Positions 1 through 64,000 of a stretch of 64,000 nt of DNA are shown piece after piece. The first letter of the stretch is position 1. Each line of letters opens with the position of its first letter. The notes under the pieces are model-generated. The model saw only the letters and a program-made list of their open reading frames with translations. It did no database searches and was not told where the DNA came from. Source of the stretch: Bacteroidota bacterium (lineage in GTDB: Bacteria > Bacteroidota > Bacteroidia > Chitinophagales > Chitinophagaceae); NCBI GenBank assembly GCA_016868815.1, contig VGFQ01000001.1, forward strand, positions 372,001 through 436,000, in the 5' to 3' direction. The position numbers were made by a program, and so were the translations under genes.

Positions 1-2
1 TG

Positions 3-260
3 GGCGTCCGCCTACCCTGGAAGACAGACCACGGCAACCGCTATGCCCATCGGATGGGTGCCACCGTCGTGCCGGCCGTACTGGTCTTTCAATCTGCCAA
101 ACAGGTGTACAGCGGTGCCATCGATGACATGTTCGCTGGCCTCGGCCAGCGTAGGGCCTTTGCAACCGAATACTATCTGGCTGAGGCCCTGGAAGCTTGC
201 AGGACAGGCCGGATGCCATCCCCTTCTCACAGGAATGCCTACGGTTGCCTGATCGAATGA
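3..260 (+). CDS. Redoxin/thioredoxin-like protein, C-terminal end only (5' cut by window edge)
   Basis: This is an open frame from the window edge to a TGA at 258-260. The visible 85 residues match the tail of secreted redoxins (TlpA/AhpC-like) found with copper or haem oxidases: a strand with a Pro (VPAVLVF), a Gly-Ala-Ile-Asp-Asp turn, an Arg-Arg pair, a Tyr-Leu-x-Glu-Ala-Leu helix, and a closing Gly-Cys-Leu-Ile-Glu. The active-site Cys region lies outside the window, so catalysis cannot be judged. It converges on the haem c/monooxygenase-like gene with only 18 bp between the stops, and such redoxins are often neighbours of, or fused to, those oxidases. Family assignment is by pattern only. 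Confidence 0.6.
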   Translation, partial: GVRLPWKTDHGNRYAHRMGATVVPAVLVFQSAKQVYSGAIDDMFAGLGQRRAFATEYYLAEALEACRTGRMPSPSHRNAYGCLIE

Positions 261-278
261 CCCGGGGTGCGAGGAAGA

Positions 279-1571
279 CTAGGGTTTGCGCCCCAGCCCC
301 GGGACATAATAGATGACCAGATTCATCATCTCGTCTTTGGTGCCCCATCCCTGGCCCGTCTCGCGGGAGGGGATGTTCGGATTCCTAGGGTTGGACCGGG
401 TATTGTCATACTCTGCGGTGGCATAAATCACCGAACCCTTAGGGATAGATAGAAGCGAGGGATATTGATAGGTCATCTGCCAGTTGAAATCCCAGTCGGG
501 GACATGCACCAGGGGGGCGACATCTCCGGCCGGCAGCACACTAAAAGCCTTAAACGACTTTCCCAACAAATGCATATGCGGCATGATGGTGACCAACGAT
601 ATGTCTTCCAGCAGCGGTTCCGACAACATATAGAAAGTCTTGCGCTCCTCGGCCGCGATCCGGAAGGGCTTATTGGAGATCAGCTCCTCGGTCATCGTGA
701 AGGTCTTGAGCTCTACCTTCCCTTCGGGTCCGGTCAGCTCGAACTCCACGCTGGAGGAGTCTGTCTGAGACGTCTGGCTGGGTGAGTAGTGGATGTTGAG
801 AATGAGTGCCGTCCCCGGGAGAATCTTCTTAACCATACCCTCGGGAAATTGAATCCGGTCATTCCCGGGTACCCAGCCATAGAGGAAGGGGTCCGACAAT
901 GGTTTTGTCTGAAAGTCTACGGAATGCGGGTCTTCCGCAGATAGCCCGTCGATACCCTCCGTCAGACCGCTGGTGTCGCACATGATCCGGGCATGGTGCA
1001 CCAGCTTTCGGTTGCCCGGGATAAATCGGATCGAACGGACGTATAGCGTGTCATTATTCCTCAACGGGACATGGAAGAACCGGAACTCCTCACGGTTGTT
1101 GGCGGGGATGGGAAATGCGTGCCGCATAGAGACGCGCAACCGATCGTTTACGATGGATGGCAGACCCGACGGCTCCATTGTTCTTCTGACTGCCTTCGAC
1201 TTACGGGGCTCCCTGGGAGCCGCCCCCTCTTCCTTTCCGCCGGCCACCCAGGCAGCGATGGTGGCAATCTCCTGCTCCGAGAGCACGTTCTCATTGGCAA
1301 AATGCCGAAAGGCAGTATCCGCCTTCCAGGGCGGCATGTAACGGGTCCGCGTGACGTGTGCGATGAAGCCTGCATGGGAGAGCACCTCGTCGAAGGTCCT
1401 CAAGGGGAAGGGACCTACTTCGCCTGGACTATGGCATGTCACACAGTGCTGCTGCAGGATGGGGCGGACATGCTGCCAGTAGGTGACCTTCTCCTGCGCA
1501 GGCAGCATAGGATGGGTCATAACGAGCAGCGTCAGGACAAACGAAGGAAGCGAGATTAGGGTCGGTCTCAT
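279..1571 (-). CDS. Secreted c-type cytochrome / copper type II ascorbate-dependent monooxygenase-like protein
   Basis: 430 residues. A Sec signal peptide runs to about residue 26 (ends LPA before Gln-Glu). A single haem c site, Cys-Val-Thr-Cys-His, lies near residue 45, followed by Tyr-Met-Pro-Pro-Trp near residue 80, a typical Met ligand region of short planctomycete/Bacteroidota cytochromes. The C-terminal two thirds hold a PHM-like beta domain with His-His-Ala near residue 190 and a Met-Pro-His-Met-His-Leu-Leu-Gly motif near residue 340, resembling copper ligands of ascorbate-dependent monooxygenases. The ATG at 1571 is preferred over an in-frame TTG at 1586. It acts outside the cytoplasm, presumably with the convergent redoxin. 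The substrate is unknown. Confidence 0.7.
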   Translation of the reverse strand: MRPTLISLPSFVLTLLVMTHPMLPAQEKVTYWQHVRPILQQHCVTCHSPGEVGPFPLRTFDEVLSHAGFIAHVTRTRYMPPWKADTAFRHFANENVLSEQEIATIAAWVAGGKEEGAAPREPRKSKAVRRTMEPSGLPSIVNDRLRVSMRHAFPIPANNREEFRFFHVPLRNNDTLYVRSIRFIPGNRKLVHHARIMCDTSGLTEGIDGLSAEDPHSVDFQTKPLSDPFLYGWVPGNDRIQFPEGMVKKILPGTALILNIHYSPSQTSQTDSSSVEFELTGPEGKVELKTFTMTEELISNKPFRIAAEERKTFYMLSEPLLEDISLVTIMPHMHLLGKSFKAFSVLPAGDVAPLVHVPDWDFNWQMTYQYPSLLSIPKGSVIYATAEYDNTRSNPRNPNIPSRETGQGWGTKDEMMNLVIYYVPGLGRKP

Positions 1572-1589
1572 CCAAAAACCTTTCAAAAG

Positions 1590-1631
1590 ATATAAAAAGA
1601 AATTGGGAATAAAAGCAATTTATTCCCAATT
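1590..1631 (-). terminator. Rho-independent terminator after the susCD-lipoprotein operon
   Basis: A perfect 13-bp inverted repeat (1601-1613 with 1619-1631, arm AATTGGGAATAAA) with a 5-nt loop is followed, on the minus strand, by a T-rich run (TCTTTTTATATCTTTT). It starts 41 bp after the lipoprotein stop and ends just before the monooxygenase start, so it separates the two units. Confidence 0.75.
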
Positions 1632-1671
1632 CCTGGTCGCAGCCACAGGGACTGCATATATAACGAAGGAG

Positions 1672-2295
1672 TTACTTCACCGTCCAGGTCACATTGGTGT
1701 TGGCAGCAATTTCGGGTTGGTTTGTATACAATTCTCCGTTCACGACAGAAACAGACCACCACTTGTAGACGAGACCATCTTTACTAGTGAGTGCCCATTC
1801 CATTTTGAAGCTATCGTTTTTGGTGAACCGTTTCCCGGCGGTGCGACCGGTGGCAGTTGAGAATACGTCCTGATTACCCGCTCCCTTGCCATAGTTGAAC
1901 TTGGCTGTCTGGAAAAGGGCGTACACTTCGTTGGCCGTAATGTCAAACAGCACTGCTTCGTTATTCCCTTTGGCATCGAAAACTTTATAGGATTTCGAGC
2001 CGTGGTCGGCCGTGGCAGGGTTGCCATTCTTATCCGTGTACTTCTCAGTCATCGTGATGAAAACTTCCATCTTAGTGATGGTCACCTTTCTGTTCACGTC
2101 GATCCACTTGAGCTGCATGGAGACTTTGGAATTGGCGTCATTACCGGCAGTGAATTGTCCGGAGAGCAGCTTACCCTGGCCCCAGACACCGGGTTCAGGA
2201 GTGGCAACGGGGTTCAATTCCTCCTTACGGCAGGAAGAGAAGATCATCGAGACCATCAGCATCAGGGCTGGGATATGCTTGATCCTGTATTGCAT
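1672..2295 (-). CDS. Lipoprotein encoded after susD, function unknown
   Basis: 207 residues with a lipoprotein signal: the hydrophobic leader ends Phe-Ser-Ser-Cys, Cys22 being the lipidation site. The ATG at 2295 starts exactly before this leader; a longer frame to 2385 would add Ser/Arg-rich residues overlapping susD and is rejected. The mature part is beta-rich and Lys-rich, with a Trp-Trp pair and a C-terminal Asn-Val-Thr-Trp-Thr-Val-Lys end, and no catalytic motif I recognise. It is the third gene of the susC-susD operon (19 bp after susD), the place where surface glycan- or peptide-binding lipoproteins (SusE/F-like in role) usually sit. A ligand-binding role is inferred from position only. 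Confidence 0.65.
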   Translation of the reverse strand: MQYRIKHIPALMLMVSMIFSSCRKEELNPVATPEPGVWGQGKLLSGQFTAGNDANSKVSMQLKWIDVNRKVTITKMEVFITMTEKYTDKNGNPATADHGSKSYKVFDAKGNNEAVLFDITANEVYALFQTAKFNYGKGAGNQDVFSTATGRTAGKRFTKNDSFKMEWALTSKDGLVYKWWSVSVVNGELYTNQPEIAANTNVTWTVK

Positions 2296-2314
2296 AGTAA
2301 TTCGTTTTGGTCGT

Positions 2315-4012
2315 TTAGAACTTGAATTTGACGACATCCCAGAAGACCGGCTCGGTGAAATAGACCGGCAGCGGGGAGGGGGCACTCGGGTTCAGGGCGC
2401 CTTCCGTAGCAGGTATCGGCAGGCGGAGAGCAAATTGAGAATAGAGGGTGATCGGTGCGCGCAGGTTGCTGGGATAACCAGTACGGCGTAAGGCGTTATA
2501 CATCTCAAAACCGTTACCCCAGCCAGCAATCCATGCTTGGAACAACACTCGGTTCATTTTGGCCTCGTTGGTGGGAGCAGCATCATAATCTGCCAGGAAT
2601 TTGTTTACGTAGGTGGTAATTTCTAATGCGGTAGGCGCTTTGGAATTAGGATCTCTGGAGAGGCCGAAGTTCGCAACGTAGTTGATGTGTTCACGCACAG
2701 CGGCTTCTGCCGTGGCGCGGGGTGTGCCAAAGTTGTAGGCCAGCTCCGACTCCGCTTGCCAGAACTTGATCATCCAGCTGGTCAACATCGGAAAGATGCC
2801 ATCTCCACGACCCTGATTAACCGGTGAGCGGAGTAGTGTGGGGGCCTTGCTGCGGTCATCGTAGAGGCCAGCGGCTGGGTAGACCCCCGGGGCAGTGCGA
2901 TAATCTTGGTCCTGAGGTACCCCTGACTGGTCACCTCGATAGCGGCCGAAGAAGCCGGCCAGGTACTGAGTGTCTGCCTTGGTACGCGCCAAAACACCAG
3001 CAGCGATTCCCTGCTGCCAGGCACTGGGCTCAAGTACTAGATAAGCGCCTTGCACGGGCGTGGCACCCCGGTCGGTCGCGTTGTTCTGATCCAAGATCCT
3101 CGTGTTCTGGCGGCGGAAGTAGAAGGGCCAGCGAGGATCTTTGGAGAGCAGCATCCGGAACATAAAGTCAACCTCGATGTAGTTGAAATCCTGGGAGGCC
3201 AGGTAGGCCGACGTATACCAGGGATGGCGCAGCTCCGGAGAGATCTGACGACCATAATTGAAGGTGAAGTCGGTGCTGGTCCCGTTGATCAATCCACCGG
3301 TTGGGTTGAGGGCAGCCTGGATCTGGGAAGCAGCGCTGGTGTTGACACGGCGGCTGGTGATCAGCATGCGCAGTTTCACGCTGTTGGCGAAGCGCACCCA
3401 CTTAGTCTTATCGCCGGCATAGAGGATGTCGGCAGAGCCGATGGAGACCGGACTGGCAGCCGTCAAATTGGCGATCGCATCATCGAGCAGCTTGTAGCAA
3501 GCGTCATAGATATCCTTGCCGGCCTGGAACTTGGGATTGATGTTCTGTGTTTCGGCGTTTCCGGCGAAGGCTTCTGCGAAGGGTACAGTCCCAAAGAGGT
3601 CGACCATACAGGAGAAGCCATAAGCCTTGAGGGCCTGTGCCACGCCTAGGAAGGGCTTGTTGCCGGCTGCCGTGGCGGCCTTGATGATCTCATCGATGTC
3701 CTTACCCGAGCTGGTGTAGAAGTTCGACCAGCTGCCGTAGAAAGAGTTGGCACCAAAACCGTAGGAGTCAGAGGAGCTGATCTGACCGAGCATACCCATC
3801 TGCGTGTTCCGGAGGCCTGCCAAGAAGCCGACCAGGTTCCGCTCCGCTTCGGGGAGGAGGAGACGCACCGAGCCCTGCGTAGGGTTGTTCGGATCGACGT
3901 TGATGTCCAAGTCGAAAAGGTTATTTTTTTTCTCGCAGGAGCTGAACGAGATCAGCACTGCCAGGGAGAGGCCACCGACCCAGCCTTTAATATGTGTTGT
4001 TGTCAATTTCAT
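2315..4012 (-). CDS. susD: SusD/RagB-like outer-membrane lipoprotein
   Basis: 565 residues with a lipobox Phe-Ser-Ser-Cys (Cys26) and the conserved early motif LFDLDINVDPNNPTQ, matching the SusD-and-RagB (SusD_2) family. SusD proteins form the lid of a TonB-dependent SusC barrel and bind the incoming oligosaccharide or peptide. The gene starts 23 bp after susC and is transcribed with it. No glycoside hydrolase, peptidase or ECF sigma/anti-sigma pair sits beside it, so the cargo cannot be guessed. Length and alpha-helical (TPR-like) composition are normal for the family. The symbol denotes the family, not an assigned starch function. Confidence 0.9.
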   Translation of the reverse strand: MKLTTTHIKGWVGGLSLAVLISFSSCEKKNNLFDLDINVDPNNPTQGSVRLLLPEAERNLVGFLAGLRNTQMGMLGQISSSDSYGFGANSFYGSWSNFYTSSGKDIDEIIKAATAAGNKPFLGVAQALKAYGFSCMVDLFGTVPFAEAFAGNAETQNINPKFQAGKDIYDACYKLLDDAIANLTAASPVSIGSADILYAGDKTKWVRFANSVKLRMLITSRRVNTSAASQIQAALNPTGGLINGTSTDFTFNYGRQISPELRHPWYTSAYLASQDFNYIEVDFMFRMLLSKDPRWPFYFRRQNTRILDQNNATDRGATPVQGAYLVLEPSAWQQGIAAGVLARTKADTQYLAGFFGRYRGDQSGVPQDQDYRTAPGVYPAAGLYDDRSKAPTLLRSPVNQGRGDGIFPMLTSWMIKFWQAESELAYNFGTPRATAEAAVREHINYVANFGLSRDPNSKAPTALEITTYVNKFLADYDAAPTNEAKMNRVLFQAWIAGWGNGFEMYNALRRTGYPSNLRAPITLYSQFALRLPIPATEGALNPSAPSPLPVYFTEPVFWDVVKFKF

Positions 4013-4035
4013 CTTGATTCAGTTTAGCGGTTCGA

Positions 4036-7000
4036 TTAGAAAGTGAATTTCACATTCACGCCGTAACGCTTCGTGCTGGGAGCTGCACCCAAGTCGATGC
4101 CCTGGATGTTGCTTGTGGACACGTCACTAAGTACCTCAGGGTCGAGGTTTAAGCCCTCGAGCATATTCGGGGCCAGAAACCATAGATTACGGCCGGAGAG
4201 GCTGACGTTGATGGAGCCGAAGGGCGTCTTCGTAAGGAACTTCTTCGGGATGGTATACCCGAGGTTGACTTCGCGGAGGCGGAAGGTGGTGCGGTCGTAG
4301 AGGTTGGTGTCTTCCGGACCATAGGCACCGAAGCCGTCTGAGAAGTAATAGTCGAACGCCGAAATGCTGGTGGTGTTTTTGATCTTTTTGCCTTTGTCAT
4401 CCAGCAGCGCCTTCTTAGTATCAGGGTCCCCATAGACGCCGGGGATCACAAAGACGCCCTCACGGTCTGCTGAGTTGATCAACTGTCCACGGAGAAGCAG
4501 AGAGGCTGCCGTGATGGAGTACATATCACCTCCCTGCCACCAATCGAGCAGAGCAGAGAAGTTAAAGTTTTTGTAGGCGATGGTGTTAGTGACCCCGAGC
4601 TTGAAATCGAGGTTCGGATCGCCAAAGATATCATCCACATCCTGATAGATGTGCTTACCACCATTGCCACCCATACCCGGCCAGATGAGGCGGTTGCCTT
4701 CTTCGTCGCGGGCTGAGGCCAGGCCGAAGAGCATGCCGAAGGGCTGTCCGACGCGCTGTACGTTGCTGACAAAAGCGCCGTTTCCGGTGAGGATATCAGC
4801 ATCCTGATCGTCTGTCCTTATGACCTTGCTGCGAATCCGGTTGAAAGCTGCGAAGACATTCCAGGTGAGGCCTCCCTTAGTCTTCAGCAGCGTCACATCC
4901 ACTCCGGCCTCATAGCCAATGTTCTGGATGCTGCCCGCGTTGATGGCAAGGGTGGAGAAGCCAGAGGTCACGGGAATGCGCTTGGTGACAAAGTTGTCCT
5001 TGGACGTCTTCTGGTAGAAGGTCAGATCAAGTTTGACGCGACCGTTGAAGAAGTTCAGCTCAGAACCGACTTCAAACTCCTCCACGCCTTCCGGACGCAG
5101 GCCTGAATTTTTCAGGGCGTCGGATAGGGAGGCCGAGTAGACTGTCGATCCGGCTGGCGTCAGATAGGAAGGAGATATCACGTTGTAGGTTGTCTGCAGC
5201 TGGTAGGCCGGCACGTCCCGCTTGGTTTGTGCTGCGTTGAATCGCAGTTTGCCATAGGAGAGGATATTGCCTCCGATCTTCAGGGCGTCGGTGAAGATGA
5301 AGCTCAAACCTGCGCTCGGATAGAAGTAGCTGCGGTTGTCGACGGGTAGCGTAGAGGCCCAGTCGTTCCGTCCGCTCAGTTCGAGAAACAAATAGTTGTT
5401 ATAAGACAGGTTCACCCGGCCAAAGGCACCGAGGATGCGCTGCTTCCGGTCATAGTCGGAATAGATGGCCTGCTGCGATGTATTGGTGAGCTTGTAAATG
5501 TCGGGGACGATGAAGCCCACTCCGTAGGCATACTGATTATAATATGAACGCTCGTTGGCTTCGGCACCGGCTATCACGTTCAGGTCGAGGTTCTTCATCA
5601 GGTCGATAGACTTGGTCGTCAGCAAAAACTGGAAGTTTTTTTCCGAATTGCGTGTGGTGGACTCCCATACGTTGCCGATGCCTCCACCGGAAATACCTCC
5701 CGGACGGGTGATCTGCTTCTGGAAGTCAGTGTAAGTGTTGAAACCACCTCGGAAACTGGCGTCCAGAAAGTCCGTCAGGCTGTAGGCAACATTGAAGTTT
5801 CCAAACACGCGGTTGACGTTGCTGGAGAAGAGGTTGTACTTCGCCGTCCACAGCGGGTTATCGGTGGCGCGGTAGAAGATGTTGCCCCCCGTGTTGGGAT
5901 CCTCAAAGGGCATTTGGCCCAGCGGGAAACTGCGTGGGAAGTAGTAGAGACGGTCGAAGATGGAACCACCAGTACCGCCGCCGTAGTCGTTGAAGAGAGA
6001 GGCTCCTGACTTGGGGTTCTGCTGCGTCGTGTTGACGTAGTTGATGTTGCCCGATACGCGGAGGCCGTTGGCCAGCTGGCTGTTGCCGCCTACCGACAGC
6101 GAGGTCCTGCCCGTGTTGGAGTTGGGCAGGATGCCCGTGTTGCCCATGTGGCTGGCTGTGACGTTGATGTTATTCTTACCGTCGCCCGCATTTATGTTCA
6201 AACTGTTCTCCAACATATTACCCGTTTGGAAGAACGCGTTTAGGATGTCATAGGCCTTGTAGTCGATCTGATCCGGGAGGTCTGGGAAAAGTCCTGGAAA
6301 GCGGATTTTGAGCTGCGTGGGGACTTGAGTGATGATGGGGTACTTTAGCAGGCCGCCGGAAGCCGTGTTCACCTTGTTGGCTTGATCTGCGAAGGGTGCG
6401 CCCCAGTTGCCGATGAAAGCGCCGTTGTAGTTCTGATTGGAACCTTGTCCGTAGGCATTCTGGTATTCGGGGAGTGAGGCGATTTGCTCTGCATTGTAGG
6501 AAACCGAATAGGTTACCTCCATACCCTTGCGAGTCTTGGCGCCACTTTTGGTTGTGATGAGGATGGCTCCGTTAGCTGCCCGCTGGCCGTAGAGGGCGGA
6601 TGCGGAGATGCCTTTGAGTACTGTCATCGACTCAATATTATTGGGGTCGACGTCATAGAGGCGGTTCGAGAAGGTTGTGGCCTGATCGAAGCCCACAGAG
6701 TTGTTTACGGAATTGTCGAAGGGGATTCCGTCCACCACGATCAGCGGTTGGTTAACAGCTGAGAAGGAAGTGTTGCCGCGGAGGTTTACTTTGGTCGACT
6801 GGCCGGGGGCACCACCACCGCTGGTGATGTCTACACCCGGAACCTTACCTGCCAAGGCACGGAGTACGTCTGGTTCAGCCCGCTGCTGCAATTGCTCCGC
6901 TTTTACTTCGGAGACAGCATAAACAAGTTGCTTTTTCTCCCTGCGAATGCCCATCGAAGTGACCACCACTTCTTGCAGGGCGTTGGCCGATTGTTTCAAG

Positions 7001-7272
7001 GCAATTACAGAAAGGTTAGAGCCGGCCCGGAGCGTTTGGCTTTCGTACCCCACAAAGGATACTTCCAGAGAGGCATTCAGATTCGGGACAGAGATCGAAA
7101 AGGCACCGTCCTTATCAGTAGACGTACCGGCACTCGATCCCACGACTTTGACAGTTACTCCAGAAAGCGGAGCTCCGTCAGGATCTGTGACTTTGCCCTT
7201 GACGACGGATTGTGCCAGTACGCTGAGCGTACCAAGCAGCAAACCAGCCAGGACCATTGTAATTTTTTTCAT
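4036..7272 (-). CDS. susC: SusC/RagA family TonB-linked outer-membrane transporter
   Basis: 1078 residues. Order: Sec signal peptide (about 1-21), a carboxypeptidase-regulatory-like beta-sandwich (about 22-100, VVKGKVTDPDGAPLSGVTVKV), a TonB-box-like LQEVVVTSMGIRREK, a plug domain (AGKVPGVDITSGGG, RGNTSFS, PLIVVDGIPFDNS) and a long barrel ending in Phe at ...VNVKFTF. There is no N-terminal STN domain, so signalling to an anti-sigma factor is not expected. It imports nutrients with the SusD protein encoded immediately downstream. ATG at 7272 is clear. First gene of a three-gene operon. Confidence 0.95.
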   Translation of the reverse strand: MKKITMVLAGLLLGTLSVLAQSVVKGKVTDPDGAPLSGVTVKVVGSSAGTSTDKDGAFSISVPNLNASLEVSFVGYESQTLRAGSNLSVIALKQSANALQEVVVTSMGIRREKKQLVYAVSEVKAEQLQQRAEPDVLRALAGKVPGVDITSGGGAPGQSTKVNLRGNTSFSAVNQPLIVVDGIPFDNSVNNSVGFDQATTFSNRLYDVDPNNIESMTVLKGISASALYGQRAANGAILITTKSGAKTRKGMEVTYSVSYNAEQIASLPEYQNAYGQGSNQNYNGAFIGNWGAPFADQANKVNTASGGLLKYPIITQVPTQLKIRFPGLFPDLPDQIDYKAYDILNAFFQTGNMLENSLNINAGDGKNNINVTASHMGNTGILPNSNTGRTSLSVGGNSQLANGLRVSGNINYVNTTQQNPKSGASLFNDYGGGTGGSIFDRLYYFPRSFPLGQMPFEDPNTGGNIFYRATDNPLWTAKYNLFSSNVNRVFGNFNVAYSLTDFLDASFRGGFNTYTDFQKQITRPGGISGGGIGNVWESTTRNSEKNFQFLLTTKSIDLMKNLDLNVIAGAEANERSYYNQYAYGVGFIVPDIYKLTNTSQQAIYSDYDRKQRILGAFGRVNLSYNNYLFLELSGRNDWASTLPVDNRSYFYPSAGLSFIFTDALKIGGNILSYGKLRFNAAQTKRDVPAYQLQTTYNVISPSYLTPAGSTVYSASLSDALKNSGLRPEGVEEFEVGSELNFFNGRVKLDLTFYQKTSKDNFVTKRIPVTSGFSTLAINAGSIQNIGYEAGVDVTLLKTKGGLTWNVFAAFNRIRSKVIRTDDQDADILTGNGAFVSNVQRVGQPFGMLFGLASARDEEGNRLIWPGMGGNGGKHIYQDVDDIFGDPNLDFKLGVTNTIAYKNFNFSALLDWWQGGDMYSITAASLLLRGQLINSADREGVFVIPGVYGDPDTKKALLDDKGKKIKNTTSISAFDYYFSDGFGAYGPEDTNLYDRTTFRLREVNLGYTIPKKFLTKTPFGSINVSLSGRNLWFLAPNMLEGLNLDPEVLSDVSTSNIQGIDLGAAPSTKRYGVNVKFTF

Positions 7273-7564
7273 GCAATTGATTTGTTGAAATGGAACATTC
7301 GAAAATGGTGGTAAAAATAAGAAATTATTTTTAACAATTTTTTAAAGATCAGTCGAAATATGAAAATGCTGCATTGAATGGTGGTCGTAATATAGATATA
7401 TTTTTTTTTAATATATATTTGTAGACATTATTTATGTGTTTTTTAAAAAAATACGGTTTAAAAATTATATAAAAGACTGCTAAACAATCATATTCACTAT
7501 ATTATTAATGCTTCTGTAAGGATACATGTAAGAAACATTTCCTACCCAGCAAGAACCTATTCGT
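7273..7564. other. AT-rich intergenic region upstream of susC
   Basis: About 290 bp, far more AT-rich than the flanking genes, with runs of A and T. It must contain the susC promoter (read leftwards), but I could not place a convincing TTTG / TAnnTTTG pair; TATTTTTA just upstream of the gene is the closest -7 candidate. No ORF and no RNA gene seen. Confidence 0.5.
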
Positions 7565-7591
7565 AAAAAAAACCCTTGCCGGAGCAAGGGT
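7565..7591 (-). terminator. Rho-independent terminator of the Zn peptidase gene
   Basis: An 8-bp stem (7572-7579 with 7584-7591, arm ACCCTTGC) with a CGGA loop, followed on the minus strand by eight T. It lies 30 bp after the stop of the peptidase gene. Confidence 0.85.
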
Positions 7592-7620
7592 GTATAACTG
7601 AGGATTAAAATACTCAACGT

Positions 7621-8307
7621 TTAGTCCCTATCCCGGGAGCCCAAGAACATTAGTACGTATTGTAATAGCGTCACTAATGAAGCAATGGCAGAAACTACAT
7701 AAGTCATTGCAGCCCAGTGCAATGCATCTTTCGCTTGAGGCTGCTCCTGTGCATCGGCCACCCGGGCATTGCCCAGCCAGGCCAGAGCACGCCGGCTGGC
7801 ATCAAATTCCACGGGCAACGTCACCAAGGCAAACACGGTGGTCAGCGTAAACAACAAGATGCCGATGAGTAAGAGCTGGGGAAAGACATTAATCAGCAGC
7901 ACGCCCGCCAGCAACACCCACTGAATAAACATGGAACTAACCTGTACCACGGGCACCATACGGCTACGAAACATCAGCCAACGATAGGCAGTAGCATGCT
8001 GTACCGCATGCCCGCACTCATGCGCTGCTACGGCCGCCGCTGCAATCGTCCGGTTGTTGTACACGTCCGCACTGAGGTTCACCGTCTTGTCCATCGGATT
8101 GTAGTGGTCTGATAAGACCCCTTCCACCGACTCCACCCGGACATCGTAGATGCCGTTGTCCCGCAACATCTTCTGCGCAACCTCCCGGCCAGACATTCCA
8201 GAAGACAAGGGCATCTGGTTATAGGCCGCAAACTTCGAACGCAACCGGTAGGACACCCAAAGGCTGATCCCTAAAAACAAAAAAGAAAACAAGGCGATGG
8301 AACTCAT
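7621..8307 (-). CDS. YugP-family membrane zinc metallopeptidase
   Basis: 228 residues, typical for the Zn_peptidase_2 (YugP) family. An N-terminal membrane segment (residues 2-20) is followed by a soluble domain containing the zinc site Ala-His-Glu-Cys-Gly-His-Ala-Val-Gln-His near residue 115, then two or three hydrophobic segments around residues 130-175 and 200-222. The ATG at 8307 gives the usual family start just before the first membrane helix; the frame extends to 8355 but adds a non-conserved stretch. Single-gene unit with its own terminator. Physiological substrate unknown; the family is broadly conserved. Confidence 0.85.
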   Translation of the reverse strand: MSSIALFSFLFLGISLWVSYRLRSKFAAYNQMPLSSGMSGREVAQKMLRDNGIYDVRVESVEGVLSDHYNPMDKTVNLSADVYNNRTIAAAAVAAHECGHAVQHATAYRWLMFRSRMVPVVQVSSMFIQWVLLAGVLLINVFPQLLLIGILLFTLTTVFALVTLPVEFDASRRALAWLGNARVADAQEQPQAKDALHWAAMTYVVSAIASLVTLLQYVLMFLGSRDRD

Positions 8308-8639
8308 AACATTTGACTTTTGATTATATAAAGTAAGGAACAAAAGAGAAGCCAAATAAATACAAAAGACAGGCTGGCGTAGTTCAGCTCAACAGACGTC
8401 AAAATGGCAGTATTTAAACAGGAATAACTGCCCAGAAGGATGCAGAGGAGTATTACACATGCATGAATACAAAAATTGTAAATTACTGATTTTCATCGGT
8501 ATAGAAGGCCAGATGTCGAAAGGTACATAGATGACTGACCCTGCAAGCTAGAGGAAAAGTTATGCACACAGGGAAAATTAATTTTTATTTATCCGGCAGG
8601 ATCGTAATTTAGCCGATGAATTTAATGGGTTAGTAAGTA
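8308..8639. other. Intergenic region with a possible small RNA ahead of a strong terminator
   Basis: No ORF with family features. The 3' end (plus strand) runs into the hairpin at 8643-8666 although no plus-strand protein gene lies upstream, so a short plus-strand transcript is plausible. Bases 8624-8639 (AATGGGTTAGTAAGTA) are the exact reverse complement of 27750-27765, which also lies just ahead of a terminator. A start point cannot be fixed. Confidence 0.3.
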
Positions 8640-8642
8640 AAA

Positions 8643-8666
8643 AGGGCCGGTTCGCCGGCCTTTTTT
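8643..8666 (+). terminator. Strong hairpin terminator, plus strand
   Basis: Stem GGCCGG (8645-8650) with CCGGCC (8655-8660), a stable TTCG tetraloop and six T directly after. A run of A before the stem means it could also work on the minus strand. It precedes radA by about 95 bp. Confidence 0.75.
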
Positions 8667-8761
8667 CATTAACCCCATCCATGCCTCCATCCCATGTGCT
8701 AGCCATCGCATTCCAGGTAAGCGAGGGTCCGTTCATTTCCTCTGCACCTTGACCTCCACAT

Positions 8762-10141
8762 ATGAGCAAATCCAGAAAGGCATACTTCTGCAGCAGCTGC
8801 GGTTATGAATCCCCCAAATGGACGGGCAAGTGCCCCGCTTGCGATGCATGGAACAGCTTCACAGAAGAAATCCTTCATAAAGGCAATGAATCCCTACCCG
8901 TAGCCGCCTGGAGGGGCCTTCACCCGACGCAGACCAATACCCGCAGCCGCTCCCTGGCAGAAGTCGCTTCGCATGAAGTGGAACGGATCCTCACTTTCGA
9001 CCCGGAACTCAACCGCGTGCTGGGGGGAGGCTTGGTGCCAGGCTCACTTGTACTGGCCGCCGGCGAGCCAGGGATCGGCAAGTCGACCCTCTTCCTGCAA
9101 GACGCACTGCGCATGCCAGCGCTGACAACCCTTTACATATGTGGCGAAGAGAGCAGCCAACAAGTCAAGATGCGGGCACAACGTCTGCAACTGCAGCACG
9201 ACCGTTTCTACCTGCTGCCCGAAACAGACACCCAAGCCATCTTTCAGGAAATCGCCCGCCTGCAGCCTCAGCTCGTCATTGTCGACTCCATACAGACCCT
9301 ACAATCCCCTTTGCTCGACTCCGCCGCCGGCAGCATTCCGCAGATCCGTGAATGCACCTCCGAATTCCAGCGATTTGCTAAAGAGACGCACACGCCTGTC
9401 ATCCTCATCGGACATATCACCAAAGATGGCACCATCGCCGGCCCCAAGTTACTGGAACACATGGTGGACACCGTCCTGCAATTCGAAGGCGACCGCCACC
9501 ACGCCTACCGCATCCTGCGCACTACCAAAAACCGCTTTGGCTCCAGCTCAGAACTGGCAATCTATGAGATGACAGGTGAAGGCATGCAGCCCGTCGCCAA
9601 TCCATCCGACATCCTCATTCACCACAAAGAAGAACCCCTTAGCGGCATCGCCATCGCAGCCGGCATGGAAGGCCTCCGGCCCCTGCTGATGGAAGTGCAG
9701 GCCCTGGTCACACCCTCCATCTATGGCACCCCCCAACGCACCGCCACCGGCTTCGACCTCCGCAGGCTGCAACTACTGCTGGCCGTACTGGAAAAACGCG
9801 GCGGCTTTCACTTCGGCACCCGGGACGTATTCGTCAACATCGCGGGCGGACTGAAGATAGAAGACCCGTCCATCGACCTCGCCATGGTCTGTGCCCTGCT
9901 CAGCTCCTATGAAGATAGGCCCCTAGACCCCAACACATGCTTTGCCGCCGAAGTAGGCCTCAGCGGCGAAGTGCGGCCTGTACACCGCATCGAACAACGC
10001 ATCTCAGAAGCGGAGAAACTGGGCTTCCACCAGATCGTCCTCAGCACCTACAATCGAAAGGCCACCGAAAACCTCCAGACAAAAATTGAGATCACCACCA
10101 CCTCCACGGTGGAAGACCTGTATCGCAGGCTATTCCCCTGA
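8762..10141 (+). CDS. radA: DNA repair protein RadA/Sms
   Basis: 459 residues, the usual RadA length. Zinc ribbon Cys10-x2-Cys13...Cys24-x2-Cys27, RecA-like ATPase with Walker A Gly-Glu-Pro-Gly-Ile-Gly-Lys-Ser-Thr (101-109) and Walker B (LVIVDSIQT), the RadA signature Lys-Asn-Arg-Phe-Gly near residue 258, and a C-terminal Lon-protease-like fold without catalytic function. RadA drives branch migration of recombination intermediates. ATG at 8762 is preceded by a 454-bp non-coding stretch. comF follows in the same direction. Confidence 0.97.
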   Translation: MSKSRKAYFCSSCGYESPKWTGKCPACDAWNSFTEEILHKGNESLPVAAWRGLHPTQTNTRSRSLAEVASHEVERILTFDPELNRVLGGGLVPGSLVLAAGEPGIGKSTLFLQDALRMPALTTLYICGEESSQQVKMRAQRLQLQHDRFYLLPETDTQAIFQEIARLQPQLVIVDSIQTLQSPLLDSAAGSIPQIRECTSEFQRFAKETHTPVILIGHITKDGTIAGPKLLEHMVDTVLQFEGDRHHAYRILRTTKNRFGSSSELAIYEMTGEGMQPVANPSDILIHHKEEPLSGIAIAAGMEGLRPLLMEVQALVTPSIYGTPQRTATGFDLRRLQLLLAVLEKRGGFHFGTRDVFVNIAGGLKIEDPSIDLAMVCALLSSYEDRPLDPNTCFAAEVGLSGEVRPVHRIEQRISEAEKLGFHQIVLSTYNRKATENLQTKIEITTTSTVEDLYRRLFP

Positions 10142-10218
10142 AGGCCTTGAGAAAAATCACGGCAAGGACTGTGGGAACACACAGCCCGAGCCAGTGCTGG
10201 CAGCATAGCTTTGCCGGC

Positions 10219-10929
10219 ATGCGCCTCTCGCTCCGCAGACCCAACCTGCTGCATGCACTTGGATCCCTCTTCTTTCCGCATCTCTGCCCCGGCTGCGGGG
10301 AACCCCTCCTCACTCCGCAAGAATGCATCTGCCCAGAATGCCTGTCCCAGTTCCCTGCAACAGGCTTTGCCGCCATGCCAGATAATGTTGTCGAGCGGTT
10401 GTTCTGGGGCAGGATATCGGTCAAGGCTGCTGCCAGCCTCTATTTCTTCACACGCGACTCCCGCCTGCAGGGTGTACTGCATGCTTTGAAATATGGCCAC
10501 GACAAGGCCTCTGGGCACCTGTTGGGGAGGCGACTGGGCGAATCCCTGCTGGCATCCGGACGCTTTCCAGACCTCGATGCCATCCTGCCCATGCCTTTGC
10601 ACCCAAGGAAAGAACGGCTGCGCGGTTACAACCAGTCCGCCGTCATCGCAGAAGGCGTCGCAGCCGTAACGGGAATACCAGTCCGCAACGGACTGCTGAT
10701 ACGCCAACGATATACCCGCTCGCAGACAAGAAAGTTGCGCCTAGAACGATGGGAGAACGTGGCCGACGCATTCGCCCTTCCTGACCCTGCCGCCCTTCAG
10801 GGACTGCGCATCCTGCTGGTCGATGATGTCGTCACCACAGGGTCAAGCCTCGAAGCCTGCGCCGCCGCCCTGCAATCTGCTCGCCCGGCAGGACTCTGGA
10901 TGGCAACCATCGCCTCTGCAGACCGCTAG
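10219..10929 (+). CDS. comF: ComF-family phosphoribosyltransferase-like protein
   Basis: 236 residues. An N-terminal four-Cys zinc element (Cys-Pro-Gly-Cys-Gly and Cys-Ile-Cys-Pro-Glu-Cys) precedes a type I phosphoribosyltransferase domain with the PRPP loop ILLVDDVVTTGSS near residue 205. ComF proteins are linked to DNA uptake in naturally competent bacteria. ATG at 10219 chosen because it starts just before the conserved LLHALGSLFFPHLCPGCG segment; the upstream 24 residues of the open frame look non-coding. It follows radA by 77 bp, a fitting pairing of two DNA-processing genes. Confidence 0.88.
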   Translation: MRLSLRRPNLLHALGSLFFPHLCPGCGEPLLTPQECICPECLSQFPATGFAAMPDNVVERLFWGRISVKAAASLYFFTRDSRLQGVLHALKYGHDKASGHLLGRRLGESLLASGRFPDLDAILPMPLHPRKERLRGYNQSAVIAEGVAAVTGIPVRNGLLIRQRYTRSQTRKLRLERWENVADAFALPDPAALQGLRILLVDDVVTTGSSLEACAAALQSARPAGLWMATIASADR

Positions 10930-10955
10930 AAGGGATAGGCTACCTTTACCTGCCC

Positions 10956-12350
10956 ATGGCATCCCTCCGATCCATCGTAACGCTCCCCTTCCTTCTATGG
11001 CTGCTGGCCAGTTGCCGGAAGGAAGCGACCTTGCCCAGCACGGATGCCCCCTTCCGGCTATCGGCAGACACCCTACACTTCGACACCCTCTTTGCCACAA
11101 CAGGGTCTGTCACCGCCGGCTTTGTCATCGCCAACCCCTCTCGGCAACCGCTGCAGATCGATGAAGTCTCGCTCGCCGGAGGAACCTCCTCGCCCTATCG
11201 GATCAACACCGACGGCATGCCCGGCCCCGTCACCGGCCCCTTTCGCATCGAAGCCGGCGACAGCCTATATGTGTTCGCCAGCATACAGATGCCCAGCGGC
11301 CCGACGGCCACACCCTTCCTCGTTACCGACAGCATCCACATCCGCGCCGCCAGCCACAAGCAGAACGTGCAACTCATCGCCTACGGACAGAATGCCCGCT
11401 TTCTGCGGAACACCATCATCACAAAAGACACCCGATTCAACGACAGCCTGCCCTATGTCATCCTGGGAAGCCTGCAGGTCGCCACCCCAGCGACCCTCAC
11501 GCTGGCCCGCGGTACACGGGTCTATGTCCATGCCGACGCACCCATCCTCGTAGCAGGCAGCCTCGTGGCAGAAGGCGAAGCCAGCCGCCCCGTCGTATTC
11601 ACCGGAGACCGGCTGGACGAAGGCTACCGGGACCTCCCCGGCGCATGGCCCGGCATCTACCTGCGTGCCGGCAGCTCGAAGAATCGACTCACCCACACCC
11701 TGATCCAAAATGCCTACAACGGACTGGTGGCTGAACAGGCGGCCGCCAGCGGCAGCTACCAGCTGACCCTCCGCCAGTGCACAGTGGACAACGCCGCGGC
11801 GGCTGGCATCCTCGCCATCTCCTCCTCTATTGACGCAGCAAACTCGTTGATCCAAAACTGCGAAGCAAACATCGTCCTTGCCAAGGGCGGCCAGCACCGC
11901 TTCAGCCACTGCACCGTCGCCAGCTTCGCCCACCGATACCTGACGCATCAGTCCCCTGTGCTCTTCGCCGCCGACTGGGACAGTACACGCAACGGCATCA
12001 CCTACCACCCCCTCACCGCAGAATTCACCAACTGCATCTTCTGGGGCAGCGAAGGCGGCGTAGCCAACGAGACCATCGTAAGTCGACGAGGCAACACCCC
12101 CTTCCAGGTGGCCTTCCAACACTGCCTGTATCGGGGAGCCGACCCCGCCGCCACCCGGCTGGAGAACAACATCCGAAATTTAGACCCCCGCTTCGACAGC
12201 GTCAACACGGCCAAGCGCGTATTCGACCTCCGCATCCAACGAAAAATGTCGCCGGCCATCGACCAGGGCCTGCCAACCGGCCTGCCAATCGACAGGAACG
12301 GGAAGCCCCGCGATGCTAAGCCAGACATCGGCTGCTACGAAAAGCAATGA
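10956..12350 (+). CDS. Lipoprotein with right-handed beta-helix repeats
   Basis: 464 residues. Lipoprotein signal ending Leu-Ala-Ser-Cys (Cys20). Residues about 30-140 form a beta-sandwich-like region (choice-of-anchor style, GFVIANPSRQPLQIDEVSL). Residues about 150-420 show parallel beta-helix coils: repeated short strands with Asn, Ser and Thr turns and the phrases LVAEGEASRPVVFTG and NRLTHTLIQNAYNGL. The C-terminus DRNGKPRDAKPDIGCYE is the common closing motif of pectin-lyase-like surface proteins. No catalytic residues can be assigned. Likely outer-membrane anchored; function unknown. It follows comF by 26 bp. Confidence 0.7.
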   Translation: MASLRSIVTLPFLLWLLASCRKEATLPSTDAPFRLSADTLHFDTLFATTGSVTAGFVIANPSRQPLQIDEVSLAGGTSSPYRINTDGMPGPVTGPFRIEAGDSLYVFASIQMPSGPTATPFLVTDSIHIRAASHKQNVQLIAYGQNARFLRNTIITKDTRFNDSLPYVILGSLQVATPATLTLARGTRVYVHADAPILVAGSLVAEGEASRPVVFTGDRLDEGYRDLPGAWPGIYLRAGSSKNRLTHTLIQNAYNGLVAEQAAASGSYQLTLRQCTVDNAAAAGILAISSSIDAANSLIQNCEANIVLAKGGQHRFSHCTVASFAHRYLTHQSPVLFAADWDSTRNGITYHPLTAEFTNCIFWGSEGGVANETIVSRRGNTPFQVAFQHCLYRGADPAATRLENNIRNLDPRFDSVNTAKRVFDLRIQRKMSPAIDQGLPTGLPIDRNGKPRDAKPDIGCYEKQ

Positions 12351-12399
12351 ACCAAAGCCGCCAGGACTTGTTATACAGAAGATATACAAAACATCACCC

Positions 12400-12912
12400 A
12401 TGACCAAACTCCTCATGATCGCAACCAGCCTGTTGTTCCTCAAAGGTATCTACGACTTTAAAGTGCCCGGACTGGACGGCAACCAGATCGATTTCTCCAA
12501 ATACAAAGGCAAGAAGATCCTCATTGTCAACACCGCCTCCAAATGCGGCTACACCCGTCAGTATGATGACCTACAGAGGCTCTACGAAGCCCATAAAAAC
12601 AAACTCGTCATTATCGGCTTCCCCGCCAACAACTTCGGCGGACAGGAGCCTGGCAGCAATCAGGAGATTCGCGAGTTCTGCAAAAAGAACTACGGCGTCA
12701 GCTTCCCCATGGCAGAGAAAGTATCCGTCAAAGGAGAAGACACCCACCCCCTCTTCCTATGGCTCACCCGCAAAGACCTCAACGGTGTCATGGACGCAGA
12801 CATTCGCTGGAACTTCACTAAATTCCTCCTAGATGAGAACGGAAAGCTTCTCACCGTCTTCCCCAGCCGCGTAGAGCCCGGCAGCGAAGAAATTGCTCAA
12901 TACCTGCGCTGA
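12400..12912 (+). CDS. Glutathione peroxidase family protein (Cys type)
   Basis: 170 residues. Thioredoxin-fold peroxidase with the catalytic triad visible: Cys49 in NTASKCGYT, Gln82 in NFGGQEPG, and Trp137-Asn138 in RWNFTKFL. The active residue is Cys, not selenocysteine, so this is probably a thioredoxin-dependent peroxidase. The short hydrophobic N-terminus (residues 1-16) could be a signal peptide or anchor, suggesting periplasmic location. ATG at 12400 chosen; an upstream in-frame ATG at 12313 lies inside the preceding gene. Confidence 0.9.
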   Translation: MTKLLMIATSLLFLKGIYDFKVPGLDGNQIDFSKYKGKKILIVNTASKCGYTRQYDDLQRLYEAHKNKLVIIGFPANNFGGQEPGSNQEIREFCKKNYGVSFPMAEKVSVKGEDTHPLFLWLTRKDLNGVMDADIRWNFTKFLLDENGKLLTVFPSRVEPGSEEIAQYLR

Positions 12913-13011
12913 GTCAACCCCCATATACGCCGTAACCATCTAAGGTCAAGTAAGGCCCAGCATGCTGGCTTACCACCCTTACTGCGACTCGCTGGAGCGT
13001 ATCTTCGCCCT

Positions 13012-14193
13012 ATGCGTTTCGCAGATATTATAGGACAGGAGCTCGTCGTAGCAAAGCTCCGCTCCCTAGCCGAACAGAACCGCCTCAGCCATGCGCTGCT
13101 GCTGCTGGCAAGACCAGGCACAGGCGGTCTACCTCTTGCCGTCGCTTTCGCCCAATACCTGCTATGCGACGCTGTGCAAGACCCAGCCCCCTCTTTGTTC
13201 GACTCCAAAGACAGCCATGCGATGCCGCCAGACAGTTGCGGCACCTGCCCTTCCTGCAGGAAGGTGTCGGCACTGGCCCACCCCGACCTTCACTTCAGCT
13301 ACCCTGTCATCAGCCGAAAGCCCGGCACGCCGTCACTGTCGACTGACTTTGCTGCAGAGTGGCGGGAGTTTGTCGGGCAATATCCTTACGGGAACGACTT
13401 CGACTGGCTGCAAAGCATCGGTGCCGAAAACCGCCAGGGAAAGATCTTTGCAGCAGAATGCATCGACATACACCGCAGGCTTACCCTCAAAAGCTATGAA
13501 GGACGCCTGAAGATCCTCATTCTCTGGATGCCCGAATACCTAGAAAAAGAGGGCAACCGGCTGCTGAAGCTGATCGAAGAACCGCCGCTGGGGACGCTCA
13601 TACTGCTGGTGGCGGAGGAATACGGAGAAATCCTGCCCACCATCGGCTCGCGCTCACAGCTGGTACGTCTGCCTCCCATCGAGGCACCGTCGATCGCAAA
13701 AGCGCTGGCCGCCCGCTGCGGGACAGAAGAGTCCCGTGCCGAGAGCATCGCTGCCATGTCTGATGGCAGCTACCGAGAAGCCCTCGCCCTGCTGCAACAC
13801 CACGAAGACGACTGGCTGTCGGTCGCCCGGGAATGGCTCAATGCCATCCTGCGAAACGGTCCCGTGGCACAGGTTCGCTGGGTGGAAGAGATCAGCAAGC
13901 ACGGCCGGGAGAAACAGAAACAGTTCCTCCGGTATATGTGCCACCTGGTGGAAGCCTCGATCCGCATCCAGACAATGGGCGCCACCACCGCTGGCTGTCA
14001 GGGGCCAGAAGCGGACTTCGCGGAGAAACTCAACCGGGTGGCAGGCCTCGGACAACTGCAAGCCATGGCAGCGGAGATGGAAAGATGCGCCTACCAGATC
14101 GAGCGGAACGCCCATGCCAAAATCCTCTTCCTGTCGCTCTCGGTACGACTCCAACATATCTTACGGGATAATGTCGTACTTTTGATAAGCTGA
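13012..14193 (+). CDS. holB: DNA polymerase III subunit delta'
   Basis: 393 residues. An AAA+ clamp-loader subunit: RFADIIGQ start, a degenerate P-loop (LLARPGTGGLPLA, without the Gly-Lys-Thr of an active ATPase, as expected for delta'), a zinc-binding set Cys52...Cys76-x2-Cys79-x2-Cys82, and LLKLIEEPPLGTLILLVAEE, the region of the SRC/sensor motifs. Loads the sliding clamp at replication forks. ricT follows downstream, the same order as in many Bacteroidota and Firmicutes. Confidence 0.93.
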   Translation: MRFADIIGQELVVAKLRSLAEQNRLSHALLLLARPGTGGLPLAVAFAQYLLCDAVQDPAPSLFDSKDSHAMPPDSCGTCPSCRKVSALAHPDLHFSYPVISRKPGTPSLSTDFAAEWREFVGQYPYGNDFDWLQSIGAENRQGKIFAAECIDIHRRLTLKSYEGRLKILILWMPEYLEKEGNRLLKLIEEPPLGTLILLVAEEYGEILPTIGSRSQLVRLPPIEAPSIAKALAARCGTEESRAESIAAMSDGSYREALALLQHHEDDWLSVAREWLNAILRNGPVAQVRWVEEISKHGREKQKQFLRYMCHLVEASIRIQTMGATTAGCQGPEADFAEKLNRVAGLGQLQAMAAEMERCAYQIERNAHAKILFLSLSVRLQHILRDNVVLLIS

Positions 14194-14429
14194 GTTGGGA
14201 TGGATGGACAGAGGAGATGGAAACCCACCCACGCATCGGGCATTCATAGCAGTTTAGGATACTCATCATATTCCGCACGGCCACCCGTGTCAAGCCGCCA
14301 AGGCAGCGACCCTCATCTCGCTGTCAACAACAGGCGGCCCGAGTTTCTGCCTATGTATTCCCGCATCCACCAGGCCGATGGCATTGGATGCCCTATCATC
14401 CAGGCCATCCCCACACAAAATGAACCATT

Positions 14430-15704
14430 ATGGGATGCGCATCCTGCAGTTCTAACCAAGGCAAGCCCGGCGGATGTCGGAATAATGGCGGCTGCAGCTC
14501 CGGCAGCTGCAACCGCCTCAACGTACACGACTGGCTATCCAACCTGCCCTTCCACGACCCGGAAGCCTCCTGCCGCATCGTAGAAGTGTCGTTTAACCAG
14601 GGAAGCCGCAAAGAGTTCTTCCGCAATACCACGCTCGAGGTCTTATGCAAAGGCAACCTGGTGACGGTGGAGGGCGTCAATGGATTCGACGTGGGCACCA
14701 TCAACCTGACGGGGGAGCTGGTACGGCTGCAGCTGAAGAAGCGGAAAGTACGGGAAGACGCGACAGATCTGAGATGCATCCTTCGCCTCTCCAACGAACA
14801 CGACATCCAGAAATGGCGGGAGAGCAAATCCCGCGAACAGGAAGCCCTCATCCGCTCCCGTGCCACCGCCCGCCAGCTGAAGCTCAACATGAAGATCTGC
14901 GAAGTGGAGATACAAGCCGACGGCAGAAAGGCAACCTTCTACTACATCGCAGACGAACGCGTCGACTTCCGCGAACTCATTAAGATCTTTGCGATTGAAT
15001 TCCGCCTCAAAGTGGAGATGCGGCAAATCGGCGCCCGTCAGGAGTCGGCCAAAGTAGGCGGCATCGGCAGCTGCGGACGAGAGCTATGCTGCTCCAGCTG
15101 GCTGACAGAATTCAAGAGCGTCACCACCACCATCGCTCGCTATCAGAACCTGAGTATCAATCAGACCAAGCTCAGCGGGCAGTGCGGCCGGCTGAAATGC
15201 TGCCTGAACTATGAACTCGACACCTACCTGGATGCCCTGCAGCAGTTCCCCCAGCATGCCGAAGTGCTAGAGACCGTCACCGGACGGGCCACCCTCATCA
15301 AAAAAGATATCTTCAAGGGGCTGATGTGGTATGTGCTGCCCGACAGCAATCGACACTATCCCCTCACCACCGAGACCGTCGCAGCCATCCGGGAGATGAA
15401 TGCCCGGGGAGAGAAAGCCCCAGCCCTCGTCGCAGCAGAGAGCAGCCCTGCACAGAAAGAAAAGGAAGCCGCCCAACAGTTTGTCGACGTCGTCGGGCAA
15501 ATCAGCCTGCGAAGCCTCGAACGCAACAGCCAGAAACGCCGCCTGCGCGAAAAAGGACGCGGCGGCGGCCCAAAAGGACGCGGCACCCCTCAGGCCTCTC
15601 AGCCATCGCAACGTCCGCCCAGGCCAGAAGGCCGTCGAAACGGAGGAAGGCCCCCACAGCGGCCGGACACCCCCGGAGGAAGCCGCCCACCACAAACGCC
15701 CTGA
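14430..15704 (+). CDS. ricT: PSP1-domain protein RicT
   Basis: 424 residues. A Cys-rich N-terminus (residues 1-27, nine-residue-spaced Cys clusters such as CASCSS and CSSGSC) precedes the PSP1/YaaT core (about 35-300), which contains GGIGSCGRELCCSSW and GQCGRLKCCLNYE; these Cys bind iron-sulphur in the RicAFT complex. The last 75 residues are Arg/Pro/Gly-rich and low complexity, probably disordered. RicT affects RNA turnover and development in Bacillus; its role in Bacteroidota is less clear. In Bacteroidota gldH commonly follows, but here gldH is 13 kb away at 28853. Confidence 0.93.
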   Translation: MGCASCSSNQGKPGGCRNNGGCSSGSCNRLNVHDWLSNLPFHDPEASCRIVEVSFNQGSRKEFFRNTTLEVLCKGNLVTVEGVNGFDVGTINLTGELVRLQLKKRKVREDATDLRCILRLSNEHDIQKWRESKSREQEALIRSRATARQLKLNMKICEVEIQADGRKATFYYIADERVDFRELIKIFAIEFRLKVEMRQIGARQESAKVGGIGSCGRELCCSSWLTEFKSVTTTIARYQNLSINQTKLSGQCGRLKCCLNYELDTYLDALQQFPQHAEVLETVTGRATLIKKDIFKGLMWYVLPDSNRHYPLTTETVAAIREMNARGEKAPALVAAESSPAQKEKEAAQQFVDVVGQISLRSLERNSQKRRLREKGRGGGPKGRGTPQASQPSQRPPRPEGRRNGGRPPQRPDTPGGSRPPQTP

Positions 15705-15797
15705 ACACCTCGCGGACAGGCACCGCCCACCATCGGCAGCTACCCTACCCTTGCAACACCCGCCCCAAAACCCTGCCCAGAGGCTTTGCCTTGTACG

Positions 15798-18752
15798 CTA
15801 TTGCCCATTCGCCTGTGCCATACCCATAGGACTGCGCAGCGCCCGATAGATGGCCTCGTGTATATTTCCCCGCACATTCATACGAAGCAGCCGGTTGCTG
15901 CCGTCCGGGTGCACCCGGTTAGAGAGGAAGACGAACACCAGCTCCTCCTGTGGATCAGCCCAGGCGCAGGTACCCGTAAAACCGGTATGCCCAAAGGTGA
16001 GCGGAGAAGCGCTGAGGGTGGGGTATGGATCCTTCCGCATGGCATTATCCTTCTCCGGCTTGTCAAAGCCTAAACCCCGACGGCTGATAGAACTGTGATA
16101 GGCCGTGAACCGCTGCACCGTCGTGTCTGACAGATAGCGCCTGCCGTTGAGCTCGCCTCTGTTGAGGAGCATCTGCATCAACGCGGCAATATCGTGCGCG
16201 CTGCTGAACAGGCCGGCATGGCCGGCAACCCCGCCAAAAAGCGCAGCACCAGGATCATGGACATAGCCGTGTACCAGCGACCTCCGAAAGATCGTCTCGG
16301 CTTCCGTAGGCGCAATCTGGCGCAGCGGAAAGCGGTCGGCCGGATTGAAACAAGGACTCACCAGTCCCATCGGCCGATAGAACGTGGCTGCCACATATTC
16401 ATCCAGTGGCTTGCCGCTGATGGCTTCGACCACCTTGCCGAGAAAGATGAAGTCGTTGTCGCTGTAGACATAGCCCGGCGCAGTCGCCACAGGGCTTTGC
16501 AGGATGCGCTGGTACATGGTGTCGCGGAAGTCGGACCGTAAATACATACCGTCTTTCACGCGAATGCCGAAGCCGTCTTGAAGGCTGGCGGCATAATACC
16601 CGCCCCGGGGAATGCCCGTAGACGTGTCGAGGGTCTCCCGATAGAAAGGGATGAACGCCTTCAGGCCTGCCTGATGAATCAGCAGATCGCGGATGCGAAG
16701 CCCTGACTTGTCAGTCCCCCGTGTCCAGGGCAGGTAGTCGCCCAATGTAGCATCCAGCGAAAGGCGGCCTTCATCGTAGAGTTTCATGACCGAAAGCGTG
16801 GTGGCGCAGATCTTGGTGACAGAGGCCATATCAAACAGCGTCTCCGGCGTCATGGCCCGGCTGCTGTCGTAAGTCTGATAGCCAAAGGCCTTGTGATACA
16901 CAATGCGACCCTTGTGCGCTACCAGCACGACGGCGCCGGGGGCAGCCCGCTGGCGCACCGCATCTTCTGCCAGGGAGTCGACGCACTGGAACAAGGTTGC
17001 CGATCGTTCCGACGGAATGCCGGCAGCCGTCGGCAGCACGGGGAAGGTATAGCCCGTGCCAGAAAGCAGCTCTGGACAAATCGATACCGGCAGCCGGCCC
17101 TGCGGAGCACGATACCCTACGACGATATCCGCCGCCACCGCGTGGGCGATGGGCTCATCTTCATAGCAGACGAGGAGATTGCCCGCGGCACAAAAGCCTG
17201 CGGCCGCATAGGGGTTGCCGAAGACGACGACCGTGGAGGACTTGGCAGCGATGGCCCCGCTACCTAAGGCCAGGGCGGCCTCACTCATGCCAAAGGCCCT
17301 GGAGGCGCCCGGGAAGCGCGTCAGCCCTTGTACGGCTACAATGACAGCGTCGTAGCGGGTGCGGACCAGCTCCAGCAGTGAGGGCACCTGATAGGAAGGA
17401 CGGCGATAGTCAAAGTGGAAGACGTCCGCATCAAAGTGCAGGCGCATGCCCCGGGTGAAGGCATTGTCGGCCGACGTGCCCAGAGATAGAATGGCGATGC
17501 GGGCTGACCCCTTGGGTCGGAGCGGGAATTGGCTTGCATCGTACCGTGCCAGGGTGAGGGCGCTCTCAGTAACCTGGCGCCGTATGTCAGGGCTTAGGCG
17601 ATTGAGGTCGTGCGTAAGGCCCTCCAACACCACCGGGTGAAGAGATGCCAGCCCATGATGATACTTGGCCATGAGCACCTTACGGACGCGGGCGTCAAGA
17701 CTTTCCCAGCTCAGCCGCTTCTTACGGATCGCTTCTTTGACCCGCTCCATCACCATCGGGATGTCCCCCGGCAGGCAGAGCATGTCATGACCGGCGATCA
17801 GGGCTTCTACGGAAGCTTCACCATCCGGAAAATACTTGGTGACGCCCTTCATTTCCAAGGCATCGGTGAAGGTAAGCCCGCCGAAGCCGAGGCTGTCGCG
17901 CAGCAGCGACGTGACATTGGCATAGGAGATGGAGCTGGGCCGGTTGGGCCGATCATCGATGGCAGGTATCGAGAGATGGGCGACCATCACACTCTGGACA
18001 CCTTCCCGTATGAGTGTTCGGAAAGGATAGAGCTCCAAGGAGTCGAGTTGCCGCAAATCCTTGCGGATGATGGGAAGGTCGTAGTGAGAGTCGACACTCA
18101 CATCCCCATGACCGGGGAAATGCTTGGCGGAGGCCATCACGCCAGCATCCTGCATGCCCTTCATGTAGAGGAGGCCTAGCTGAGCTACCCGGTCGCGGTC
18201 ATCCCCGAAAGACCGGTCGTTGATGACGGGGTTGGCGGGATTGTTATTCACGTCGACGACGGGGGCGTAGTTTACTTGTATGCCCATGCGGCGGCACTGC
18301 TCAGCCACCCATTGGCCGTAGGCATAGACGATCTGCGGATCGCGCACCGCACCCAGCATCATTTGACGGGGAAGGCCTGCCACACTGTCGAGGCGCATCC
18401 CAAGTCCGTTCTCCGCATCGATGGCCATCAGGATCGGGACGCGCGCCAGCGACTGCATACGGTTGACCAGTGATGCCTGTCGTACCGGGCTGCCCTGGAA
18501 AAGGCAGATGCCGCCGACCCCGAAGCGGCGTACAGCCTCTTCCACTTCCTGCTCGTAGAAGGTCACCACCCGGGTTGCTGTGTTGATAGAAGAGAGCCGT
18601 ACCACCATCAGCTGTCCGATCTTCTCTTCCAGGGAGAGGGTGGCGAAGATGCTATCCACCCAACGGGAGGCCGCACCAGGCGGGACAGACTGGGAGATGG
18701 CAACCGGCCCCGCCAGCAGCAAGGCATAGAGGCAGAAGGATCGAAACAGCAT
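15798..18752 (-). CDS. NagZ-type beta-N-acetylglucosaminidase fused to a serine beta-lactamase-like domain
   Basis: 984 residues. Signal peptide about 1-20. Glycoside hydrolase family 3 N-domain about 30-370 with the NagZ hallmark Lys210-His-Phe-Pro-Gly-His-Gly216 and likely nucleophile Asp297 in TFTDALEM; GH3 C-domain about 400-575; then a class C beta-lactamase/serine hydrolase domain about 590-980 with Ser644-x-x-Lys647 (SVTK), a Tyr-Ser-Asp-Asn second motif and a His-Thr-Gly third motif. The fusion joins muropeptide sugar hydrolysis with a possible esterase or D,D-peptidase activity; the combination is known in Bacteroidota. Divergent from mutL by 58 bp. Confidence 0.93.
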   Translation of the reverse strand: MLFRSFCLYALLLAGPVAISQSVPPGAASRWVDSIFATLSLEEKIGQLMVVRLSSINTATRVVTFYEQEVEEAVRRFGVGGICLFQGSPVRQASLVNRMQSLARVPILMAIDAENGLGMRLDSVAGLPRQMMLGAVRDPQIVYAYGQWVAEQCRRMGIQVNYAPVVDVNNNPANPVINDRSFGDDRDRVAQLGLLYMKGMQDAGVMASAKHFPGHGDVSVDSHYDLPIIRKDLRQLDSLELYPFRTLIREGVQSVMVAHLSIPAIDDRPNRPSSISYANVTSLLRDSLGFGGLTFTDALEMKGVTKYFPDGEASVEALIAGHDMLCLPGDIPMVMERVKEAIRKKRLSWESLDARVRKVLMAKYHHGLASLHPVVLEGLTHDLNRLSPDIRRQVTESALTLARYDASQFPLRPKGSARIAILSLGTSADNAFTRGMRLHFDADVFHFDYRRPSYQVPSLLELVRTRYDAVIVAVQGLTRFPGASRAFGMSEAALALGSGAIAAKSSTVVVFGNPYAAAGFCAAGNLLVCYEDEPIAHAVAADIVVGYRAPQGRLPVSICPELLSGTGYTFPVLPTAAGIPSERSATLFQCVDSLAEDAVRQRAAPGAVVLVAHKGRIVYHKAFGYQTYDSSRAMTPETLFDMASVTKICATTLSVMKLYDEGRLSLDATLGDYLPWTRGTDKSGLRIRDLLIHQAGLKAFIPFYRETLDTSTGIPRGGYYAASLQDGFGIRVKDGMYLRSDFRDTMYQRILQSPVATAPGYVYSDNDFIFLGKVVEAISGKPLDEYVAATFYRPMGLVSPCFNPADRFPLRQIAPTEAETIFRRSLVHGYVHDPGAALFGGVAGHAGLFSSAHDIAALMQMLLNRGELNGRRYLSDTTVQRFTAYHSSISRRGLGFDKPEKDNAMRKDPYPTLSASPLTFGHTGFTGTCAWADPQEELVFVFLSNRVHPDGSNRLLRMNVRGNIHEAIYRALRSPMGMAQANGQ

Positions 18753-18810
18753 GTAGAAAGGTTTCGGGGGAATGAACGTACCTTTGAGGAGTCGCTAAAA
18801 TTAGGGAGAA

Positions 18811-20667
18811 TTGTCTGACATCATCCGCCTCCTGCCCGACAACATCGCCAACCAGATCGCAGCGGGAGAGGTGATACAAAGGCCTTCCAGCGCCGTCAAA
18901 GAGCTGCTGGAGAATTCCGTGGACGCAGGCGCGGACGACATCCGACTCATCATCGCAGAAGCCGGCAAGGCCCTCGTACAGGTCGTCGACAACGGCAAGG
19001 GCATGAGCGCCCCCGATGCGCGGATGTGCTTTGAGCGGCACGCCACCTCCAAGATCACCGGCATAGAAGACCTCTTCAAAATCCGCACCATGGGATTCCG
19101 TGGAGAAGCCCTGGCATCGATCGCAGCCGTCGCCCAGGTAGAAGTCCGCACCCGCAGAGAACAGGACGAGCTGGGGACCTTCATAGAAATCGAGAACAGT
19201 CAGGTACGCCGCCAGGAGCCCTGCGCTTGCCCGATAGGTACCAGCATGGCTATGAAGAACCTCTTCTTCAACGTGCCAGCACGAAGGAACTTCCTGCGCA
19301 GCAATGCATCTGAGATGCGACACATCGTAGATGAGTTCATGCACGTCGCATTGGCCTTCCCAGAAATCCGATTCCAGCTCATACACGACGGACAGGAACT
19401 CCATCACCTGACGAAAGGCTCCCTCCGACAACGCATCGTACAGCTCATGGGCGCTGCCTGTAACGCACGGCTGGTACCGGTGAAGGAAGAGACCGACTAC
19501 CTCTGCATCCACGGCTTCATCGGCAAGCCAGAGGCGGCACGCAAGACGCGGGGCGACCAATATTTCTTCGTAAACGGCCGTTACATCCGCAGCAGCTACC
19601 TCAACCATGCCGTGACAAGCGCCTTCCAGGGACTGCTACCTGAGGCTTGCTTCCCCCTCTACTTGCTCTTCATCACCATCGACCCATCGCAAATAGACAT
19701 CAACGTACACCCCAACAAGCAGGAAGTAAAGTTCGACGACGAGCGGATTGTCTATGCCTTTGTACAGTCAGCCGTCAAACATGCGCTGGCACAATACAGC
19801 GTAACACCTTCGATGGACTTCGAACTCGATGCCGGCATCCAACGACTCGAAGCCGTCGCCAGGCCTGCCAGCAAAGATGACCAACGCCAGACAGTGGCCG
19901 GAGCCCTCTTCCAGGGATTCACCCAACGACATGCAGCCCATCGCATAGAACCCTCCAGCAACCGCTCCGCCTGGCAGAACTTCTATGAAGCCCGGGATGC
20001 CTCAGCAGCCCCCCTCCCACAGCCCTCCACCCTTTTACCTTTAGAGCATAAGGAACAAGTGCCATCATCCGGCTCGCTAGCAGACCAGCTCGTGGAGACA
20101 GGGACGGACAAACCCTTTCAAGTCTTGCAAGCCTACATCGTGGCGAAAGGCTCCCAGGGGCTCCTCCTCTTCAACCAACAGCTCGCCCATGAGCGCATCC
20201 TCTATGAACGCTATCAGGATGCCATGACAGGCATGCCCATCCCCATCCAACGCTCCCTCTTCCCTGCCATCCTCAGCCTTCCGCCAGCAGACGCTGCGCT
20301 GATGGAAGAATTATGCCCCGAGCTTCGGCTGCTCGGCTATGAGGTAGAGTCAGCCGGCGATGGCCAGTTCCGCCTGCTGGGAACACCCTCCTTGGACGGC
20401 AGCGACACGGGTCATGAAGCATTAGAAGGTTTGCTGGAATCTTACAAGCACGCCCATCCGGGCAGGACCATGGACAGGCAAGAGAAACTGATCCGCTCCC
20501 TCGCCGCCAGACATTGCCTCAAGGCCGGGCGGGCGCTGACCCTGCCGGAAATGCAACAACTGATCTCAGAGCTATCTCGCTGCCGGCAGGCCTCCCTGAG
20601 CCCAGGTGGGCTTCCAACCTACCTCACGTTGGGGAGTACACAACTCGACAGGATGTTCTTTCGCTGA
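18811..20667 (+). CDS. mutL: DNA mismatch repair protein MutL
   Basis: 618 residues. GHKL ATPase motifs are intact: Glu34-Asn35 in ELLENSVDAGA, Asp-Asn-Gly-Lys-Gly-Met (60-65) and Gly-Phe-Arg-Gly-Glu-Ala (95-100). MutL couples MutS mismatch recognition to strand removal. The start is TTG: 18811 is preceded at about 5 nt by AGGGAGA, an unusually good Shine-Dalgarno for this phylum, and no ATG lies nearby in frame. In the C-terminal domain the endonuclease motif DQHA-x-HER reads Asn-Gln-Gln-Leu-Ala-His-Glu-Arg (455-462), so two metal-site residues are changed; nicking activity is therefore doubtful. Confidence 0.97.
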   Translation: MSDIIRLLPDNIANQIAAGEVIQRPSSAVKELLENSVDAGADDIRLIIAEAGKALVQVVDNGKGMSAPDARMCFERHATSKITGIEDLFKIRTMGFRGEALASIAAVAQVEVRTRREQDELGTFIEIENSQVRRQEPCACPIGTSMAMKNLFFNVPARRNFLRSNASEMRHIVDEFMHVALAFPEIRFQLIHDGQELHHLTKGSLRQRIVQLMGAACNARLVPVKEETDYLCIHGFIGKPEAARKTRGDQYFFVNGRYIRSSYLNHAVTSAFQGLLPEACFPLYLLFITIDPSQIDINVHPNKQEVKFDDERIVYAFVQSAVKHALAQYSVTPSMDFELDAGIQRLEAVARPASKDDQRQTVAGALFQGFTQRHAAHRIEPSSNRSAWQNFYEARDASAAPLPQPSTLLPLEHKEQVPSSGSLADQLVETGTDKPFQVLQAYIVAKGSQGLLLFNQQLAHERILYERYQDAMTGMPIPIQRSLFPAILSLPPADAALMEELCPELRLLGYEVESAGDGQFRLLGTPSLDGSDTGHEALEGLLESYKHAHPGRTMDRQEKLIRSLAARHCLKAGRALTLPEMQQLISELSRCRQASLSPGGLPTYLTLGSTQLDRMFFR

Positions 20668-20684
20668 CAAGCCAGTGGCGTCCC

Positions 20685-22043
20685 TCAACCCCGTTCATAG
20701 AGGTCCAGCAAGAAGGCCTCGTAGCGCTTCCGCACGCCGGCTGCCGTACCTCGGTGGTGGTTGACCAGCAAGGAAAAGAGCAGCCATCTCCCTTTTTTTG
20801 TCCGCAGATAGCCGCTGAGGGCTACCACCCCCGTCAGCGTGCCGGTCTTGGCATGAATGTGCCCGGACAACCGACGGTCCATTGATCCGAGCGTGCCCGT
20901 GCCGGCCGTCGGTAAAAGCGTCTGGATGCGCGCCATAGGAAAGGCAGCCCGCATCTGGCCAAGCACCCAGATAAAATCCTCTGGCGTAAAGAGATTGTAG
21001 CGGCTCAGACCGCTGCCATCTGCCCAGCGCGGCAGCTGTGGCATCCCCAAAAGAGTGGTTGCCAATAACGTATCAATCGCCGCCGACTCACGAAAAACAC
21101 CGGTCAGCTTCCGCGATATCATCAGCAAAGCCTGCTCCGCGAAGAAATTATCGCTGCGATGCATCAGAGGCCGCAGCAGCGAGTCTGTCGGGACAGAACG
21201 TACCACGTCTCCCATAACCGTCGGCATGGGAATCCCTTGAGGCCATTCGGCCATGGCAGGCCGAGAGAGCCGCTCCTGCAAGACCTCGATGGCTGTGGCC
21301 GCCGTATGGGTGACAAAGGGGACTTCCGTATGGGCGCCATCTGTACGGCCTTCTGTCAGCCAAAAACGATTTTGATCGCGTTCACGTCCTACAGAAAAGC
21401 GGCCGGTTGGGTCCGGGGCTTTATACGCCACCTGCCAGGGGCCTTCGGGATCACTGGTGACAAACACGTCGAGCGTATCACCCGGGGAGGCGGGTCGCTC
21501 TTTCTTGGATATGGACTGCTGCCAGGTAACATAATTGCCATGCACCGGGAAAGGGCTCCGCTCAGCCATATAGTAGGCGTCGTAGTCGTCCCAGCTCCAG
21601 CCGGAGCCCCAGGGCGTTGTTTTCCAGGATGAGAGATTTAGATATACCGGCTTGGGGTTGCCTGCCAGCCGGTCCATGACAGGCTGCTGGCGGAAGTCCG
21701 GATGCAACAAAGTCGGGTCTCCCGTAGGCTCTAGCAAGATGGCAGTGTCGAGCTCACGCCAGACGATGCCATCCAGCGAGTCGCCGAGGTGCTTCATCGC
21801 TGCAAAGCAGGTGATGATCTTAGTATTGCTGGCAGGCACGAAGTATTTGTCGGATTGGAAGCGGTACAGCCATTGGCCAGCCTCTGGATCGAAGACGGCC
21901 ACTCCCAGATGGGCATGCCCAAGCGTAGTATCAGAAAGCAGCTGGCGCTCCGCTGCATGCCGGATGTGGTGAGACAGAGAGCAGGAGCCCAGCAGCAGCG
22001 TCGCTGCCAGAGCCATCCCGGTTGACATGGCAGGGCGTCTCAT
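20685..22043 (-). CDS. dacB: D-alanyl-D-alanine carboxypeptidase/endopeptidase (PBP4 type), lipoprotein
   Basis: 452 residues. Lipobox Leu-Gly-Ser-Cys (Cys21). Peptidase S13 motifs: Ser72-Asn-Thr-Lys75, Ser-Asp-Asn in HRSDNFFAEQ, and Lys-Thr-Gly in HAKTGTLTG. Trims or cleaves peptidoglycan cross-links in the periplasm. The ATG at 22043 starts right before the lipoprotein leader; the frame is open further to 22217 but that part belongs to the upstream arginase-like gene. It lies only 10 bp after that gene, so the two are likely co-transcribed. Confidence 0.93.
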   Translation of the reverse strand: MRRPAMSTGMALAATLLLGSCSLSHHIRHAAERQLLSDTTLGHAHLGVAVFDPEAGQWLYRFQSDKYFVPASNTKIITCFAAMKHLGDSLDGIVWRELDTAILLEPTGDPTLLHPDFRQQPVMDRLAGNPKPVYLNLSSWKTTPWGSGWSWDDYDAYYMAERSPFPVHGNYVTWQQSISKKERPASPGDTLDVFVTSDPEGPWQVAYKAPDPTGRFSVGRERDQNRFWLTEGRTDGAHTEVPFVTHTAATAIEVLQERLSRPAMAEWPQGIPMPTVMGDVVRSVPTDSLLRPLMHRSDNFFAEQALLMISRKLTGVFRESAAIDTLLATTLLGMPQLPRWADGSGLSRYNLFTPEDFIWVLGQMRAAFPMARIQTLLPTAGTGTLGSMDRRLSGHIHAKTGTLTGVVALSGYLRTKKGRWLLFSLLVNHHRGTAAGVRKRYEAFLLDLYERG

Positions 22044-22053
22044 AACAGAAAGT

Positions 22054-23202
22054 TTAAGGTTCTTGCAGGCCGCGTTCCTGAGCCCGCAGCCATCTCTCAG
22101 GCAGCTCATTGTCGCAAGCTCGCAGATAGTCGCGGTGGGAGCAGGGAAGCCAAGACTGATCCGGCATCTGCATCCACCAACGTCCGGTGCGTCGGCTTTG
22201 CAGGAAGGTAGTATCAACTTCTGCGAAGGCCGTATGAAACGACAGGAATTCTTCCGACTCCGTGAGCAGGGCCTCCGTCATGGCCCTCCGAAACCCTTCA
22301 ATGTAATACCAGACCATCTGGGCAATCTGTTTGGATGCCAGGCCTTGAGGGTCGGCTGAAGGGTCGTAGCCATAGATGCCGAGCGACTGCAGCTGAGGGG
22401 CCATCCCCGCATAGGTAGCCAGCAGACAGGCTTCTTCTCCGTTGAGCCCGTCGGGCTGACCGTCGGGCTGGGGGGCAGAGAGATACTGCAGGGCCGAGAG
22501 ATCGAAGCTGACCATGCGGCAGCCTCTGAGTACTGGCTCCATCTCTTCTATGTCTTCCCGAACCCTGCCAAGCCGGAAGCAGTCAAAGCGAAGCTTGTCC
22601 ACGGTCTCTAGCATCTCGGGATTGACCAAATAGCTTTGAAAGCCGATATGGCTATACTGACGGACAAGGTTGGGCTCGCCGGTGAGCAATTCCATTAGGA
22701 AATGTCGCGACTTCCTAGGGATGTCGAGAGAGAGGTCCAGACGGGCATCGACAATGGCCACATCGATCGTCTTGTCGGTGGCACGAAAGGCATCCGATTG
22801 TGACAGCGTAAGGTCGTGCGATCCTCCAAGCACCACAGCCCTAGCCCCGGACTCCAGAATGGCGGCCAGCACAGACCGCAATGCAGCGGACGTGTCGGCA
22901 AGCGTCTCGCCACGGCGGATATTGCCGGCATCGGCCAGGCGGATATGCCGATGCCAGTGGTGCAGCTCATAGAGACTGCGACGGATGGCATCCGGACCTT
23001 CATCATCGGCATCGCTGATATCGTCCCCCCTGCGCTCCCCACACCCCACCAACACCAGGTCGGCCTCCCGGAAGTCTGGCAGTTCCTCCTGATACATCGT
23101 GATGCAGCGCCCCAACTGGCCATCTCGGTAGCGGTCAGGAGCCATTTCTTCAAAAAAGGCTGATGGGGAGAGGAAGTCTGAAATCTGATATGGGTCGTAC
23201 AT
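22054..23202 (-). CDS. Arginase/formimidoylglutamase-like protein with an incomplete metal site
   Basis: 382 residues of the ureohydrolase fold. Motif 1 GGSHD keeps the His (129). Motif 2, normally Asp-Ala-His-x-Asp, reads Asp152-Ala-Arg154-Leu-Asp156. Motif 3, normally Ser-Phe-Asp-x-Asp, reads Ser-Phe-Asp234-Leu-Ser236. Compared with arginase, the ligands of the first manganese are all present while the His and Asp that bind the second are replaced by Arg and Ser. It may be a one-metal enzyme or non-catalytic. ATG at 23202 is used (an in-frame ATG at 23220 is also possible). Upstream of dacB in a probable two-gene operon, divergent from pheS. Confidence 0.8.
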   Translation of the reverse strand: MYDPYQISDFLSPSAFFEEMAPDRYRDGQLGRCITMYQEELPDFREADLVLVGCGERRGDDISDADDEGPDAIRRSLYELHHWHRHIRLADAGNIRRGETLADTSAALRSVLAAILESGARAVVLGGSHDLTLSQSDAFRATDKTIDVAIVDARLDLSLDIPRKSRHFLMELLTGEPNLVRQYSHIGFQSYLVNPEMLETVDKLRFDCFRLGRVREDIEEMEPVLRGCRMVSFDLSALQYLSAPQPDGQPDGLNGEEACLLATYAGMAPQLQSLGIYGYDPSADPQGLASKQIAQMVWYYIEGFRRAMTEALLTESEEFLSFHTAFAEVDTTFLQSRRTGRWWMQMPDQSWLPCSHRDYLRACDNELPERWLRAQERGLQEP

Positions 23203-23300
23203 GCTGCGCTGTTTGCACAAACCTAATCCATCGGCGCCAATCTATTCTTCAAAGCCAAGCTCAACCATCGGCCAACAAGCGGATTGCGTATCTTAGCCCC

Positions 23301-24332
23301 ATGGAAGAACTCCTCTCGCAGATAGCACTTCATAAGGAGGAAATGCGGGCCTTTGAAGCTGCAGACGCACCGTCGCTGGAAGCCTTCCGCATCCGCTTCT
23401 TGGGACCAAAAGGCATCATCAAAGCCCTTATGGGTGAAATGAAGCAGGTCCCGGCAGCACAGAAAAAAGAGTTTGGGATGGTGATGAATGCCCTGAAGTC
23501 GGATGCTGAGCAGAAGTATGAGTCATGCCGGGCAGCTCTGTTCGTCCAGGCTTCCACCACCCGCCCTGGGCAGGACCTCACCCTGCCCGGAGATCCGGTA
23601 CGCATCGGCAGCCGACATCCCATCACCCTCATGCGCAACCGCATCGTCTCGATATTCAGCCGACTGGGTTTTGCCGTCGCTGAAGGCCCGGAGATGGAAG
23701 ATGACTGGCACAACTTCACCGCCCTGAACCTAGATGAAGACCATCCAGCCCGCGACATGCAGGACACTTTTTACCTGTCGAAAAGCCCCGACAGGCTCCT
23801 GCGCACCCATACCAGCAACGTGCAGATCCGAGAGATGCAGAAAGGACGCCTTCCCATCCGCATCGTCTGCCCCGGTCGCGTCTATCGCAACGAGACGGTC
23901 AGTGCCCGATCGCACTGCTTCTTTCACCAGGTGGAAGGCCTGTACATAAACGAGCAGGTCTCTTTTGCCGACCTCAAACAGACCCTCTACTTTTTTGTCC
24001 AGGAGATGTTCGGTACCGCCGTCAAGATCCGCTTCCGCCCCAGTTTTTTCCCTTTCACGGAACCCAGCGCCGAGATGGACATCAGCTGCCTGCTATGCCA
24101 CGGTGAAGGCTGCAATGTGTGCAAGCACACCGGCTGGCTGGAAATTCTCGGTTGCGGGATGGTCCATCCCAAGGTGTTGTCCAACTGTGGCATCGACCCA
24201 GATCGCTACCAGGGCTTCGCCTTTGGCATGGGCATTGAACGACCCGCGATGCTGAAATACGGAATCACCGACATCCGGCTGTTCAGTGAAAACGATGTCC
24301 GCTTCCTGCAACAATTCACCGCAGCCTATTGA
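23301..24332 (+). CDS. pheS: Phenylalanine-tRNA ligase alpha subunit
   Basis: 343 residues. N-terminal coiled-coil arm (about 1-90), then the class II catalytic core with RTHTSNVQIREM (motif 2 area), FRPSFFPFTEPSAEMD (motif 2) and GFAFGMGIERPAMLKYGI (motif 3). A CxxCxxxxCxxC insertion (ISCLLCHGEGCNVCK) near residue 275 is normal for this subfamily. ATG at 23301 matches the family start MEELL; upstream in-frame starts overlap the divergent gene. pheT is not nearby. Confidence 0.96.
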   Translation: MEELLSQIALHKEEMRAFEAADAPSLEAFRIRFLGPKGIIKALMGEMKQVPAAQKKEFGMVMNALKSDAEQKYESCRAALFVQASTTRPGQDLTLPGDPVRIGSRHPITLMRNRIVSIFSRLGFAVAEGPEMEDDWHNFTALNLDEDHPARDMQDTFYLSKSPDRLLRTHTSNVQIREMQKGRLPIRIVCPGRVYRNETVSARSHCFFHQVEGLYINEQVSFADLKQTLYFFVQEMFGTAVKIRFRPSFFPFTEPSAEMDISCLLCHGEGCNVCKHTGWLEILGCGMVHPKVLSNCGIDPDRYQGFAFGMGIERPAMLKYGITDIRLFSENDVRFLQQFTAAY

Positions 24333-24479
24333 CCGTGGCCGCCATCCGCCCCGACCCTGTCAGTAGGTGCAAGGCTATACATTCCCTGCACAACCTCACC
24401 ACTGGCGAAACCATCCAGAGGCCAGGCCAGCGGTCATTCACCATCCCTCTAACACCCCGCTGACGGCGCTCTACCCCAT

Positions 24480-25487
24480 ATGGAACCCCCTGAGAACAAA
24501 CCCTCTCCCACCATCCTGGTGACCGGCGGAAAGGGACTGCTGGGCAGCTATCTCCTGCAAGAGCTCTCTCGCCAGGGGATGGCAACCAGAGCCCTCTACC
24601 GGGGCCAGCCGCCGGCAGCGTCTCCTGGCAAACCCATCGAATGGGTGCCAGCCGACATCCTCGACATAGGCGCACTCGAAGAAGCCATGCAAGGCATCAC
24701 AGAAGTCTACCACTGCGCCGCCATCGTGTCGTTCCACCCCAGGAGGAAGACTGAAATGCGCCGCATTAATGTAGAAGGGACCGCCAACGTCGTGAATGCG
24801 GCACTGCGCCATGGGGTACGAAAACTGGTACATGTCAGCTCCGTCTCTGCCCTTGGCAGGAAACGCGACGGGCAATGCATACGCGAAGACGTGCAGTGGG
24901 ACGATGAGGCCAACCTCTCGGCTTATGGGTTGACAAAACACCTGGCAGAGCTGGAGGTCCGAAGGGGCATCGCAGAAGGTCTGGAGGCCGTAATGGTGAA
25001 TCCCAGCATCATACTGGGGGTGGGCGACTGGAACCGTGGATCCGCGGCCCTCTTCCGAAATGCATGGAACGAATTCCCCTGGTACACCGATGGCAGCACC
25101 GGACTGGTAGACGCAGCCGACGTGGCCGACGCCATGATACGGCTCATGAAAAGCCCTATCCACTCGGAACGCTTCATCCTCTCCGCTGAGAACTGGCCCT
25201 ACCGGAAAGTCTTCTCCACTATGGCGGCTGCCATGGGCAAGAAGGCCCCACACCGCCGGGCCTCTCCCTGGATCAGCAGCTGGGTGTGGAGATGGGAAGC
25301 AGTCAAAAGCCTGTTCTCCTCCCAGGATCCCTTACTCACCCGTGAGACGGCAGAGACAGCCCAGATGCAGGTCTCGTACGACCCTGCAAAAATATTATCC
25401 CATCTCCCCGGCTTCCGCTTCCGCCCATTGGAAGACGTCATCCGCGACTATGCATATCAATATTCCGTTAAAATGGGCCGACCTTAA
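24480..25487 (+). CDS. NAD-dependent epimerase/dehydratase (extended SDR)
   Basis: 335 residues. Rossmann motif Thr-Gly-Gly-Lys-Gly-Leu-Leu-Gly near residue 15, Val-Ser-Ser-Val-Ser near 120 and the catalytic Tyr-Gly-Leu-Thr-Lys (YxxxK) near 149. Resembles dihydroflavonol reductase/3-beta-hydroxysteroid dehydrogenase-like members in layout (HVSSVSALG, NPSIILGVGDW). The substrate is not predictable. ATG at 24480; the 147 bp upstream hold nothing recognisable. Confidence 0.82.
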   Translation: MEPPENKPSPTILVTGGKGLLGSYLLQELSRQGMATRALYRGQPPAASPGKPIEWVPADILDIGALEEAMQGITEVYHCAAIVSFHPRRKTEMRRINVEGTANVVNAALRHGVRKLVHVSSVSALGRKRDGQCIREDVQWDDEANLSAYGLTKHLAELEVRRGIAEGLEAVMVNPSIILGVGDWNRGSAALFRNAWNEFPWYTDGSTGLVDAADVADAMIRLMKSPIHSERFILSAENWPYRKVFSTMAAAMGKKAPHRRASPWISSWVWRWEAVKSLFSSQDPLLTRETAETAQMQVSYDPAKILSHLPGFRFRPLEDVIRDYAYQYSVKMGRP

Positions 25488-25529
25488 CTCCTGCATATAA
25501 ACAGGCGCGTGATTTGCAGTACTCCAGAC

Positions 25530-26612
25530 ATGAAACTGTATCTCCAGTTCACCACCCTAGCTTCCTGGCTCCTCCTGGCAGCCAGTGCCTGGGCCCAGCC
25601 TTTCACCATCACAGGAAAAGTGACAGATGCCCAAACAGGGCAACCCCTCACCGGCGCTTCCGTCTTCTGCCAGAATACGACCATCGGCACCACCACCACC
25701 GCCGATGGCAGCTTCCGGCTCAGCCTTCCAGAAGGCGGGTACGACCTCGTCGTCTCATACAATGGCTATGAGACCTTTAGCAGCCGCATCGGCAGAGGTA
25801 CTGAAGGGGGAGACATCCTGGAAGTCCGGCTGAAAGTAAAAGACCGCAGCCTCGAAGAAGTATCCATCGTCGCCACCACCGAGGTGAGGGATGGTTGGAA
25901 CAAGTATGGTGCATTTTTTCGTGGCCAGTTCCTGGGGATGACAGAAGGGGTCGAGTCCTGCGTCATAGAAAATGCCGACTCGCTTCGCTTCTTTTACAGC
26001 CGCAAACGTGACCGGCTTAAAGTCACCGCCCGAGAACCCCTCCGCATCCGGAACGAAGCACTGGGCTATCGCATCCGCTATGAACTCGACTCGTTCACCC
26101 ATGAGTATGGCCCTGGTAATACAGAGTACGTCGGATACGCGCTCTTCGAAGAGATGGAAGGCACAGATGAACAACAAAAAGACTGGAAAGAAAAAAGGCA
26201 GGACGCCTACTTCGGCTCTATCCTTCACTTTATGCGCTGCTACTACGACAGCACCTTCGGGATCAACGGCTATGAATTGTCAAGACTGGATCCTGCCACT
26301 GGCAATAGCAAACGCATCTACGATCCCTACGACTCCACCTTGTTCATCGCCCTGGAAGACGGAGATGCGATGCTGCTCAGCATCGGACGACTCTATGTGA
26401 CGTATACGCAGGAGAAGCCTGAAGTACAATACCTCAACTTCAAGAAAGAACGCCTGAACTCCCCTTTTCAGAAATCAAGCCTCGATTTCCCGGAGTCCAT
26501 CGTGATAGAGCGAAATGGCTACTGCTACGATCAAAAACAAATCAAAGCGTTGGGCTATTGGGCCTGGGAGAAACTGGCCAGACTGCTGCCCTACGATTAC
26601 GACCCTGATTGA
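25530..26612 (+). CDS. Secreted CarboxypepD_reg-like domain protein
   Basis: 360 residues. Signal peptide 1-21 (ends Ala-Trp-Ala before Gln). Residues about 22-105 form a carboxypeptidase regulatory-like beta-sandwich (FTITGKVTDAQTGQPLTGASV, GGYDLVVSYNGYETF). The rest has many aromatic and acidic residues and no catalytic motif I recognise; the pattern is that of a family of Bacteroidota periplasmic or surface proteins of unknown role. ATG at 25530 chosen over 25509, as it opens the signal peptide. Its 3' end overlaps lpxD on the other strand by 16 bp. Confidence 0.75.
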   Translation: MKLYLQFTTLASWLLLAASAWAQPFTITGKVTDAQTGQPLTGASVFCQNTTIGTTTTADGSFRLSLPEGGYDLVVSYNGYETFSSRIGRGTEGGDILEVRLKVKDRSLEEVSIVATTEVRDGWNKYGAFFRGQFLGMTEGVESCVIENADSLRFFYSRKRDRLKVTAREPLRIRNEALGYRIRYELDSFTHEYGPGNTEYVGYALFEEMEGTDEQQKDWKEKRQDAYFGSILHFMRCYYDSTFGINGYELSRLDPATGNSKRIYDPYDSTLFIALEDGDAMLLSIGRLYVTYTQEKPEVQYLNFKKERLNSPFQKSSLDFPESIVIERNGYCYDQKQIKALGYWAWEKLARLLPYDYDPD

Positions 26613-27565
26613 GCACGGTCCTCCAGCCTAGAGACACGATCCCAGAGCTCACTGATGCGTTTGACCCAGACCAGCTCCCTTCGCTTTTCTCTGGCATCCA
26701 CTGCAGGGGAGCCAAAATAGGTAGCCCCACCCTCGAGGCTGGCCGCCACACCACTCTGCGCCAAGACGACCGCACCATCGCCAATGCGAAGCGTCTTGCT
26801 GACACCCACCTGACCCCATAAGATAACACCATCACCGATCTCCGTGGCCCCTGCAATGGCGACCTGAGCTGCCAACAAACAGTTGCATCCAATCACCGTG
26901 TCGTGGCCGATATGAACCATATTATCCAGCTTGGTACCGCGACCGATGCGGGTATCATGCGTCACACCCCTGTCAATGGTGCAGCCCGCTCCGATCTCTA
27001 CGTCATCCTCGACTACAACACGACCACAACTCTCCATCCGCACATACCAAGACGCCCTGTCCTTTCGCGACTGATAGTAGAAAGGTTCAGAACCGATCAC
27101 AGTACCCGGCTGTACAACGACTCTGTCGCCAATCACACAGCCATCGCAGATGGTCACATTCGGATGAATCACACAGTCCTCACCCAACACCACGTCATGG
27201 CCGAGGAATACGCCAGGAGCAACATGCGTACGGTTACCAATGACAGCTGTGGAGGAAATGATTTCCGTCGCCGGCCGAAAAGGACGATACCGCCGTACGA
27301 TTGCCAGAAACGCATCAAAGGGCCTTTCCACCACCAACAAAGTCTTGCCAGCAGGTATCGTCACTTCCTGGTCGATGATGATATGGGAAGCGGCTGAACG
27401 GATGCACTTATCGTAGTACTTGGGATGATCTACAAACACCAGATCCCCCGCTCCTACACGGTGAATCTCATTGATACCGGACGCCATAGAGAGAGGATCT
27501 CCGACCACGCGCGCGCCTATCCATGCAGCAACTTCAGCAATCGAAACAGGCTCTGGAAAAATCAT
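26597..27565 (-). CDS. lpxD: UDP-3-O-acylglucosamine N-acyltransferase (LpxD)
   Basis: 322 residues. N-terminal uridine-binding domain (about 1-100, GINEIHRVGAGDLVFVDHPKYYDK) followed by hexapeptide-repeat left-handed beta-helix (about 100-280) with the catalytic His in DNMVHIGHD and a C-terminal helix. Third step of lipid A synthesis. ATG at 27565 matches the family start. It stands alone, not in the lpxD-lpxC-fabZ operon common in Bacteroidota, so it may be a second, paralogous copy; many members of the phylum have one. Confidence 0.88.
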   Translation of the reverse strand: MIFPEPVSIAEVAAWIGARVVGDPLSMASGINEIHRVGAGDLVFVDHPKYYDKCIRSAASHIIIDQEVTIPAGKTLLVVERPFDAFLAIVRRYRPFRPATEIISSTAVIGNRTHVAPGVFLGHDVVLGEDCVIHPNVTICDGCVIGDRVVVQPGTVIGSEPFYYQSRKDRASWYVRMESCGRVVVEDDVEIGAGCTIDRGVTHDTRIGRGTKLDNMVHIGHDTVIGCNCLLAAQVAIAGATEIGDGVILWGQVGVSKTLRIGDGAVVLAQSGVAASLEGGATYFGSPAVDAREKRRELVWVKRISELWDRVSRLEDRAQSGS

Positions 27566-27652
27566 CTGCCAGCATTTCAGACGAAGGTAGTCATTCCCTC
27601 CAGCGCATTTGTTGGATAGCAGCGAACGGATCTGTCTGTAAATTTGAATGGC

Positions 27653-27803
27653 TATCCACAACGTTCAAAAAAATTGTTGATAAAAAAGATGAAAAATTTT
27701 TTAGCTCTGTGAAATATGTTTTAATATTGTGTGCGATTTAAGCATCGCATACTTACTAACCCATTCGATTGAAAGCCTGGCGTCGCCAGGCTTTCGCTTT
27801 TCA
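27653..27803 (+). ncRNA. Candidate small RNA ending in a terminator
   Basis: This stretch is AT-rich, codes for nothing and is followed by a strong plus-strand terminator although the nearest upstream plus-strand gene ends more than 1.1 kb away. A possible -7 element TAATATTG (27722-27729, one mismatch to TAnnTTTG) would give a transcript of roughly 65-75 nt. A first hairpin is possible (TGTGCGAT with ATCGCATA, 27730-27752) and the terminator forms the second. Bases 27750-27765 are complementary to 8624-8639. Transcription is inferred, not shown. Confidence 0.4.
27771..27802 (+). terminator. Hairpin terminator of the candidate small RNA
   Basis: Perfect 10-bp stem GAAAGCCTGG / CCAGGCTTTC (27771-27780 with 27786-27795), 5-nt loop, then GCTTTT. 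The minus strand has no T-run after the hairpin, so it works on the plus strand. Confidence 0.75.
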
Positions 27804-27908
27804 AGGCATCTTACAACCAAGTACTAGAGCGGCTTACCAGCATTTCAGCAACCAGTACGCACTTCCGCAGCCCGACTGAAACGAGTAACTTGCAGTAAAT
27901 CGCATCAC

Positions 27909-28784
27909 ATGCTGAGATCCATGACCGGCTATGGCAGGTCTGAACGCGCAGTTGGAGAAAGAACCTTTCTGGTGGAAATCCGCTCGCTCAATGGCAAGCA
28001 GTTCGAGGCACTGGTGAAGCTGCCACAGCTGATAAAGCCCTTTGAATTCGAGGTACGGCAGACATTGTCGGAAAAGCTGCAGAGGGGCAGCATCGAATGC
28101 AATGTCACCCTTAAACTCAACGGAGCAGCAAAGCCTGTGCAAATTAATACAGACCTCGCCACCTCTTACCACCGACAGCTCAGCCAGTTGTGTGAGGCAC
28201 TGGGGATGGACCGTTCCGGTATTTTGGATGCTCTGCTACGACTGCCGGAAGTAGTGGCCACCAACACAGATGCGCTGGATGCAACGGACTGGACAAGGTT
28301 TAAAGAAATCCTGGAAGAAGCCGTCTGTCAGGTAGACCTACACCGCATCAACGAAGGGGCCTCCCTCGAGCGGGATCTCCGCGAGCGCATAGCCTGCATC
28401 CGCAGACTGCAGCAAGACCTGATGCGCGTCGAACCCCAACGTCGGGAGCGTGTCCGCACTCAGATGCGAAAAGCCCTGGAAGAGAACCTGGGAGCCGAGC
28501 GGTATGATGCCAACCGCATGGAGCAGGAGTTGCTACACTACATCGAGAAGATGGACATATCAGAAGAACAGGTAAGGCTGCTGAACCACTGCGAATATTT
28601 CGAGTCGGTCATGGCAGAAGCCAGCGAGAGCAAAGGGAAGAAACTGTCATTCGTCCTGCAGGAAATCGGGCGCGAAATCAACACGACTGGATCCAAAGCC
28701 TATGATGCAGACATCCAACGGATCGTCGTCTCGATGAAAGATGAATTGGAGAAAGCCAAGGAACAAGTGCTGAATGTGCTCTAA
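27909..28784 (+). CDS. yicC: YicC-family endoribonuclease
   Basis: 291 residues, family-typical. N-terminal YicC domain opening with MLRSMTGYGRSE and EIRSLNGKQFE; C-terminal DUF1732 part with HYIEKMDISEEQ, LNHCEYF and GKKLSFVLQEIGREINTTGSKA. YicC proteins are RNA-cleaving factors. ATG at 27909. 68 bp before gldH; usually gmk follows yicC, but it does not here. Confidence 0.95.
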   Translation: MLRSMTGYGRSERAVGERTFLVEIRSLNGKQFEALVKLPQLIKPFEFEVRQTLSEKLQRGSIECNVTLKLNGAAKPVQINTDLATSYHRQLSQLCEALGMDRSGILDALLRLPEVVATNTDALDATDWTRFKEILEEAVCQVDLHRINEGASLERDLRERIACIRRLQQDLMRVEPQRRERVRTQMRKALEENLGAERYDANRMEQELLHYIEKMDISEEQVRLLNHCEYFESVMAEASESKGKKLSFVLQEIGREINTTGSKAYDADIQRIVVSMKDELEKAKEQVLNVL

Positions 28785-28852
28785 GAGGGGGCTAACCGCC
28801 TGCTGTGGCCAGCGACTGAAAGCCAACGCTTACTTTTGCAGATCACCCCGCC

Positions 28853-29323
28853 ATGAAATTGTCAAGCGCCATAGGTATATTGCTGCTGCTGACCGCAGCT
28901 TCCTGCAAGACAATTGGCATTCATGAGATGAATATACCCGTCCCTGGACACCGCTGGGCCTCGGACTTTCATCCTGAACTGTCCTTCGCAATCACAGATA
29001 CTTCCTCTTCCTATAATATCTTCTATATCCTACGCCATAGAGACGCCTATCGCTACAATAATATCTGGATAGACATCTCCAGCCGCTCGCCCGGTGACAC
29101 TGTAGAAACAATACAGCGGTTCGACCTGCCCCTGGCCAATGAAGAAGGTTGGACAGGTACCGGCATCGACGACATCTTCGAACACCGCATCCTGCTCTAC
29201 CGAGAACCTGCCAAATTCCGGAAGCCTGGAACATATCAGGTGCGACTGACACAGCTCATGCGGGAAGACCCCCTGCAGCATGTACTGAGCGTGGGTCTTC
29301 GCGTCGAAAAGTCCAAGCCCTAA
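28853..29323 (+). CDS. gldH: Gliding motility lipoprotein GldH
   Basis: 156 residues. Lipobox Ala-Ala-Ser-Cys (Cys18). The body carries the GldH pattern: HRWASDFHPELSFAI, SYNIFYILRHRDAYRYNNIWI, GWTGTGIDDIFEHRILLY and LMREDPLQHVLSVGLRVEK. GldH is needed for gliding and linked to the type IX secretion machinery in Flavobacterium. In Bacteroidota it is commonly next to ricT; here it is 10 bp ahead of a histidine kinase gene. Confidence 0.9.
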   Translation: MKLSSAIGILLLLTAASCKTIGIHEMNIPVPGHRWASDFHPELSFAITDTSSSYNIFYILRHRDAYRYNNIWIDISSRSPGDTVETIQRFDLPLANEEGWTGTGIDDIFEHRILLYREPAKFRKPGTYQVRLTQLMREDPLQHVLSVGLRVEKSKP

Positions 29324-29332
29324 AACCCCATC

Positions 29333-30301
29333 ATGGCTGCAGGAAAAAAAATATTCGGCCGCATCATAGCCGTGTACTGGCTGCTCACCGCATATATGGT
29401 GGCCGCGCTGGTATGGTGGTTCATTGAACTCATACAGCTCAATGAACAGCTACACGCCTACCGCTTCCAACAAGAGGGCAGCAAGCCTGACCTCCGCCAC
29501 AAGGCCGAAGAGGAGCGAAGGCGTAACATCGCCCAATACATTGGCGAGGGATCAATGTTTCTCCTACTCACATGGGTAGGTGCGGCCTTCGTACACCGGG
29601 CAGCCCGAAAGAAGATCCGGCTGGATGAACAACAAAGGAACTTCATGATGGCCGTGACGCATGAACTGAAGACCCCCATTGCTGTGATCCGCCTCAACCT
29701 GGAGACTGAGCAAAAGCACGCGCTGAACGAGACCCAGCGGCAAGGTCTGCTGCAAGACAACCTGCAAGAAGCAGACCGACTGGAAGACCTCTGCAACAAA
29801 ATCCTGCTGAGTTCTCAATACGATGCCGGTGGCGTAGTGATCTGCCAAGAACCCATCGACCTCTCTGCCCTTGCCCTGGAGGCCCTCGAAGAATGCATCC
29901 GCCGTCATCCAGACAGAACCTTCCAATCTAGGATTACAAAAGATATCCAAATTCAGGCAGACAGGCTGCTGATTCGACTTGCCATGAGCAACCTGCTGGA
30001 AAATGCTGTACGCTACTCCCCTGCCGACCGGCCCGTCAGCCTGGCATTGGAAGAAATATCCGGGAAGGTCCTCCTCCGCGTCCTCGATGAGGGCATCGGC
30101 ATCGCTACAGCCGACAAAGCCCTTCTCTTTCATAAATTTCAACGCCTCGGAAAAGAAGAGACGCGCCGTACCAAAGGTACTGGACTGGGACTCTACCTCA
30201 CCAGACGGATCGTGCATGACCACGGAGGAAGCATCCGGGTAGAAGATAATACCCCTCAAGGCAGCTGCTTTGTCATTCAACTACCCAGGAACAGGGCATG
30301 A
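29333..30301 (+). CDS. Sensor histidine kinase with two membrane helices
   Basis: 322 residues. Transmembrane segments at about 12-33 and 73-90 enclose a short Glu/Arg-rich periplasmic or linker loop, then a HisKA domain with His110 in THELKTP and an HATPase domain with N box NLLENAVRYSP and G boxes DEGIGIA and GTGLGLYLTRRIV. The small sensory loop suggests it senses a membrane or envelope signal. Overlaps the response regulator by 4 bp (ATGA), so the two are translationally coupled. Start ATG at 29333. Confidence 0.93.
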   Translation: MAAGKKIFGRIIAVYWLLTAYMVAALVWWFIELIQLNEQLHAYRFQQEGSKPDLRHKAEEERRRNIAQYIGEGSMFLLLTWVGAAFVHRAARKKIRLDEQQRNFMMAVTHELKTPIAVIRLNLETEQKHALNETQRQGLLQDNLQEADRLEDLCNKILLSSQYDAGGVVICQEPIDLSALALEALEECIRRHPDRTFQSRITKDIQIQADRLLIRLAMSNLLENAVRYSPADRPVSLALEEISGKVLLRVLDEGIGIATADKALLFHKFQRLGKEETRRTKGTGLGLYLTRRIVHDHGGSIRVEDNTPQGSCFVIQLPRNRA

Positions 30302-31011
30302 GCACTTCCGATAAAAAATCCGTCCTCCTCGTAGAAGATGAAGCCAGCCTGGCCTCTACCCTCCGCCTCAACCTGGAACTGGAAGGCTACGCCTTGCGCC
30401 TGGCGACAGATGGACCATCGGCCCTCCAAAAGCTAAAAGAGGAATACTTCGACGCAGTCCTACTCGATATCATGCTGCCGGAGATGGATGGGCTGGAAGT
30501 CTTGGAAGCCCTGCGCCTGCGGCATCCCAGCTTGCCCGTACTCATCCTCAGCGCCCGTGGCGATAGCCAGGACCGGATCCTAGGACTGCGAAAAGGAGCC
30601 GATGACTACCTCGCCAAACCCTTCCACTTAGAAGAACTACTGCTGCGCCTAGAGAAGCTCCTGGATAAATCCACCCAGACCAACATGATGCAGGCCCCGG
30701 AGGAAAGATGCCAGTTTGCTGGCAATGAGATCGACTTCCGAGCCCAACAGGCCAAGAACTTCCGGGGAGAATCCTTCGAGCTGAGCCTCAAAGAATCTTT
30801 GCTGCTGAGGCTGCTGACCGCTCATCCCGGCGAAGCCATCTCCCGAGAACGGATCCTGCAGTCTGTTTGGGGCTATCAGGTATACCCCACCACCCGGACC
30901 ATCGATAATTTCATCCTTTCCTTCCGTAAATATTTCGAACAAGACAGCAGCCAACCCAAACACTTCCTCTCCGTGCGCGGTGTGGGGTATCGCTTTCAGC
31001 CGCAGGGATAG
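30298..31011 (+). CDS. OmpR-type response regulator
   Basis: 237 residues. Receiver domain (about 7-120) with acidic pocket Glu13-Asp14 and phospho-acceptor Asp57 in VLLDIML; Lys near 105 in YLAKPFHLEE; winged-helix DNA-binding domain (about 135-235) with TIDNFILSFRKYFEQDSSQPKHFLSVRGVGYRF. Partner of the histidine kinase just upstream. The targets are unknown; gldH lies in the same unit. Confidence 0.95.
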   Translation: MSTSDKKSVLLVEDEASLASTLRLNLELEGYALRLATDGPSALQKLKEEYFDAVLLDIMLPEMDGLEVLEALRLRHPSLPVLILSARGDSQDRILGLRKGADDYLAKPFHLEELLLRLEKLLDKSTQTNMMQAPEERCQFAGNEIDFRAQQAKNFRGESFELSLKESLLLRLLTAHPGEAISRERILQSVWGYQVYPTTRTIDNFILSFRKYFEQDSSQPKHFLSVRGVGYRFQPQG

Positions 31012-31036
31012 CCCCAGCCGTAGACGCGTAGGCCTT

Positions 31037-31735
31037 TCACAGATCACCCAGCTGGGGCCGCATCAGAATATCTTCGACACAGGCCCTTGCCGATAGCCGC
31101 ACCGCGGCTTCTATCATCGCAGCCACATCATCCGCCTCCATCAGCCGCGCAGGATTGATGCCAAAGCCATCCCAGGAGGCTGTCAACGTGGCGCCTGGGT
31201 GCACCGCCGTCACCCGGACGCCATGAGGCTTCATCTCCTCCCTCAGATTTCGGGTGAAACCCAACAAAGCCCATTTGCTGATGCTATAAGAGCCCCCATT
31301 GTCATACGCCTTCAGGGCAGCCACCGAACAGATATTGAAAATGTGCCCAGTCCCTCGCCCGACCATCCCCGGAGCCAACATCCGCGTCAGTCGGTAGGCT
31401 GAAAAGAGATTGACGGCAAGCATCCGCTCCAAGGCGCCCTCCTCCTCTGCGAGTACATGGCCAGGCTCGAAATAGCCGGCGTTGTTGACCAGCACGTCGA
31501 CCGCTTCCGCAGCCGCTATGACCATGCGTCCGAAAGACTCGACGCCAGCCGCCTCAGATAAGTCAGCATCAAAGCTCGTGATACGACAACCGTACCGCGA
31601 CATCAGCGCCTGCTGCCATTCTAAGGTCTGACTCATGTGGCGTGAACAAAGAAAGAGATGTGCTCCTTGTGCGGCAAACCGCTCTGAAACAGCCTTGCCA
31701 ATGCCTTTACCGGCACCCGTGACGACTACTTTCAT
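31037..31735 (-). CDS. Short-chain dehydrogenase/reductase
   Basis: 232 residues. Classical SDR: Thr-Gly-Ala-Gly-Lys-Gly-Ile-Gly cofactor loop at 6-13, Asn-Asn-Ala-Gly near 85, catalytic Tyr-Ser-Ile-Ser-Lys (YxxxK) near 145-150, and HPGATLT after it. ATG at 31735 opens exactly before the first strand. Convergent with the response regulator (25 bp) and divergent from yjjG. Substrate unknown. Confidence 0.9.
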   Translation of the reverse strand: MKVVVTGAGKGIGKAVSERFAAQGAHLFLCSRHMSQTLEWQQALMSRYGCRITSFDADLSEAAGVESFGRMVIAAAEAVDVLVNNAGYFEPGHVLAEEEGALERMLAVNLFSAYRLTRMLAPGMVGRGTGHIFNICSVAALKAYDNGGSYSISKWALLGFTRNLREEMKPHGVRVTAVHPGATLTASWDGFGINPARLMEADDVAAMIEAAVRLSARACVEDILMRPQLGDL

Positions 31736-31796
31736 ACATTCAGCTTTGATATGTCTGACGCTCAAAGCTATCGTAAGTTTGACGAAACCCACATCC

Positions 31797-32504
31797 TTGC
31801 AAAGCCGTCGCTACGATCATGTGTTCTTCGACCTGGACCATACGCTCTGGGACTTTGATACCAACTCCCGCGAAACCCTCGCAGAGATCTATTCGGAAGC
31901 TGGCCTGGCAGCACTTGGAGTGGCTGACTTCCAATCGTTCCTCCAGACCTACAGCCACCACAACGTCATCCTCTGGGATCGTTTCCGGAAAGGCTTTATC
32001 TCGCGCGAAGACCTTAGATGGAAACGCATGTGGCGGACGCTGATCGAGTTTCAGATCACAGACGAACCGCTGGCCAAGAAGCTCAGTGAGCGCTACCTCG
32101 AGATCCTGCCGACCAAGCCTCACCTCTTCCAGGATACCATCTCCGTGCTGGACTATCTAAGAGATAAAGGCTACCCCCTGCACCTGATCACCAACGGATT
32201 CGAAAAAACCCAGCATGCAAAACTCAAGTATAGCGGCATTGCCCACTATTTCACCCATATCATCACCTCAGAAGCTGCCGGCATCATGAAACCGCATGCA
32301 CCCATCTTCGACTATGCCATGCAGCAGGCCGGCACCATGGCCCATCACTGCGTCATGATCGGAGATACCCTCGATGCCGACATCCTCGGTGGGAATAATG
32401 CAGGGATGGATACGATCTATTTCAACCCACAAGTGCCGGCAGACGGAGAGATCCTCCCGACCTATATCATCCAATCACTCCATGAATTGAAAGCATTGCT
32501 GTAG
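31797..32504 (+). CDS. yjjG: YjjG-family HAD nucleotidase (non-canonical pyrimidine nucleotidase)
   Basis: 235 residues from the chosen start. HAD motif I Asp-Leu-Asp-His-Thr-Leu-Trp-Asp near residue 10, motif II Ile-Thr-Asn-Gly-Phe near residue 125, Lys-Pro-His motif III near 165 and Gly-Asp-Thr-Leu-Asp-Ala-Asp motif IV. Hydrolyses pyrimidine monophosphates including damaged ones. The start is unclear: no ATG lies in frame near the conserved beginning, so TTG at 31797 (or TTG at 31779) is used; the only upstream ATG, 31635, lies deep in the divergent SDR gene. Stop at 32504 abuts the wecB remnant. Confidence 0.9.
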   Translation: MQSRRYDHVFFDLDHTLWDFDTNSRETLAEIYSEAGLAALGVADFQSFLQTYSHHNVILWDRFRKGFISREDLRWKRMWRTLIEFQITDEPLAKKLSERYLEILPTKPHLFQDTISVLDYLRDKGYPLHLITNGFEKTQHAKLKYSGIAHYFTHIITSEAAGIMKPHAPIFDYAMQQAGTMAHHCVMIGDTLDADILGGNNAGMDTIYFNPQVPADGEILPTYIIQSLHELKALL

Positions 32505-32519
32505 CCATCCCATAAGGGC

Positions 32520-32824
32520 TTGCTCTGAGGTGGTGAAAAAATGATTGGCAATACTATCGGTGACCACGCGGTTGATTTCTTCCAGCATCGACCAGTCGCC
32601 ACTCCAGATGCCTGCCTCCACATGAGCTACCTCCACCCCACATTTGCGCGCCGTGATAGTGCTGGTCATGGTGCTGATAACATCTTCTTATCCCAATGCT
32701 GACCCGCATGCACGAGCCGCACCCGAAAAGAAGGTTGGATGGGTTGTACCGCATCCAGCGCATGCATGATGGGCGTAATTTTCATGAAGTTGGGCCTTGC
32801 GCCGGCCACTATGGTGATTCTCAT
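32520..32824 (-). pseudogene. Decayed UDP-N-acetylglucosamine 2-epimerase (wecB) remnant
   Basis: The minus strand from ATG 32824 reads MRITIVAGARPNFMKI and later LVHAGQHWDKKM, the first ~45 residues of a WecB epimerase. The frame then ends. In the next frame the same family continues as DVISTMTSTITARK, VEVAHVEAGIWSGDWSM and EEINRVVTDSI...FFTTSEQA, which in intact proteins lies many residues further on. So there is an internal deletion with a frameshift, and everything after about 32520 is missing because the yjjG gene begins there. Conserved residues are changed too (Arg to Trp after Gly-Ile, Pro to Leu before Glu-Glu). Non-functional remnant. Confidence 0.85.
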
Positions 32825-32871
32825 ACAATCTATAAAAAAGGGAAGCGCACAAAGCAACCGCGAGCCCTTGG

Positions 32872-33525
32872 CTAGACCTTGGCAATGACCGTCACCCCTC
32901 CCTGCACCACCTCCCCGATCGCTACGGCCACCTGAGTGCCCGGAGGGAGGAGGAGGTCGACGCGGCTTCCGAATTTAATGAACCCCATCTCAGCGTTCTG
33001 CACGACCGACTGGCCAGGCTGCAAGCGATTCACAATCCGACGGGCCAGCGCCCCGGCTATCTGCTTAACCAATAAGGTCACCCGCTCATTGCGAATGACA
33101 ACACTGTGGCGCTCATTGTCAGTCGACGACTTAGGATCCCAGGCCACCAGATACTTCCCCGGATGGTAACGGCTATACAGTACCTCCCCATCAATCGGAT
33201 TCCGGTTGACATGTACGTTCATAGGGCTCATAAAGATCGACACCTGCACGCGCTTGTCCTGGAAATACTCCAGGTCCGTGACCTCTTCCACGACCACGAC
33301 GCGCCCATCGGCCGGTGCCACCACAGCAGTGGCATCCATCGTATGGACACGGCTCGGCACCCGAAAAAAAGAAACGATGAAAACAAAGAACCCAAGAAGA
33401 AGGCCAGTGAGGATCCAGCCTACAACAGGCAAATCAGGCAAAAAATGGAACGAGGCCCAGGAGAGAGCAGTACAGAAGACTGCGGTCAATGCGATGGTAG
33501 GATATCCTTCTCGGTGAATGGTCAT
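32872..33525 (-). CDS. psd: Phosphatidylserine decarboxylase
   Basis: 217 residues, the short Bacteroidota type. Hydrophobic N-terminus (two segments within residues 9-50), then VAPADGRVVVVEE, FMSPMNVHVNRNPIDGEV, YHPGKYLVAW and the self-cleavage site Phe-Gly-Ser-Arg-Val near residue 185, where the Ser becomes the pyruvoyl cofactor. Makes phosphatidylethanolamine at the inner membrane. ATG at 33525; the upstream frame has no homologous residues. Lies 53 bp after the M19 dipeptidase gene on the same strand. Confidence 0.95.
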   Translation of the reverse strand: MTIHREGYPTIALTAVFCTALSWASFHFLPDLPVVGWILTGLLLGFFVFIVSFFRVPSRVHTMDATAVVAPADGRVVVVEEVTDLEYFQDKRVQVSIFMSPMNVHVNRNPIDGEVLYSRYHPGKYLVAWDPKSSTDNERHSVVIRNERVTLLVKQIAGALARRIVNRLQPGQSVVQNAEMGFIKFGSRVDLLLPPGTQVAVAIGEVVQGGVTVIAKV

Positions 33526-33578
33526 GGGCCAAAGGTAATCGCTTTTCACGCGTGCCCGTGCAGGACGAAGGCAGGTGG

Positions 33579-34649
33579 TCACATCCAAGCATCCCGCAGA
33601 AAGCGGAGTGCATTGCCGTGCATCATCTGAGCGACATCTGCCTCCGCATAGCCTCGCGCCCGCAACAAGCCGGGAATGTGCTGGAGGTCTGCAATCGTGT
33701 GGACATCATAAGGGCATTGCTCACGGCCATAGCCGCCGTCGAGGTCGGAGCCGATGCATACATGCCGGGTGTTGCCTGCCAGCTGGCAGATATGGTCCAC
33801 ATGGTCTATCAACCGATTCAGCGAACATCCCATCTCAGCCGGCAGCGACACCCCTTTCTTCCAGCCGGGTACAATCATCCAGGCGTCCATCGCGGCACCG
33901 ATGATGGCCCCCCGACCGATCAGAGCCCGCAGCTGGTCGTCGCTGAACTGCCGGTCGTCTGGCACCAGGGCGCGGCAATTGTTATGGCTGGCCCAGACAG
34001 GCCCCTGGAAGCAGTTAAGGGCCTGCCAGAAAGCATCATCGCAGAGGTGAGTGGCATCGAGGATCATGCCGAGTTTGTCCATCTCCTGGAGTAGGTCCAC
34101 ACCCTGCGGGCCCATCCGGCCACTGGCGTGCGTACCATTTGCATAGCGCCCCGGCCCATAATGTGCCGGCCCCAACGCCCGCAGCCCATACGCATAGGCC
34201 CGCTCGAGATAGGAGACGTCCACCAGCGAGTCAGCCCCCTCCAGGCTAAGGATATATCCGATGGGGGCTGGCAGGCCCTGCCCTTGCAGGGCAAGGAGCG
34301 ACTCCAGCGAGGCGAGGTCGTGGACAGCCTGCATCTCTCCGGCTTCTTCCATGGCCCGGTACCAGGCCAGCTGGCCCTGTGTATGCGCCCAGGCCTGCTC
34401 CGGTGAATGCCAGCCCGGCAGCGGATTGCCAGGGGCTACATACCGCGCGATCTGAGTCGCCACCACCAATCCCACAGCACCTTCCCGCAGGGCGGGCAGC
34501 GAGACAGTGGCGCCGCCCCGCCCGGGAAGGTCACTCCGGCCCTCCTCCCTTGCGTTGATCTCCGATACCGGCAGCCGGAGGTCTCGATTCCACTCCAACG
34601 CATTCATCGATAAGTCCAAATGCAGATCAATGGTGAACATGCTAGCCAT
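33579..34649 (-). CDS. Membrane dipeptidase (peptidase M19)
   Basis: 356 residues. Metal site start Asp-Leu-His-Leu-Asp (residues 8-12), Glu in LSLEGADSL near 135, His in DATHLCDDAFW near 205, His in WASHNNCRAL and the Asp in GSDLDGGYG near 295. M19 enzymes split dipeptides, often with a D-amino acid in the second position. No signal peptide is seen, so it is probably cytoplasmic. Last gene of the GntP-RidA-PLP-M19 operon, 9 bp after the PLP enzyme gene, and well placed to release D-amino acids. Confidence 0.9.
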   Translation of the reverse strand: MASMFTIDLHLDLSMNALEWNRDLRLPVSEINAREEGRSDLPGRGGATVSLPALREGAVGLVVATQIARYVAPGNPLPGWHSPEQAWAHTQGQLAWYRAMEEAGEMQAVHDLASLESLLALQGQGLPAPIGYILSLEGADSLVDVSYLERAYAYGLRALGPAHYGPGRYANGTHASGRMGPQGVDLLQEMDKLGMILDATHLCDDAFWQALNCFQGPVWASHNNCRALVPDDRQFSDDQLRALIGRGAIIGAAMDAWMIVPGWKKGVSLPAEMGCSLNRLIDHVDHICQLAGNTRHVCIGSDLDGGYGREQCPYDVHTIADLQHIPGLLRARGYAEADVAQMMHGNALRFLRDAWM

Positions 34650-34658
34650 ATATTTTAT

Positions 34659-35780
34659 TCATATTCCGATCGTTCGGTCCCGCGCCACCACCTTCCAATG
34701 GCCCGAGAGCCGCCCATCGACAACTACCGCCATCCGCTCATACAATGCAACGGTCGGACAAATGTGGTAAGGGATCCCATAGAGCACATCGCCCGGTCGA
34801 TGCCGATGCCCTTCCGGACCCTCTGCCACCAGATGCTCCTCACTCTGTGCCACCAGCTTCAGCTCCGGTGCATCCGGGAAGACAACCCTACGGGAAAGAT
34901 CATTCTCTGCTGCGACCGACTTGTGGCCTAGGTCAATGCAGACACGTGTTGCCGTCGGCATCGACAGTACCCGGGCCACCAACACCGCCGCCGGCTCGAA
35001 GGGCTGCTCCGGGCAAAGACCGGCGTAGCAGGCATCCCAGAAGATAGAAGTGCCGGGACTACACTCGACGTCGGGGCGTGAGGCATGTATGGGAAATGTC
35101 GGCGAGCCGCCTATGATGACTGCAGGCTTTTTCCCGACAACTTCGGTTATGCGTTGCCGTAGTCCATCTAGCAGCCGGAAGCCCTCGTCGCAGGCCTCCT
35201 TTCGCTGGGCGATGTCAGACTGACGGTGGTGACCGTCGTAGGCATGCAGTCCCACTGGCTGTATGCCGGATAGTTCCCTGCAGCTGGCATAGAGCGCTAC
35301 GGCAAGATCGTCGGGTGCCATGCCACTGCGATGCATGCCGATATCGATGTCGAGGTAGACGGGCATACGCAAGCCCGAATGGGCAAAGACCTCCGAAAGG
35401 GCAAGGGCCGAACCAGCATTGTCGGTCAAACAGGAGAAACTGGTGGCAGGATAGGTCTTGGCCAAGGCTGCCAGCCGCAGTGCCTTAGGGCCATGGGGCT
35501 GATAGGCCAGCAGCACGTCGGGTGCCCCGCAGCTGCCGAGCAGCTCTGCCTCTGCGATGGTGGCGCATTTGAACTTAGCGATGCCGGCCTCCATCATCAT
35601 GCGCACCCCCTCTGCCGTCTTGTGGGTTTTGATATGCGGTCGCAGCCGGGCAGGACTACCGGCCATCAAGACCATCCGCTGTATGTTGTCAGACACCCGT
35701 TGGGGATGCACGACTAGGCATGGACTGTCCACTGCGCCCACATCCTCGATCTGATACCAGGGGGAGGCTATAGGATGCAT
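34659..35780 (-). CDS. PLP enzyme of the D-serine dehydratase / D-threonine aldolase family
   Basis: 373 residues. An alanine-racemase-like barrel with the PLP lysine in Arg-Pro-His-Ile-Lys-Thr-His-Lys near residue 55, plus a C-terminal beta domain carrying Glu-Glu-His and Pro-Tyr-His-Ile-Cys-Pro-Thr. The His-x-Cys pair equals the zinc ligands described for eukaryotic-type D-serine dehydratase; D-threonine aldolase is reported to use His-x-Asp, so the dehydratase reading is favoured. It would turn D-serine into pyruvate and ammonia via 2-aminoacrylate. ATG at 35780 is 1 bp after the ridA stop (TGAAATG), a coupled start; the open frame upstream begins with TTG. Confidence 0.85.
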   Translation of the reverse strand: MHPIASPWYQIEDVGAVDSPCLVVHPQRVSDNIQRMVLMAGSPARLRPHIKTHKTAEGVRMMMEAGIAKFKCATIAEAELLGSCGAPDVLLAYQPHGPKALRLAALAKTYPATSFSCLTDNAGSALALSEVFAHSGLRMPVYLDIDIGMHRSGMAPDDLAVALYASCRELSGIQPVGLHAYDGHHRQSDIAQRKEACDEGFRLLDGLRQRITEVVGKKPAVIIGGSPTFPIHASRPDVECSPGTSIFWDACYAGLCPEQPFEPAAVLVARVLSMPTATRVCIDLGHKSVAAENDLSRRVVFPDAPELKLVAQSEEHLVAEGPEGHRHRPGDVLYGIPYHICPTVALYERMAVVVDGRLSGHWKVVARDRTIGI

Positions 35781-35781
35781 T

Positions 35782-36246
35782 TCAATCGTTGAGCTCAAAG
35801 ATGCCCTCTATCTCGACGGCCACGCCGTCGGGGAGCGAGCCCATGCCGACAGCGCTGCGTGTTCCAATGCCATCTTCCTCGCCCCATACCTGGGCAAAGA
35901 GCTCACTGCAGCCATTGATCACATGGGGGTGCTGACCGAAGTCCGGCGTCGCATTGACCATGCCAAAGACGCGGATCACGCGCTTCACCCTGTCGAGGCT
36001 GCCAAGACCCGCCCGCAACGTCGAGAGGATGCAGAGACCCACGGTGCGGGCAGCAGCCCGGGCGGCCTCGGCATCGATGTCGTCGCCCGCACGCCCACGG
36101 ATGCGGCTGCCGTCGGGGAGGATCGGCACATGGCCAGATACATGGACATGCCTCCCGTCAATCAGGAAGGGCTTATAAATAGCCTTGGGTGACGGGATCA
36201 CCGGGAGCAGCTCACCCAAGGCTGCCAGATTTTGTTCAGGTGTCAT
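35782..36246 (-). CDS. ridA: RidA-family enamine/imine deaminase
   Basis: 154 residues of the YjgF/RidA family: FLIDGRHVHVSGHVPILPDG, RVIRVFGMVNATPDF and a C-terminal Gly-Val-Ala-Val-Glu-Ile-Glu-Gly-Ile-Phe. The Arg that binds the substrate carboxylate in RidA would lie in the SRSAVGM-like TRSAVGMGSLPDG segment. RidA hydrolyses 2-aminoacrylate, the reactive product of serine/threonine dehydratases, so its place between a permease and a dehydratase-like gene is telling. ATG at 36246; 33 bp after the permease. Confidence 0.93.
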   Translation of the reverse strand: MTPEQNLAALGELLPVIPSPKAIYKPFLIDGRHVHVSGHVPILPDGSRIRGRAGDDIDAEAARAAARTVGLCILSTLRAGLGSLDRVKRVIRVFGMVNATPDFGQHPHVINGCSELFAQVWGEEDGIGTRSAVGMGSLPDGVAVEIEGIFELND

Positions 36247-36279
36247 ATCGGTTGGAACATTTTATTTGTCAAGGGTGCT

Positions 36280-37596
36280 TCATTTCAGGAGCATGTCCAG
36301 CAGCAGGACTGAAAAAAGGCCCGTGACAGAGACGATGGTCTCCATGAGGCTCCAGGAACGAATGGTATCGCGAATGCTCAAGTTGAAATACTCCTTGAAC
36401 ATCCAGAAGCCTGAGTCGTTGACATGAGAGAACATGAGGCTGCCGGCGCCGATGGAGAGCACCATGAGGCTGGGGTCGACGCCGCTGGTCGCCACCACGG
36501 GAGCGATGATGCCAGCCGTCGTAAGGCCTGCGACGGTGGCCGAGCCCATGGCGACACGGATGATGGCCGCCATCAGCCAGCCCTGTACCAAGGGACTGAG
36601 TGGCAGTGAGCCCATCACCGCAGCAATGGAGCTGCTGGCACCACTGTCGGTGAACACCTGCTTCAACCCACCCGCACCAGAGACGATGAGCAGGATCAAC
36701 GCCACATCCTTCACCGCCTCTGCATACCCGCTCATGATCGACTTCATCGTCATGCCGCTGCCGAGGCCAAGCGCATAGGTAGCGAAAGATAGCGCCAGCA
36801 GCATCACCACAGCAGGCTCGGAAAAGAAGATAAGCACCTTTGTGGCGGTTGCAGGCATTGCCACCATCATGGGGAGCAGCGTGGTGACGGCCAGCACCGC
36901 CACAGGGAGCAGCGAGGCGGAGAAACTCACAAAAGTCCCAGGCAGTTGCTCATCGGGGAGGAGGCGTGGCAGGAAGGTCTCTATGGGCTTGGCATCCATC
37001 TTCTTCAAAGTCCTCGCAAAGACAGGGCCTGCCAATAGGATGGATGGGATCGAGACGAGGATGCCGTAGAGCAGCGTTCGCCCCATATCAGCACTGAACT
37101 GGCCTACCAGCGCGGAAGGGGAAGGATGTGGTGGCAGGAAGCCATGCGTCACGGAGAGCGCCGCCAGCATGGGCACCGCGACGTAGACGGCAGGCAGCCT
37201 CAGCCGATGCACGATCGTGAAGATCAGCGGTACCAACAACACGAAGCCTACATTATAGAAGAGCGGTACGCCCACTACGAAGCCCGTCACCATCAGAGCC
37301 CAATGCACCCGTTGCTCGCCGAAGGAAGAGATCAGTACTTGAGAAATGCGCTGCGCAGCACCCGACTCAGCCACTAGCTTCCCCAGCATCGCGCCCAGCA
37401 CGATCACGGCCACCAACGATCCCAAGGTGTCTCCGATACCTTTCTGCACCGACCGCACGATGGCGTCGACAGATATACCCAAGCATAGGCCCGTAGCAAT
37501 CGACACCACCAGGAAGGCGAGGAAGGGATTTAACCCTGCAGGTCCGATCAAGAGTACCAAGGCAAGAATACAACAACAGGTGACAAGCAGGGTCAT
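36280..37596 (-). CDS. GntP-family permease (gluconate or D-serine type)
   Basis: 438 residues with about twelve hydrophobic segments, typical of the GntP family, which includes gluconate permease and the D-serine permease DsdX. Visible family phrases are GIGDTLGSLVAVIVLGAMLGKL, PLFYNVGFVLLVPLIFT, HGFLPPHPSP and HVNDSGFW. Context (RidA, D-serine dehydratase-like enzyme, M19) points to D-serine or a related D-amino acid; sugar acid uptake is the alternative. First gene of the operon; ATG at 37596. Confidence 0.92.
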   Translation of the reverse strand: MTLLVTCCCILALVLLIGPAGLNPFLAFLVVSIATGLCLGISVDAIVRSVQKGIGDTLGSLVAVIVLGAMLGKLVAESGAAQRISQVLISSFGEQRVHWALMVTGFVVGVPLFYNVGFVLLVPLIFTIVHRLRLPAVYVAVPMLAALSVTHGFLPPHPSPSALVGQFSADMGRTLLYGILVSIPSILLAGPVFARTLKKMDAKPIETFLPRLLPDEQLPGTFVSFSASLLPVAVLAVTTLLPMMVAMPATATKVLIFFSEPAVVMLLALSFATYALGLGSGMTMKSIMSGYAEAVKDVALILLIVSGAGGLKQVFTDSGASSSIAAVMGSLPLSPLVQGWLMAAIIRVAMGSATVAGLTTAGIIAPVVATSGVDPSLMVLSIGAGSLMFSHVNDSGFWMFKEYFNLSIRDTIRSWSLMETIVSVTGLFSVLLLDMLLK

Positions 37597-37660
37597 ACAG
37601 TCAAGATTGGCAGTGTACCGATCTTCTTAAGACATCGTCACCTGCCCATCCAAGGTAGGG

Positions 37661-37684
37661 AAAAAACAACTCGCCCCGTGGGCG
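37661..37684 (-). terminator. Probable terminator after hmuY
   Basis: Five-bp GC stem CGCCC/GGGCG (37672-37676 with 37680-37684), loop of three, then on the minus strand AGTTG followed by six T (37661-37666). About 30 bp after the hmuY stop. The stem is short, so this is only likely. Confidence 0.45.
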
Positions 37685-37715
37685 GCAGCGAAAGACGACC
37701 TCCTGCAACCTGCCC

Positions 37716-38357
37716 TTAAAACGTGGTAGTGCCGTTGGGCTGGAACGCAAACCGGAAGGTGTAGAATCGCTGCTTGCGGATCTTGTCATCATCGGTGGCG
37801 CTTACGGCCGGTGTTTGCCCACCTTTGTAGTAGTTAAGGACTTCCACTTTGGCGAACTTGCCGTTCGCCGTGCGGATGACAAGCACCCGGCCAGGAATGG
37901 GCGTCACCAGATTGGCCTGCGGGTTGTAGACGAACCAGGCCCGGTTGCTACCAGCTGGGATGGCATAGGCGGCGGGTGCGCTGTCGACCCGGAAGACAGA
38001 GTCGCTGGAGACCTTGGTGAGTTCTTCGAACAGGCCCACCTGTACGTAGGCACCGCCCGCGCCAGGACCGCTGTTGCCGCTGTTAGTAATGATGGTGGTG
38101 CCGCGGAAGCCGATGTCCCAGCGGCGGGTGGCAGAATCGCTGGACGACACAAGCTCGTTGCGTTCGAGGCTGTAAAACGTATACTTGCCAGCTCCGAAGG
38201 GCTGTCCGATCTGCGAGAGGCCGATGATGGTGTCGGCCGGAAGGTTGCGGACTGTGACAACCGCCACAGGCATGATGGTACCGGCATCGTCACCCTCCTT
38301 CTGGCAAGAAGCAAAGAATACAAGAGCAACAGTGGTCAGGAGAAAGATAGATCTCAT
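37716..38357 (-). CDS. hmuY: HmuY-family lipoprotein
   Basis: 213 residues. Lipobox Phe-Ala-Ser-Cys (Cys18). The core (about 50-213) has the HmuY pattern: KYTFYSLERNELV, RRWDIGFRGTTIITN, AWFVYNP and a C-terminal KQRFYTFRFAFQPNG. HmuY-type proteins of Bacteroidota bind haem outside the cell and hand it to a TonB receptor. The last four bases of the receptor gene overlap its ATG (ATGA), so the two are translated together. Haem binding is inferred from family and neighbour only. Confidence 0.85.
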   Translation of the reverse strand: MRSIFLLTTVALVFFASCQKEGDDAGTIMPVAVVTVRNLPADTIIGLSQIGQPFGAGKYTFYSLERNELVSSSDSATRRWDIGFRGTTIITNSGNSGPGAGGAYVQVGLFEELTKVSSDSVFRVDSAPAAYAIPAGSNRAWFVYNPQANLVTPIPGRVLVIRTANGKFAKVEVLNYYKGGQTPAVSATDDDKIRKQRFYTFRFAFQPNGTTTF

Positions 38358-40486
38358 GGTTTTTGATTTTTTGTAATTGTAGACTTAAAGGCCTGGCCCC
38401 AGGTCCAGGATAAGGTGATGAATGGATTTATACCGGGTAATCCGGGAAGGTTCAATGGGTCGCGGTAATTGGTAAGGTTATCGATCCCTCCCTGCAGGGA
38501 GATTCCTTGCTTCCAGGTCAAGCCTGCGGAGGCATTGACCTGCAAGTAGCCCTTGGCAAACTCGTCGGGTCGGTTGATGATGCCATTGCCATCGCGGTCG
38601 GAACTGCCCCAACGACTGCGATACAGCATTCGGATATTGACATTCCATTTCCCGTCTGTCGATTCCCAGAATGCTTTCAGATTGGCCATGTGTCGCGACC
38701 TACCGGGCAGTCCTGCATAATCCCTTCTGTCGAGCCGTTGCGAGAGTCCGGTAGCCGGGTCGCGTGCAAAGACCTTTCCTGCACGGATGTCTCGCATCAC
38801 CGACTTGTCGGCCGTCTGCAGCAGCTGGTAGCCGAGGGAGAGCCGGAGCCCGGTAAAGCCTGACCATTCCACATCCGACTCGATACCTTGTGTGAATGCG
38901 CTTTTAACATTGAGGTAGCTGAAGACCTGGCCCCCGCCCGTACGGAAGGCGATGATGTCAGTCATTATCAAATTGCCGATCTCATTACGGAAGGCGTTGA
39001 GCTTCCAGGTAAACGACTTGGCAGCTGCGAACTGGGTACCAGCATTGATCCCCGTGGAAGTTTCGGGTCGAAGGGTGGTGAGCTGGTCGAAAGTAGGCAG
39101 TACTTGTGCGATCTGCCCTCCCTCCTTCAAGCGGCGCATCTCGGAAGCAGCCACCTGTGTGCCGAACACCATATATCCTCCGGCCGCCAGGTTGGTATAG
39201 TTCAGATACAGTTGGCGGAAATCTGGCGCTTTGAAGCCCCTGCCTACCGAGGCCTGTAGGCGCCAACGATCTCCAAGGCGTCGGTGCAGGGAGAGCTTCG
39301 GGCTCCAGACCGGAGTATAGAGACTGTTATGGTCGAAGCGGAGTCCGATGGTCAAGGTCGATCGATCATCGGGCTGCCAATCATGCTGCAGGAAAAAATA
39401 GTCGTTACGCGCGCTGCGGAGTATCTGCAGGCTGTCGTAGCGGTTGGAGCGCACGGTCTCCTGAACCATCCCAAGCCCGAGGGTCGACTTCGCATGATCA
39501 CCGGTTCTGAGATCTGCTTGGGCCTCCAGCCTGCTGAATGTTTGATGGAAGCGATCGGCATAGGCAGTTCCCCGGTCCGTCACTTCCAAGCGCTGCTCGG
39601 AGGCAAAGCGGGAATGATAACCCCGCAGTGTGGCTGTGAGTCGCTCCTGAGGCTTCCAGGTGAGGGTGGGCGTGAGGTTGAGGTCGCGATTGGTCTCCAT
39701 CCCACGCGACAGCAATTGAGCACCCAGGTTCTGCACCAGGATGGATTGCTGGATACGATCGTCTGTAGCCCGAATACCCATCCGCAAGCTGACGCGCGAG
39801 GAAGGAAGATAGCCAAGCTGCACCTGGCCGGTCGCCCGGCGGTAAGGTTCTACCGTCTTCTGCAGGGCGTTCGGTAAAAGGCTGTAGCCTTCACTGGCAT
39901 GGTGGTTTAGGAAAGATGTAAGCCGGAACCGGCCTGACCGTCCTGACCACTCAGCAGACGCATCGGATGTATTGAAACGACCATACCGCAGATCGGCTCC
40001 GATCCTGCTAGCAGCCGCACCATCCGTGATGATGTTGATCACGCCGCCAAGTGCTTCGGAGCCGTAGAGACTGGATGAAGGACCTTTTACAATCTCAATC
40101 TTTCGGATATTGGTAACTGTTATTCTCGAGAGGTCTAAAACTCCTGCCATCCGACCGATCAAAGGTTCACCATCCATCAAGATAAGGGTATACTCTGGTG
40201 AGAGGCCCTGCACCTGAATACCGCGGCCAAAACCTTGTACCACAGCCAGACCCGTCTGTTCGGAGAGGATATCCCCCAGTCTCAGCGACCCGCTCCTCCG
40301 AATGACCTCCCGGCTGACGAGGGTTACCGGTACAGAAAGACTCCCCATCCGGCGCTCCGTACGAGTGGCAGTCACAATTACTTCATCGAGGCCTTTAGCT
40401 GGAAGCGTGTCTTCGACACTCCTGCCAGCAGCCCACAACAAATGAGGGTACCATAACAATAAAATGACTACAGGCCTAGCGTCCAT
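38354..40486 (-). CDS. TonB-dependent outer-membrane receptor (HmuR partner)
   Basis: 710 residues. Signal peptide about 1-20, TonB box Asp-Glu-Val-Ile-Val-Thr-Ala-Thr-Arg near 38-46, plug domain (VVQGFGRGIQVQGLSPEYTLILMDGEPL, SSLYGSEALGGVINIITD) and a 22-strand barrel with GRGFKAPDFRQLYL and a final Trp-rich strand. ATG at 40486 opens the signal peptide. Co-transcribed with hmuY. I see no clear haem His between the Phe-Lys-Ala-Pro box and the following Pro-Glu-Thr segment, so cargo (haem or iron chelate) is inferred from the partner. Confidence 0.92.
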   Translation of the reverse strand: MDARPVVILLLWYPHLLWAAGRSVEDTLPAKGLDEVIVTATRTERRMGSLSVPVTLVSREVIRRSGSLRLGDILSEQTGLAVVQGFGRGIQVQGLSPEYTLILMDGEPLIGRMAGVLDLSRITVTNIRKIEIVKGPSSSLYGSEALGGVINIITDGAAASRIGADLRYGRFNTSDASAEWSGRSGRFRLTSFLNHHASEGYSLLPNALQKTVEPYRRATGQVQLGYLPSSRVSLRMGIRATDDRIQQSILVQNLGAQLLSRGMETNRDLNLTPTLTWKPQERLTATLRGYHSRFASEQRLEVTDRGTAYADRFHQTFSRLEAQADLRTGDHAKSTLGLGMVQETVRSNRYDSLQILRSARNDYFFLQHDWQPDDRSTLTIGLRFDHNSLYTPVWSPKLSLHRRLGDRWRLQASVGRGFKAPDFRQLYLNYTNLAAGGYMVFGTQVAASEMRRLKEGGQIAQVLPTFDQLTTLRPETSTGINAGTQFAAAKSFTWKLNAFRNEIGNLIMTDIIAFRTGGGQVFSYLNVKSAFTQGIESDVEWSGFTGLRLSLGYQLLQTADKSVMRDIRAGKVFARDPATGLSQRLDRRDYAGLPGRSRHMANLKAFWESTDGKWNVNIRMLYRSRWGSSDRDGNGIINRPDEFAKGYLQVNASAGLTWKQGISLQGGIDNLTNYRDPLNLPGLPGINPFITLSWTWGQAFKSTITKNQKP

Positions 40487-40582
40487 CTTTGCCTTTTGCG
40501 GCTGCAAAGTTGACCAGCCTGCCATGAGTGATTATCATCATATTGTCATAAATGATGGCTTTAGAAATTTGACAATGTGATG
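40487..40582 (-). promoter_or_regulatory. Possible regulator site upstream of the TonB receptor
   Basis: The 5' region holds an inverted repeat ATTGTCA (40543-40549) with TGACAAT (40570-40576) and the run GATTATCATCATATTGTCAT, which loosely resembles a Fur box. A weak -7 candidate CAACTTTG lies on the minus strand nearer the gene. Function is guessed. Confidence 0.25.
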
Positions 40583-40621
40583 ACAAAACAAGGGCCGGTG
40601 TGACATGAAAGTCACCCGGCC
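40583..40621 (-). terminator. Rho-independent terminator of the cdsA operon
   Basis: Stem GGCCGG/CCGGCC (40593-40598 with 40616-40621), extended inward by GTGAC pairs with one bulge, 6-nt loop, then on the minus strand TTGTTTTGTC. It lies about 90 bp after cdsA and separates that operon from the receptor gene, whose start it precedes. Confidence 0.75.
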
Positions 40622-40711
40622 TCTGGCGAGTCAGATCAAATGATTCGCTATGTGTTCAGCACCTGGTGGAAAGATGAATGAATGCCTTTGGATTGGAATT
40701 GATCAAGGGCT

Positions 40712-41617
40712 TTACCGCAAAGCGATCATGCAGAATAGCCATACGGCTGGTACGGCTAGCAGCAGAGAGTCGAACCGGTCCAGAAAGCCTCCATGGCCTG
40801 GCATGAACTGCCCACTGTCTTTGACGCCCGCCCTTCGCTTCAGCCAGCTCTCAAGCAGATCTCCTAAACTGCCAATCGTCGACGAGAGGAATGATACCCA
40901 AGCATAGATCCACGCTTCCCCATGCATCCCATAAACACCGGCAGCGGTGACGAGCCCGACACTCAGCACCACGCCCGCCACGGTTCCCTCCCAGGTCTTT
41001 TTGGGAGAGAAGCGCGACAAAGGGGTCCTTCCAAAGAAAGAGCCCATCAGATAAGCCATCGTATCATTGAGCCAAATGGAAGCGATCATGATCAGTGGGA
41101 GGGTGCGTCCCATCACTTCCGCCATCCCATGTGCCAGTTGGGTCCCCACGCCGCCTGCCATCCAGGGAGCGCCGCTGCGGATGTACAACAACAAAGTCCA
41201 GGGGAGGGATAGATAGAGCAAACCGAGCCCCAAGGCTTTGAAAGCAAGGGTTGTCAAGGGTTTCCGGCCATAGAAATGTCGGTAGGCAACGGTACCTACC
41301 AACAAGGGGATGGAGATGCCGGCGATCGACCCAAGCAGAGCCCTGTTCCCGCCAATAGACAGCAGGTCGCCACTGGCAAATATCATCGCACACCACCCGA
41401 CAAAAGAAAAAGAATGGAGGTGGACATCGACGGCACCTTTGGCAGAGGGATGGATGTGGTTGACAAGCCGGCCATACTCATGCCAGCATCCAACATGCAC
41501 CAACGTGAAGAGGCAAAAAAAACTCCATCCGTTCCACAGCATCCCAGCCATCATGACAACGGCATAGACGAAGGCCGTAAGGGCACGGGTCCGAAACACA
41601 ATAGGATCGAAGGGCAT
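40712..41617 (-). CDS. cdsA: Phosphatidate cytidylyltransferase
   Basis: 301 residues with about seven membrane helices. Conserved Ser-Pro-Lys-Lys-Thr-Trp-Glu-Gly near residue 205 and the signature SLGDLLESWLKRRAGVKD-S...PGHGG-LDR-DS near 250-285. Makes CDP-diacylglycerol, the precursor for psd's substrate among others. ATG at 41617 is preferred; a GTG at 41632 would add five residues and nearly touch the DUF2007 stop. Third gene of an operon. Confidence 0.95.
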   Translation of the reverse strand: MPFDPIVFRTRALTAFVYAVVMMAGMLWNGWSFFCLFTLVHVGCWHEYGRLVNHIHPSAKGAVDVHLHSFSFVGWCAMIFASGDLLSIGGNRALLGSIAGISIPLLVGTVAYRHFYGRKPLTTLAFKALGLGLLYLSLPWTLLLYIRSGAPWMAGGVGTQLAHGMAEVMGRTLPLIMIASIWLNDTMAYLMGSFFGRTPLSRFSPKKTWEGTVAGVVLSVGLVTAAGVYGMHGEAWIYAWVSFLSSTIGSLGDLLESWLKRRAGVKDSGQFMPGHGGFLDRFDSLLLAVPAVWLFCMIALR

Positions 41618-41633
41618 AATGTATACGTTCACG

Positions 41634-41849
41634 TTAGTTCATCAGGGCCCGGCTCATCAGCCCGGCTGCCAGGCTACTCCATAGGGGAGGAACGTAGACT
41701 TCTATCTCTCCGGGAAGTAGATGGAGATAGGAAGTGTCTCTTTTATCCAGTAAGATAACGGGAATGTCATGCGCTTCGAGTACCCCTTGGAGGATGCCCG
41801 CCTGGACAGGGTCGGTAAGTCGGCAGAGGAGGCTCCAGTTGCTGTGCAT
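41634..41849 (-). CDS. Small DUF2007-type protein
   Basis: 71 residues, starting MHSNWSLLCRLTDPVQAGILQGVLEAHDIPVILLDKRD and ending with a VYVPP-like strand. This matches the DUF2007 (putative signal-transducing) family in length and pattern. ATG at 41849, 14 bp after the CPBP protease stop; 16 bp before cdsA. No function assigned. Confidence 0.75.
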   Translation of the reverse strand: MHSNWSLLCRLTDPVQAGILQGVLEAHDIPVILLDKRDTSYLHLLPGEIEVYVPPLWSSLAAGLMSRALMN

Positions 41850-41863
41850 GCCAAGGGTGATGG

Positions 41864-42808
41864 CTAGTCCGAGGGCACTTCGTCCGCAGCCCTTGCTGGT
41901 TGGAGGCGTGCTGCCCTTCGGCGGTAGAGGGCAAACAGCCCTACAATGGCAGCGGCTGCGGGTAGGCCCAGCCAGATGGGCTGGCTGTCTTCGATGGCCT
42001 CTTCGATCGGTCGGCCCTGGAGGATGAGCCAATAGATATAGGTCACCACCACCGCATTGTTCAGGAAATGCCCCAGGATGGCCATCCACAGGCTTCCGCT
42101 GTAGTAAAACAAGAGCCCGAGGATGATGCCCAACACAGTACGGGGAATAAACCCGTAATATGAAAAGTGGATGGCGCTGAAGAGTAGGCTGGTGATCACG
42201 ATACTCAGCCAGGGCTTACGCGTCATTCGATGCAACAGGTTCTGCATGCTGCCCCGAAAAAAGGACTCTTCAAACAGAGCAGGTGTGAAGGCCATGATGA
42301 GCAGGCAGGATAGGTAGTCTAGGAAATCATTCATCCGGGCCATCGCCTTCATCTGCTGCAGATAGCTGTCTTCCCATTGCTGAAAGACCTGCCCATACGA
42401 TGCCGGCACGGGGATGAGCCGGTTTAGCTCCGACAAAGCACCCACCAGCGGAAGGCAGGCCGCCATCACCAACACCACCAACCCTACCATCTGCCAGTCA
42501 TAGCCTTTGCCGACAAAGCCAAGAAAATGAAAGGGCCTGGAATGCAGGAGCCGTGCAGCGCCGAGGGCAGGCAGGAAGAATAAAAAACCTGTACTGACCA
42601 GTTGCATAATCCGCACCGCATGGGAAAAATGAGGATCCAGCATATCCCGCGGAAGCGTAAGCAGGCTTCTGCCCGTCATCAGGGTCCAGATGCCACCGGA
42701 GGCCAGGCTGCCAACCACCATACCCATCAGTAAAAAGCCAAACATCGCCAGCAGCGTCCTGCTATACGTCATCCCGGCCTTAGGCTCTATATCGTACAGC
42801 ATGTCCAT
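41864..42808 (-). CDS. CPBP-family intramembrane glutamic endopeptidase
   Basis: 314 residues, about eight membrane helices. Active-site motifs: Glu-Glu-Ser-Phe-Phe-Arg-Gly (EExxxR), Phe-Ser-Ala-Ile-His-Phe (FxxxH) and the later His-Phe-Leu-Asn-Asn-Ala. The C-terminal tail after residue 300 is Arg/Ala-rich. Related to the CAAX prenyl protease and bacteriocin-immunity groups; the substrate is unknown. ATG at 42808 is used; a TTG lies at 42832 and another ATG at 42802. First gene of the CPBP-DUF2007-cdsA operon, divergent from dusB. Confidence 0.88.
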   Translation of the reverse strand: MDMLYDIEPKAGMTYSRTLLAMFGFLLMGMVVGSLASGGIWTLMTGRSLLTLPRDMLDPHFSHAVRIMQLVSTGFLFFLPALGAARLLHSRPFHFLGFVGKGYDWQMVGLVVLVMAACLPLVGALSELNRLIPVPASYGQVFQQWEDSYLQQMKAMARMNDFLDYLSCLLIMAFTPALFEESFFRGSMQNLLHRMTRKPWLSIVITSLLFSAIHFSYYGFIPRTVLGIILGLLFYYSGSLWMAILGHFLNNAVVVTYIYWLILQGRPIEEAIEDSQPIWLGLPAAAAIVGLFALYRRRAARLQPARAADEVPSD

Positions 42809-42872
42809 CGATTGTCCGTTAAAAATAAGCAACGCCTAGATGGCTGCCAACTGTGTAGTTTTGCAACATTGC

Positions 42873-43916
42873 ATGATACGCATCGGCTACATAACGCTTC
42901 CAGCATTCCCACTGCTGCTGGCCCCGATGGAGGACGTGAGCGATCCGCCCTTCCGGGCTGTCTGCAAACAGGCGGGCGCTGACCTCATGTTCTCAGAGTT
43001 CATCAGCAGTGAGGGACTAATCCGGGATGCCATCAAGAGCCGCCAGAAGCTGGACATCTTTGAGACAGAAAGACCCGTAGGCATCCAGATTTTCGGAGGC
43101 GACGAAGAAGCCATGGCCCTCAGCGCCCGGATCGTAGAGACTGTCAAACCCGACCTGCTGGATATCAACTTCGGATGCCCCGTCAAAAAAGTAGTCAGCA
43201 AAGGAGCGGGCGCAGCTGTGCTGAAAGACATTGCCCTCATGGAAAGGCTTACCAAGGCCGTCGTCCGGTCCACCTCACTGCCCGTCACCGTAAAAACGCG
43301 ATTGGGATGGGATGCCGACAGCATCCACATCGTAGAAGTAGCCGAACGCATGCAGGATGCCGGCGTACAAGCCCTGACCATCCATGCACGTACCCGTTGC
43401 CAACTGTATAAGGGAGCGGCCGACTGGTCGTGGATCGCCAAAGTCAAAGAAAACCCCCGCATACATATCCCCATTTTTGGGAACGGCGATATTGACACAC
43501 CCGAAAAAGCCCGAAACTACCACGACAGATACGGCGTCGACGGAATCATGATCGGAAGAGCTGCCATCGGCTATCCATGGATATTCCGGGAAATGCGGCA
43601 CTATCTTGAGACGGGCGAGCATCTGGCTCCCGCCAGCATCACAGAGAGGATCCATGTGATCCGGGAACACCTACTGCAGGGTGTGGCCTGGAAAGGACAC
43701 AAAGCAGGCATCCAAGAAATGCGGCGACATTATGGGAATTACCTGAAAGGACTACCCAACGTACGTTCCTATCGACAGCGACTGGTCACCAGCCCTTCCC
43801 TCGAAGAGATTCAAGATATCCTGGAAGACATCGCATCCAACTACCAACATCATATCTTCTCGCGCTGGGAACCTGCCATGGAAGGCATGGACTGTAGCTG
43901 TCCGGGGGAGGGTTAG
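42873..43916 (+). CDS. dusB: tRNA-dihydrouridine synthase (DusB type)
   Basis: 347 residues. FMN barrel with LAPMEDVSDPPFRAVCK, catalytic Cys in Asn-Phe-Gly-Cys-Pro-Val-Lys-Lys-Val-Val near residue 100, KTRLGWD, THARTRCQLYKGAADW and PIFGNGDI. Reduces uridines in the D-loop of tRNA. ATG at 42873 starts just before the barrel; the 11 upstream residues in frame are not conserved. Overlaps the crtB stop by 4 bp, convergent. Confidence 0.95.
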   Translation: MIRIGYITLPAFPLLLAPMEDVSDPPFRAVCKQAGADLMFSEFISSEGLIRDAIKSRQKLDIFETERPVGIQIFGGDEEAMALSARIVETVKPDLLDINFGCPVKKVVSKGAGAAVLKDIALMERLTKAVVRSTSLPVTVKTRLGWDADSIHIVEVAERMQDAGVQALTIHARTRCQLYKGAADWSWIAKVKENPRIHIPIFGNGDIDTPEKARNYHDRYGVDGIMIGRAAIGYPWIFREMRHYLETGEHLAPASITERIHVIREHLLQGVAWKGHKAGIQEMRRHYGNYLKGLPNVRSYRQRLVTSPSLEEIQDILEDIASNYQHHIFSRWEPAMEGMDCSCPGEG

Positions 43917-44749
43917 AGCATATTGAGCTGAGTTCGGATGACGGCCTTGGTGGCCACCCACAACTTGGCATGATTGGGGATGCGAATCCTTTCTTCCAGT
44001 ATGCGCTGTGGCTGCACATTCCGGATCTTACGAAACAGGCTGAGATAATATTTATAGGCCAGATACACGCCAAAGCGAGCCTTGAGCGGGAGCTGGACAA
44101 TGCCTTCGTAGGCATGTCGGAAATCGTGGGATATATCCTCTTCAATACGGTTTTTCATGTCCGGGGTAAAACGCTGGAAGTCTACACCCGGGAAATAGAC
44201 CCTTTTCAAGTCCTGGAAGTCGGCCTTTACATCCCGGAGGAAGTTGACTTTTTGAAAGGCAGACCCGAGGGATCGGGCATGTGGCTTCAGCCTTTCATAT
44301 TGCGACTTGTCGCCATCGCAAAACACATACAGACACATGAGTCCGACAACCTCGGCGCTTCCATAAATATAAGCTTCATACCCAACCTGGTCGTAGCGGT
44401 GGCGGTCGAGGTCGAACTCCATGCTCTTGAAGAACGCCTCTATCAAAGAAAGGTCAATGCCATAGTGGTTGACAGTCAGTTGAAAACTATGCAAGATTGG
44501 ATTTAGGCTGATGCCCCGTTCTATGGATGCATAGGTCTCGGTTTTGAAGGCGGAGAGCAAGGATTCCTTGTCGTGGGCGTGAAAGGTGTCGACAATTTCA
44601 TCAGCAAAGCGAACAAAGCCGTAAATATTGTAGATGGGCGTCTGAAGGTCGGCATGTAGAAGCCGGATGGCACTGCTGAAGGAAGTGCTGTACCGTTCCG
44701 TGGTGATTCGGCTACAAGCCTGGCTGACGTTGTGGAAGATCTGCATCAT
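43913..44749 (-). CDS. crtB: Phytoene synthase
   Basis: 278 residues of the squalene/phytoene synthase family. The two aspartate-rich motifs are visible: Asp-Glu-Ile-Val-Asp in RFADEIVDTF near residue 50 and Asp-Val-Lys-Ala-Asp in NFLRDVKADFQD near residue 170. Condenses two geranylgeranyl diphosphates to phytoene. ATG at 44749 (a second ATG follows at once). 90 bp after crtI; a TAAATTTA at 44770-44777 could be a weak own promoter, but co-transcription is the simple reading. Confidence 0.95.
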   Translation of the reverse strand: MMQIFHNVSQACSRITTERYSTSFSSAIRLLHADLQTPIYNIYGFVRFADEIVDTFHAHDKESLLSAFKTETYASIERGISLNPILHSFQLTVNHYGIDLSLIEAFFKSMEFDLDRHRYDQVGYEAYIYGSAEVVGLMCLYVFCDGDKSQYERLKPHARSLGSAFQKVNFLRDVKADFQDLKRVYFPGVDFQRFTPDMKNRIEEDISHDFRHAYEGIVQLPLKARFGVYLAYKYYLSLFRKIRNVQPQRILEERIRIPNHAKLWVATKAVIRTQLNML

Positions 44750-44839
44750 CTGTCAAGCGACTTTACGGATAAATTTACGAAAAATACTCGTTTTTATTTT
44801 CAAAAGAAGCGATTCCTGTACACGATGCAATTCCTATGC

Positions 44840-46315
44840 TTATCCGAACTGCTTCAGCACCTGGCCGGAGACAACTTCACCACTGATCAAACTGGGTGGG
44901 ACCCCTGGTCCGGGTACTGTCAATTGGCCTGTGTAGAAGAGGTTGTCGAGACGGGCGCTGCGGCAGGAAGGCTTCAGATGGGCAGTCTGCAAGAGCGTAT
45001 TGGCGAGTCCGTAGGCATTACCTTTAAAGGCATTGTAATCTTGTTGGAAATTCTGTTGGCAATATGACTGCTTAAAGAGAAGATGTTGGCGGATGTCCAC
45101 ACCGGTAAACTTTTGCAGCCGGTCGGCCATGATCTCAAAATAACGTGCTCGAATCTCCTCTGTATCGCTGGCCAATCCAGCCGCCAGCGGAATCAGGAAG
45201 ACCAGGTTTTCACAACCGGCGGGGGCGGCTGCCTCATCCGTCACACTGGAAGCGCTGAGGTAGAACAGGGGCTTCTCTGGCCACTGTTTGGTGATATAGA
45301 TGTCACGAGCATGCGGCTCAAAAGGCTCATCGAAGAACAAGGAATGGTGAGGAATGCCCGGGATGCGGGTGTCGAGTCCTACGAAATACAGCAAGGCCCC
45401 TGGTGCCATCAGCCGGCGGTCCCACCATCCCTGGGAATAGCTTCGATATGGCTTGGGCAAGAGCTGGGATTCAATGAAATGATAGTCGGCCCCTCCAATG
45501 ACGACATCCGCTTCATAGCTTTCCCCTCCGGTGGTGTGAACACTTCGAATGTTTCTGCCACTGATTTCGACCCGGTCAACCGTTCGTCCGAATTGGAAGG
45601 TGGCTCCTTGCTCTACGGCGAGCCGGTGCATGGCCTCAACGACGGAATACATCCCACCCATCGGATACCAGGTACCCAGCCGAATATCTGCATAGTTCAT
45701 GAGGCTATAGAGGGCAGGGGTGTCTTCCGGCCTGGCACCCAGAAACAAGACCGGGAACTCCAATAGCTGACGGATTTTGGGATGCTTAAAATGTTTGGCT
45801 ACATGGCTTTGGATTGATCGGAACACATCCAGCCGGAAGAGACCTCGAATTAGGTCGACATCCAGCAGTTCGGCCAGTGACTGCCCCGGCTTATACACCA
45901 ACTTGTCGATCCCCACGCGATACTTGTACTCGGCCTCGTGGAGAAAACGACCCAACTGGGTGGCAGCACCTGGCTCCAGGCTCTCCAGCAAGTCGCAGAG
46001 CGCTTCATAAGAAGCAGGCACATCCATCGGGCCATCTGACCAATATACACGGTAGGATGGGTCGAGACGGACGAGTGAATAGTAATCCTCTACCCGCTTG
46101 CCAAACCGCCCAAAGAATCGATCGAAGACATCCGGCATCCAATAGAAGCTGGGGCCTATGTCGAACGTAAAGCCGGCAGCTTGTAAACGCCGGGCCCTGC
46201 CACCGGGTATCTCATGCTTCTCCAGCACCGTCACCTGCCAGCCCGCACGGGCCATAAACGAAGCAGCAGAAAGCCCGGCAAAGCCGCTGCCAATGATGAC
46301 TGCTTTTTTTGTCAA
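44840..46315 (-). CDS. crtI: Phytoene desaturase
   Basis: 491 residues. FAD site VIIGSGFAGLSAASFMARAGW near residues 5-25 with Glu-Lys-His...Gly-Gly-Arg-Ala-Arg, and the C-terminal LFYTGQLTVPGPGVPPSLISGEVVSGQV family motif. Converts phytoene to lycopene. The start is not ATG: TTG at 46315 gives the family's usual beginning (M)TKKAVIIGSG; GTG at 46360 would add 15 poorly conserved residues. Second gene of the sigma-crtI-crtB unit; no cyclase or ketolase gene is in the window. Confidence 0.95.
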   Translation of the reverse strand: MTKKAVIIGSGFAGLSAASFMARAGWQVTVLEKHEIPGGRARRLQAAGFTFDIGPSFYWMPDVFDRFFGRFGKRVEDYYSLVRLDPSYRVYWSDGPMDVPASYEALCDLLESLEPGAATQLGRFLHEAEYKYRVGIDKLVYKPGQSLAELLDVDLIRGLFRLDVFRSIQSHVAKHFKHPKIRQLLEFPVLFLGARPEDTPALYSLMNYADIRLGTWYPMGGMYSVVEAMHRLAVEQGATFQFGRTVDRVEISGRNIRSVHTTGGESYEADVVIGGADYHFIESQLLPKPYRSYSQGWWDRRLMAPGALLYFVGLDTRIPGIPHHSLFFDEPFEPHARDIYITKQWPEKPLFYLSASSVTDEAAAPAGCENLVFLIPLAAGLASDTEEIRARYFEIMADRLQKFTGVDIRQHLLFKQSYCQQNFQQDYNAFKGNAYGLANTLLQTAHLKPSCRSARLDNLFYTGQLTVPGPGVPPSLISGEVVSGQVLKQFG

Positions 46316-46369
46316 CGTCTCTGAAATTATGAGATTATTCAGCTGCGGCCTCCAGGCCACCGTCCATCT

Positions 46370-46870
46370 TTAAAATCTTGAAATCTGCTCTTTGAGGAGC
46401 CTGCGGGCAAAGTGGATACGGCTTTTGATCGTTCCGAGGGGCTCATCGAGCGCATGGGCAATCTCGTGATACTTATACCCCTCAAAATAGAGAAGGAATG
46501 GCTGGCGGAAGATCTCAGGGAGACCATGGATAGCCTGCTGAACATCCTTCATCCGCAAGCTACTTTCCGCGCCACTATCAATGGTCGACTGGTTATAATC
46601 TAACAGAAAGTCATTGGAAGAGTTGTCGAAGATGGTATTTTGCTTGGCTTTCCTGCGGTAATTATTAATGAAAATGTTCCGCATGATGGTATAGAGCCAT
46701 GCCTTGATATTGGTGCCGACGCTGTATTTGTCATGGTTGGCCAAGGCCCGATACATGGTCTCCTGGAGCAGATCTTTGGCAGCCTCATGGTCCTTCGTCA
46801 AAGTCACAGCAAAGGGCTTCAGGAACTCTGTGTTCTGCAGCAGCATCTGGTTGAAATCTTGCTTGGACAT
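46370..46870 (-). CDS. ECF-type RNA polymerase sigma factor
   Basis: 166 residues. Region 2 (AKDLLQETMYRALANHDKY, KAWLYTIMRNIFINNYRR) and region 4 (QAIHGLPEIFRQPFLLYFEGYKYHEIAHALDEPLGTIKSRIHFARRLLKEQ) are clear. No anti-sigma gene adjoins it; control may instead come from the B12-domain MerR protein encoded upstream. First gene of the crt unit. Downstream crtI starts within 60 bp. ATG at 46870. Confidence 0.93.
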   Translation of the reverse strand: MSKQDFNQMLLQNTEFLKPFAVTLTKDHEAAKDLLQETMYRALANHDKYSVGTNIKAWLYTIMRNIFINNYRRKAKQNTIFDNSSNDFLLDYNQSTIDSGAESSLRMKDVQQAIHGLPEIFRQPFLLYFEGYKYHEIAHALDEPLGTIKSRIHFARRLLKEQISRF

Positions 46871-46873
46871 GGT

Positions 46874-46909
46874 TTTTGTTTAACAGGTTCAGGCCAAAGC
46901 TAAACAAAA
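46874..46909. promoter_or_regulatory. Operator-like inverted repeat 1
   Basis: Half-sites TTTTGTTTA (46874-46882) and TAAACAAAA (46901-46909) separated by 18 bp. The second half overlaps the -7 element and the first lies in the leader, so a bound protein would block transcription. The MerR-type regulator encoded 120 bp upstream is the natural candidate. Confidence 0.6.
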
Positions 46910-46927
46910 GTCTGCCAACCAGCCAAA
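46895..46927 (-). promoter_or_regulatory. Bacteroidota-type promoter for sigma-crtI-crtB
   Basis: On the minus strand, -33 TTTG (46924-46927) and -7 TAGCTTTG (46895-46902) match the TTTG / TAnnTTTG consensus exactly, with a 21-bp spacer. Transcription would start near 46888, giving a leader of about 18 nt. Confidence 0.7.
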
Positions 46928-46928
46928 T

Positions 46929-46964
46929 GTTTGTTTAATTTTTTTAAAAAAAAACTAAACAAAA
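46929..46964. promoter_or_regulatory. Operator-like inverted repeat 2
   Basis: Half-sites GTTTGTTTA (46929-46937) and TAAACAAAA (46956-46964), again exactly 18 bp apart, placed just upstream of the -33 element and 55 bp from repeat 1. Same spacing and nearly identical arms as repeat 1. Confidence 0.6.
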
Positions 46965-46989
46965 GGCTGGCGCCGGAGAAATGAGGCTA

Positions 46990-47871
46990 TTACTGAATCG
47001 TGGAAATGAATTCAGTGACCTCCTGGAGGGATTTTTTGAAAACAATCTGGGGGGGGATCTTTCTCTCGTAAGCCAATGCAAGCTTACCGGATATGATCAT
47101 GGGCGTGGAGTCAAAACGCTTCAATGACTGAGCGAGGAAGCGGTCGAAGTTGAAGGCATGAGAAACAGAGGTCAGATGAGTGTACAGGAAGTCAGGTTTC
47201 ATATACCCAATGACTTGTTGCACGTCATTCAAAGGTACGTTGGCGCCCAAGTAGATTACTCGAATCCCCCTACTTTTCATCATGTAATAGACAAACAGAA
47301 GGCCCAGCTCATGAAACTCTCCTTCAGGCAAAAAGAGGAGCAGGGTCTTGGGGATATGCACATGGGTATTGATAGTATCGATCCCCACTAGGATTTTCTG
47401 GCGGATAATATTAGAGACCAGATGTTCCTGGGCAGGGATGATATGTCCTGTCATCCATAGGACGCCTATGCGCTCCAGGAAGGGGAAAATAATCTGGCTG
47501 ATGGATTTTTCGATCCCTCGCTGGCGGATGTAATCGGTGAGCCTGAATTCAAAAGCATCCATCTCCATGTCAACCATGGCCTGAATCAGTTCGTTGATGA
47601 CCTTCTCATGCTGAGCCAAGGCGTTGCTGAGATGGTTGATTTTGTCGTTGATCTCCGGCTCACTCATCCGATCGATGTGGGAGATCTTATAGCCGTACTT
47701 ATTTAGGAGGGCTATATTCAAAATCTTCTTAAGTTCCTCGTTATTATAATAACGGATGTTGGTATCTGTCCGTCGGGGCTTGAGAAATGAGTAGCGTTGC
47801 TCCCATATACGGATGGTATGGGCCTTGATCCCAGTCAGGTTTTCCAGATCTTTGATCGTAAATGCGTTCAT
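46990..47871 (-). CDS. MerR-type regulator with B12-binding domain (CarH/LitR-like)
   Basis: 293 residues. N-terminal MerR winged helix (about 1-70, TIKDLENLTGIKAHTIRIWEQRY), helical bundle with Trp139-x9-Glu149-His150, the CarH upper-face motif, and a Rossmann-type cobalamin domain with Glu185-Phe-His187-Glu-Leu-Gly190, matching the (E/D)xHxxG ligand motif. Such proteins bind adenosylcobalamin in the dark, tetramerise, repress, and lose DNA binding when light breaks the Co-C bond. The residue after the Trp is Met, where Thermus CarH has the His that captures cobalt after light. Upstream of the crt unit on the same strand; carH/litR-like. Confidence 0.88.
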   Translation of the reverse strand: MNAFTIKDLENLTGIKAHTIRIWEQRYSFLKPRRTDTNIRYYNNEELKKILNIALLNKYGYKISHIDRMSEPEINDKINHLSNALAQHEKVINELIQAMVDMEMDAFEFRLTDYIRQRGIEKSISQIIFPFLERIGVLWMTGHIIPAQEHLVSNIIRQKILVGIDTINTHVHIPKTLLLFLPEGEFHELGLLFVYYMMKSRGIRVIYLGANVPLNDVQQVIGYMKPDFLYTHLTSVSHAFNFDRFLAQSLKRFDSTPMIISGKLALAYERKIPPQIVFKKSLQEVTEFISTIQ

Positions 47872-47931
47872 GGAGACAACAACAGGTTTGACCCTGATTT
47901 GTTCAGTGATTGGAAAAATTGACCCGCAGGG

Positions 47932-48672
47932 CTAGAGACGGGTATTCATCAGTCCCTTCTCATGGACCAGCTGGGCGAGGGGGGGGGTCAAGGGCAGTTC
48001 TCGCAATGCCTGTAGGTGTTTCTCGTGATGAAGGTCGGTACCCAGGAAGTCGACCATGTCATGCTTGACAAGGTATTCTGCAGCTTGACGGACTGGCTGA
48101 CCGTAATACCCGCTGAAAGACAATAAGTTACATTGGAAAAGGCAGCCCATGTCCCTGATGTCAGCATACTGCTGGGGTTTGGACTGATAAAAGAAATAAC
48201 GTTCGGGATGGGCAAAGACAGGCTGGTACCCTTTCATCTGGATCTCGAAAAGCACTTCCCGTAGATACATAGGGGGGTTGACAAAAGAAATCTCAACCAA
48301 GACAAAGCTATCCTTCAGGGTCAGCAACGGAACTTTTTTGGCAAGCATGCTGTCGACATTCCCATCCAGTAGATATTCCGCTGCATACCGGATGGGGACC
48401 TCCATGCCCTCTTCTGCCATTTTGATCTGAAGGTTATTATATGCCTCCTGGATGGTCCGCTTATTGTTGCGGAACATATCTTCCATGACATGAGGAGTTG
48501 CAGTGAGCTTTTGGTAGCCAAGGTCTAACAAACCCTTCACCAGCATCAAAGAAGTCTCCGGGTCCGGCGATCCATCGTCAATCCCGGGCAGGATATGGGA
48601 ATGCATATCCGTGCCCAACAATTCGAAGGGAAATGGTTCTGCCGGTTTCCGCTTTCGGAAAATGGAAAACAT
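47932..48672 (-). CDS. PHP-domain tyrosine phosphatase (CpsB/YwqE type)
   Basis: 246 residues. PHP metal motifs: Asp-Met-His-Ser-His-Ile-Leu-Pro-Gly-Ile-Asp-Asp near residue 22, Thr-Pro-His-Val-Met, His-Pro-Glu-Arg-Tyr near 155 and Gly-Thr-Asp-Leu-His-His near 215. CpsB-like phosphatases remove phosphate from the tyrosine kinase that controls capsule export. It lies at the distal end of the polysaccharide cluster; the kinase/export genes would be beyond the window. Confidence 0.9.
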   Translation of the reverse strand: MFSIFRKRKPAEPFPFELLGTDMHSHILPGIDDGSPDPETSLMLVKGLLDLGYQKLTATPHVMEDMFRNNKRTIQEAYNNLQIKMAEEGMEVPIRYAAEYLLDGNVDSMLAKKVPLLTLKDSFVLVEISFVNPPMYLREVLFEIQMKGYQPVFAHPERYFFYQSKPQQYADIRDMGCLFQCNLLSFSGYYGQPVRQAAEYLVKHDMVDFLGTDLHHEKHLQALRELPLTPPLAQLVHEKGLMNTRL

Positions 48673-48736
48673 GCGCGTAAGGGGATAATGTCAATTCTGA
48701 TGCAACCAGACAAAGTTACCCAATTCGTCAAATTCA

Positions 48737-49660
48737 TCAACGACCGGCGTAGGCAGCGTATACGGCACGGATGCCCTCTTCCAGCGGGATGCGATGATGC
48801 CAGCCTAAACCGTGCAGCTTGGAGACATCCAACAGCTTTCGGGGCGTTCCGTCGGGCTTGGACAGATCGTGCAAAATCGCACCTTCATATCCAACGATAC
48901 GGGCAACCAGGCGGGCCAACTCCCCGATTTCGATATCTTCCCCCGTACCAATGTTGACCAGTCCCGGGGCATCATAATGCGCCATCAGGTGGAGGCAGGC
49001 TTCCGCCAGGTCATCCACGTGGAGAAACTCCCTCCGGGGCTTGCCAGTCCCCCAGATGGTCACGCTTTCTGCAGCCGAAAGCCGGGCCTCATGGAATTTC
49101 CGAATCAATGCCGGCAGCACATGGGAGCCCAGCAGGTCATAATTATCATTGGGTCCATAAAGGTTGGTGGGCATCACCGAGATATAATGACAGCCATACT
49201 GGGACCGATAGGCATCGCATAGTTTGATCCCGGCGATCTTGGCAATGGCATAGGGCTCATTGGTGGGCTCTAAGGGGCCGGTCAGCAGATATTCCTCCTG
49301 CAGCGGCTGGGGCGCCATCTTGGGATAAATGCAGGAGGAGCCGAGGAAAAGTAGTTTACGGACGCCCTGCACATAGGAAGCGTGCACCACATGGCTCTGG
49401 ATCATGAGGTTGTCGTACAGGAATTCCCCTCGATAGGTATCATTGGCGAGGATACCTCCGACCTTTGCAGCCGCTAGAAAGACATAGTCAGGCTTGGCCT
49501 CGGCGAAAAAGGCGTTGACGGCGGACTGATTTCGGAGGTCTAGCTCTCCAGAGGTCCGAGTGATGATATGGTCGAACCCCCGGGCTTGCAGGAGCCGGAC
49601 GATGGCCGAGCCCACCATTCCACGATGACCCGCCACATAGATACTACTTCCCTTTTCCAT
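48737..49660 (-). CDS. fcl: GDP-L-fucose synthase
   Basis: 307 residues. SDR with Gly-His-Arg-Gly-Met-Val-Gly near residue 10, [19 protein letters not shown] and the catalytic [22 protein letters not shown] (YxxxK) near 140. Last two steps to GDP-L-fucose. ATG at 49660; a GTG at 49693 is the alternative and would overlap gmd. 29 bp after gmd. Confidence 0.95.
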
Positions 49661-49689
49661 ACCAGGAAAGGGTTTGAAGGAATCCTGGA

Positions 49690-50805
49690 TCACTCATATT
49701 GTTTTCTCATGGAGAAACCTGAGTCAAGCAATAGCTTTTCTTTTCTGAAGATGTCCAGATCGGACTGGACCATATCGGTAACCAGCATCTGTAGATCATA
49801 GGTAGGCTTCCATCCCAGCTTGTCATGGGCTTTGGAGGCGTCTCCGATCAGAATATCAACCTCCGTAGGGCGATAATAACGGGCATCCACCGCAACGACT
49901 TCCTTGCCCTCCGGCAAGTGGAAGTCGGGATGCGCGCAAGCCGCTACGACCCCCACTTCTTTCTCCTCAGAACCCCTGAATTCGAGTTCTACGCCGACCT
50001 CGCGGAACGCCATGCGGACAAACTCTCTGACAGGCGTGGTGACACCGGTGGCTAGCACATAGTCTTCGGGATTGTCCTGCTGCAGGATCCGCCACATGCC
50101 CTCTACATAATCCTTGGCATGGCCCCAGTCGCGCTGGGCATTTAGATTCCCAAGGAAAATCTTGTCCTGCAGTCCTAAGGCGATCTTTGCTACGCCGCGG
50201 GTAATCTTCCGGGTCACAAAAGTCTCTCCTCGGACGGGCGACTCATGGTTGAAGAGGATACCATTGACGGCATACATCCCATAGGCTTCCCTGTAGTTGA
50301 CGGTGATCCAGTAAGCATAGAGTTTGGCGACCGCATAGGGAGAGCGGGGGTAGAAGGGGGTGGTCTCCGACTGTGGCACCGCCTGAACCAGGCCATAGAG
50401 CTCGGAAGTCGAAGCCTGGTAGACGCGGGTCTTGGAAATCAAGCCCAGCAGCCGTACAGCCTCGAGGATCCGGAGGGTTCCAATTCCGTCTGCATTGGCA
50501 GTATATTCAGGGGTTTCAAAGCTTACATGCACATGACTCATGGCAGCCAGGTTATAGATCTCATCGGGCTGGGTCTCCTGAATGATGCGGATCAGATTCG
50601 TGCTGTCGGTGAGATCTCCATAGTGTAGAGTCATCTGTACATTCCGCTCGTGAGGGTCAGCATAGAGATGATCGATGCGGTCGGTATTAAATAAAGAACT
50701 CCGGCGCTTAATGCCATGCACCGTATATCCCTTTTCGAGTAATAGTTCTGCCAGGTAGGAACCATCCTGACCGGTGATACCTGTAATCAATGCTGTCTTA
50801 CCCAT
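49690..50805 (-). CDS. gmd: GDP-mannose 4,6-dehydratase
   Basis: 371 residues. Thr-Gly-Ile-Thr-Gly-Gln-Asp-Gly near residue 10, Ser-Thr-Ser-Glu-Leu-Tyr-Gly near 130, catalytic [22 protein letters not shown] and [16 protein letters not shown]. First step of GDP-fucose synthesis from GDP-mannose, in the usual order before fcl. Confidence 0.97.
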
Positions 50806-50916
50806 GTGTCAGAGGTTTGAAGTATTCATAGGCTAAATAAACGAAGCAAGAGGATCATGAATTGTTCAGTAGAAAAATTTTTTATCACTAACAATCTGAT
50901 ATCCAATTCGTTTACA

Positions 50917-51672
50917 TCAGCCCCAAAACCGCAGGAACTGGTAAATTTTCCTTGCAGGCTTCAAATACAAAGTGAACCAGTAAGGCCTCACCCCGTTGGC
51001 TGTCCATGCTAGCCGGTCATTCCGATTGGCCCGAAGCCTTGCCAACAAACTCGCATTGCTGGCCCCTCCGGTTCGCATCCTTACCAAGACCTCAGGCAAG
51101 TAAGACAAACGAACCTGATGGCGGTGAATAAACCGAAGCATCAGTTCATAATCGCCGCAGGTACCCAACGCCAGGTTGAATCCCCCCAATTTTTCATATA
51201 TGGTACGACGCACAAAAAACGTCGGATGTGGGGGCATCCAACCCCATTTGAACTGTCCAGGCCTGTATTTGCCCGACTTCCAAGACCGTTGAATCCGACG
51301 CGGCTGATTCACATCGACATATACGAGATCCCCGTAGATGGCATCTACCGTGGGGTGTTCAAAGGCTGCAGCCACTTTTTCGAGGACTTTCGCATGCGCA
51401 TAGACATCATCTGAGTTCAGCAGGCCTATCACATCCCCGGTAGCCAACCGAATGCCTTTATTCATAGCATCGTAGATACCTTGGTCGGGTTCTGAGATCA
51501 TAGTCTGCGCGAAGGAACTATGTTGGCCAATGATGGCGAGCGTATCATCGGTGGAGGCACCGTCGATGATGATGTGTTCGACATCGGGGTGCGACTGGGA
51601 CTGGACAGACTGTAGCGTTTCACCAATGGTACGGGCTGAGTTATATGTAGCTGTGATGATGGATATACGCAT
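50917..51672 (-). CDS. Glycosyltransferase family 2
   Basis: 251 residues. GT-A fold: ITATYNSARTIGETLQSVQSQ at the N-terminus, HIIIDGASTDDTL, the metal motif LNSDD near residue 88 and GGFNLALGTCGDYELMLRF. Adds a sugar to the repeat unit. The TGA of the preceding carbamoyltransferase gene is separated from its ATG by one base, a coupled start. Confidence 0.93.
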   Translation of the reverse strand: MRISIITATYNSARTIGETLQSVQSQSHPDVEHIIIDGASTDDTLAIIGQHSSFAQTMISEPDQGIYDAMNKGIRLATGDVIGLLNSDDVYAHAKVLEKVAAAFEHPTVDAIYGDLVYVDVNQPRRIQRSWKSGKYRPGQFKWGWMPPHPTFFVRRTIYEKLGGFNLALGTCGDYELMLRFIHRHQVRLSYLPEVLVRMRTGGASNASLLARLRANRNDRLAWTANGVRPYWFTLYLKPARKIYQFLRFWG

Positions 51673-51673
51673 C

Positions 51674-53470
51674 TCACACTCCGTTTGATATGGTGCGATC
51701 GACGGATTCTAGCAGAGAGAGATCCTGTTCACCAATTCGCTCAATGACGCAATTTTCCAAAACGAGCATGTCCATCCGTGTCCGGAGGTAACAGTCTAGG
51801 GCTTCTTGTGGGGTGTTTACTATAGGTTCATTCTCATTGAAAGAAGTGTTCAACAGGATGGGGACACCCGTCTGCTGCCGGAAGGCATCAATGAGTGCAT
51901 GATAACGGGGAGAGATCTCCTGGTCAACCGTCTGTAATCTGCCGGTGCCGTCTACATGGGTCACGGCAGGAATCTCAGCCCTTTTCTCGGGACGGATCGG
52001 AAAAACTTTTTCCATGAAAGGCACTTCGTCGGTCCGACTGAACCAGTCGCCTGTATATTCTTTCAATATCGAAGGAGCAAACGGTCGGAAGCTCTCTCTT
52101 CGTTTGATCTTCAGGTTCAGGAGGTCCTTGGCATCTGGATTTCGGGGGTCTGCCAGGATCGACCGTCCCCCCAAGGCCCGGGGGCCAAACTCTGCCCGGC
52201 CCTGAAACCAGCCGACGACGCCTGGCTCGATGATCTTGCGGGCAACGGTCTCATAGAGTTCCGGATCTTCTAGCCGGCGGTAGGCAACGCCCCGGGCCTG
52301 GAGGATGGACTCAATCTCATCGTTCGAGAAGCGGATGCCGGTATACGCCGACCGGACGGACGGCATCCTGGCTCCACCCAGGTTATGGTGATAGTGATAT
52401 AAAGCTGAACCCATGGAGATCCCTGCATCATGGCCAGCAGATGGGATATAGACACCCGTGAATCCTGTGGCATCCACCATCTTACCATTGGCCACCGAAT
52501 TCTGAGCAACCCCCCCTGCCACACAAACCTTTTGAAGACCGGTCAGAGCCCTCACGGTACGCAGGCAATGAAAGATGATTTCCTCTGTAGCCCGTTGTAC
52601 AGAGGCTGCCAAGTCTCGGTGATAGTCTGTCAGCGCCTCCCCTGTCTTGCGCGGTACCCCGAACGTTTCGACAAAAGCAGGAGCATATAGATTCACCACC
52701 TGCGGGACATGGTTTACATATGTTACAAATGCAGACTGCGCCTCACGACTGGGTCGATGAAAGTACTGATCCTTCCAGCGGAACAGTCCACCCGGGATCA
52801 AATGCACCAGCCCCATGACTTTATCGACATATTTAGGCTCCCCATAAGGAGCCAGACCCATCACCTTGTACTCATCGCCATAGTGGGGGAAGCCCAGAAA
52901 CTGGGTAAAGGCCGTGTAGAATAGGCCGATCGACATGGGAAAATCAACACTGCCTAGCACCTCTATGCGCGACCCCCGACCGACCCCCATCATGGTAGTG
53001 GTAAAGTCGCCAGATCCATCGATGGACAACAAGGCAGCTTCCTCATAAGGGGAAGCATAGAAGGCAGAGGCCAGATGGCTTCGGTGATGTTCAATATTCC
53101 GGATCTTCGAACGGATCTGTTGGAAGGTAAGAGTAGGGTCCAGTGGTTCGAATAGCTCCTCCGGGCTGGTCTTGGCCCGGCTGCGCTGAAAACGTCGAAA
53201 GGCGCCAGCCCACAAGGAAGGGTTCTGCAGAAGATACTTGAATTTGCTCGCAACCTTCGCCCTTGGATCTGTACCGATGGTGATATGATCCACCTCTGCT
53301 AGTCTGATGCCGGCTTCCCGCAAGCAAAATTGGATCGAATGCAAGGGAAAACCTGCCCAGTGCTTGATGCGGGTAAACCGCTCCTCCTCCGTGGCGGCGA
53401 TCATCACGCCGTCTTTAAAAATGGCTGCAGAAGAATCGGCGTGGAAGGCGTTCAGTCCGAGGATGTACAT
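51674..53470 (-). CDS. Carbamoyltransferase (NodU/CmcH type)
   Basis: 598 residues. N-terminal Kae1-like ATPase part with GLNAFHADSSAAI, metal-binding His in EHHRSHLASAFYASPY near residue 125 and SIDGSGD; GGVAQNSVANGKM near 325; C-terminal YrdC-like part with GRAEFGPRALGGRSILADPRNP. Transfers a carbamoyl group to a sugar hydroxyl. Immediately follows the upstream glycosyltransferase (TAG directly before ATG) and is coupled to the next one. Rare in housekeeping polysaccharides, so the polymer is probably O-carbamoylated. Confidence 0.93.
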   Translation of the reverse strand: MYILGLNAFHADSSAAIFKDGVMIAATEEERFTRIKHWAGFPLHSIQFCLREAGIRLAEVDHITIGTDPRAKVASKFKYLLQNPSLWAGAFRRFQRSRAKTSPEELFEPLDPTLTFQQIRSKIRNIEHHRSHLASAFYASPYEEAALLSIDGSGDFTTTMMGVGRGSRIEVLGSVDFPMSIGLFYTAFTQFLGFPHYGDEYKVMGLAPYGEPKYVDKVMGLVHLIPGGLFRWKDQYFHRPSREAQSAFVTYVNHVPQVVNLYAPAFVETFGVPRKTGEALTDYHRDLAASVQRATEEIIFHCLRTVRALTGLQKVCVAGGVAQNSVANGKMVDATGFTGVYIPSAGHDAGISMGSALYHYHHNLGGARMPSVRSAYTGIRFSNDEIESILQARGVAYRRLEDPELYETVARKIIEPGVVGWFQGRAEFGPRALGGRSILADPRNPDAKDLLNLKIKRRESFRPFAPSILKEYTGDWFSRTDEVPFMEKVFPIRPEKRAEIPAVTHVDGTGRLQTVDQEISPRYHALIDAFRQQTGVPILLNTSFNENEPIVNTPQEALDCYLRTRMDMLVLENCVIERIGEQDLSLLESVDRTISNGV

Positions 53471-54649
53471 CTATGTAAATTGTTCCAGATACTTGCTAAC
53501 CATCTGTGCGGAGCCCTGCATACTCTCTTGAGCCAGATGCCAGGCACCCTGGCACCAGCCAAGGAGGGTAGGATGATCCATGGCTGCCGCCGCTTGCAGC
53601 TCATCCCGGAAGGGATGGTGGCTGTCGATGGGCAAATCCCATCCTGCCTTGGCTGACTGCAAACCCCTCCAGGGTGTCTGATCGCTGATCATGACGGGCC
53701 GGCCGGCTGCCAAAGCTTCAAAGATGGAATGTCCAAAGTTCTCGCCTTTGGTGGGAAGTACAAAAATATGAGATGCGCGGAGGATTTCAGATATCTCTTC
53801 ATGGGGGATATCCCGCTTGAAATGGACCTGATGGTGCGGCGCAAGGGTGAGGGCTTTTGCACGGCATGTTGCCTCATAGTCTTCGTCCTCAGCCATAAGA
53901 ACAGCCGTCAGTTCAATGGAAGCCTTGACCTCTGACAGGACTTGGAGCAAGAAGTCAAGGTTCTTGATCGGATGGCTTCGGCCGACGAAAGACAGTTTCA
54001 GCGATCCGGGCTGCTTATCAGGAGGAGGATAGAAGGCCCCGGGCAGACCGGGAAGATTTTCTATGCGACATATACAGGTAGCAGGGCCAAAAAAACGCCT
54101 CACGTCTGCTGCCTCGTTTTCGTTGGTTGCCTGAAATCGGATCCTTTGCGAGATGCCTATGCTGCGCAGCAACCATAGGAAGGCCCTCTTACGAAGCGGC
54201 TTAATAGCCAAGGCAGAAGCCATCAGCATCCCCCTGGGAGCAAGGAGTACGGATGCTGGCACCAGCCCCCATCGATGCATGAGCAATGGATAGATGACCA
54301 TATGCCGAGAGAACATGCTGTTCAGGTAAAGATGGTCAGGCTTCACCGCTCGGATGATCGATAAGAGTCGATGCCAGCGAAGGCTGCCCGGACTGGCATA
54401 AAAAACTCGGTGACGCGAACGCCATTGCCACTGGTCGGCCACTACCCCCTCATAAGGTGTTATGCATCCATAATCTCTGTCTGTCGTCAGCACATAGATG
54501 TCGAGCAACGCTTCCAAATGTTCCGCGAAATGGGCTACAGACCGGATGGGACCTCCAGCCCGGAATCCGGGCAGGTACCAGTCGGCCATCACCAGCACCC
54601 GGGGGCGGGCAGGGGATGCCGGGGACTTCATATCTGAATACTCAGGCAT
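53471..54649 (-). CDS. Glycosyltransferase family 4
   Basis: 392 residues. GT-B fold: VLVMADWYLPGFRAGGPIRSV at the N-terminus and the C-terminal Glu-x7-Glu motif in PTKGENFGHSIFEALAAGRPVMIS. Start ATG at 54649 or 54631; both lie downstream of asnB. The frame is open to 54862 but that part overlaps asnB. Confidence 0.9.
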   Translation of the reverse strand: MPEYSDMKSPASPARPRVLVMADWYLPGFRAGGPIRSVAHFAEHLEALLDIYVLTTDRDYGCITPYEGVVADQWQWRSRHRVFYASPGSLRWHRLLSIIRAVKPDHLYLNSMFSRHMVIYPLLMHRWGLVPASVLLAPRGMLMASALAIKPLRKRAFLWLLRSIGISQRIRFQATNENEAADVRRFFGPATCICRIENLPGLPGAFYPPPDKQPGSLKLSFVGRSHPIKNLDFLLQVLSEVKASIELTAVLMAEDEDYEATCRAKALTLAPHHQVHFKRDIPHEEISEILRASHIFVLPTKGENFGHSIFEALAAGRPVMISDQTPWRGLQSAKAGWDLPIDSHHPFRDELQAAAAMDHPTLLGWCQGAWHLAQESMQGSAQMVSKYLEQFT

Positions 54650-54669
54650 CAGACAATGGATGAGTTGGA

Positions 54670-56532
54670 CTATTGTACCCCATTCTTTTGCATCCAATGT
54701 TCCAAGACGACAAACTGCCACAGCTCCTGCCACCGGACGGCAGGATCTTCCCGGAGGAATCGCTGCCAGTAGGCAGATAAAGCATGGCCACGGATGAAAG
54801 GACGCTCGGCATGTCGCTGGATCCTCTCCGCACAGAAGCCCCTGAGTGGGCCCCGCATCCAATGCTTCCAGGGAAATAAAAATCCTTGCTTGCGGCGGTG
54901 GACGATATCATCGGGCAAGAGGGGACGTACAGACTCCACCAGCAGCGACTTGGGATAGACCGGATAGCGTAAGTCATCCGGCACATGCATCATGAAGTCG
55001 ACCAGGGCATGATCAAAAAAGGGCTCCCGGATTTCCAGGGAGACAGCCATACTCATCTGGTCAGTATCCTTCAGCAAGGTATGCTGCGTGTACCCTGCAT
55101 ATTCTGCCGCAGAAACCTGACCCAACAGGGGTAGCCTTTCCAACCTGGGCATGGCCTGTGCCAGTCCCTCTTCCAGCGAAGTGACTCCTCCGGGTTCTGT
55201 CGTAAGAGCTGCTATCAAGGGTTCAGGCAAGATGCGTCGGAAGGCAGGGTAAACCTGCGCGATCTCTAGCCTTGTGGCGGACAGGATAGACGCCAGGCGT
55301 TGCAGTTTGCTGGAAGAAGTCCGCTCTATCCAGGTTGCCAGGGGCAGCCGAATGGCGCTCGTGGCCTGAAAGAGCCTCCTGTATCTGGCCATCCGATGCC
55401 AGGTGAGGAAGAAGGGGTATCCGGCAAACAACTCATCTCCACCGACGCCAGAGAGTGCCACCTTGATGCCGGCCTGACGGATCGCCTTGGAGACGGAATA
55501 CGTATTGGGGCCATCTGCACTTGGCGTGTCCATCGCATCCAGGGCCTCGTTCAGCAGGCCTAGAAAATCTTCCGGAGCCATCAACAGGGTCTCATGACGG
55601 GTATGGAAGCGGTCCGCCACCAACCGGGCATAGCTGGACTCGTCAAAATCTTTCTCTGAGAAAGAAACATTGAACGTCACAGGGCGCTCTGCAGACACTT
55701 CGGCCATCATGCCCACCACAACGGAAGAATCGATGCCGCCCGACAGAAAAGCGCCTACTGGGACATCGCTGACCAAGCGCTGCTCGACGGCATCACGCAA
55801 CAAGGAGCGGATCCGGCTCCGTACCCCCGCTGCATCTTTGTAATCGAATGCAAGCGCCTCTGAACCTGGAGTCCAATAAATGTCTTCGGAGGATGAGCCT
55901 TGGCAGACCTGCATCCAGGATCCGGCGGAGAGTTGTCGCACATCCTCGATGGGAGCGCGCGGCTGGCTGAACGACTGGAAGGAAAGATAGTCGTACATGG
56001 CTTTCCTATCCAATTGCGGGCGGACAAGGCCGGAGGCGAGCAGGGCCCGTACCTCCGAAGCAAAGATGAACCTATCCCCTTCTTGATGATAGTACAAGGG
56101 CTTGACACCCATCCGGTCCCTGCACAGCCAGAGCTTGCCCTCCTGATGGTCCCAGACGGCAAAGGCGAACATCCCCCGGAATTGCACTACACAGGCAGTA
56201 CCCCAGGCAGCAAAGGCTGCCAAGACCACTTCTGTATCCCCCTGTGTTTGAAAGGGATATTGCTGCAGCCGAGCCTTGACCTCCCGGAAATTATAGAGCT
56301 CGCCGTTGAAGACGATCGTGTACCGACCCGAGACATCCGTCAGCGGCTGGTTGGCGGAGTCGGACAGATCCAGGATGGAGAGGCGGCGATGGCCAAGGGC
56401 GGCTGGCCCATCCATGAAAAAACCATCTGCGTCCGGACCCCGATGGCTCATGGCATTCGCCATAGCGCGCAGCGCGTCCTGCCGTGGCAGGCCGCTGCCA
56501 GAGAAATCTATGATGCCGCAAATACCACACAT
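54670..56532 (-). CDS. asnB: Asparagine synthase (glutamine-hydrolysing) family protein
   Basis: 620 residues. Ntn amidotransferase half with nucleophile Cys2 (MCGICG), HRRLSILDLS, GELYNFRE and CRDRMGVKPLYY; synthetase half with the ATP loop Ser-Gly-Gly-Ile-Asp-Ser-Ser near 260 and GVGGDELFAGYP. All key residues are intact. In exopolysaccharide clusters such proteins probably amidate a sugar acid or peptide rather than make asparagine; that is inference from context. Confidence 0.93.
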   Translation of the reverse strand: MCGICGIIDFSGSGLPRQDALRAMANAMSHRGPDADGFFMDGPAALGHRRLSILDLSDSANQPLTDVSGRYTIVFNGELYNFREVKARLQQYPFQTQGDTEVVLAAFAAWGTACVVQFRGMFAFAVWDHQEGKLWLCRDRMGVKPLYYHQEGDRFIFASEVRALLASGLVRPQLDRKAMYDYLSFQSFSQPRAPIEDVRQLSAGSWMQVCQGSSSEDIYWTPGSEALAFDYKDAAGVRSRIRSLLRDAVEQRLVSDVPVGAFLSGGIDSSVVVGMMAEVSAERPVTFNVSFSEKDFDESSYARLVADRFHTRHETLLMAPEDFLGLLNEALDAMDTPSADGPNTYSVSKAIRQAGIKVALSGVGGDELFAGYPFFLTWHRMARYRRLFQATSAIRLPLATWIERTSSSKLQRLASILSATRLEIAQVYPAFRRILPEPLIAALTTEPGGVTSLEEGLAQAMPRLERLPLLGQVSAAEYAGYTQHTLLKDTDQMSMAVSLEIREPFFDHALVDFMMHVPDDLRYPVYPKSLLVESVRPLLPDDIVHRRKQGFLFPWKHWMRGPLRGFCAERIQRHAERPFIRGHALSAYWQRFLREDPAVRWQELWQFVVLEHWMQKNGVQ

Positions 56533-56551
56533 GCCTTAATGTTGAGAGCCC

Positions 56552-57550
56552 TCAACCTGCTTCCTGCAGCAGGGCCTGATAATGGGAGGCATAGGCCTTG
56601 GCTATCACTGCCGGCTGATACTGCAGCGCTTTGGTAAGGCCTTTCTGTACCAGCTCCTCCCGATATTGGCTATCCGAGCAGACCCGAAGGATGCCTGCCC
56701 GTATGCTGCCGATGTCTTCCGGGTCCACCAGACAGGCTGCATCGCCCGCAATATCGCTCATAGGAGATAGATGGCTGGTGACAACCGGCCGGCCGGCCTG
56801 GAAGCCTTCCACCACCGGCAGTCCAAAGCCTTCATACAGAGAGGGCAGCAGCACGACGTCGCAGGAAGTGTACTGATGGGCTACCTCTTCTGCACTCAGC
56901 CCGTGTATATTTTCATAGGGGAAGCCAGCCATTTTGAGCAGCTGGCTTTGTGATTCATCCAATCGGCCTATGACCGTCAGGTGCACGTTCAACCCCTCTA
57001 AGGCCTGGATGACCCGAGGGAGGTTCTTGTTGGGTGTTATCCCCATAAACAGCAGGCGGGGGCAAGGGGTATGAAAATGGGCCGGCAGATACCGGATATG
57101 AGGAGAAATGGGGTTGGGAATGACAACGATCCGCCGGGGGGCGCAGCCTGTCAGACGAATGATCTCCAGCTTCGTCTTATCTGAGATAGCCGTCACCCGA
57201 CGGCAGTAGCGAACGGGCCAGTCCAATGTAAGGGTAAGGATTAACCACCTCCTGACTCCATATCGCTGACGGACAAAGACGCAATCATGCACCGTCAAGG
57301 TCGTTCGGCGACGCGGCAAGCCAAAAACGGCGTACAAAGCGTCCCCGGTGACATGAAAAACAGTGTCTCCAGGCGCACGTCGGGCCTTCAACCAAAGGAA
57401 TACACAGTTCCACAGAGAAAAACCAGGCTTTGGAAGCTCCCAGACCTCCGGGGTTGCACCAAGTGACCATCCCTGACGAACATGCTCAAAAACAGACTCC
57501 AGGCTGAAAAAGCGCGGATCCCTTTTCCGTAGGATATGGATGGCCCTCAT
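56552..57550 (-). CDS. Glycosyltransferase family 4
   Basis: 332 residues. GT-B fold; TVHDCVFVRQRYGV, RRVTAISDKTKLEI, RLLFMGITPNKNLPRVIQAL and the Glu-x7-Glu motif PSLYEGFGLPVVEGFQAGRPVV. The stop of the upstream polymerase gene overlaps its ATG by 4 bp. Likely adds one sugar of the repeat unit. Confidence 0.93.
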   Translation of the reverse strand: MRAIHILRKRDPRFFSLESVFEHVRQGWSLGATPEVWELPKPGFSLWNCVFLWLKARRAPGDTVFHVTGDALYAVFGLPRRRTTLTVHDCVFVRQRYGVRRWLILTLTLDWPVRYCRRVTAISDKTKLEIIRLTGCAPRRIVVIPNPISPHIRYLPAHFHTPCPRLLFMGITPNKNLPRVIQALEGLNVHLTVIGRLDESQSQLLKMAGFPYENIHGLSAEEVAHQYTSCDVVLLPSLYEGFGLPVVEGFQAGRPVVTSHLSPMSDIAGDAACLVDPEDIGSIRAGILRVCSDSQYREELVQKGLTKALQYQPAVIAKAYASHYQALLQEAG

Positions 57551-58962
57551 TGCAGGCTTAGGGTCATCTGCCGGGAAGCGTTAGTGGAGCGTCGCCTTCC
57601 CAGCCATGAGGGTAGAAAAAAGTAAATGACCGACATAAAGACCGAGACTTTGATGATCGAGTTGAGGATCTGCATCAGATCAGTCTCAGCGGAATACGTG
57701 ATCTGATAGAACATGACAGGTATCCAGAAAATAATCAGTGGAACGTGACGGGAGAGCGAAAAAATTAGCCCGTAGACCCATCGTATTGACACACCAATCA
57801 GGAAAAGGAAAGCAATGCCTCCAATGGCTCCGAAACTTGCGTATGATTCACCCAGCGGTCCTACATTCATCGAAGTATATTTCGACAACTTGGTGCCGGC
57901 ATAATACCGCATGTTGAAATGCCCGTCTGCCGTAGGCTTGTCTGGCCACAAGAACCTAGGGATGAAACTGGCAAAAATGGTATTGAATAGGACTTTTCCG
58001 TTGTCATGCTCCTTGACTGCAGGGAATCGATGGATCACTTTGGAAATAATCCACCCCTGATTGAGCCTCAGATAAACCGGGAAAAAAGCCTTTGACTCAA
58101 AAAGCCCTGTACCACTACTTAAATTTTCAACGAAAAGTTTAGCAAAGAGTTCCACCTTGTTGTCTGAACCCTTATTGAAGACAATGTTCCGAAAAGTTCT
58201 CTTCGTATTCTGAATGACGGTGATGATAAAGAATGCCGCCAGAAGAATCGTGACCTTCCTGAAAAGCGACATTTTGTTGCCCAGGAAAAAAAACGATGAA
58301 ATCGTAATACCCATATAGATCATGATGGTGAACATACCGATCGACATGGAGTAGAATAGAATCGCGGAGCTGAATGTAAGGATGATGATCGACTTGTTCG
58401 ACCGGTTGGGTGAATAGTATATATAGAGCAGACTAACGAAGCAAGTCAGAAAGAGAATGGTGCTGACATATTGTAAAAAGACGGGTAATACTTTATTGAA
58501 GGCAAAAGACATCAAGCCTGCAAACATGATCACAATGCCGAGTACCTGCTCGTTTTTCAATATGACCGTAGCACGTTCCAGGATCTTTGAAATACCAGGG
58601 TTGTCGTCTGAGTAATCCTTAGACTGCAGCGGGAAGGTGATCGTAAGACAAAAACCAGTAACAGCAGGAATCACATAGGAGAAATAGATTGTCTCTGTCA
58701 CCTGCATGGTATATCCCACAGAGCCTGCCCGATGGAAGTTTTGATTATAGATGTCATACCCCATGATCGGCATGACCAAACATGTCATGATATAAAGAAA
58801 AGCGATCGACTCCCTGAGTACGATGCCTTTACCCATCTTGTCGATGATGGATAATAAAGACACTGTTAACAGCACCCACACCAGCAGTCGGCTCATTTCA
58901 TGAAAAATCAATGATGTGATGAATACCGTCAAATAGATCGCTGTGGGCAGGAACCTATTCAT
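57547..58962 (-). CDS. O-antigen/oligosaccharide repeat polymerase-like membrane protein
   Basis: 471 residues with about ten to twelve hydrophobic segments and a large loop in the C-terminal half (residues about 290-390, containing FPAVKEHDNGKVLFNTIFASFIPRFLWPDKP and GPLGESYASFG), the Wzy layout. Composition is rich in Ile/Phe/Tyr and visibly more AT-rich than neighbours, common for Wzy genes. Overlaps both neighbours by 4 bp. Polymerase assignment is by topology and context. Confidence 0.8.
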   Translation of the reverse strand: MNRFLPTAIYLTVFITSLIFHEMSRLLVWVLLTVSLLSIIDKMGKGIVLRESIAFLYIMTCLVMPIMGYDIYNQNFHRAGSVGYTMQVTETIYFSYVIPAVTGFCLTITFPLQSKDYSDDNPGISKILERATVILKNEQVLGIVIMFAGLMSFAFNKVLPVFLQYVSTILFLTCFVSLLYIYYSPNRSNKSIIILTFSSAILFYSMSIGMFTIMIYMGITISSFFFLGNKMSLFRKVTILLAAFFIITVIQNTKRTFRNIVFNKGSDNKVELFAKLFVENLSSGTGLFESKAFFPVYLRLNQGWIISKVIHRFPAVKEHDNGKVLFNTIFASFIPRFLWPDKPTADGHFNMRYYAGTKLSKYTSMNVGPLGESYASFGAIGGIAFLFLIGVSIRWVYGLIFSLSRHVPLIIFWIPVMFYQITYSAETDLMQILNSIIKVSVFMSVIYFFLPSWLGRRRSTNASRQMTLSLQ

Positions 58963-60158
58963 AGACTTTTCTTTAAAGATGTAAAAGGCAAGGTCAGGTT
59001 TAAAGCCTGAGAGACTGCATGGGCAATCGTGTCAATTGAAAATGGCTGGATCTTTGCCAAGGCTTTGTGCCCCATACTCCGCAAGTCTATGGTACCATCT
59101 ATGACAGAATGCAAGATGCCTGCCAACTTCTGCTCCCCTTTCGGGCCAGGGGCAAAGGCCCAACCGGTTTGCCCCTCGTCAATGAGATCGGCTGTGCAGC
59201 CAGCTTGCGTAGAAACCATGGCAGGACGGCCGCAAGCCATGGCCTCATTCACGACCAACCCCCAGGTCTCATTATAGAGGGAGGGTAAAATGATGATATC
59301 TGCCATTCGATATAAGACAGGCAAGGCTTGTTGATTCTGGAAACCCAGGAAATGGAACCTTCTGTCTGCATGCGCATCTTTCAGGAGTGCCTCTTTCAGC
59401 ATTCCTTCCCCAGCATATACGAAATTAAGCCGTTCTGACGGGACAAGTGCAGCCAGTCGAATCAAACAGCCAGGATCTTTCTTTGGCTCCAGCTTCCCAC
59501 AAAACAGGATTACGATTTGATCATCCCGGATTCCCAAAAACCTCCGCTGCACGGTAGCCGCTGCCTCAGCTGAATCACTCAGATTCATAAACCGCTCATT
59601 ATCAATGGCATGGGGCGCCCGATGCAGCCTTATTTCATTTAAACCATGTGCTAGATAGTAGGCTCGGTTGCACTGACCGACATATAAAGCCAGGTCGATA
59701 TGCCGATATACCCAAGTCAAGAGTTGTTTGCGAAAAAAACGCTTAAAGCCAGACGCTGGGTCCAAAAGCGTCGAATCCCCTCGGAACAGGAGCAGCACCT
59801 TCCCATGAAAATGCCGTAATACCTGGAGGTGACTGTAATGTGCCCAGGTAATAACGAGGATTGCATCTGGAATCCATTCCTCCAAAGCCCTGATAAGCCC
59901 TGGATTGACAATACCCATGAAACGATCTGACCCTGGTCTCTTGGCCGTATTGTCTACAAAGGTATATTCATACCCCTCCAGCAACGGGATGTCCCATTGA
60001 ATATTCCGGTTGAAGTCGGGGTCGTACTGACTACCAAGCTGGGTTTGTGACCAGGTATAAAAGACTTTAAGTTGAATATCGCTGTAACCCGACAGCTTTG
60101 AAAAAAGGGGTGCATTGTATTGAATAGGATGGGTAGATACAATGGCAAGTCTGGGCAT
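58959..60158 (-). CDS. Glycosyltransferase family 4
   Basis: 399 residues. Starts LAIVSTHPIQYNAPLF, includes VILFCGKLEPKKDPGCLIRLA and the Glu-x7-Glu motif PSLYNETWGLVVNEAMACGRPAMVS. The N-terminal HPIQYNAPLF form is shared by a subgroup of exopolysaccharide transferases. Overlaps the polymerase gene by 4 bp. Confidence 0.93.
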   Translation of the reverse strand: MPRLAIVSTHPIQYNAPLFSKLSGYSDIQLKVFYTWSQTQLGSQYDPDFNRNIQWDIPLLEGYEYTFVDNTAKRPGSDRFMGIVNPGLIRALEEWIPDAILVITWAHYSHLQVLRHFHGKVLLLFRGDSTLLDPASGFKRFFRKQLLTWVYRHIDLALYVGQCNRAYYLAHGLNEIRLHRAPHAIDNERFMNLSDSAEAAATVQRRFLGIRDDQIVILFCGKLEPKKDPGCLIRLAALVPSERLNFVYAGEGMLKEALLKDAHADRRFHFLGFQNQQALPVLYRMADIIILPSLYNETWGLVVNEAMACGRPAMVSTQAGCTADLIDEGQTGWAFAPGPKGEQKLAGILHSVIDGTIDLRSMGHKALAKIQPFSIDTIAHAVSQALNLTLPFTSLKKSL

Positions 60159-60197
60159 ATCAATCGTTCATTCTAGGGCGTCAATAAAAGTCAGTCG

Positions 60198-62909
60198 CTA
60201 AACCTCTTGTACCAGAGGTCGTGAAATCAACCTACGGTTGCCCATCACAACATTCAGTAATCTCGCCAGGCGGCCAGTAACTGCATGAGCTGAATATGTA
60301 TCCAGCACTTCAGTATTTACTTGACTCGGATGGTAGGTAGCTGCAAAGGATCTGAAGGCCCTGTATGTATCCATAAAATGACGGTCGATTTTTTCAATAT
60401 CAGACTCCCCAGCAAATTCAAGTGCCATCCCCGCACCAGTCTGTCGCAACACTTCGATAGCCGTACTGCTTTGGTGCAGGACGGCCAACACAGGCTTTCC
60501 ACTCAAAACACCCTGATATGTTTTAGATGGTGTATAGTGGGCCTCCGTGCTGCCCAGGATAAAGACGGCATTGGCTGCTTCCAAATGAACCAACACGTCT
60601 AAGTAAGGGATCCGCTGAGGAAATTCGAATACAACTGTGCCCCATAATCCATACCGCTCTGCATATGGACGAACTTTGAAGCCTTCAGGATCTGTATTCG
60701 AACGACCTGTTCCGATGAAATGAAACTCGACATCCTTGAAATCTGAGAGAGAGGTGGACATAGCACGGAAAACTGCATCTAGTATTTCATAGGCTTTTGG
60801 TAGTAATGCGCCTGCATATACAAATCTAAACCGGCCGTCACCCTGAAAGACATACGGATCTCGCCCAAGGGAAGGCATTACCCGATGATCTGCAACCTCT
60901 CCGCCCATCGGCATCGCATCAAATAAGCATGTCTTTGACAGCCTGGGGTTCCTATCCTTTACACCCTGGTAGTATGATTCAGCAACGCCCGTAATCCATG
61001 TTGCTTTCCTAATAGCCAAGGGTTCTAGCAGGCGAGAAAGACGGGAACTCCACCAATGACGTGAAAAAGTTTTTTGTGACCCGGGAAATTCATGCACCCA
61101 GGGGTCTTGGTAGTCGACTCCATAAAGTATTCCTGTACGAAACTTCAGCATGGGACCCAGTAATACCACGTAGTATGAGGGTATGCTGAAATACACAAGA
61201 TCGATCTTTTCCTTCCGGATGATATCCACTGCCCTGAAATAAAGGAAAAAAAAAGCTCTAAGCCCTATATCCCCAATAAGACGGGGACGTGACAAAGGGA
61301 ATGCAGATGTCTTTACAATCCACTGTCCTTCCGGGAGCAATCGATTCATATCGTAATCCAAGCGCTCTTCATAATGTCGCTCATGAACCGTCAGAATACA
61401 GGGTCGCCATCCGTAAGATGGTAGATGTTGGGCAAACAATCGGATACGATGAACACCGACAAGATTCGATGGGGGATAATGCGGGTATATTATTAACACC
61501 TTGGGATTGCGGGAAGGCTCGGCAGATACTCTTCCAGGTTCAATTGGCACATAGGAAGGATAGTGGGAAGGGAAAGTCTCTTGCCCATCCTTTTGCGCGG
61601 GCTCCGGTACCTGAAGTTTGCTTGACGCAGCAGGTAAGACTTCAACCACCTTATTCAGAATCGTTACTAGTCTGCTGGTGACTTCAAAGGCAGAAAAGCC
61701 GTGAAATGCCTTATGATCAACAATCGTAGGATCGAAGCCATCAGCAAAATCACGAAAGGTTTGATAAGAGGGAAGGAACGATTGCTCTAGTTGGGCTACA
61801 TCCTCCTCCCCGCCGAAATCAAGAACCTGACCAGCATGGGAATTACGAATGATTTCAACAGAAGTACTTTCATTGTGCAAGACGGCGAAAATAGGCTTCT
61901 TGCTAAGAACCGACTGGTAAGTCTTGGAGGGAGTGTAATGTGGCTCTGTACTACCAAGAATGAAGATAGCATCTGCCGCTGCCAGATGTACAAGTACGTC
62001 AAGATATGAGATCCTCTTGGGATGCTCGAATACAACCGTCCCCCAAAGGCCGTACTTCTGGGCATAGGAACGCACCTTGTACCCCTCAGGGTCGTCGGCT
62101 GTGGTGCCCGTACCAATAAAATGAAATTCGACATTTATAAATTTATCCTTTGAGGCTGCAATAGACCTAAAGATGGCTTCCAAGGGAGCATGCGCCTTTG
62201 GAAGAAGTGCCCCCGCATATACAAAAATATACTTGCCTGCACTGGTAAAAAGATAGGGTCGTTTCTCAATGGTCGTGATGGCATCGTGGTCTGCCGCCTC
62301 CCCACCATAAGGCATAGCTGCAAAAAGGCAGGATTTTAAGAGTTCCGGATTTCTATTCTGGACGCCTCGATAGTACCCCTCTGCCACACCTGTAATGAAC
62401 GATGCTTTTCGGACAGCCATAGGCTCCAGCCACCTGGAGAACTGCGTACTCCACCAATGCCGGGAAAAAATCTTTTCGGACCCGGGAAAGATCTGCACCC
62501 ATGGGTCTATGAAATCAATTCCATAAGGCACTCCAGTACGCTTTTGCAACAGGCGTCCCAACAACGATCCGTAAAAAGAAGGGATAGGGATGTAGATAAG
62601 ATCGATGCTTTGCTCTTTGATGATCCTGACGGCATACTGTAAAAGGTAAAAAAATCCACGAAGGCCAATATCCCCTATCAACCTAGGCTTCGTGACATTA
62701 AAGGCCTTAGACTTATAAATTTTTTGTCCTTCAGGCAACAGGCGACAAAGATCCCAATCCAAGGTCTCTTCATAATGCTGCTCGTGTACAGTCAGGATGT
62801 GAGGCTCCCAACCTAATGCAGGAAGGTGACGTGCAAACAAACGAGTCCTGTGGACAGCCACCAAATTAGAGGGTGGATAATGGGGCGAAATGATGAGAAT
62901 CTTCTTCAA
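60198..62909 (-). CDS. Tandem-duplicated glycosyltransferase-like protein
   Basis: 903 residues made of two copies of one GT-B-like unit: copy 1 about residues 1-427 and copy 2 about 469-893, joined by a ~40-residue Pro/Ser/Glu-rich linker. Both copies carry PHYPPSNLV, RPRLIGDIGLR or KPRLIGDIGLR, an Asp-Pro-Trp-Val and GSTE or GSTEAHYTPSKTYQ motif, the nucleotide-binding end of GT4 enzymes, and FSRHWWS. Either two active sites or one plus a regulatory partner. The start is TTG 62909: an in-frame stop lies just upstream and no ATG precedes the motif. Long leader (182 bp) before it suggests an own promoter. Confidence 0.88.
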   Translation of the reverse strand: MKKILIISPHYPPSNLVAVHRTRLFARHLPALGWEPHILTVHEQHYEETLDWDLCRLLPEGQKIYKSKAFNVTKPRLIGDIGLRGFFYLLQYAVRIIKEQSIDLIYIPIPSFYGSLLGRLLQKRTGVPYGIDFIDPWVQIFPGSEKIFSRHWWSTQFSRWLEPMAVRKASFITGVAEGYYRGVQNRNPELLKSCLFAAMPYGGEAADHDAITTIEKRPYLFTSAGKYIFVYAGALLPKAHAPLEAIFRSIAASKDKFINVEFHFIGTGTTADDPEGYKVRSYAQKYGLWGTVVFEHPKRISYLDVLVHLAAADAIFILGSTEPHYTPSKTYQSVLSKKPIFAVLHNESTSVEIIRNSHAGQVLDFGGEEDVAQLEQSFLPSYQTFRDFADGFDPTIVDHKAFHGFSAFEVTSRLVTILNKVVEVLPAASSKLQVPEPAQKDGQETFPSHYPSYVPIEPGRVSAEPSRNPKVLIIYPHYPPSNLVGVHRIRLFAQHLPSYGWRPCILTVHERHYEERLDYDMNRLLPEGQWIVKTSAFPLSRPRLIGDIGLRAFFFLYFRAVDIIRKEKIDLVYFSIPSYYVVLLGPMLKFRTGILYGVDYQDPWVHEFPGSQKTFSRHWWSSRLSRLLEPLAIRKATWITGVAESYYQGVKDRNPRLSKTCLFDAMPMGGEVADHRVMPSLGRDPYVFQGDGRFRFVYAGALLPKAYEILDAVFRAMSTSLSDFKDVEFHFIGTGRSNTDPEGFKVRPYAERYGLWGTVVFEFPQRIPYLDVLVHLEAANAVFILGSTEAHYTPSKTYQGVLSGKPVLAVLHQSSTAIEVLRQTGAGMALEFAGESDIEKIDRHFMDTYRAFRSFAATYHPSQVNTEVLDTYSAHAVTGRLARLLNVVMGNRRLISRPLVQEV
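60201..61505 (-). repeat. Copy 2 of the intragenic glycosyltransferase duplication
   Basis: Second half of the 903-residue protein, starting at PKVLIIYPHYPP. DNA identity with copy 1 is clearly lower than protein identity, so the duplication is not recent. Confidence 0.85.
61629..62909 (-). repeat. Copy 1 of the intragenic glycosyltransferase duplication
   Basis: First half of the 903-residue protein; it aligns along its whole length with copy 2 without large gaps, with well over half of the residues identical by eye in the first 150. Confidence 0.85.
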
Positions 62910-63091
62910 AAGACAATGAATGAAAAGTCAAGATAGGCTCTACAGGTATCTTCTTGCAATGCTACGTTTATTGGGTGAACGACAGACAATTTTTCTGTTC
63001 CAAAGTGATATTTAAAGAAGCCACCTCCCTCTCCCCATGAATAGGTCTTTTCATGGATGAAGCGTCATAAAGGTATTTAGCATTGGGACGC

Positions 63092-64000
63092 TTAGCCTGC
63101 TGCCCAAACTTGCAGCAGCTTGGAAGACTCAGTTGACCAGTCCATCAGCAAGGCAGCCTCATGTCTGCTGGCCCTGGATTGTCGTATTTCCTCTTTTGCC
63201 ACAATCAATGTCTCCAGCTGTTCTGAAAAATGAACTTCACTGGGAGCAAACAGCGAACCATGTTTGGGAAATTCTGCCAAGAGTAGCTGTTGCGCCCGGG
63301 TCTCAGTAACCGCCAGGTATAACCCCGCCTGCAAGTAAGCCATGATTTTGTTGGTCACTACCAGGTCTCGATTGGCATCTGAGAGCACATCTACTGCCAA
63401 GCCAATATCGTATTGTCCCAGGCGGCTGTGCAGTTCATGCTGTGGCAATGCACCATGCAAGTGTACATTCGGAATTCCTGATATATGCCGATCACTGAAA
63501 GATCGATTCAGTTGGCCGTACAGATGTAACTCAACAGTTGTTGCATATCTAGAGACTACGGGCAGCACCATTTCCAACCCTCTACCCACATGAATATGCT
63601 GAGAAAACCAGACCAGCCTCAGAGGGCCTGTTAAAATGCTGTCTGGCTTGGGGAATTCTGCTTTGGGAAACGCATTCAACACAACAAATCCAGTTCCGCG
63701 AGGGATGGATATGTCACGATCAGAGGCTTCCCGAATCAATGGTGCAGCATAGGAAGCATAGTCAGCCTCCGCCAGACAGGCCTTCATCACGGTACGAAGG
63801 GAATGGGCCCTATGTGGAAGCTGGGTTTCTGCAGGATGATAATCCTCCACATCCATCCCAAAACGAGCTCCAAACCGACGAGCTGCCAAGAGGGCAGGAT
63901 GAAAAGCCGCCGGGTTATGAGCAATCACCCAGTCATAGTTGCCGTTCAGATGGATTACTGCCCTGCGGAGCAGGATGTATCGCTTTTCAATGGCCATGGC
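63092..64000 (-). CDS. Glycosyltransferase, partial (5' end outside window)
   Basis: About 302 visible residues, open through the window edge. HNPAAFHPALLAARRFGARFGMDVEDYHPAE is the acceptor-domain end and TNKIMAYLQAGLYLAVTET the donor-domain motif of GT-B transferases. The ATG at 63997 is probably internal, since the first Rossmann strand is missing. Same strand as the cluster; 182 bp before the tandem gene. Confidence 0.75.
   Translation of the reverse strand, partial: AMAIEKRYILLRRAVIHLNGNYDWVIAHNPAAFHPALLAARRFGARFGMDVEDYHPAETQLPHRAHSLRTVMKACLAEADYASYAAPLIREASDRDISIPRGTGFVVLNAFPKAEFPKPDSILTGPLRLVWFSQHIHVGRGLEMVLPVVSRYATTVELHLYGQLNRSFSDRHISGIPNVHLHGALPQHELHSRLGQYDIGLAVDVLSDANRDLVVTNKIMAYLQAGLYLAVTETRAQQLLLAEFPKHGSLFAPSEVHFSEQLETLIVAKEEIRQSRASRHEAALLMDWSTESSKLLQVWAAG

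Follow-up and report, generated by a model that had tools for sequence, protein, structure and literature searches.

Results

Genes and promoter of the carotenoid locus

On the minus strand of the window, by which we mean the whole 64,000-nucleotide stretch analysed, a gene coding for a MerR-type regulator with a B12-binding domain (merR) is followed by a 119-bp gap and then by genes for an ECF-type sigma factor, CrtI and CrtB (Table 1). The regulator is thereby linked to carotenoid synthesis in the window itself, with sigma-crtI-crtB lying next to it. GC content is 55% over the window compared with 37% in the merR-sigma gap. The crtI product scores above the NCBIfam cut-off for CrtID, a bifunctional phytoene desaturase/3,4-desaturase, which hints at the type of pigment produced.

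Table 1. Positions in the window of the genes, predicted operator repeats and candidate promoter boxes.
Feature	Position	Strand	Basis or remark
crtB-type phytoene synthase	43913..44749	minus	SQS_PSY
crtI-type phytoene desaturase	44840..46360	minus	NCBIfam CrtID above cut-off
ECF-type sigma factor, 166 aa, first gene past the predicted operator	46370..46870	minus	Pfam Sigma70_r2 and Sigma70_r4_2
Proximal inverted repeat TTTGTTTA-N18-TAAACAAA (proximal operator, predicted)	46875..46908	minus	overlaps candidate -7 box
TAGCTTTG, candidate -7 box (perfect TAnnTTTG), inside proximal repeat	46895..46902	minus	Bacteroidota promoter consensus
TTTG, candidate -33 box	46924..46927	minus	Bacteroidota promoter consensus
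Distal inverted repeat TTTGTTTA-N18-TAAACAAA (distal operator, predicted)	46930..46963	minus	just upstream of candidate -33 box
MerR-type regulator with C-terminal B12-binding domain (CarH/LitR-like), 293 aa	46990..47871	minus	Pfam, TtCarH match, AlphaFold/Foldseek

The gap contains two copies of the inverted repeat TTTGTTTA-N18-TAAACAAA, 55 bp apart. TTTGTTTA is located at 46875-46882 and 46930-46937 and TAAACAAA at 46901-46908 and 46956-46963, coordinates which confirm the original prediction that the half-sites occur twice with exactly 18 bp inside each pair. The proximal repeat ends 4 bp before the sigma ATG at 46870. With up to two mismatches allowed, the 34-bp pattern is matched twice in the window compared with a mean of 0.01 matches in 100 shuffles, and the exact pattern occurs only at these two places in the entire assembly (2,847,907 bases, 92% complete), as does its 6-base core, TGTTTA-N18/19-TAAACA. 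At three mismatches, 14 places are detected in the assembly in comparison with 12 for a control pattern, indicating that no further site stands out.

Bacteroidota promoters follow the consensus TAnnTTTG at -7 and TTTG at -33. Both elements are observed in the gap, TTTG (46927-46924) lying 21 bp before a perfect TAnnTTTG, with the distal repeat (46963-46930) just upstream of the TTTG. Thus, on the minus strand, one repeat lies over the candidate -7 box and the other upstream of the candidate -33 box, as had been predicted. Of 81 proximal sites in the window's family, 65 have TAnnTTTG or TAnnTTTA in the corresponding position, and a peak of TTG is located 20–21 bp before the -7 box (30 of the 81 sites). 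If the consensus applies, the transcript would begin inside the proximal repeat, approximately 20 bases before the ATG.

An RNA hairpin or terminator was also considered as the main function of the repeats and was rejected. Folding is possible at the RNA level (-10.4 and -10.5 kcal/mol; z -3.4 and -4.4), but the stems are AU-rich, the letters of the half-sites are nearly invariant, the candidate -7 box begins within the left arm of the proximal repeat, and 46600-48000 showed no terminator-like site.

Conservation within the family

The MerR protein was found in 123 of 195 genomes of the window's family at E <= 1e-15. We took 110 matches, comprising the top of the list, from which G098 (internal stop), G120, G137, G030, G186, G115, G154, G111 and G033 were excluded, and 16 second-tier matches of lower similarity (L097-L112). 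At 83 of the 110 loci merR has a sigma gene as neighbour, in two of them in divergent orientation, and crtI is present within the short locus at 66 of the 83. A lack of conservation in relatives with the same gene order had been named beforehand as one outcome that would count against the prediction, and the repeats are in fact conserved: within 300 bp before sigma, TGTTTA-N18/19-TAAACA is exact in 75 of the 83 linked loci and present with at most one mismatch in 80, leaving three loci without a site even at one mismatch. Spacing is constrained, the exact core occurring in 20 of the 83 merR-sigma gaps at N18 and in 61 at N19, compared with four region matches for the remaining spacers between 8 and 30 taken together (one at N11 and three at N12; shuffled means <=0.1). 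A second copy, with up to two mismatches, accompanies the first in 50 of the 83 loci, and in 43 of these 50 it is located 55–57 bp from the proximal copy.

The motif follows the regulator gene rather than the sigma gene

Sigma orthologues were detected at E <= 1e-30 in 136 of the 195 family genomes, 29 of the 136 being without a merR match. We examined 27 of these 29 merR-less genomes (all except G018 and G147), 6 genomes with a close but unlinked merR, and 7 of the 10 genomes in which sigma lies outside the 83 loci and only a distant merR paralogue is present (all except G062, G099 and G185). The exact motif precedes sigma in 6 of 6 genomes with a close merR elsewhere, in 3 of 7 with the distant paralogue only and in 1 of 27 in which no merR was found. 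In G036, one of the motif-negative genomes, a distant merR paralogue lies directly before sigma. The sole merR-less positive, G112, is 69% complete and belongs to genus g14, of which both other sampled genomes have merR. In those merR-less genomes that still carry crtI after sigma, the motif is absent throughout (0 of 6). Pooled, 81 of the 89 merR-bearing loci have the exact motif, as against one of the 27 in which no merR was found (Fisher p 8e-18, a value uncorrected for kinship); the other eight of the 89 are without an exact site.

Differences between merR-bearing and merR-less genomes are also observed within genera: in six (g36, g86, g77, g25, g9 and g51) the motif differs as expected, g14 being the genus in which it does not. 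In g9, the merR-less genome G108 retains a remnant of the motif with two mismatches. A tree-based test gave a mean of 2.7 concordant and 0.0 opposed pairs on supported branches, the three usable pairs being too few for p < 0.05.

The motif is also present where crtI follows merR in the absence of a close sigma gene. The exact motif is found at the start of crtI in L080, L103, L158 and L163, a one-mismatch motif at crtI together with an exact copy before merR in L106 and L110, and a single one-mismatch copy, before merR, in L162. The presence of the motif at such loci and its absence where merR is lacking indicate that it follows the regulator, not sigma.

Copies situated directly before merR are exact in L106, L110, L321 and L325 and carry one mismatch in L158, L162 and L163, a position which suggests autoregulation of the regulator in some Bacteroidota. 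The merR gene of the window has no repeat directly in front of it. Sigma orthologues accompanied neither by merR nor by a directly following crtI were observed in many of the relatives examined, so that the sigma factor seems to have roles beyond the control of carotenoids.

Other families of the phylum

Across 296 genomes of the phylum, merR was detected at E <= 1e-40 in 58, nine of which belong to the window's own family. Among the 21 loci listed from other families, 10 have sigma downstream, and in these the motif is exact in eight and has one mismatch in two. A further set of named genomes was drawn with a Cyclobacteriaceae-like query, as the best 80 of at least 593 candidate loci, and includes Algoriphagus, Litoribacter, Marivirga, Roseivirga, Pontibacter, Adhaeribacter, Spirosoma, Emticicia and uncultured relatives. 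Among these mainly Cytophagales records are L339, L346 and L374, metagenome assemblies that bear the title Chitinophaga pinensis. The best 80 divide equally into 40 loci with sigma within 900 bp downstream of merR and 40 without. An exact motif is located downstream of merR in 36 of the former as against one of the latter, L300, whose contig ends 0.3 kb after merR. In L309, also of the class without sigma, an exact motif precedes a more remote sigma-crtI pair. Four loci of each class have an exact copy in front of merR.

The distance between neighbouring repeats varies by group. In the best 80 named loci it clusters at 44–45 bp (11 pairs) and 63–64 bp (6 pairs), compared with the 55–57 bp of 43 pairs in the window's family, and 10 pairs stand at other distances. 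DNA makes one turn in 10.5 bp, giving approximately 4.2, 5.3 and 6.0 turns for 44–45, 55–57 and 63–64 bp, respectively; helical phasing of the repeats is suggestive at best and is not claimed.

Genome-wide specificity and sites at pterin and photolyase genes

The exact 16-base pattern, with a spacer of 18 or 19, occurs at 75 sites in the 195 family genomes: 44 before sigma, 6 at merR, 1 at crtI, 6 at PTPS/folE genes, 2 at photolyase genes and 16 elsewhere. Thus, 59 of the 75 long-form sites are associated with sigma, merR, crtI, pterin or photolyase genes. Sites were sorted by coordinates and flanking genes, with a Pfam check of ten proteins at eight of these loci; the remaining genes were named from coordinates or from reading of the translation. 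As a reversed control pattern gave 18 sites in the same genomes, the 16 stray sites correspond to chance level.

Starting from the genes rather than the motif, we inspected the top-ranking folE and photolyase loci of the 195 genomes, 30 of each. Seven of the folE loci and one of the photolyase loci had an exact motif nearby, and other spacers gave one locus each. This test is not independent, as its queries came from a motif-bearing locus and the single photolyase match is the query's own locus; five of the seven folE loci were already known via the motif and the other two (L191 and L210) may be chance. Combined, these results indicate that membership of phr and folE is sporadic and confined to a few lineages, and we rejected both as general members of the regulon.

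In the window's genome, photolyase and folE are located on contig C12, with no operator motif there; the segment concerned (L249, G000:C12, 3254-7744) contains photolyase, two genes resembling PTPS by translation and folE within 4.5 kb. A second, more distant B12-MerR paralogue, 38–39% identical to the protein of the window, lies beside folE in G171:C2, G161:C4 and G152:C267, which hints at a separate photolyase/pterin branch, perhaps with its own operator.

The regulator protein

The N-terminus of the protein matches the MerR helix-turn-helix family PF13411 (MerR_1) with 52 bits, the cut-off being 21.6. PF02607 (B12-binding_2) is matched with 32.9 bits, above its cut-off of 23, and PF02310 (B12-binding) with 25.1 bits, below its cut-off of 32.1, with the ExHxxG motif present. 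The closest solved relative by sequence, among distinct entries, is CarH of Thermus thermophilus (TtCarH; 3whp and 5c8d, E 5.8e-22 for the latter). TtCarH also provides the top Foldseek matches to the AlphaFold model, with a target TM of ∼0.75–0.79 for the B12 domain. The rmsd is large for the full-length protein and 3.5–4.8 Å for the B12 domain alone, indicating that the domains agree and their relative placement differs. A score of 111.5 bits against the NCBIfam CarH equivalog NF052513 lies below the curated cut-off of 400, and we therefore refer to the protein as CarH/LitR-like.

Residues by which CarH holds adenosylcobalamin (AdoCbl) are retained. In the crt-type group of the family, the equivalents of W131, E141, H142 and H177 are present in 79, 77, 78 and 78 of 79 homologues, respectively, and Wx9EH is kept in 39 of the 40 named merR-sigma loci among the best 80 of at least 593. 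This retention makes use of AdoCbl by the regulator likely. The genome encodes a PduO-type cobalamin adenosyltransferase, suggesting that AdoCbl can probably be made from cobalamin.

In Thermus CarH, histidine 132 is described as becoming the upper ligand of cobalt once the protein has been illuminated, and as needed for most of the break-up of the tetramer (PMC10442372). According to the same source, TtCarH H132A is mostly tetrameric in the light, and an earlier report cited there has it falling apart. Three of 79 family homologues and none of 21 others have histidine at the equivalent position, where the window protein has methionine. We dropped the loss of H132 as a hallmark of Bacteroidota, since Caballeronia and Azospirillum homologues also lack it. 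Residue 143, four positions after the W131 equivalent, is histidine in 68 of the 79 family homologues and uncommonly so in other families; it is a possible substitute upper ligand. MliR, considered as an already described homologue, was rejected, being presented in PMC9478572 as a MerR-like protein without an effector domain.

Discussion

On comparative grounds, we hold with high confidence that the repeats constitute the putative operator of the adjacent B12-domain MerR protein; they are very probably its docking site, since presence and absence of the palindrome match those of the regulator gene among the relatives examined. The original prediction of an operator of this protein serving sigma-crtI-crtB is supported by conservation, by the tracking of the regulator and by placement on the candidate promoter boxes. 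Sites at phr genes are not general.

Light control of the operon is likely. The complete scheme, for which we infer DNA binding, repression, AdoCbl as ligand and light as signal from sequence comparison, is a dark-repressor model that we regard as probable. In the dark, the AdoCbl-bound MerR protein would occupy both repeats as a bipartite operator. Occupancy of the proximal repeat would cover the -7 box and the start region, the distal repeat abutting the -33 box, and RNA polymerase would be kept off the sigma-crtI-crtB promoter. Illumination would break the cobalt-carbon bond, upon which the protein would release the DNA, allowing the ECF sigma factor and the carotenoid enzymes to be made together.

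A different signal could act through the same regulator-operator pair, the protein being either CarA-like, that is B12-independent and released by a partner, or a sensor of B12 supply or photo-oxidative stress. Such a signal would accord with the loss of H132 in nearly all homologues examined, though this residue is also missing in the Caballeronia and Azospirillum homologues, and with the operator described for CarA, which likewise comprises two inverted repeats, upstream of and overlapping the -35 region (PMC9304148). It appears unlikely to us in view of the retention of W131, E141, H142 and the cobalt ligand H177 and the presence of an adenosyltransferase; the sites that a few genomes have at photolyase and pterin genes also fit a response to light.

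Alternatively, the protein may function here as a light-triggered activator in the manner of Streptomyces LitR at litS, where the same circuit parts, a B12-MerR protein, a sigma factor and crt genes, are found and LitR is reported to promote litS transcription (PMC12705666). We judge activation to be quite improbable, as the candidate -7 box lies under the repeat with the highest conservation, which reaches to within 4 bp of the ATG, and the placement of the repeats resembles the repressor layout described for CarA (PMC9304148). That a different regulator, or the sigma factor itself, recognises the repeats, as their position directly before sigma in most loci might imply, is highly improbable, given that 26 of 27 sigma orthologues without a merR match have no exact motif and that merR-crtI loci without a close sigma carry it.

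Beyond the dark-repressor model for this locus, we tentatively raise the idea that Bacteroidota possess a distinct branch of B12 photoreceptors, with its own DNA code and a light switch free of H132. In the same reading, and with no greater assurance, this code might consist of inverted half-sites 24–25 bp apart, arranged as two units at a few preferred distances. If true, many environmental Bacteroidota would adjust their carotenoid output to light through one phylum-wide operator.

Among the papers listed by our full-text literature search, we recognised none describing this operator in Bacteroidota. The gene arrangement has precedents: a B12-domain MerR gene upstream of crt genes is already noted for a flavobacterium (PMC6974559) and a MerR gene for the crt cluster of Nonlabens (PMC11855829). 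Light-induced carotenoids are reported for Chryseobacterium lacus, in which the authors state that they found no car or lit genes (PMC7064467). The present analysis names promoter, regulator and target and provides a searchable predicted operator through which light and B12 probably control carotenoids in a phylum. It also raises the question of how such a photoreceptor would switch without histidine 132, and the promoter could serve as an optogenetic part for Bacteroidota.

Comparison with known systems

The window protein shares with CarH of T. thermophilus and B. megaterium a MerR N-terminus, a B12 helix bundle and Rossmann domain, the Wx9EH and ExHxxG motifs and a carotenoid target, but unlike Thermus CarH it has no H132. 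CarH operators in Thermus and Bacillus are described as three or four tandem 11-bp repeats, nnnnTnnACAn, with the core TnnACA (PMC9304148). The half-site TAAACA fits this core (PMC9304148), whereas the operator predicted in the window consists of wide inverted repeats instead of tandem ones. Tandem 11-bp CarH repeats hidden in the spacer were sought by offset counts and not found: one of 79 proximal sites and one of 44 distal sites have a TnnACA 11 bp upstream of the right half-site, and no site has one 11 bp downstream.

CarA of Myxococcus xanthus, which does not need B12, is reported to act on a ∼55-bp Pcrt operator comprising two inverted repeats bound by two dimers, one repeat being upstream of the -35 region and the other overlapping it (PMC9304148). 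The window resembles this layout in that the distal repeat precedes the candidate -33 box and the proximal repeat overlaps the candidate promoter. It differs in that its repeats are 34-bp units which together span 89 bp, and the distances between repeats in our data are mostly 44–45, 55–57 or 63–64 bp according to group.

The association of a B12-MerR protein and a sigma factor with crt genes also resembles the LitR-LitS pair of Streptomyces coelicolor, in which the B12-MerR protein controls a sigma factor tied to crt genes (PMC12705666). Among the differences, LitR reportedly promotes transcription of litS when illuminated (PMC12705666), and the sigma gene of the window is the first gene before crtI and crtB. 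For class II LitR proteins of Pseudomonas (PplR/PmlR), phrB, folE and cryB are reported as light-inducible (PMC9758184), a regulon which the sporadic sites at photolyase and PTPS/folE genes resemble; of the B12 domain these proteins reportedly retain just the helix-bundle half, and PmlR2 is described as working with a LOV protein (PMC9758184). Considered together with these systems, the predicted operator is a further layout built from the known CarH half-site core.
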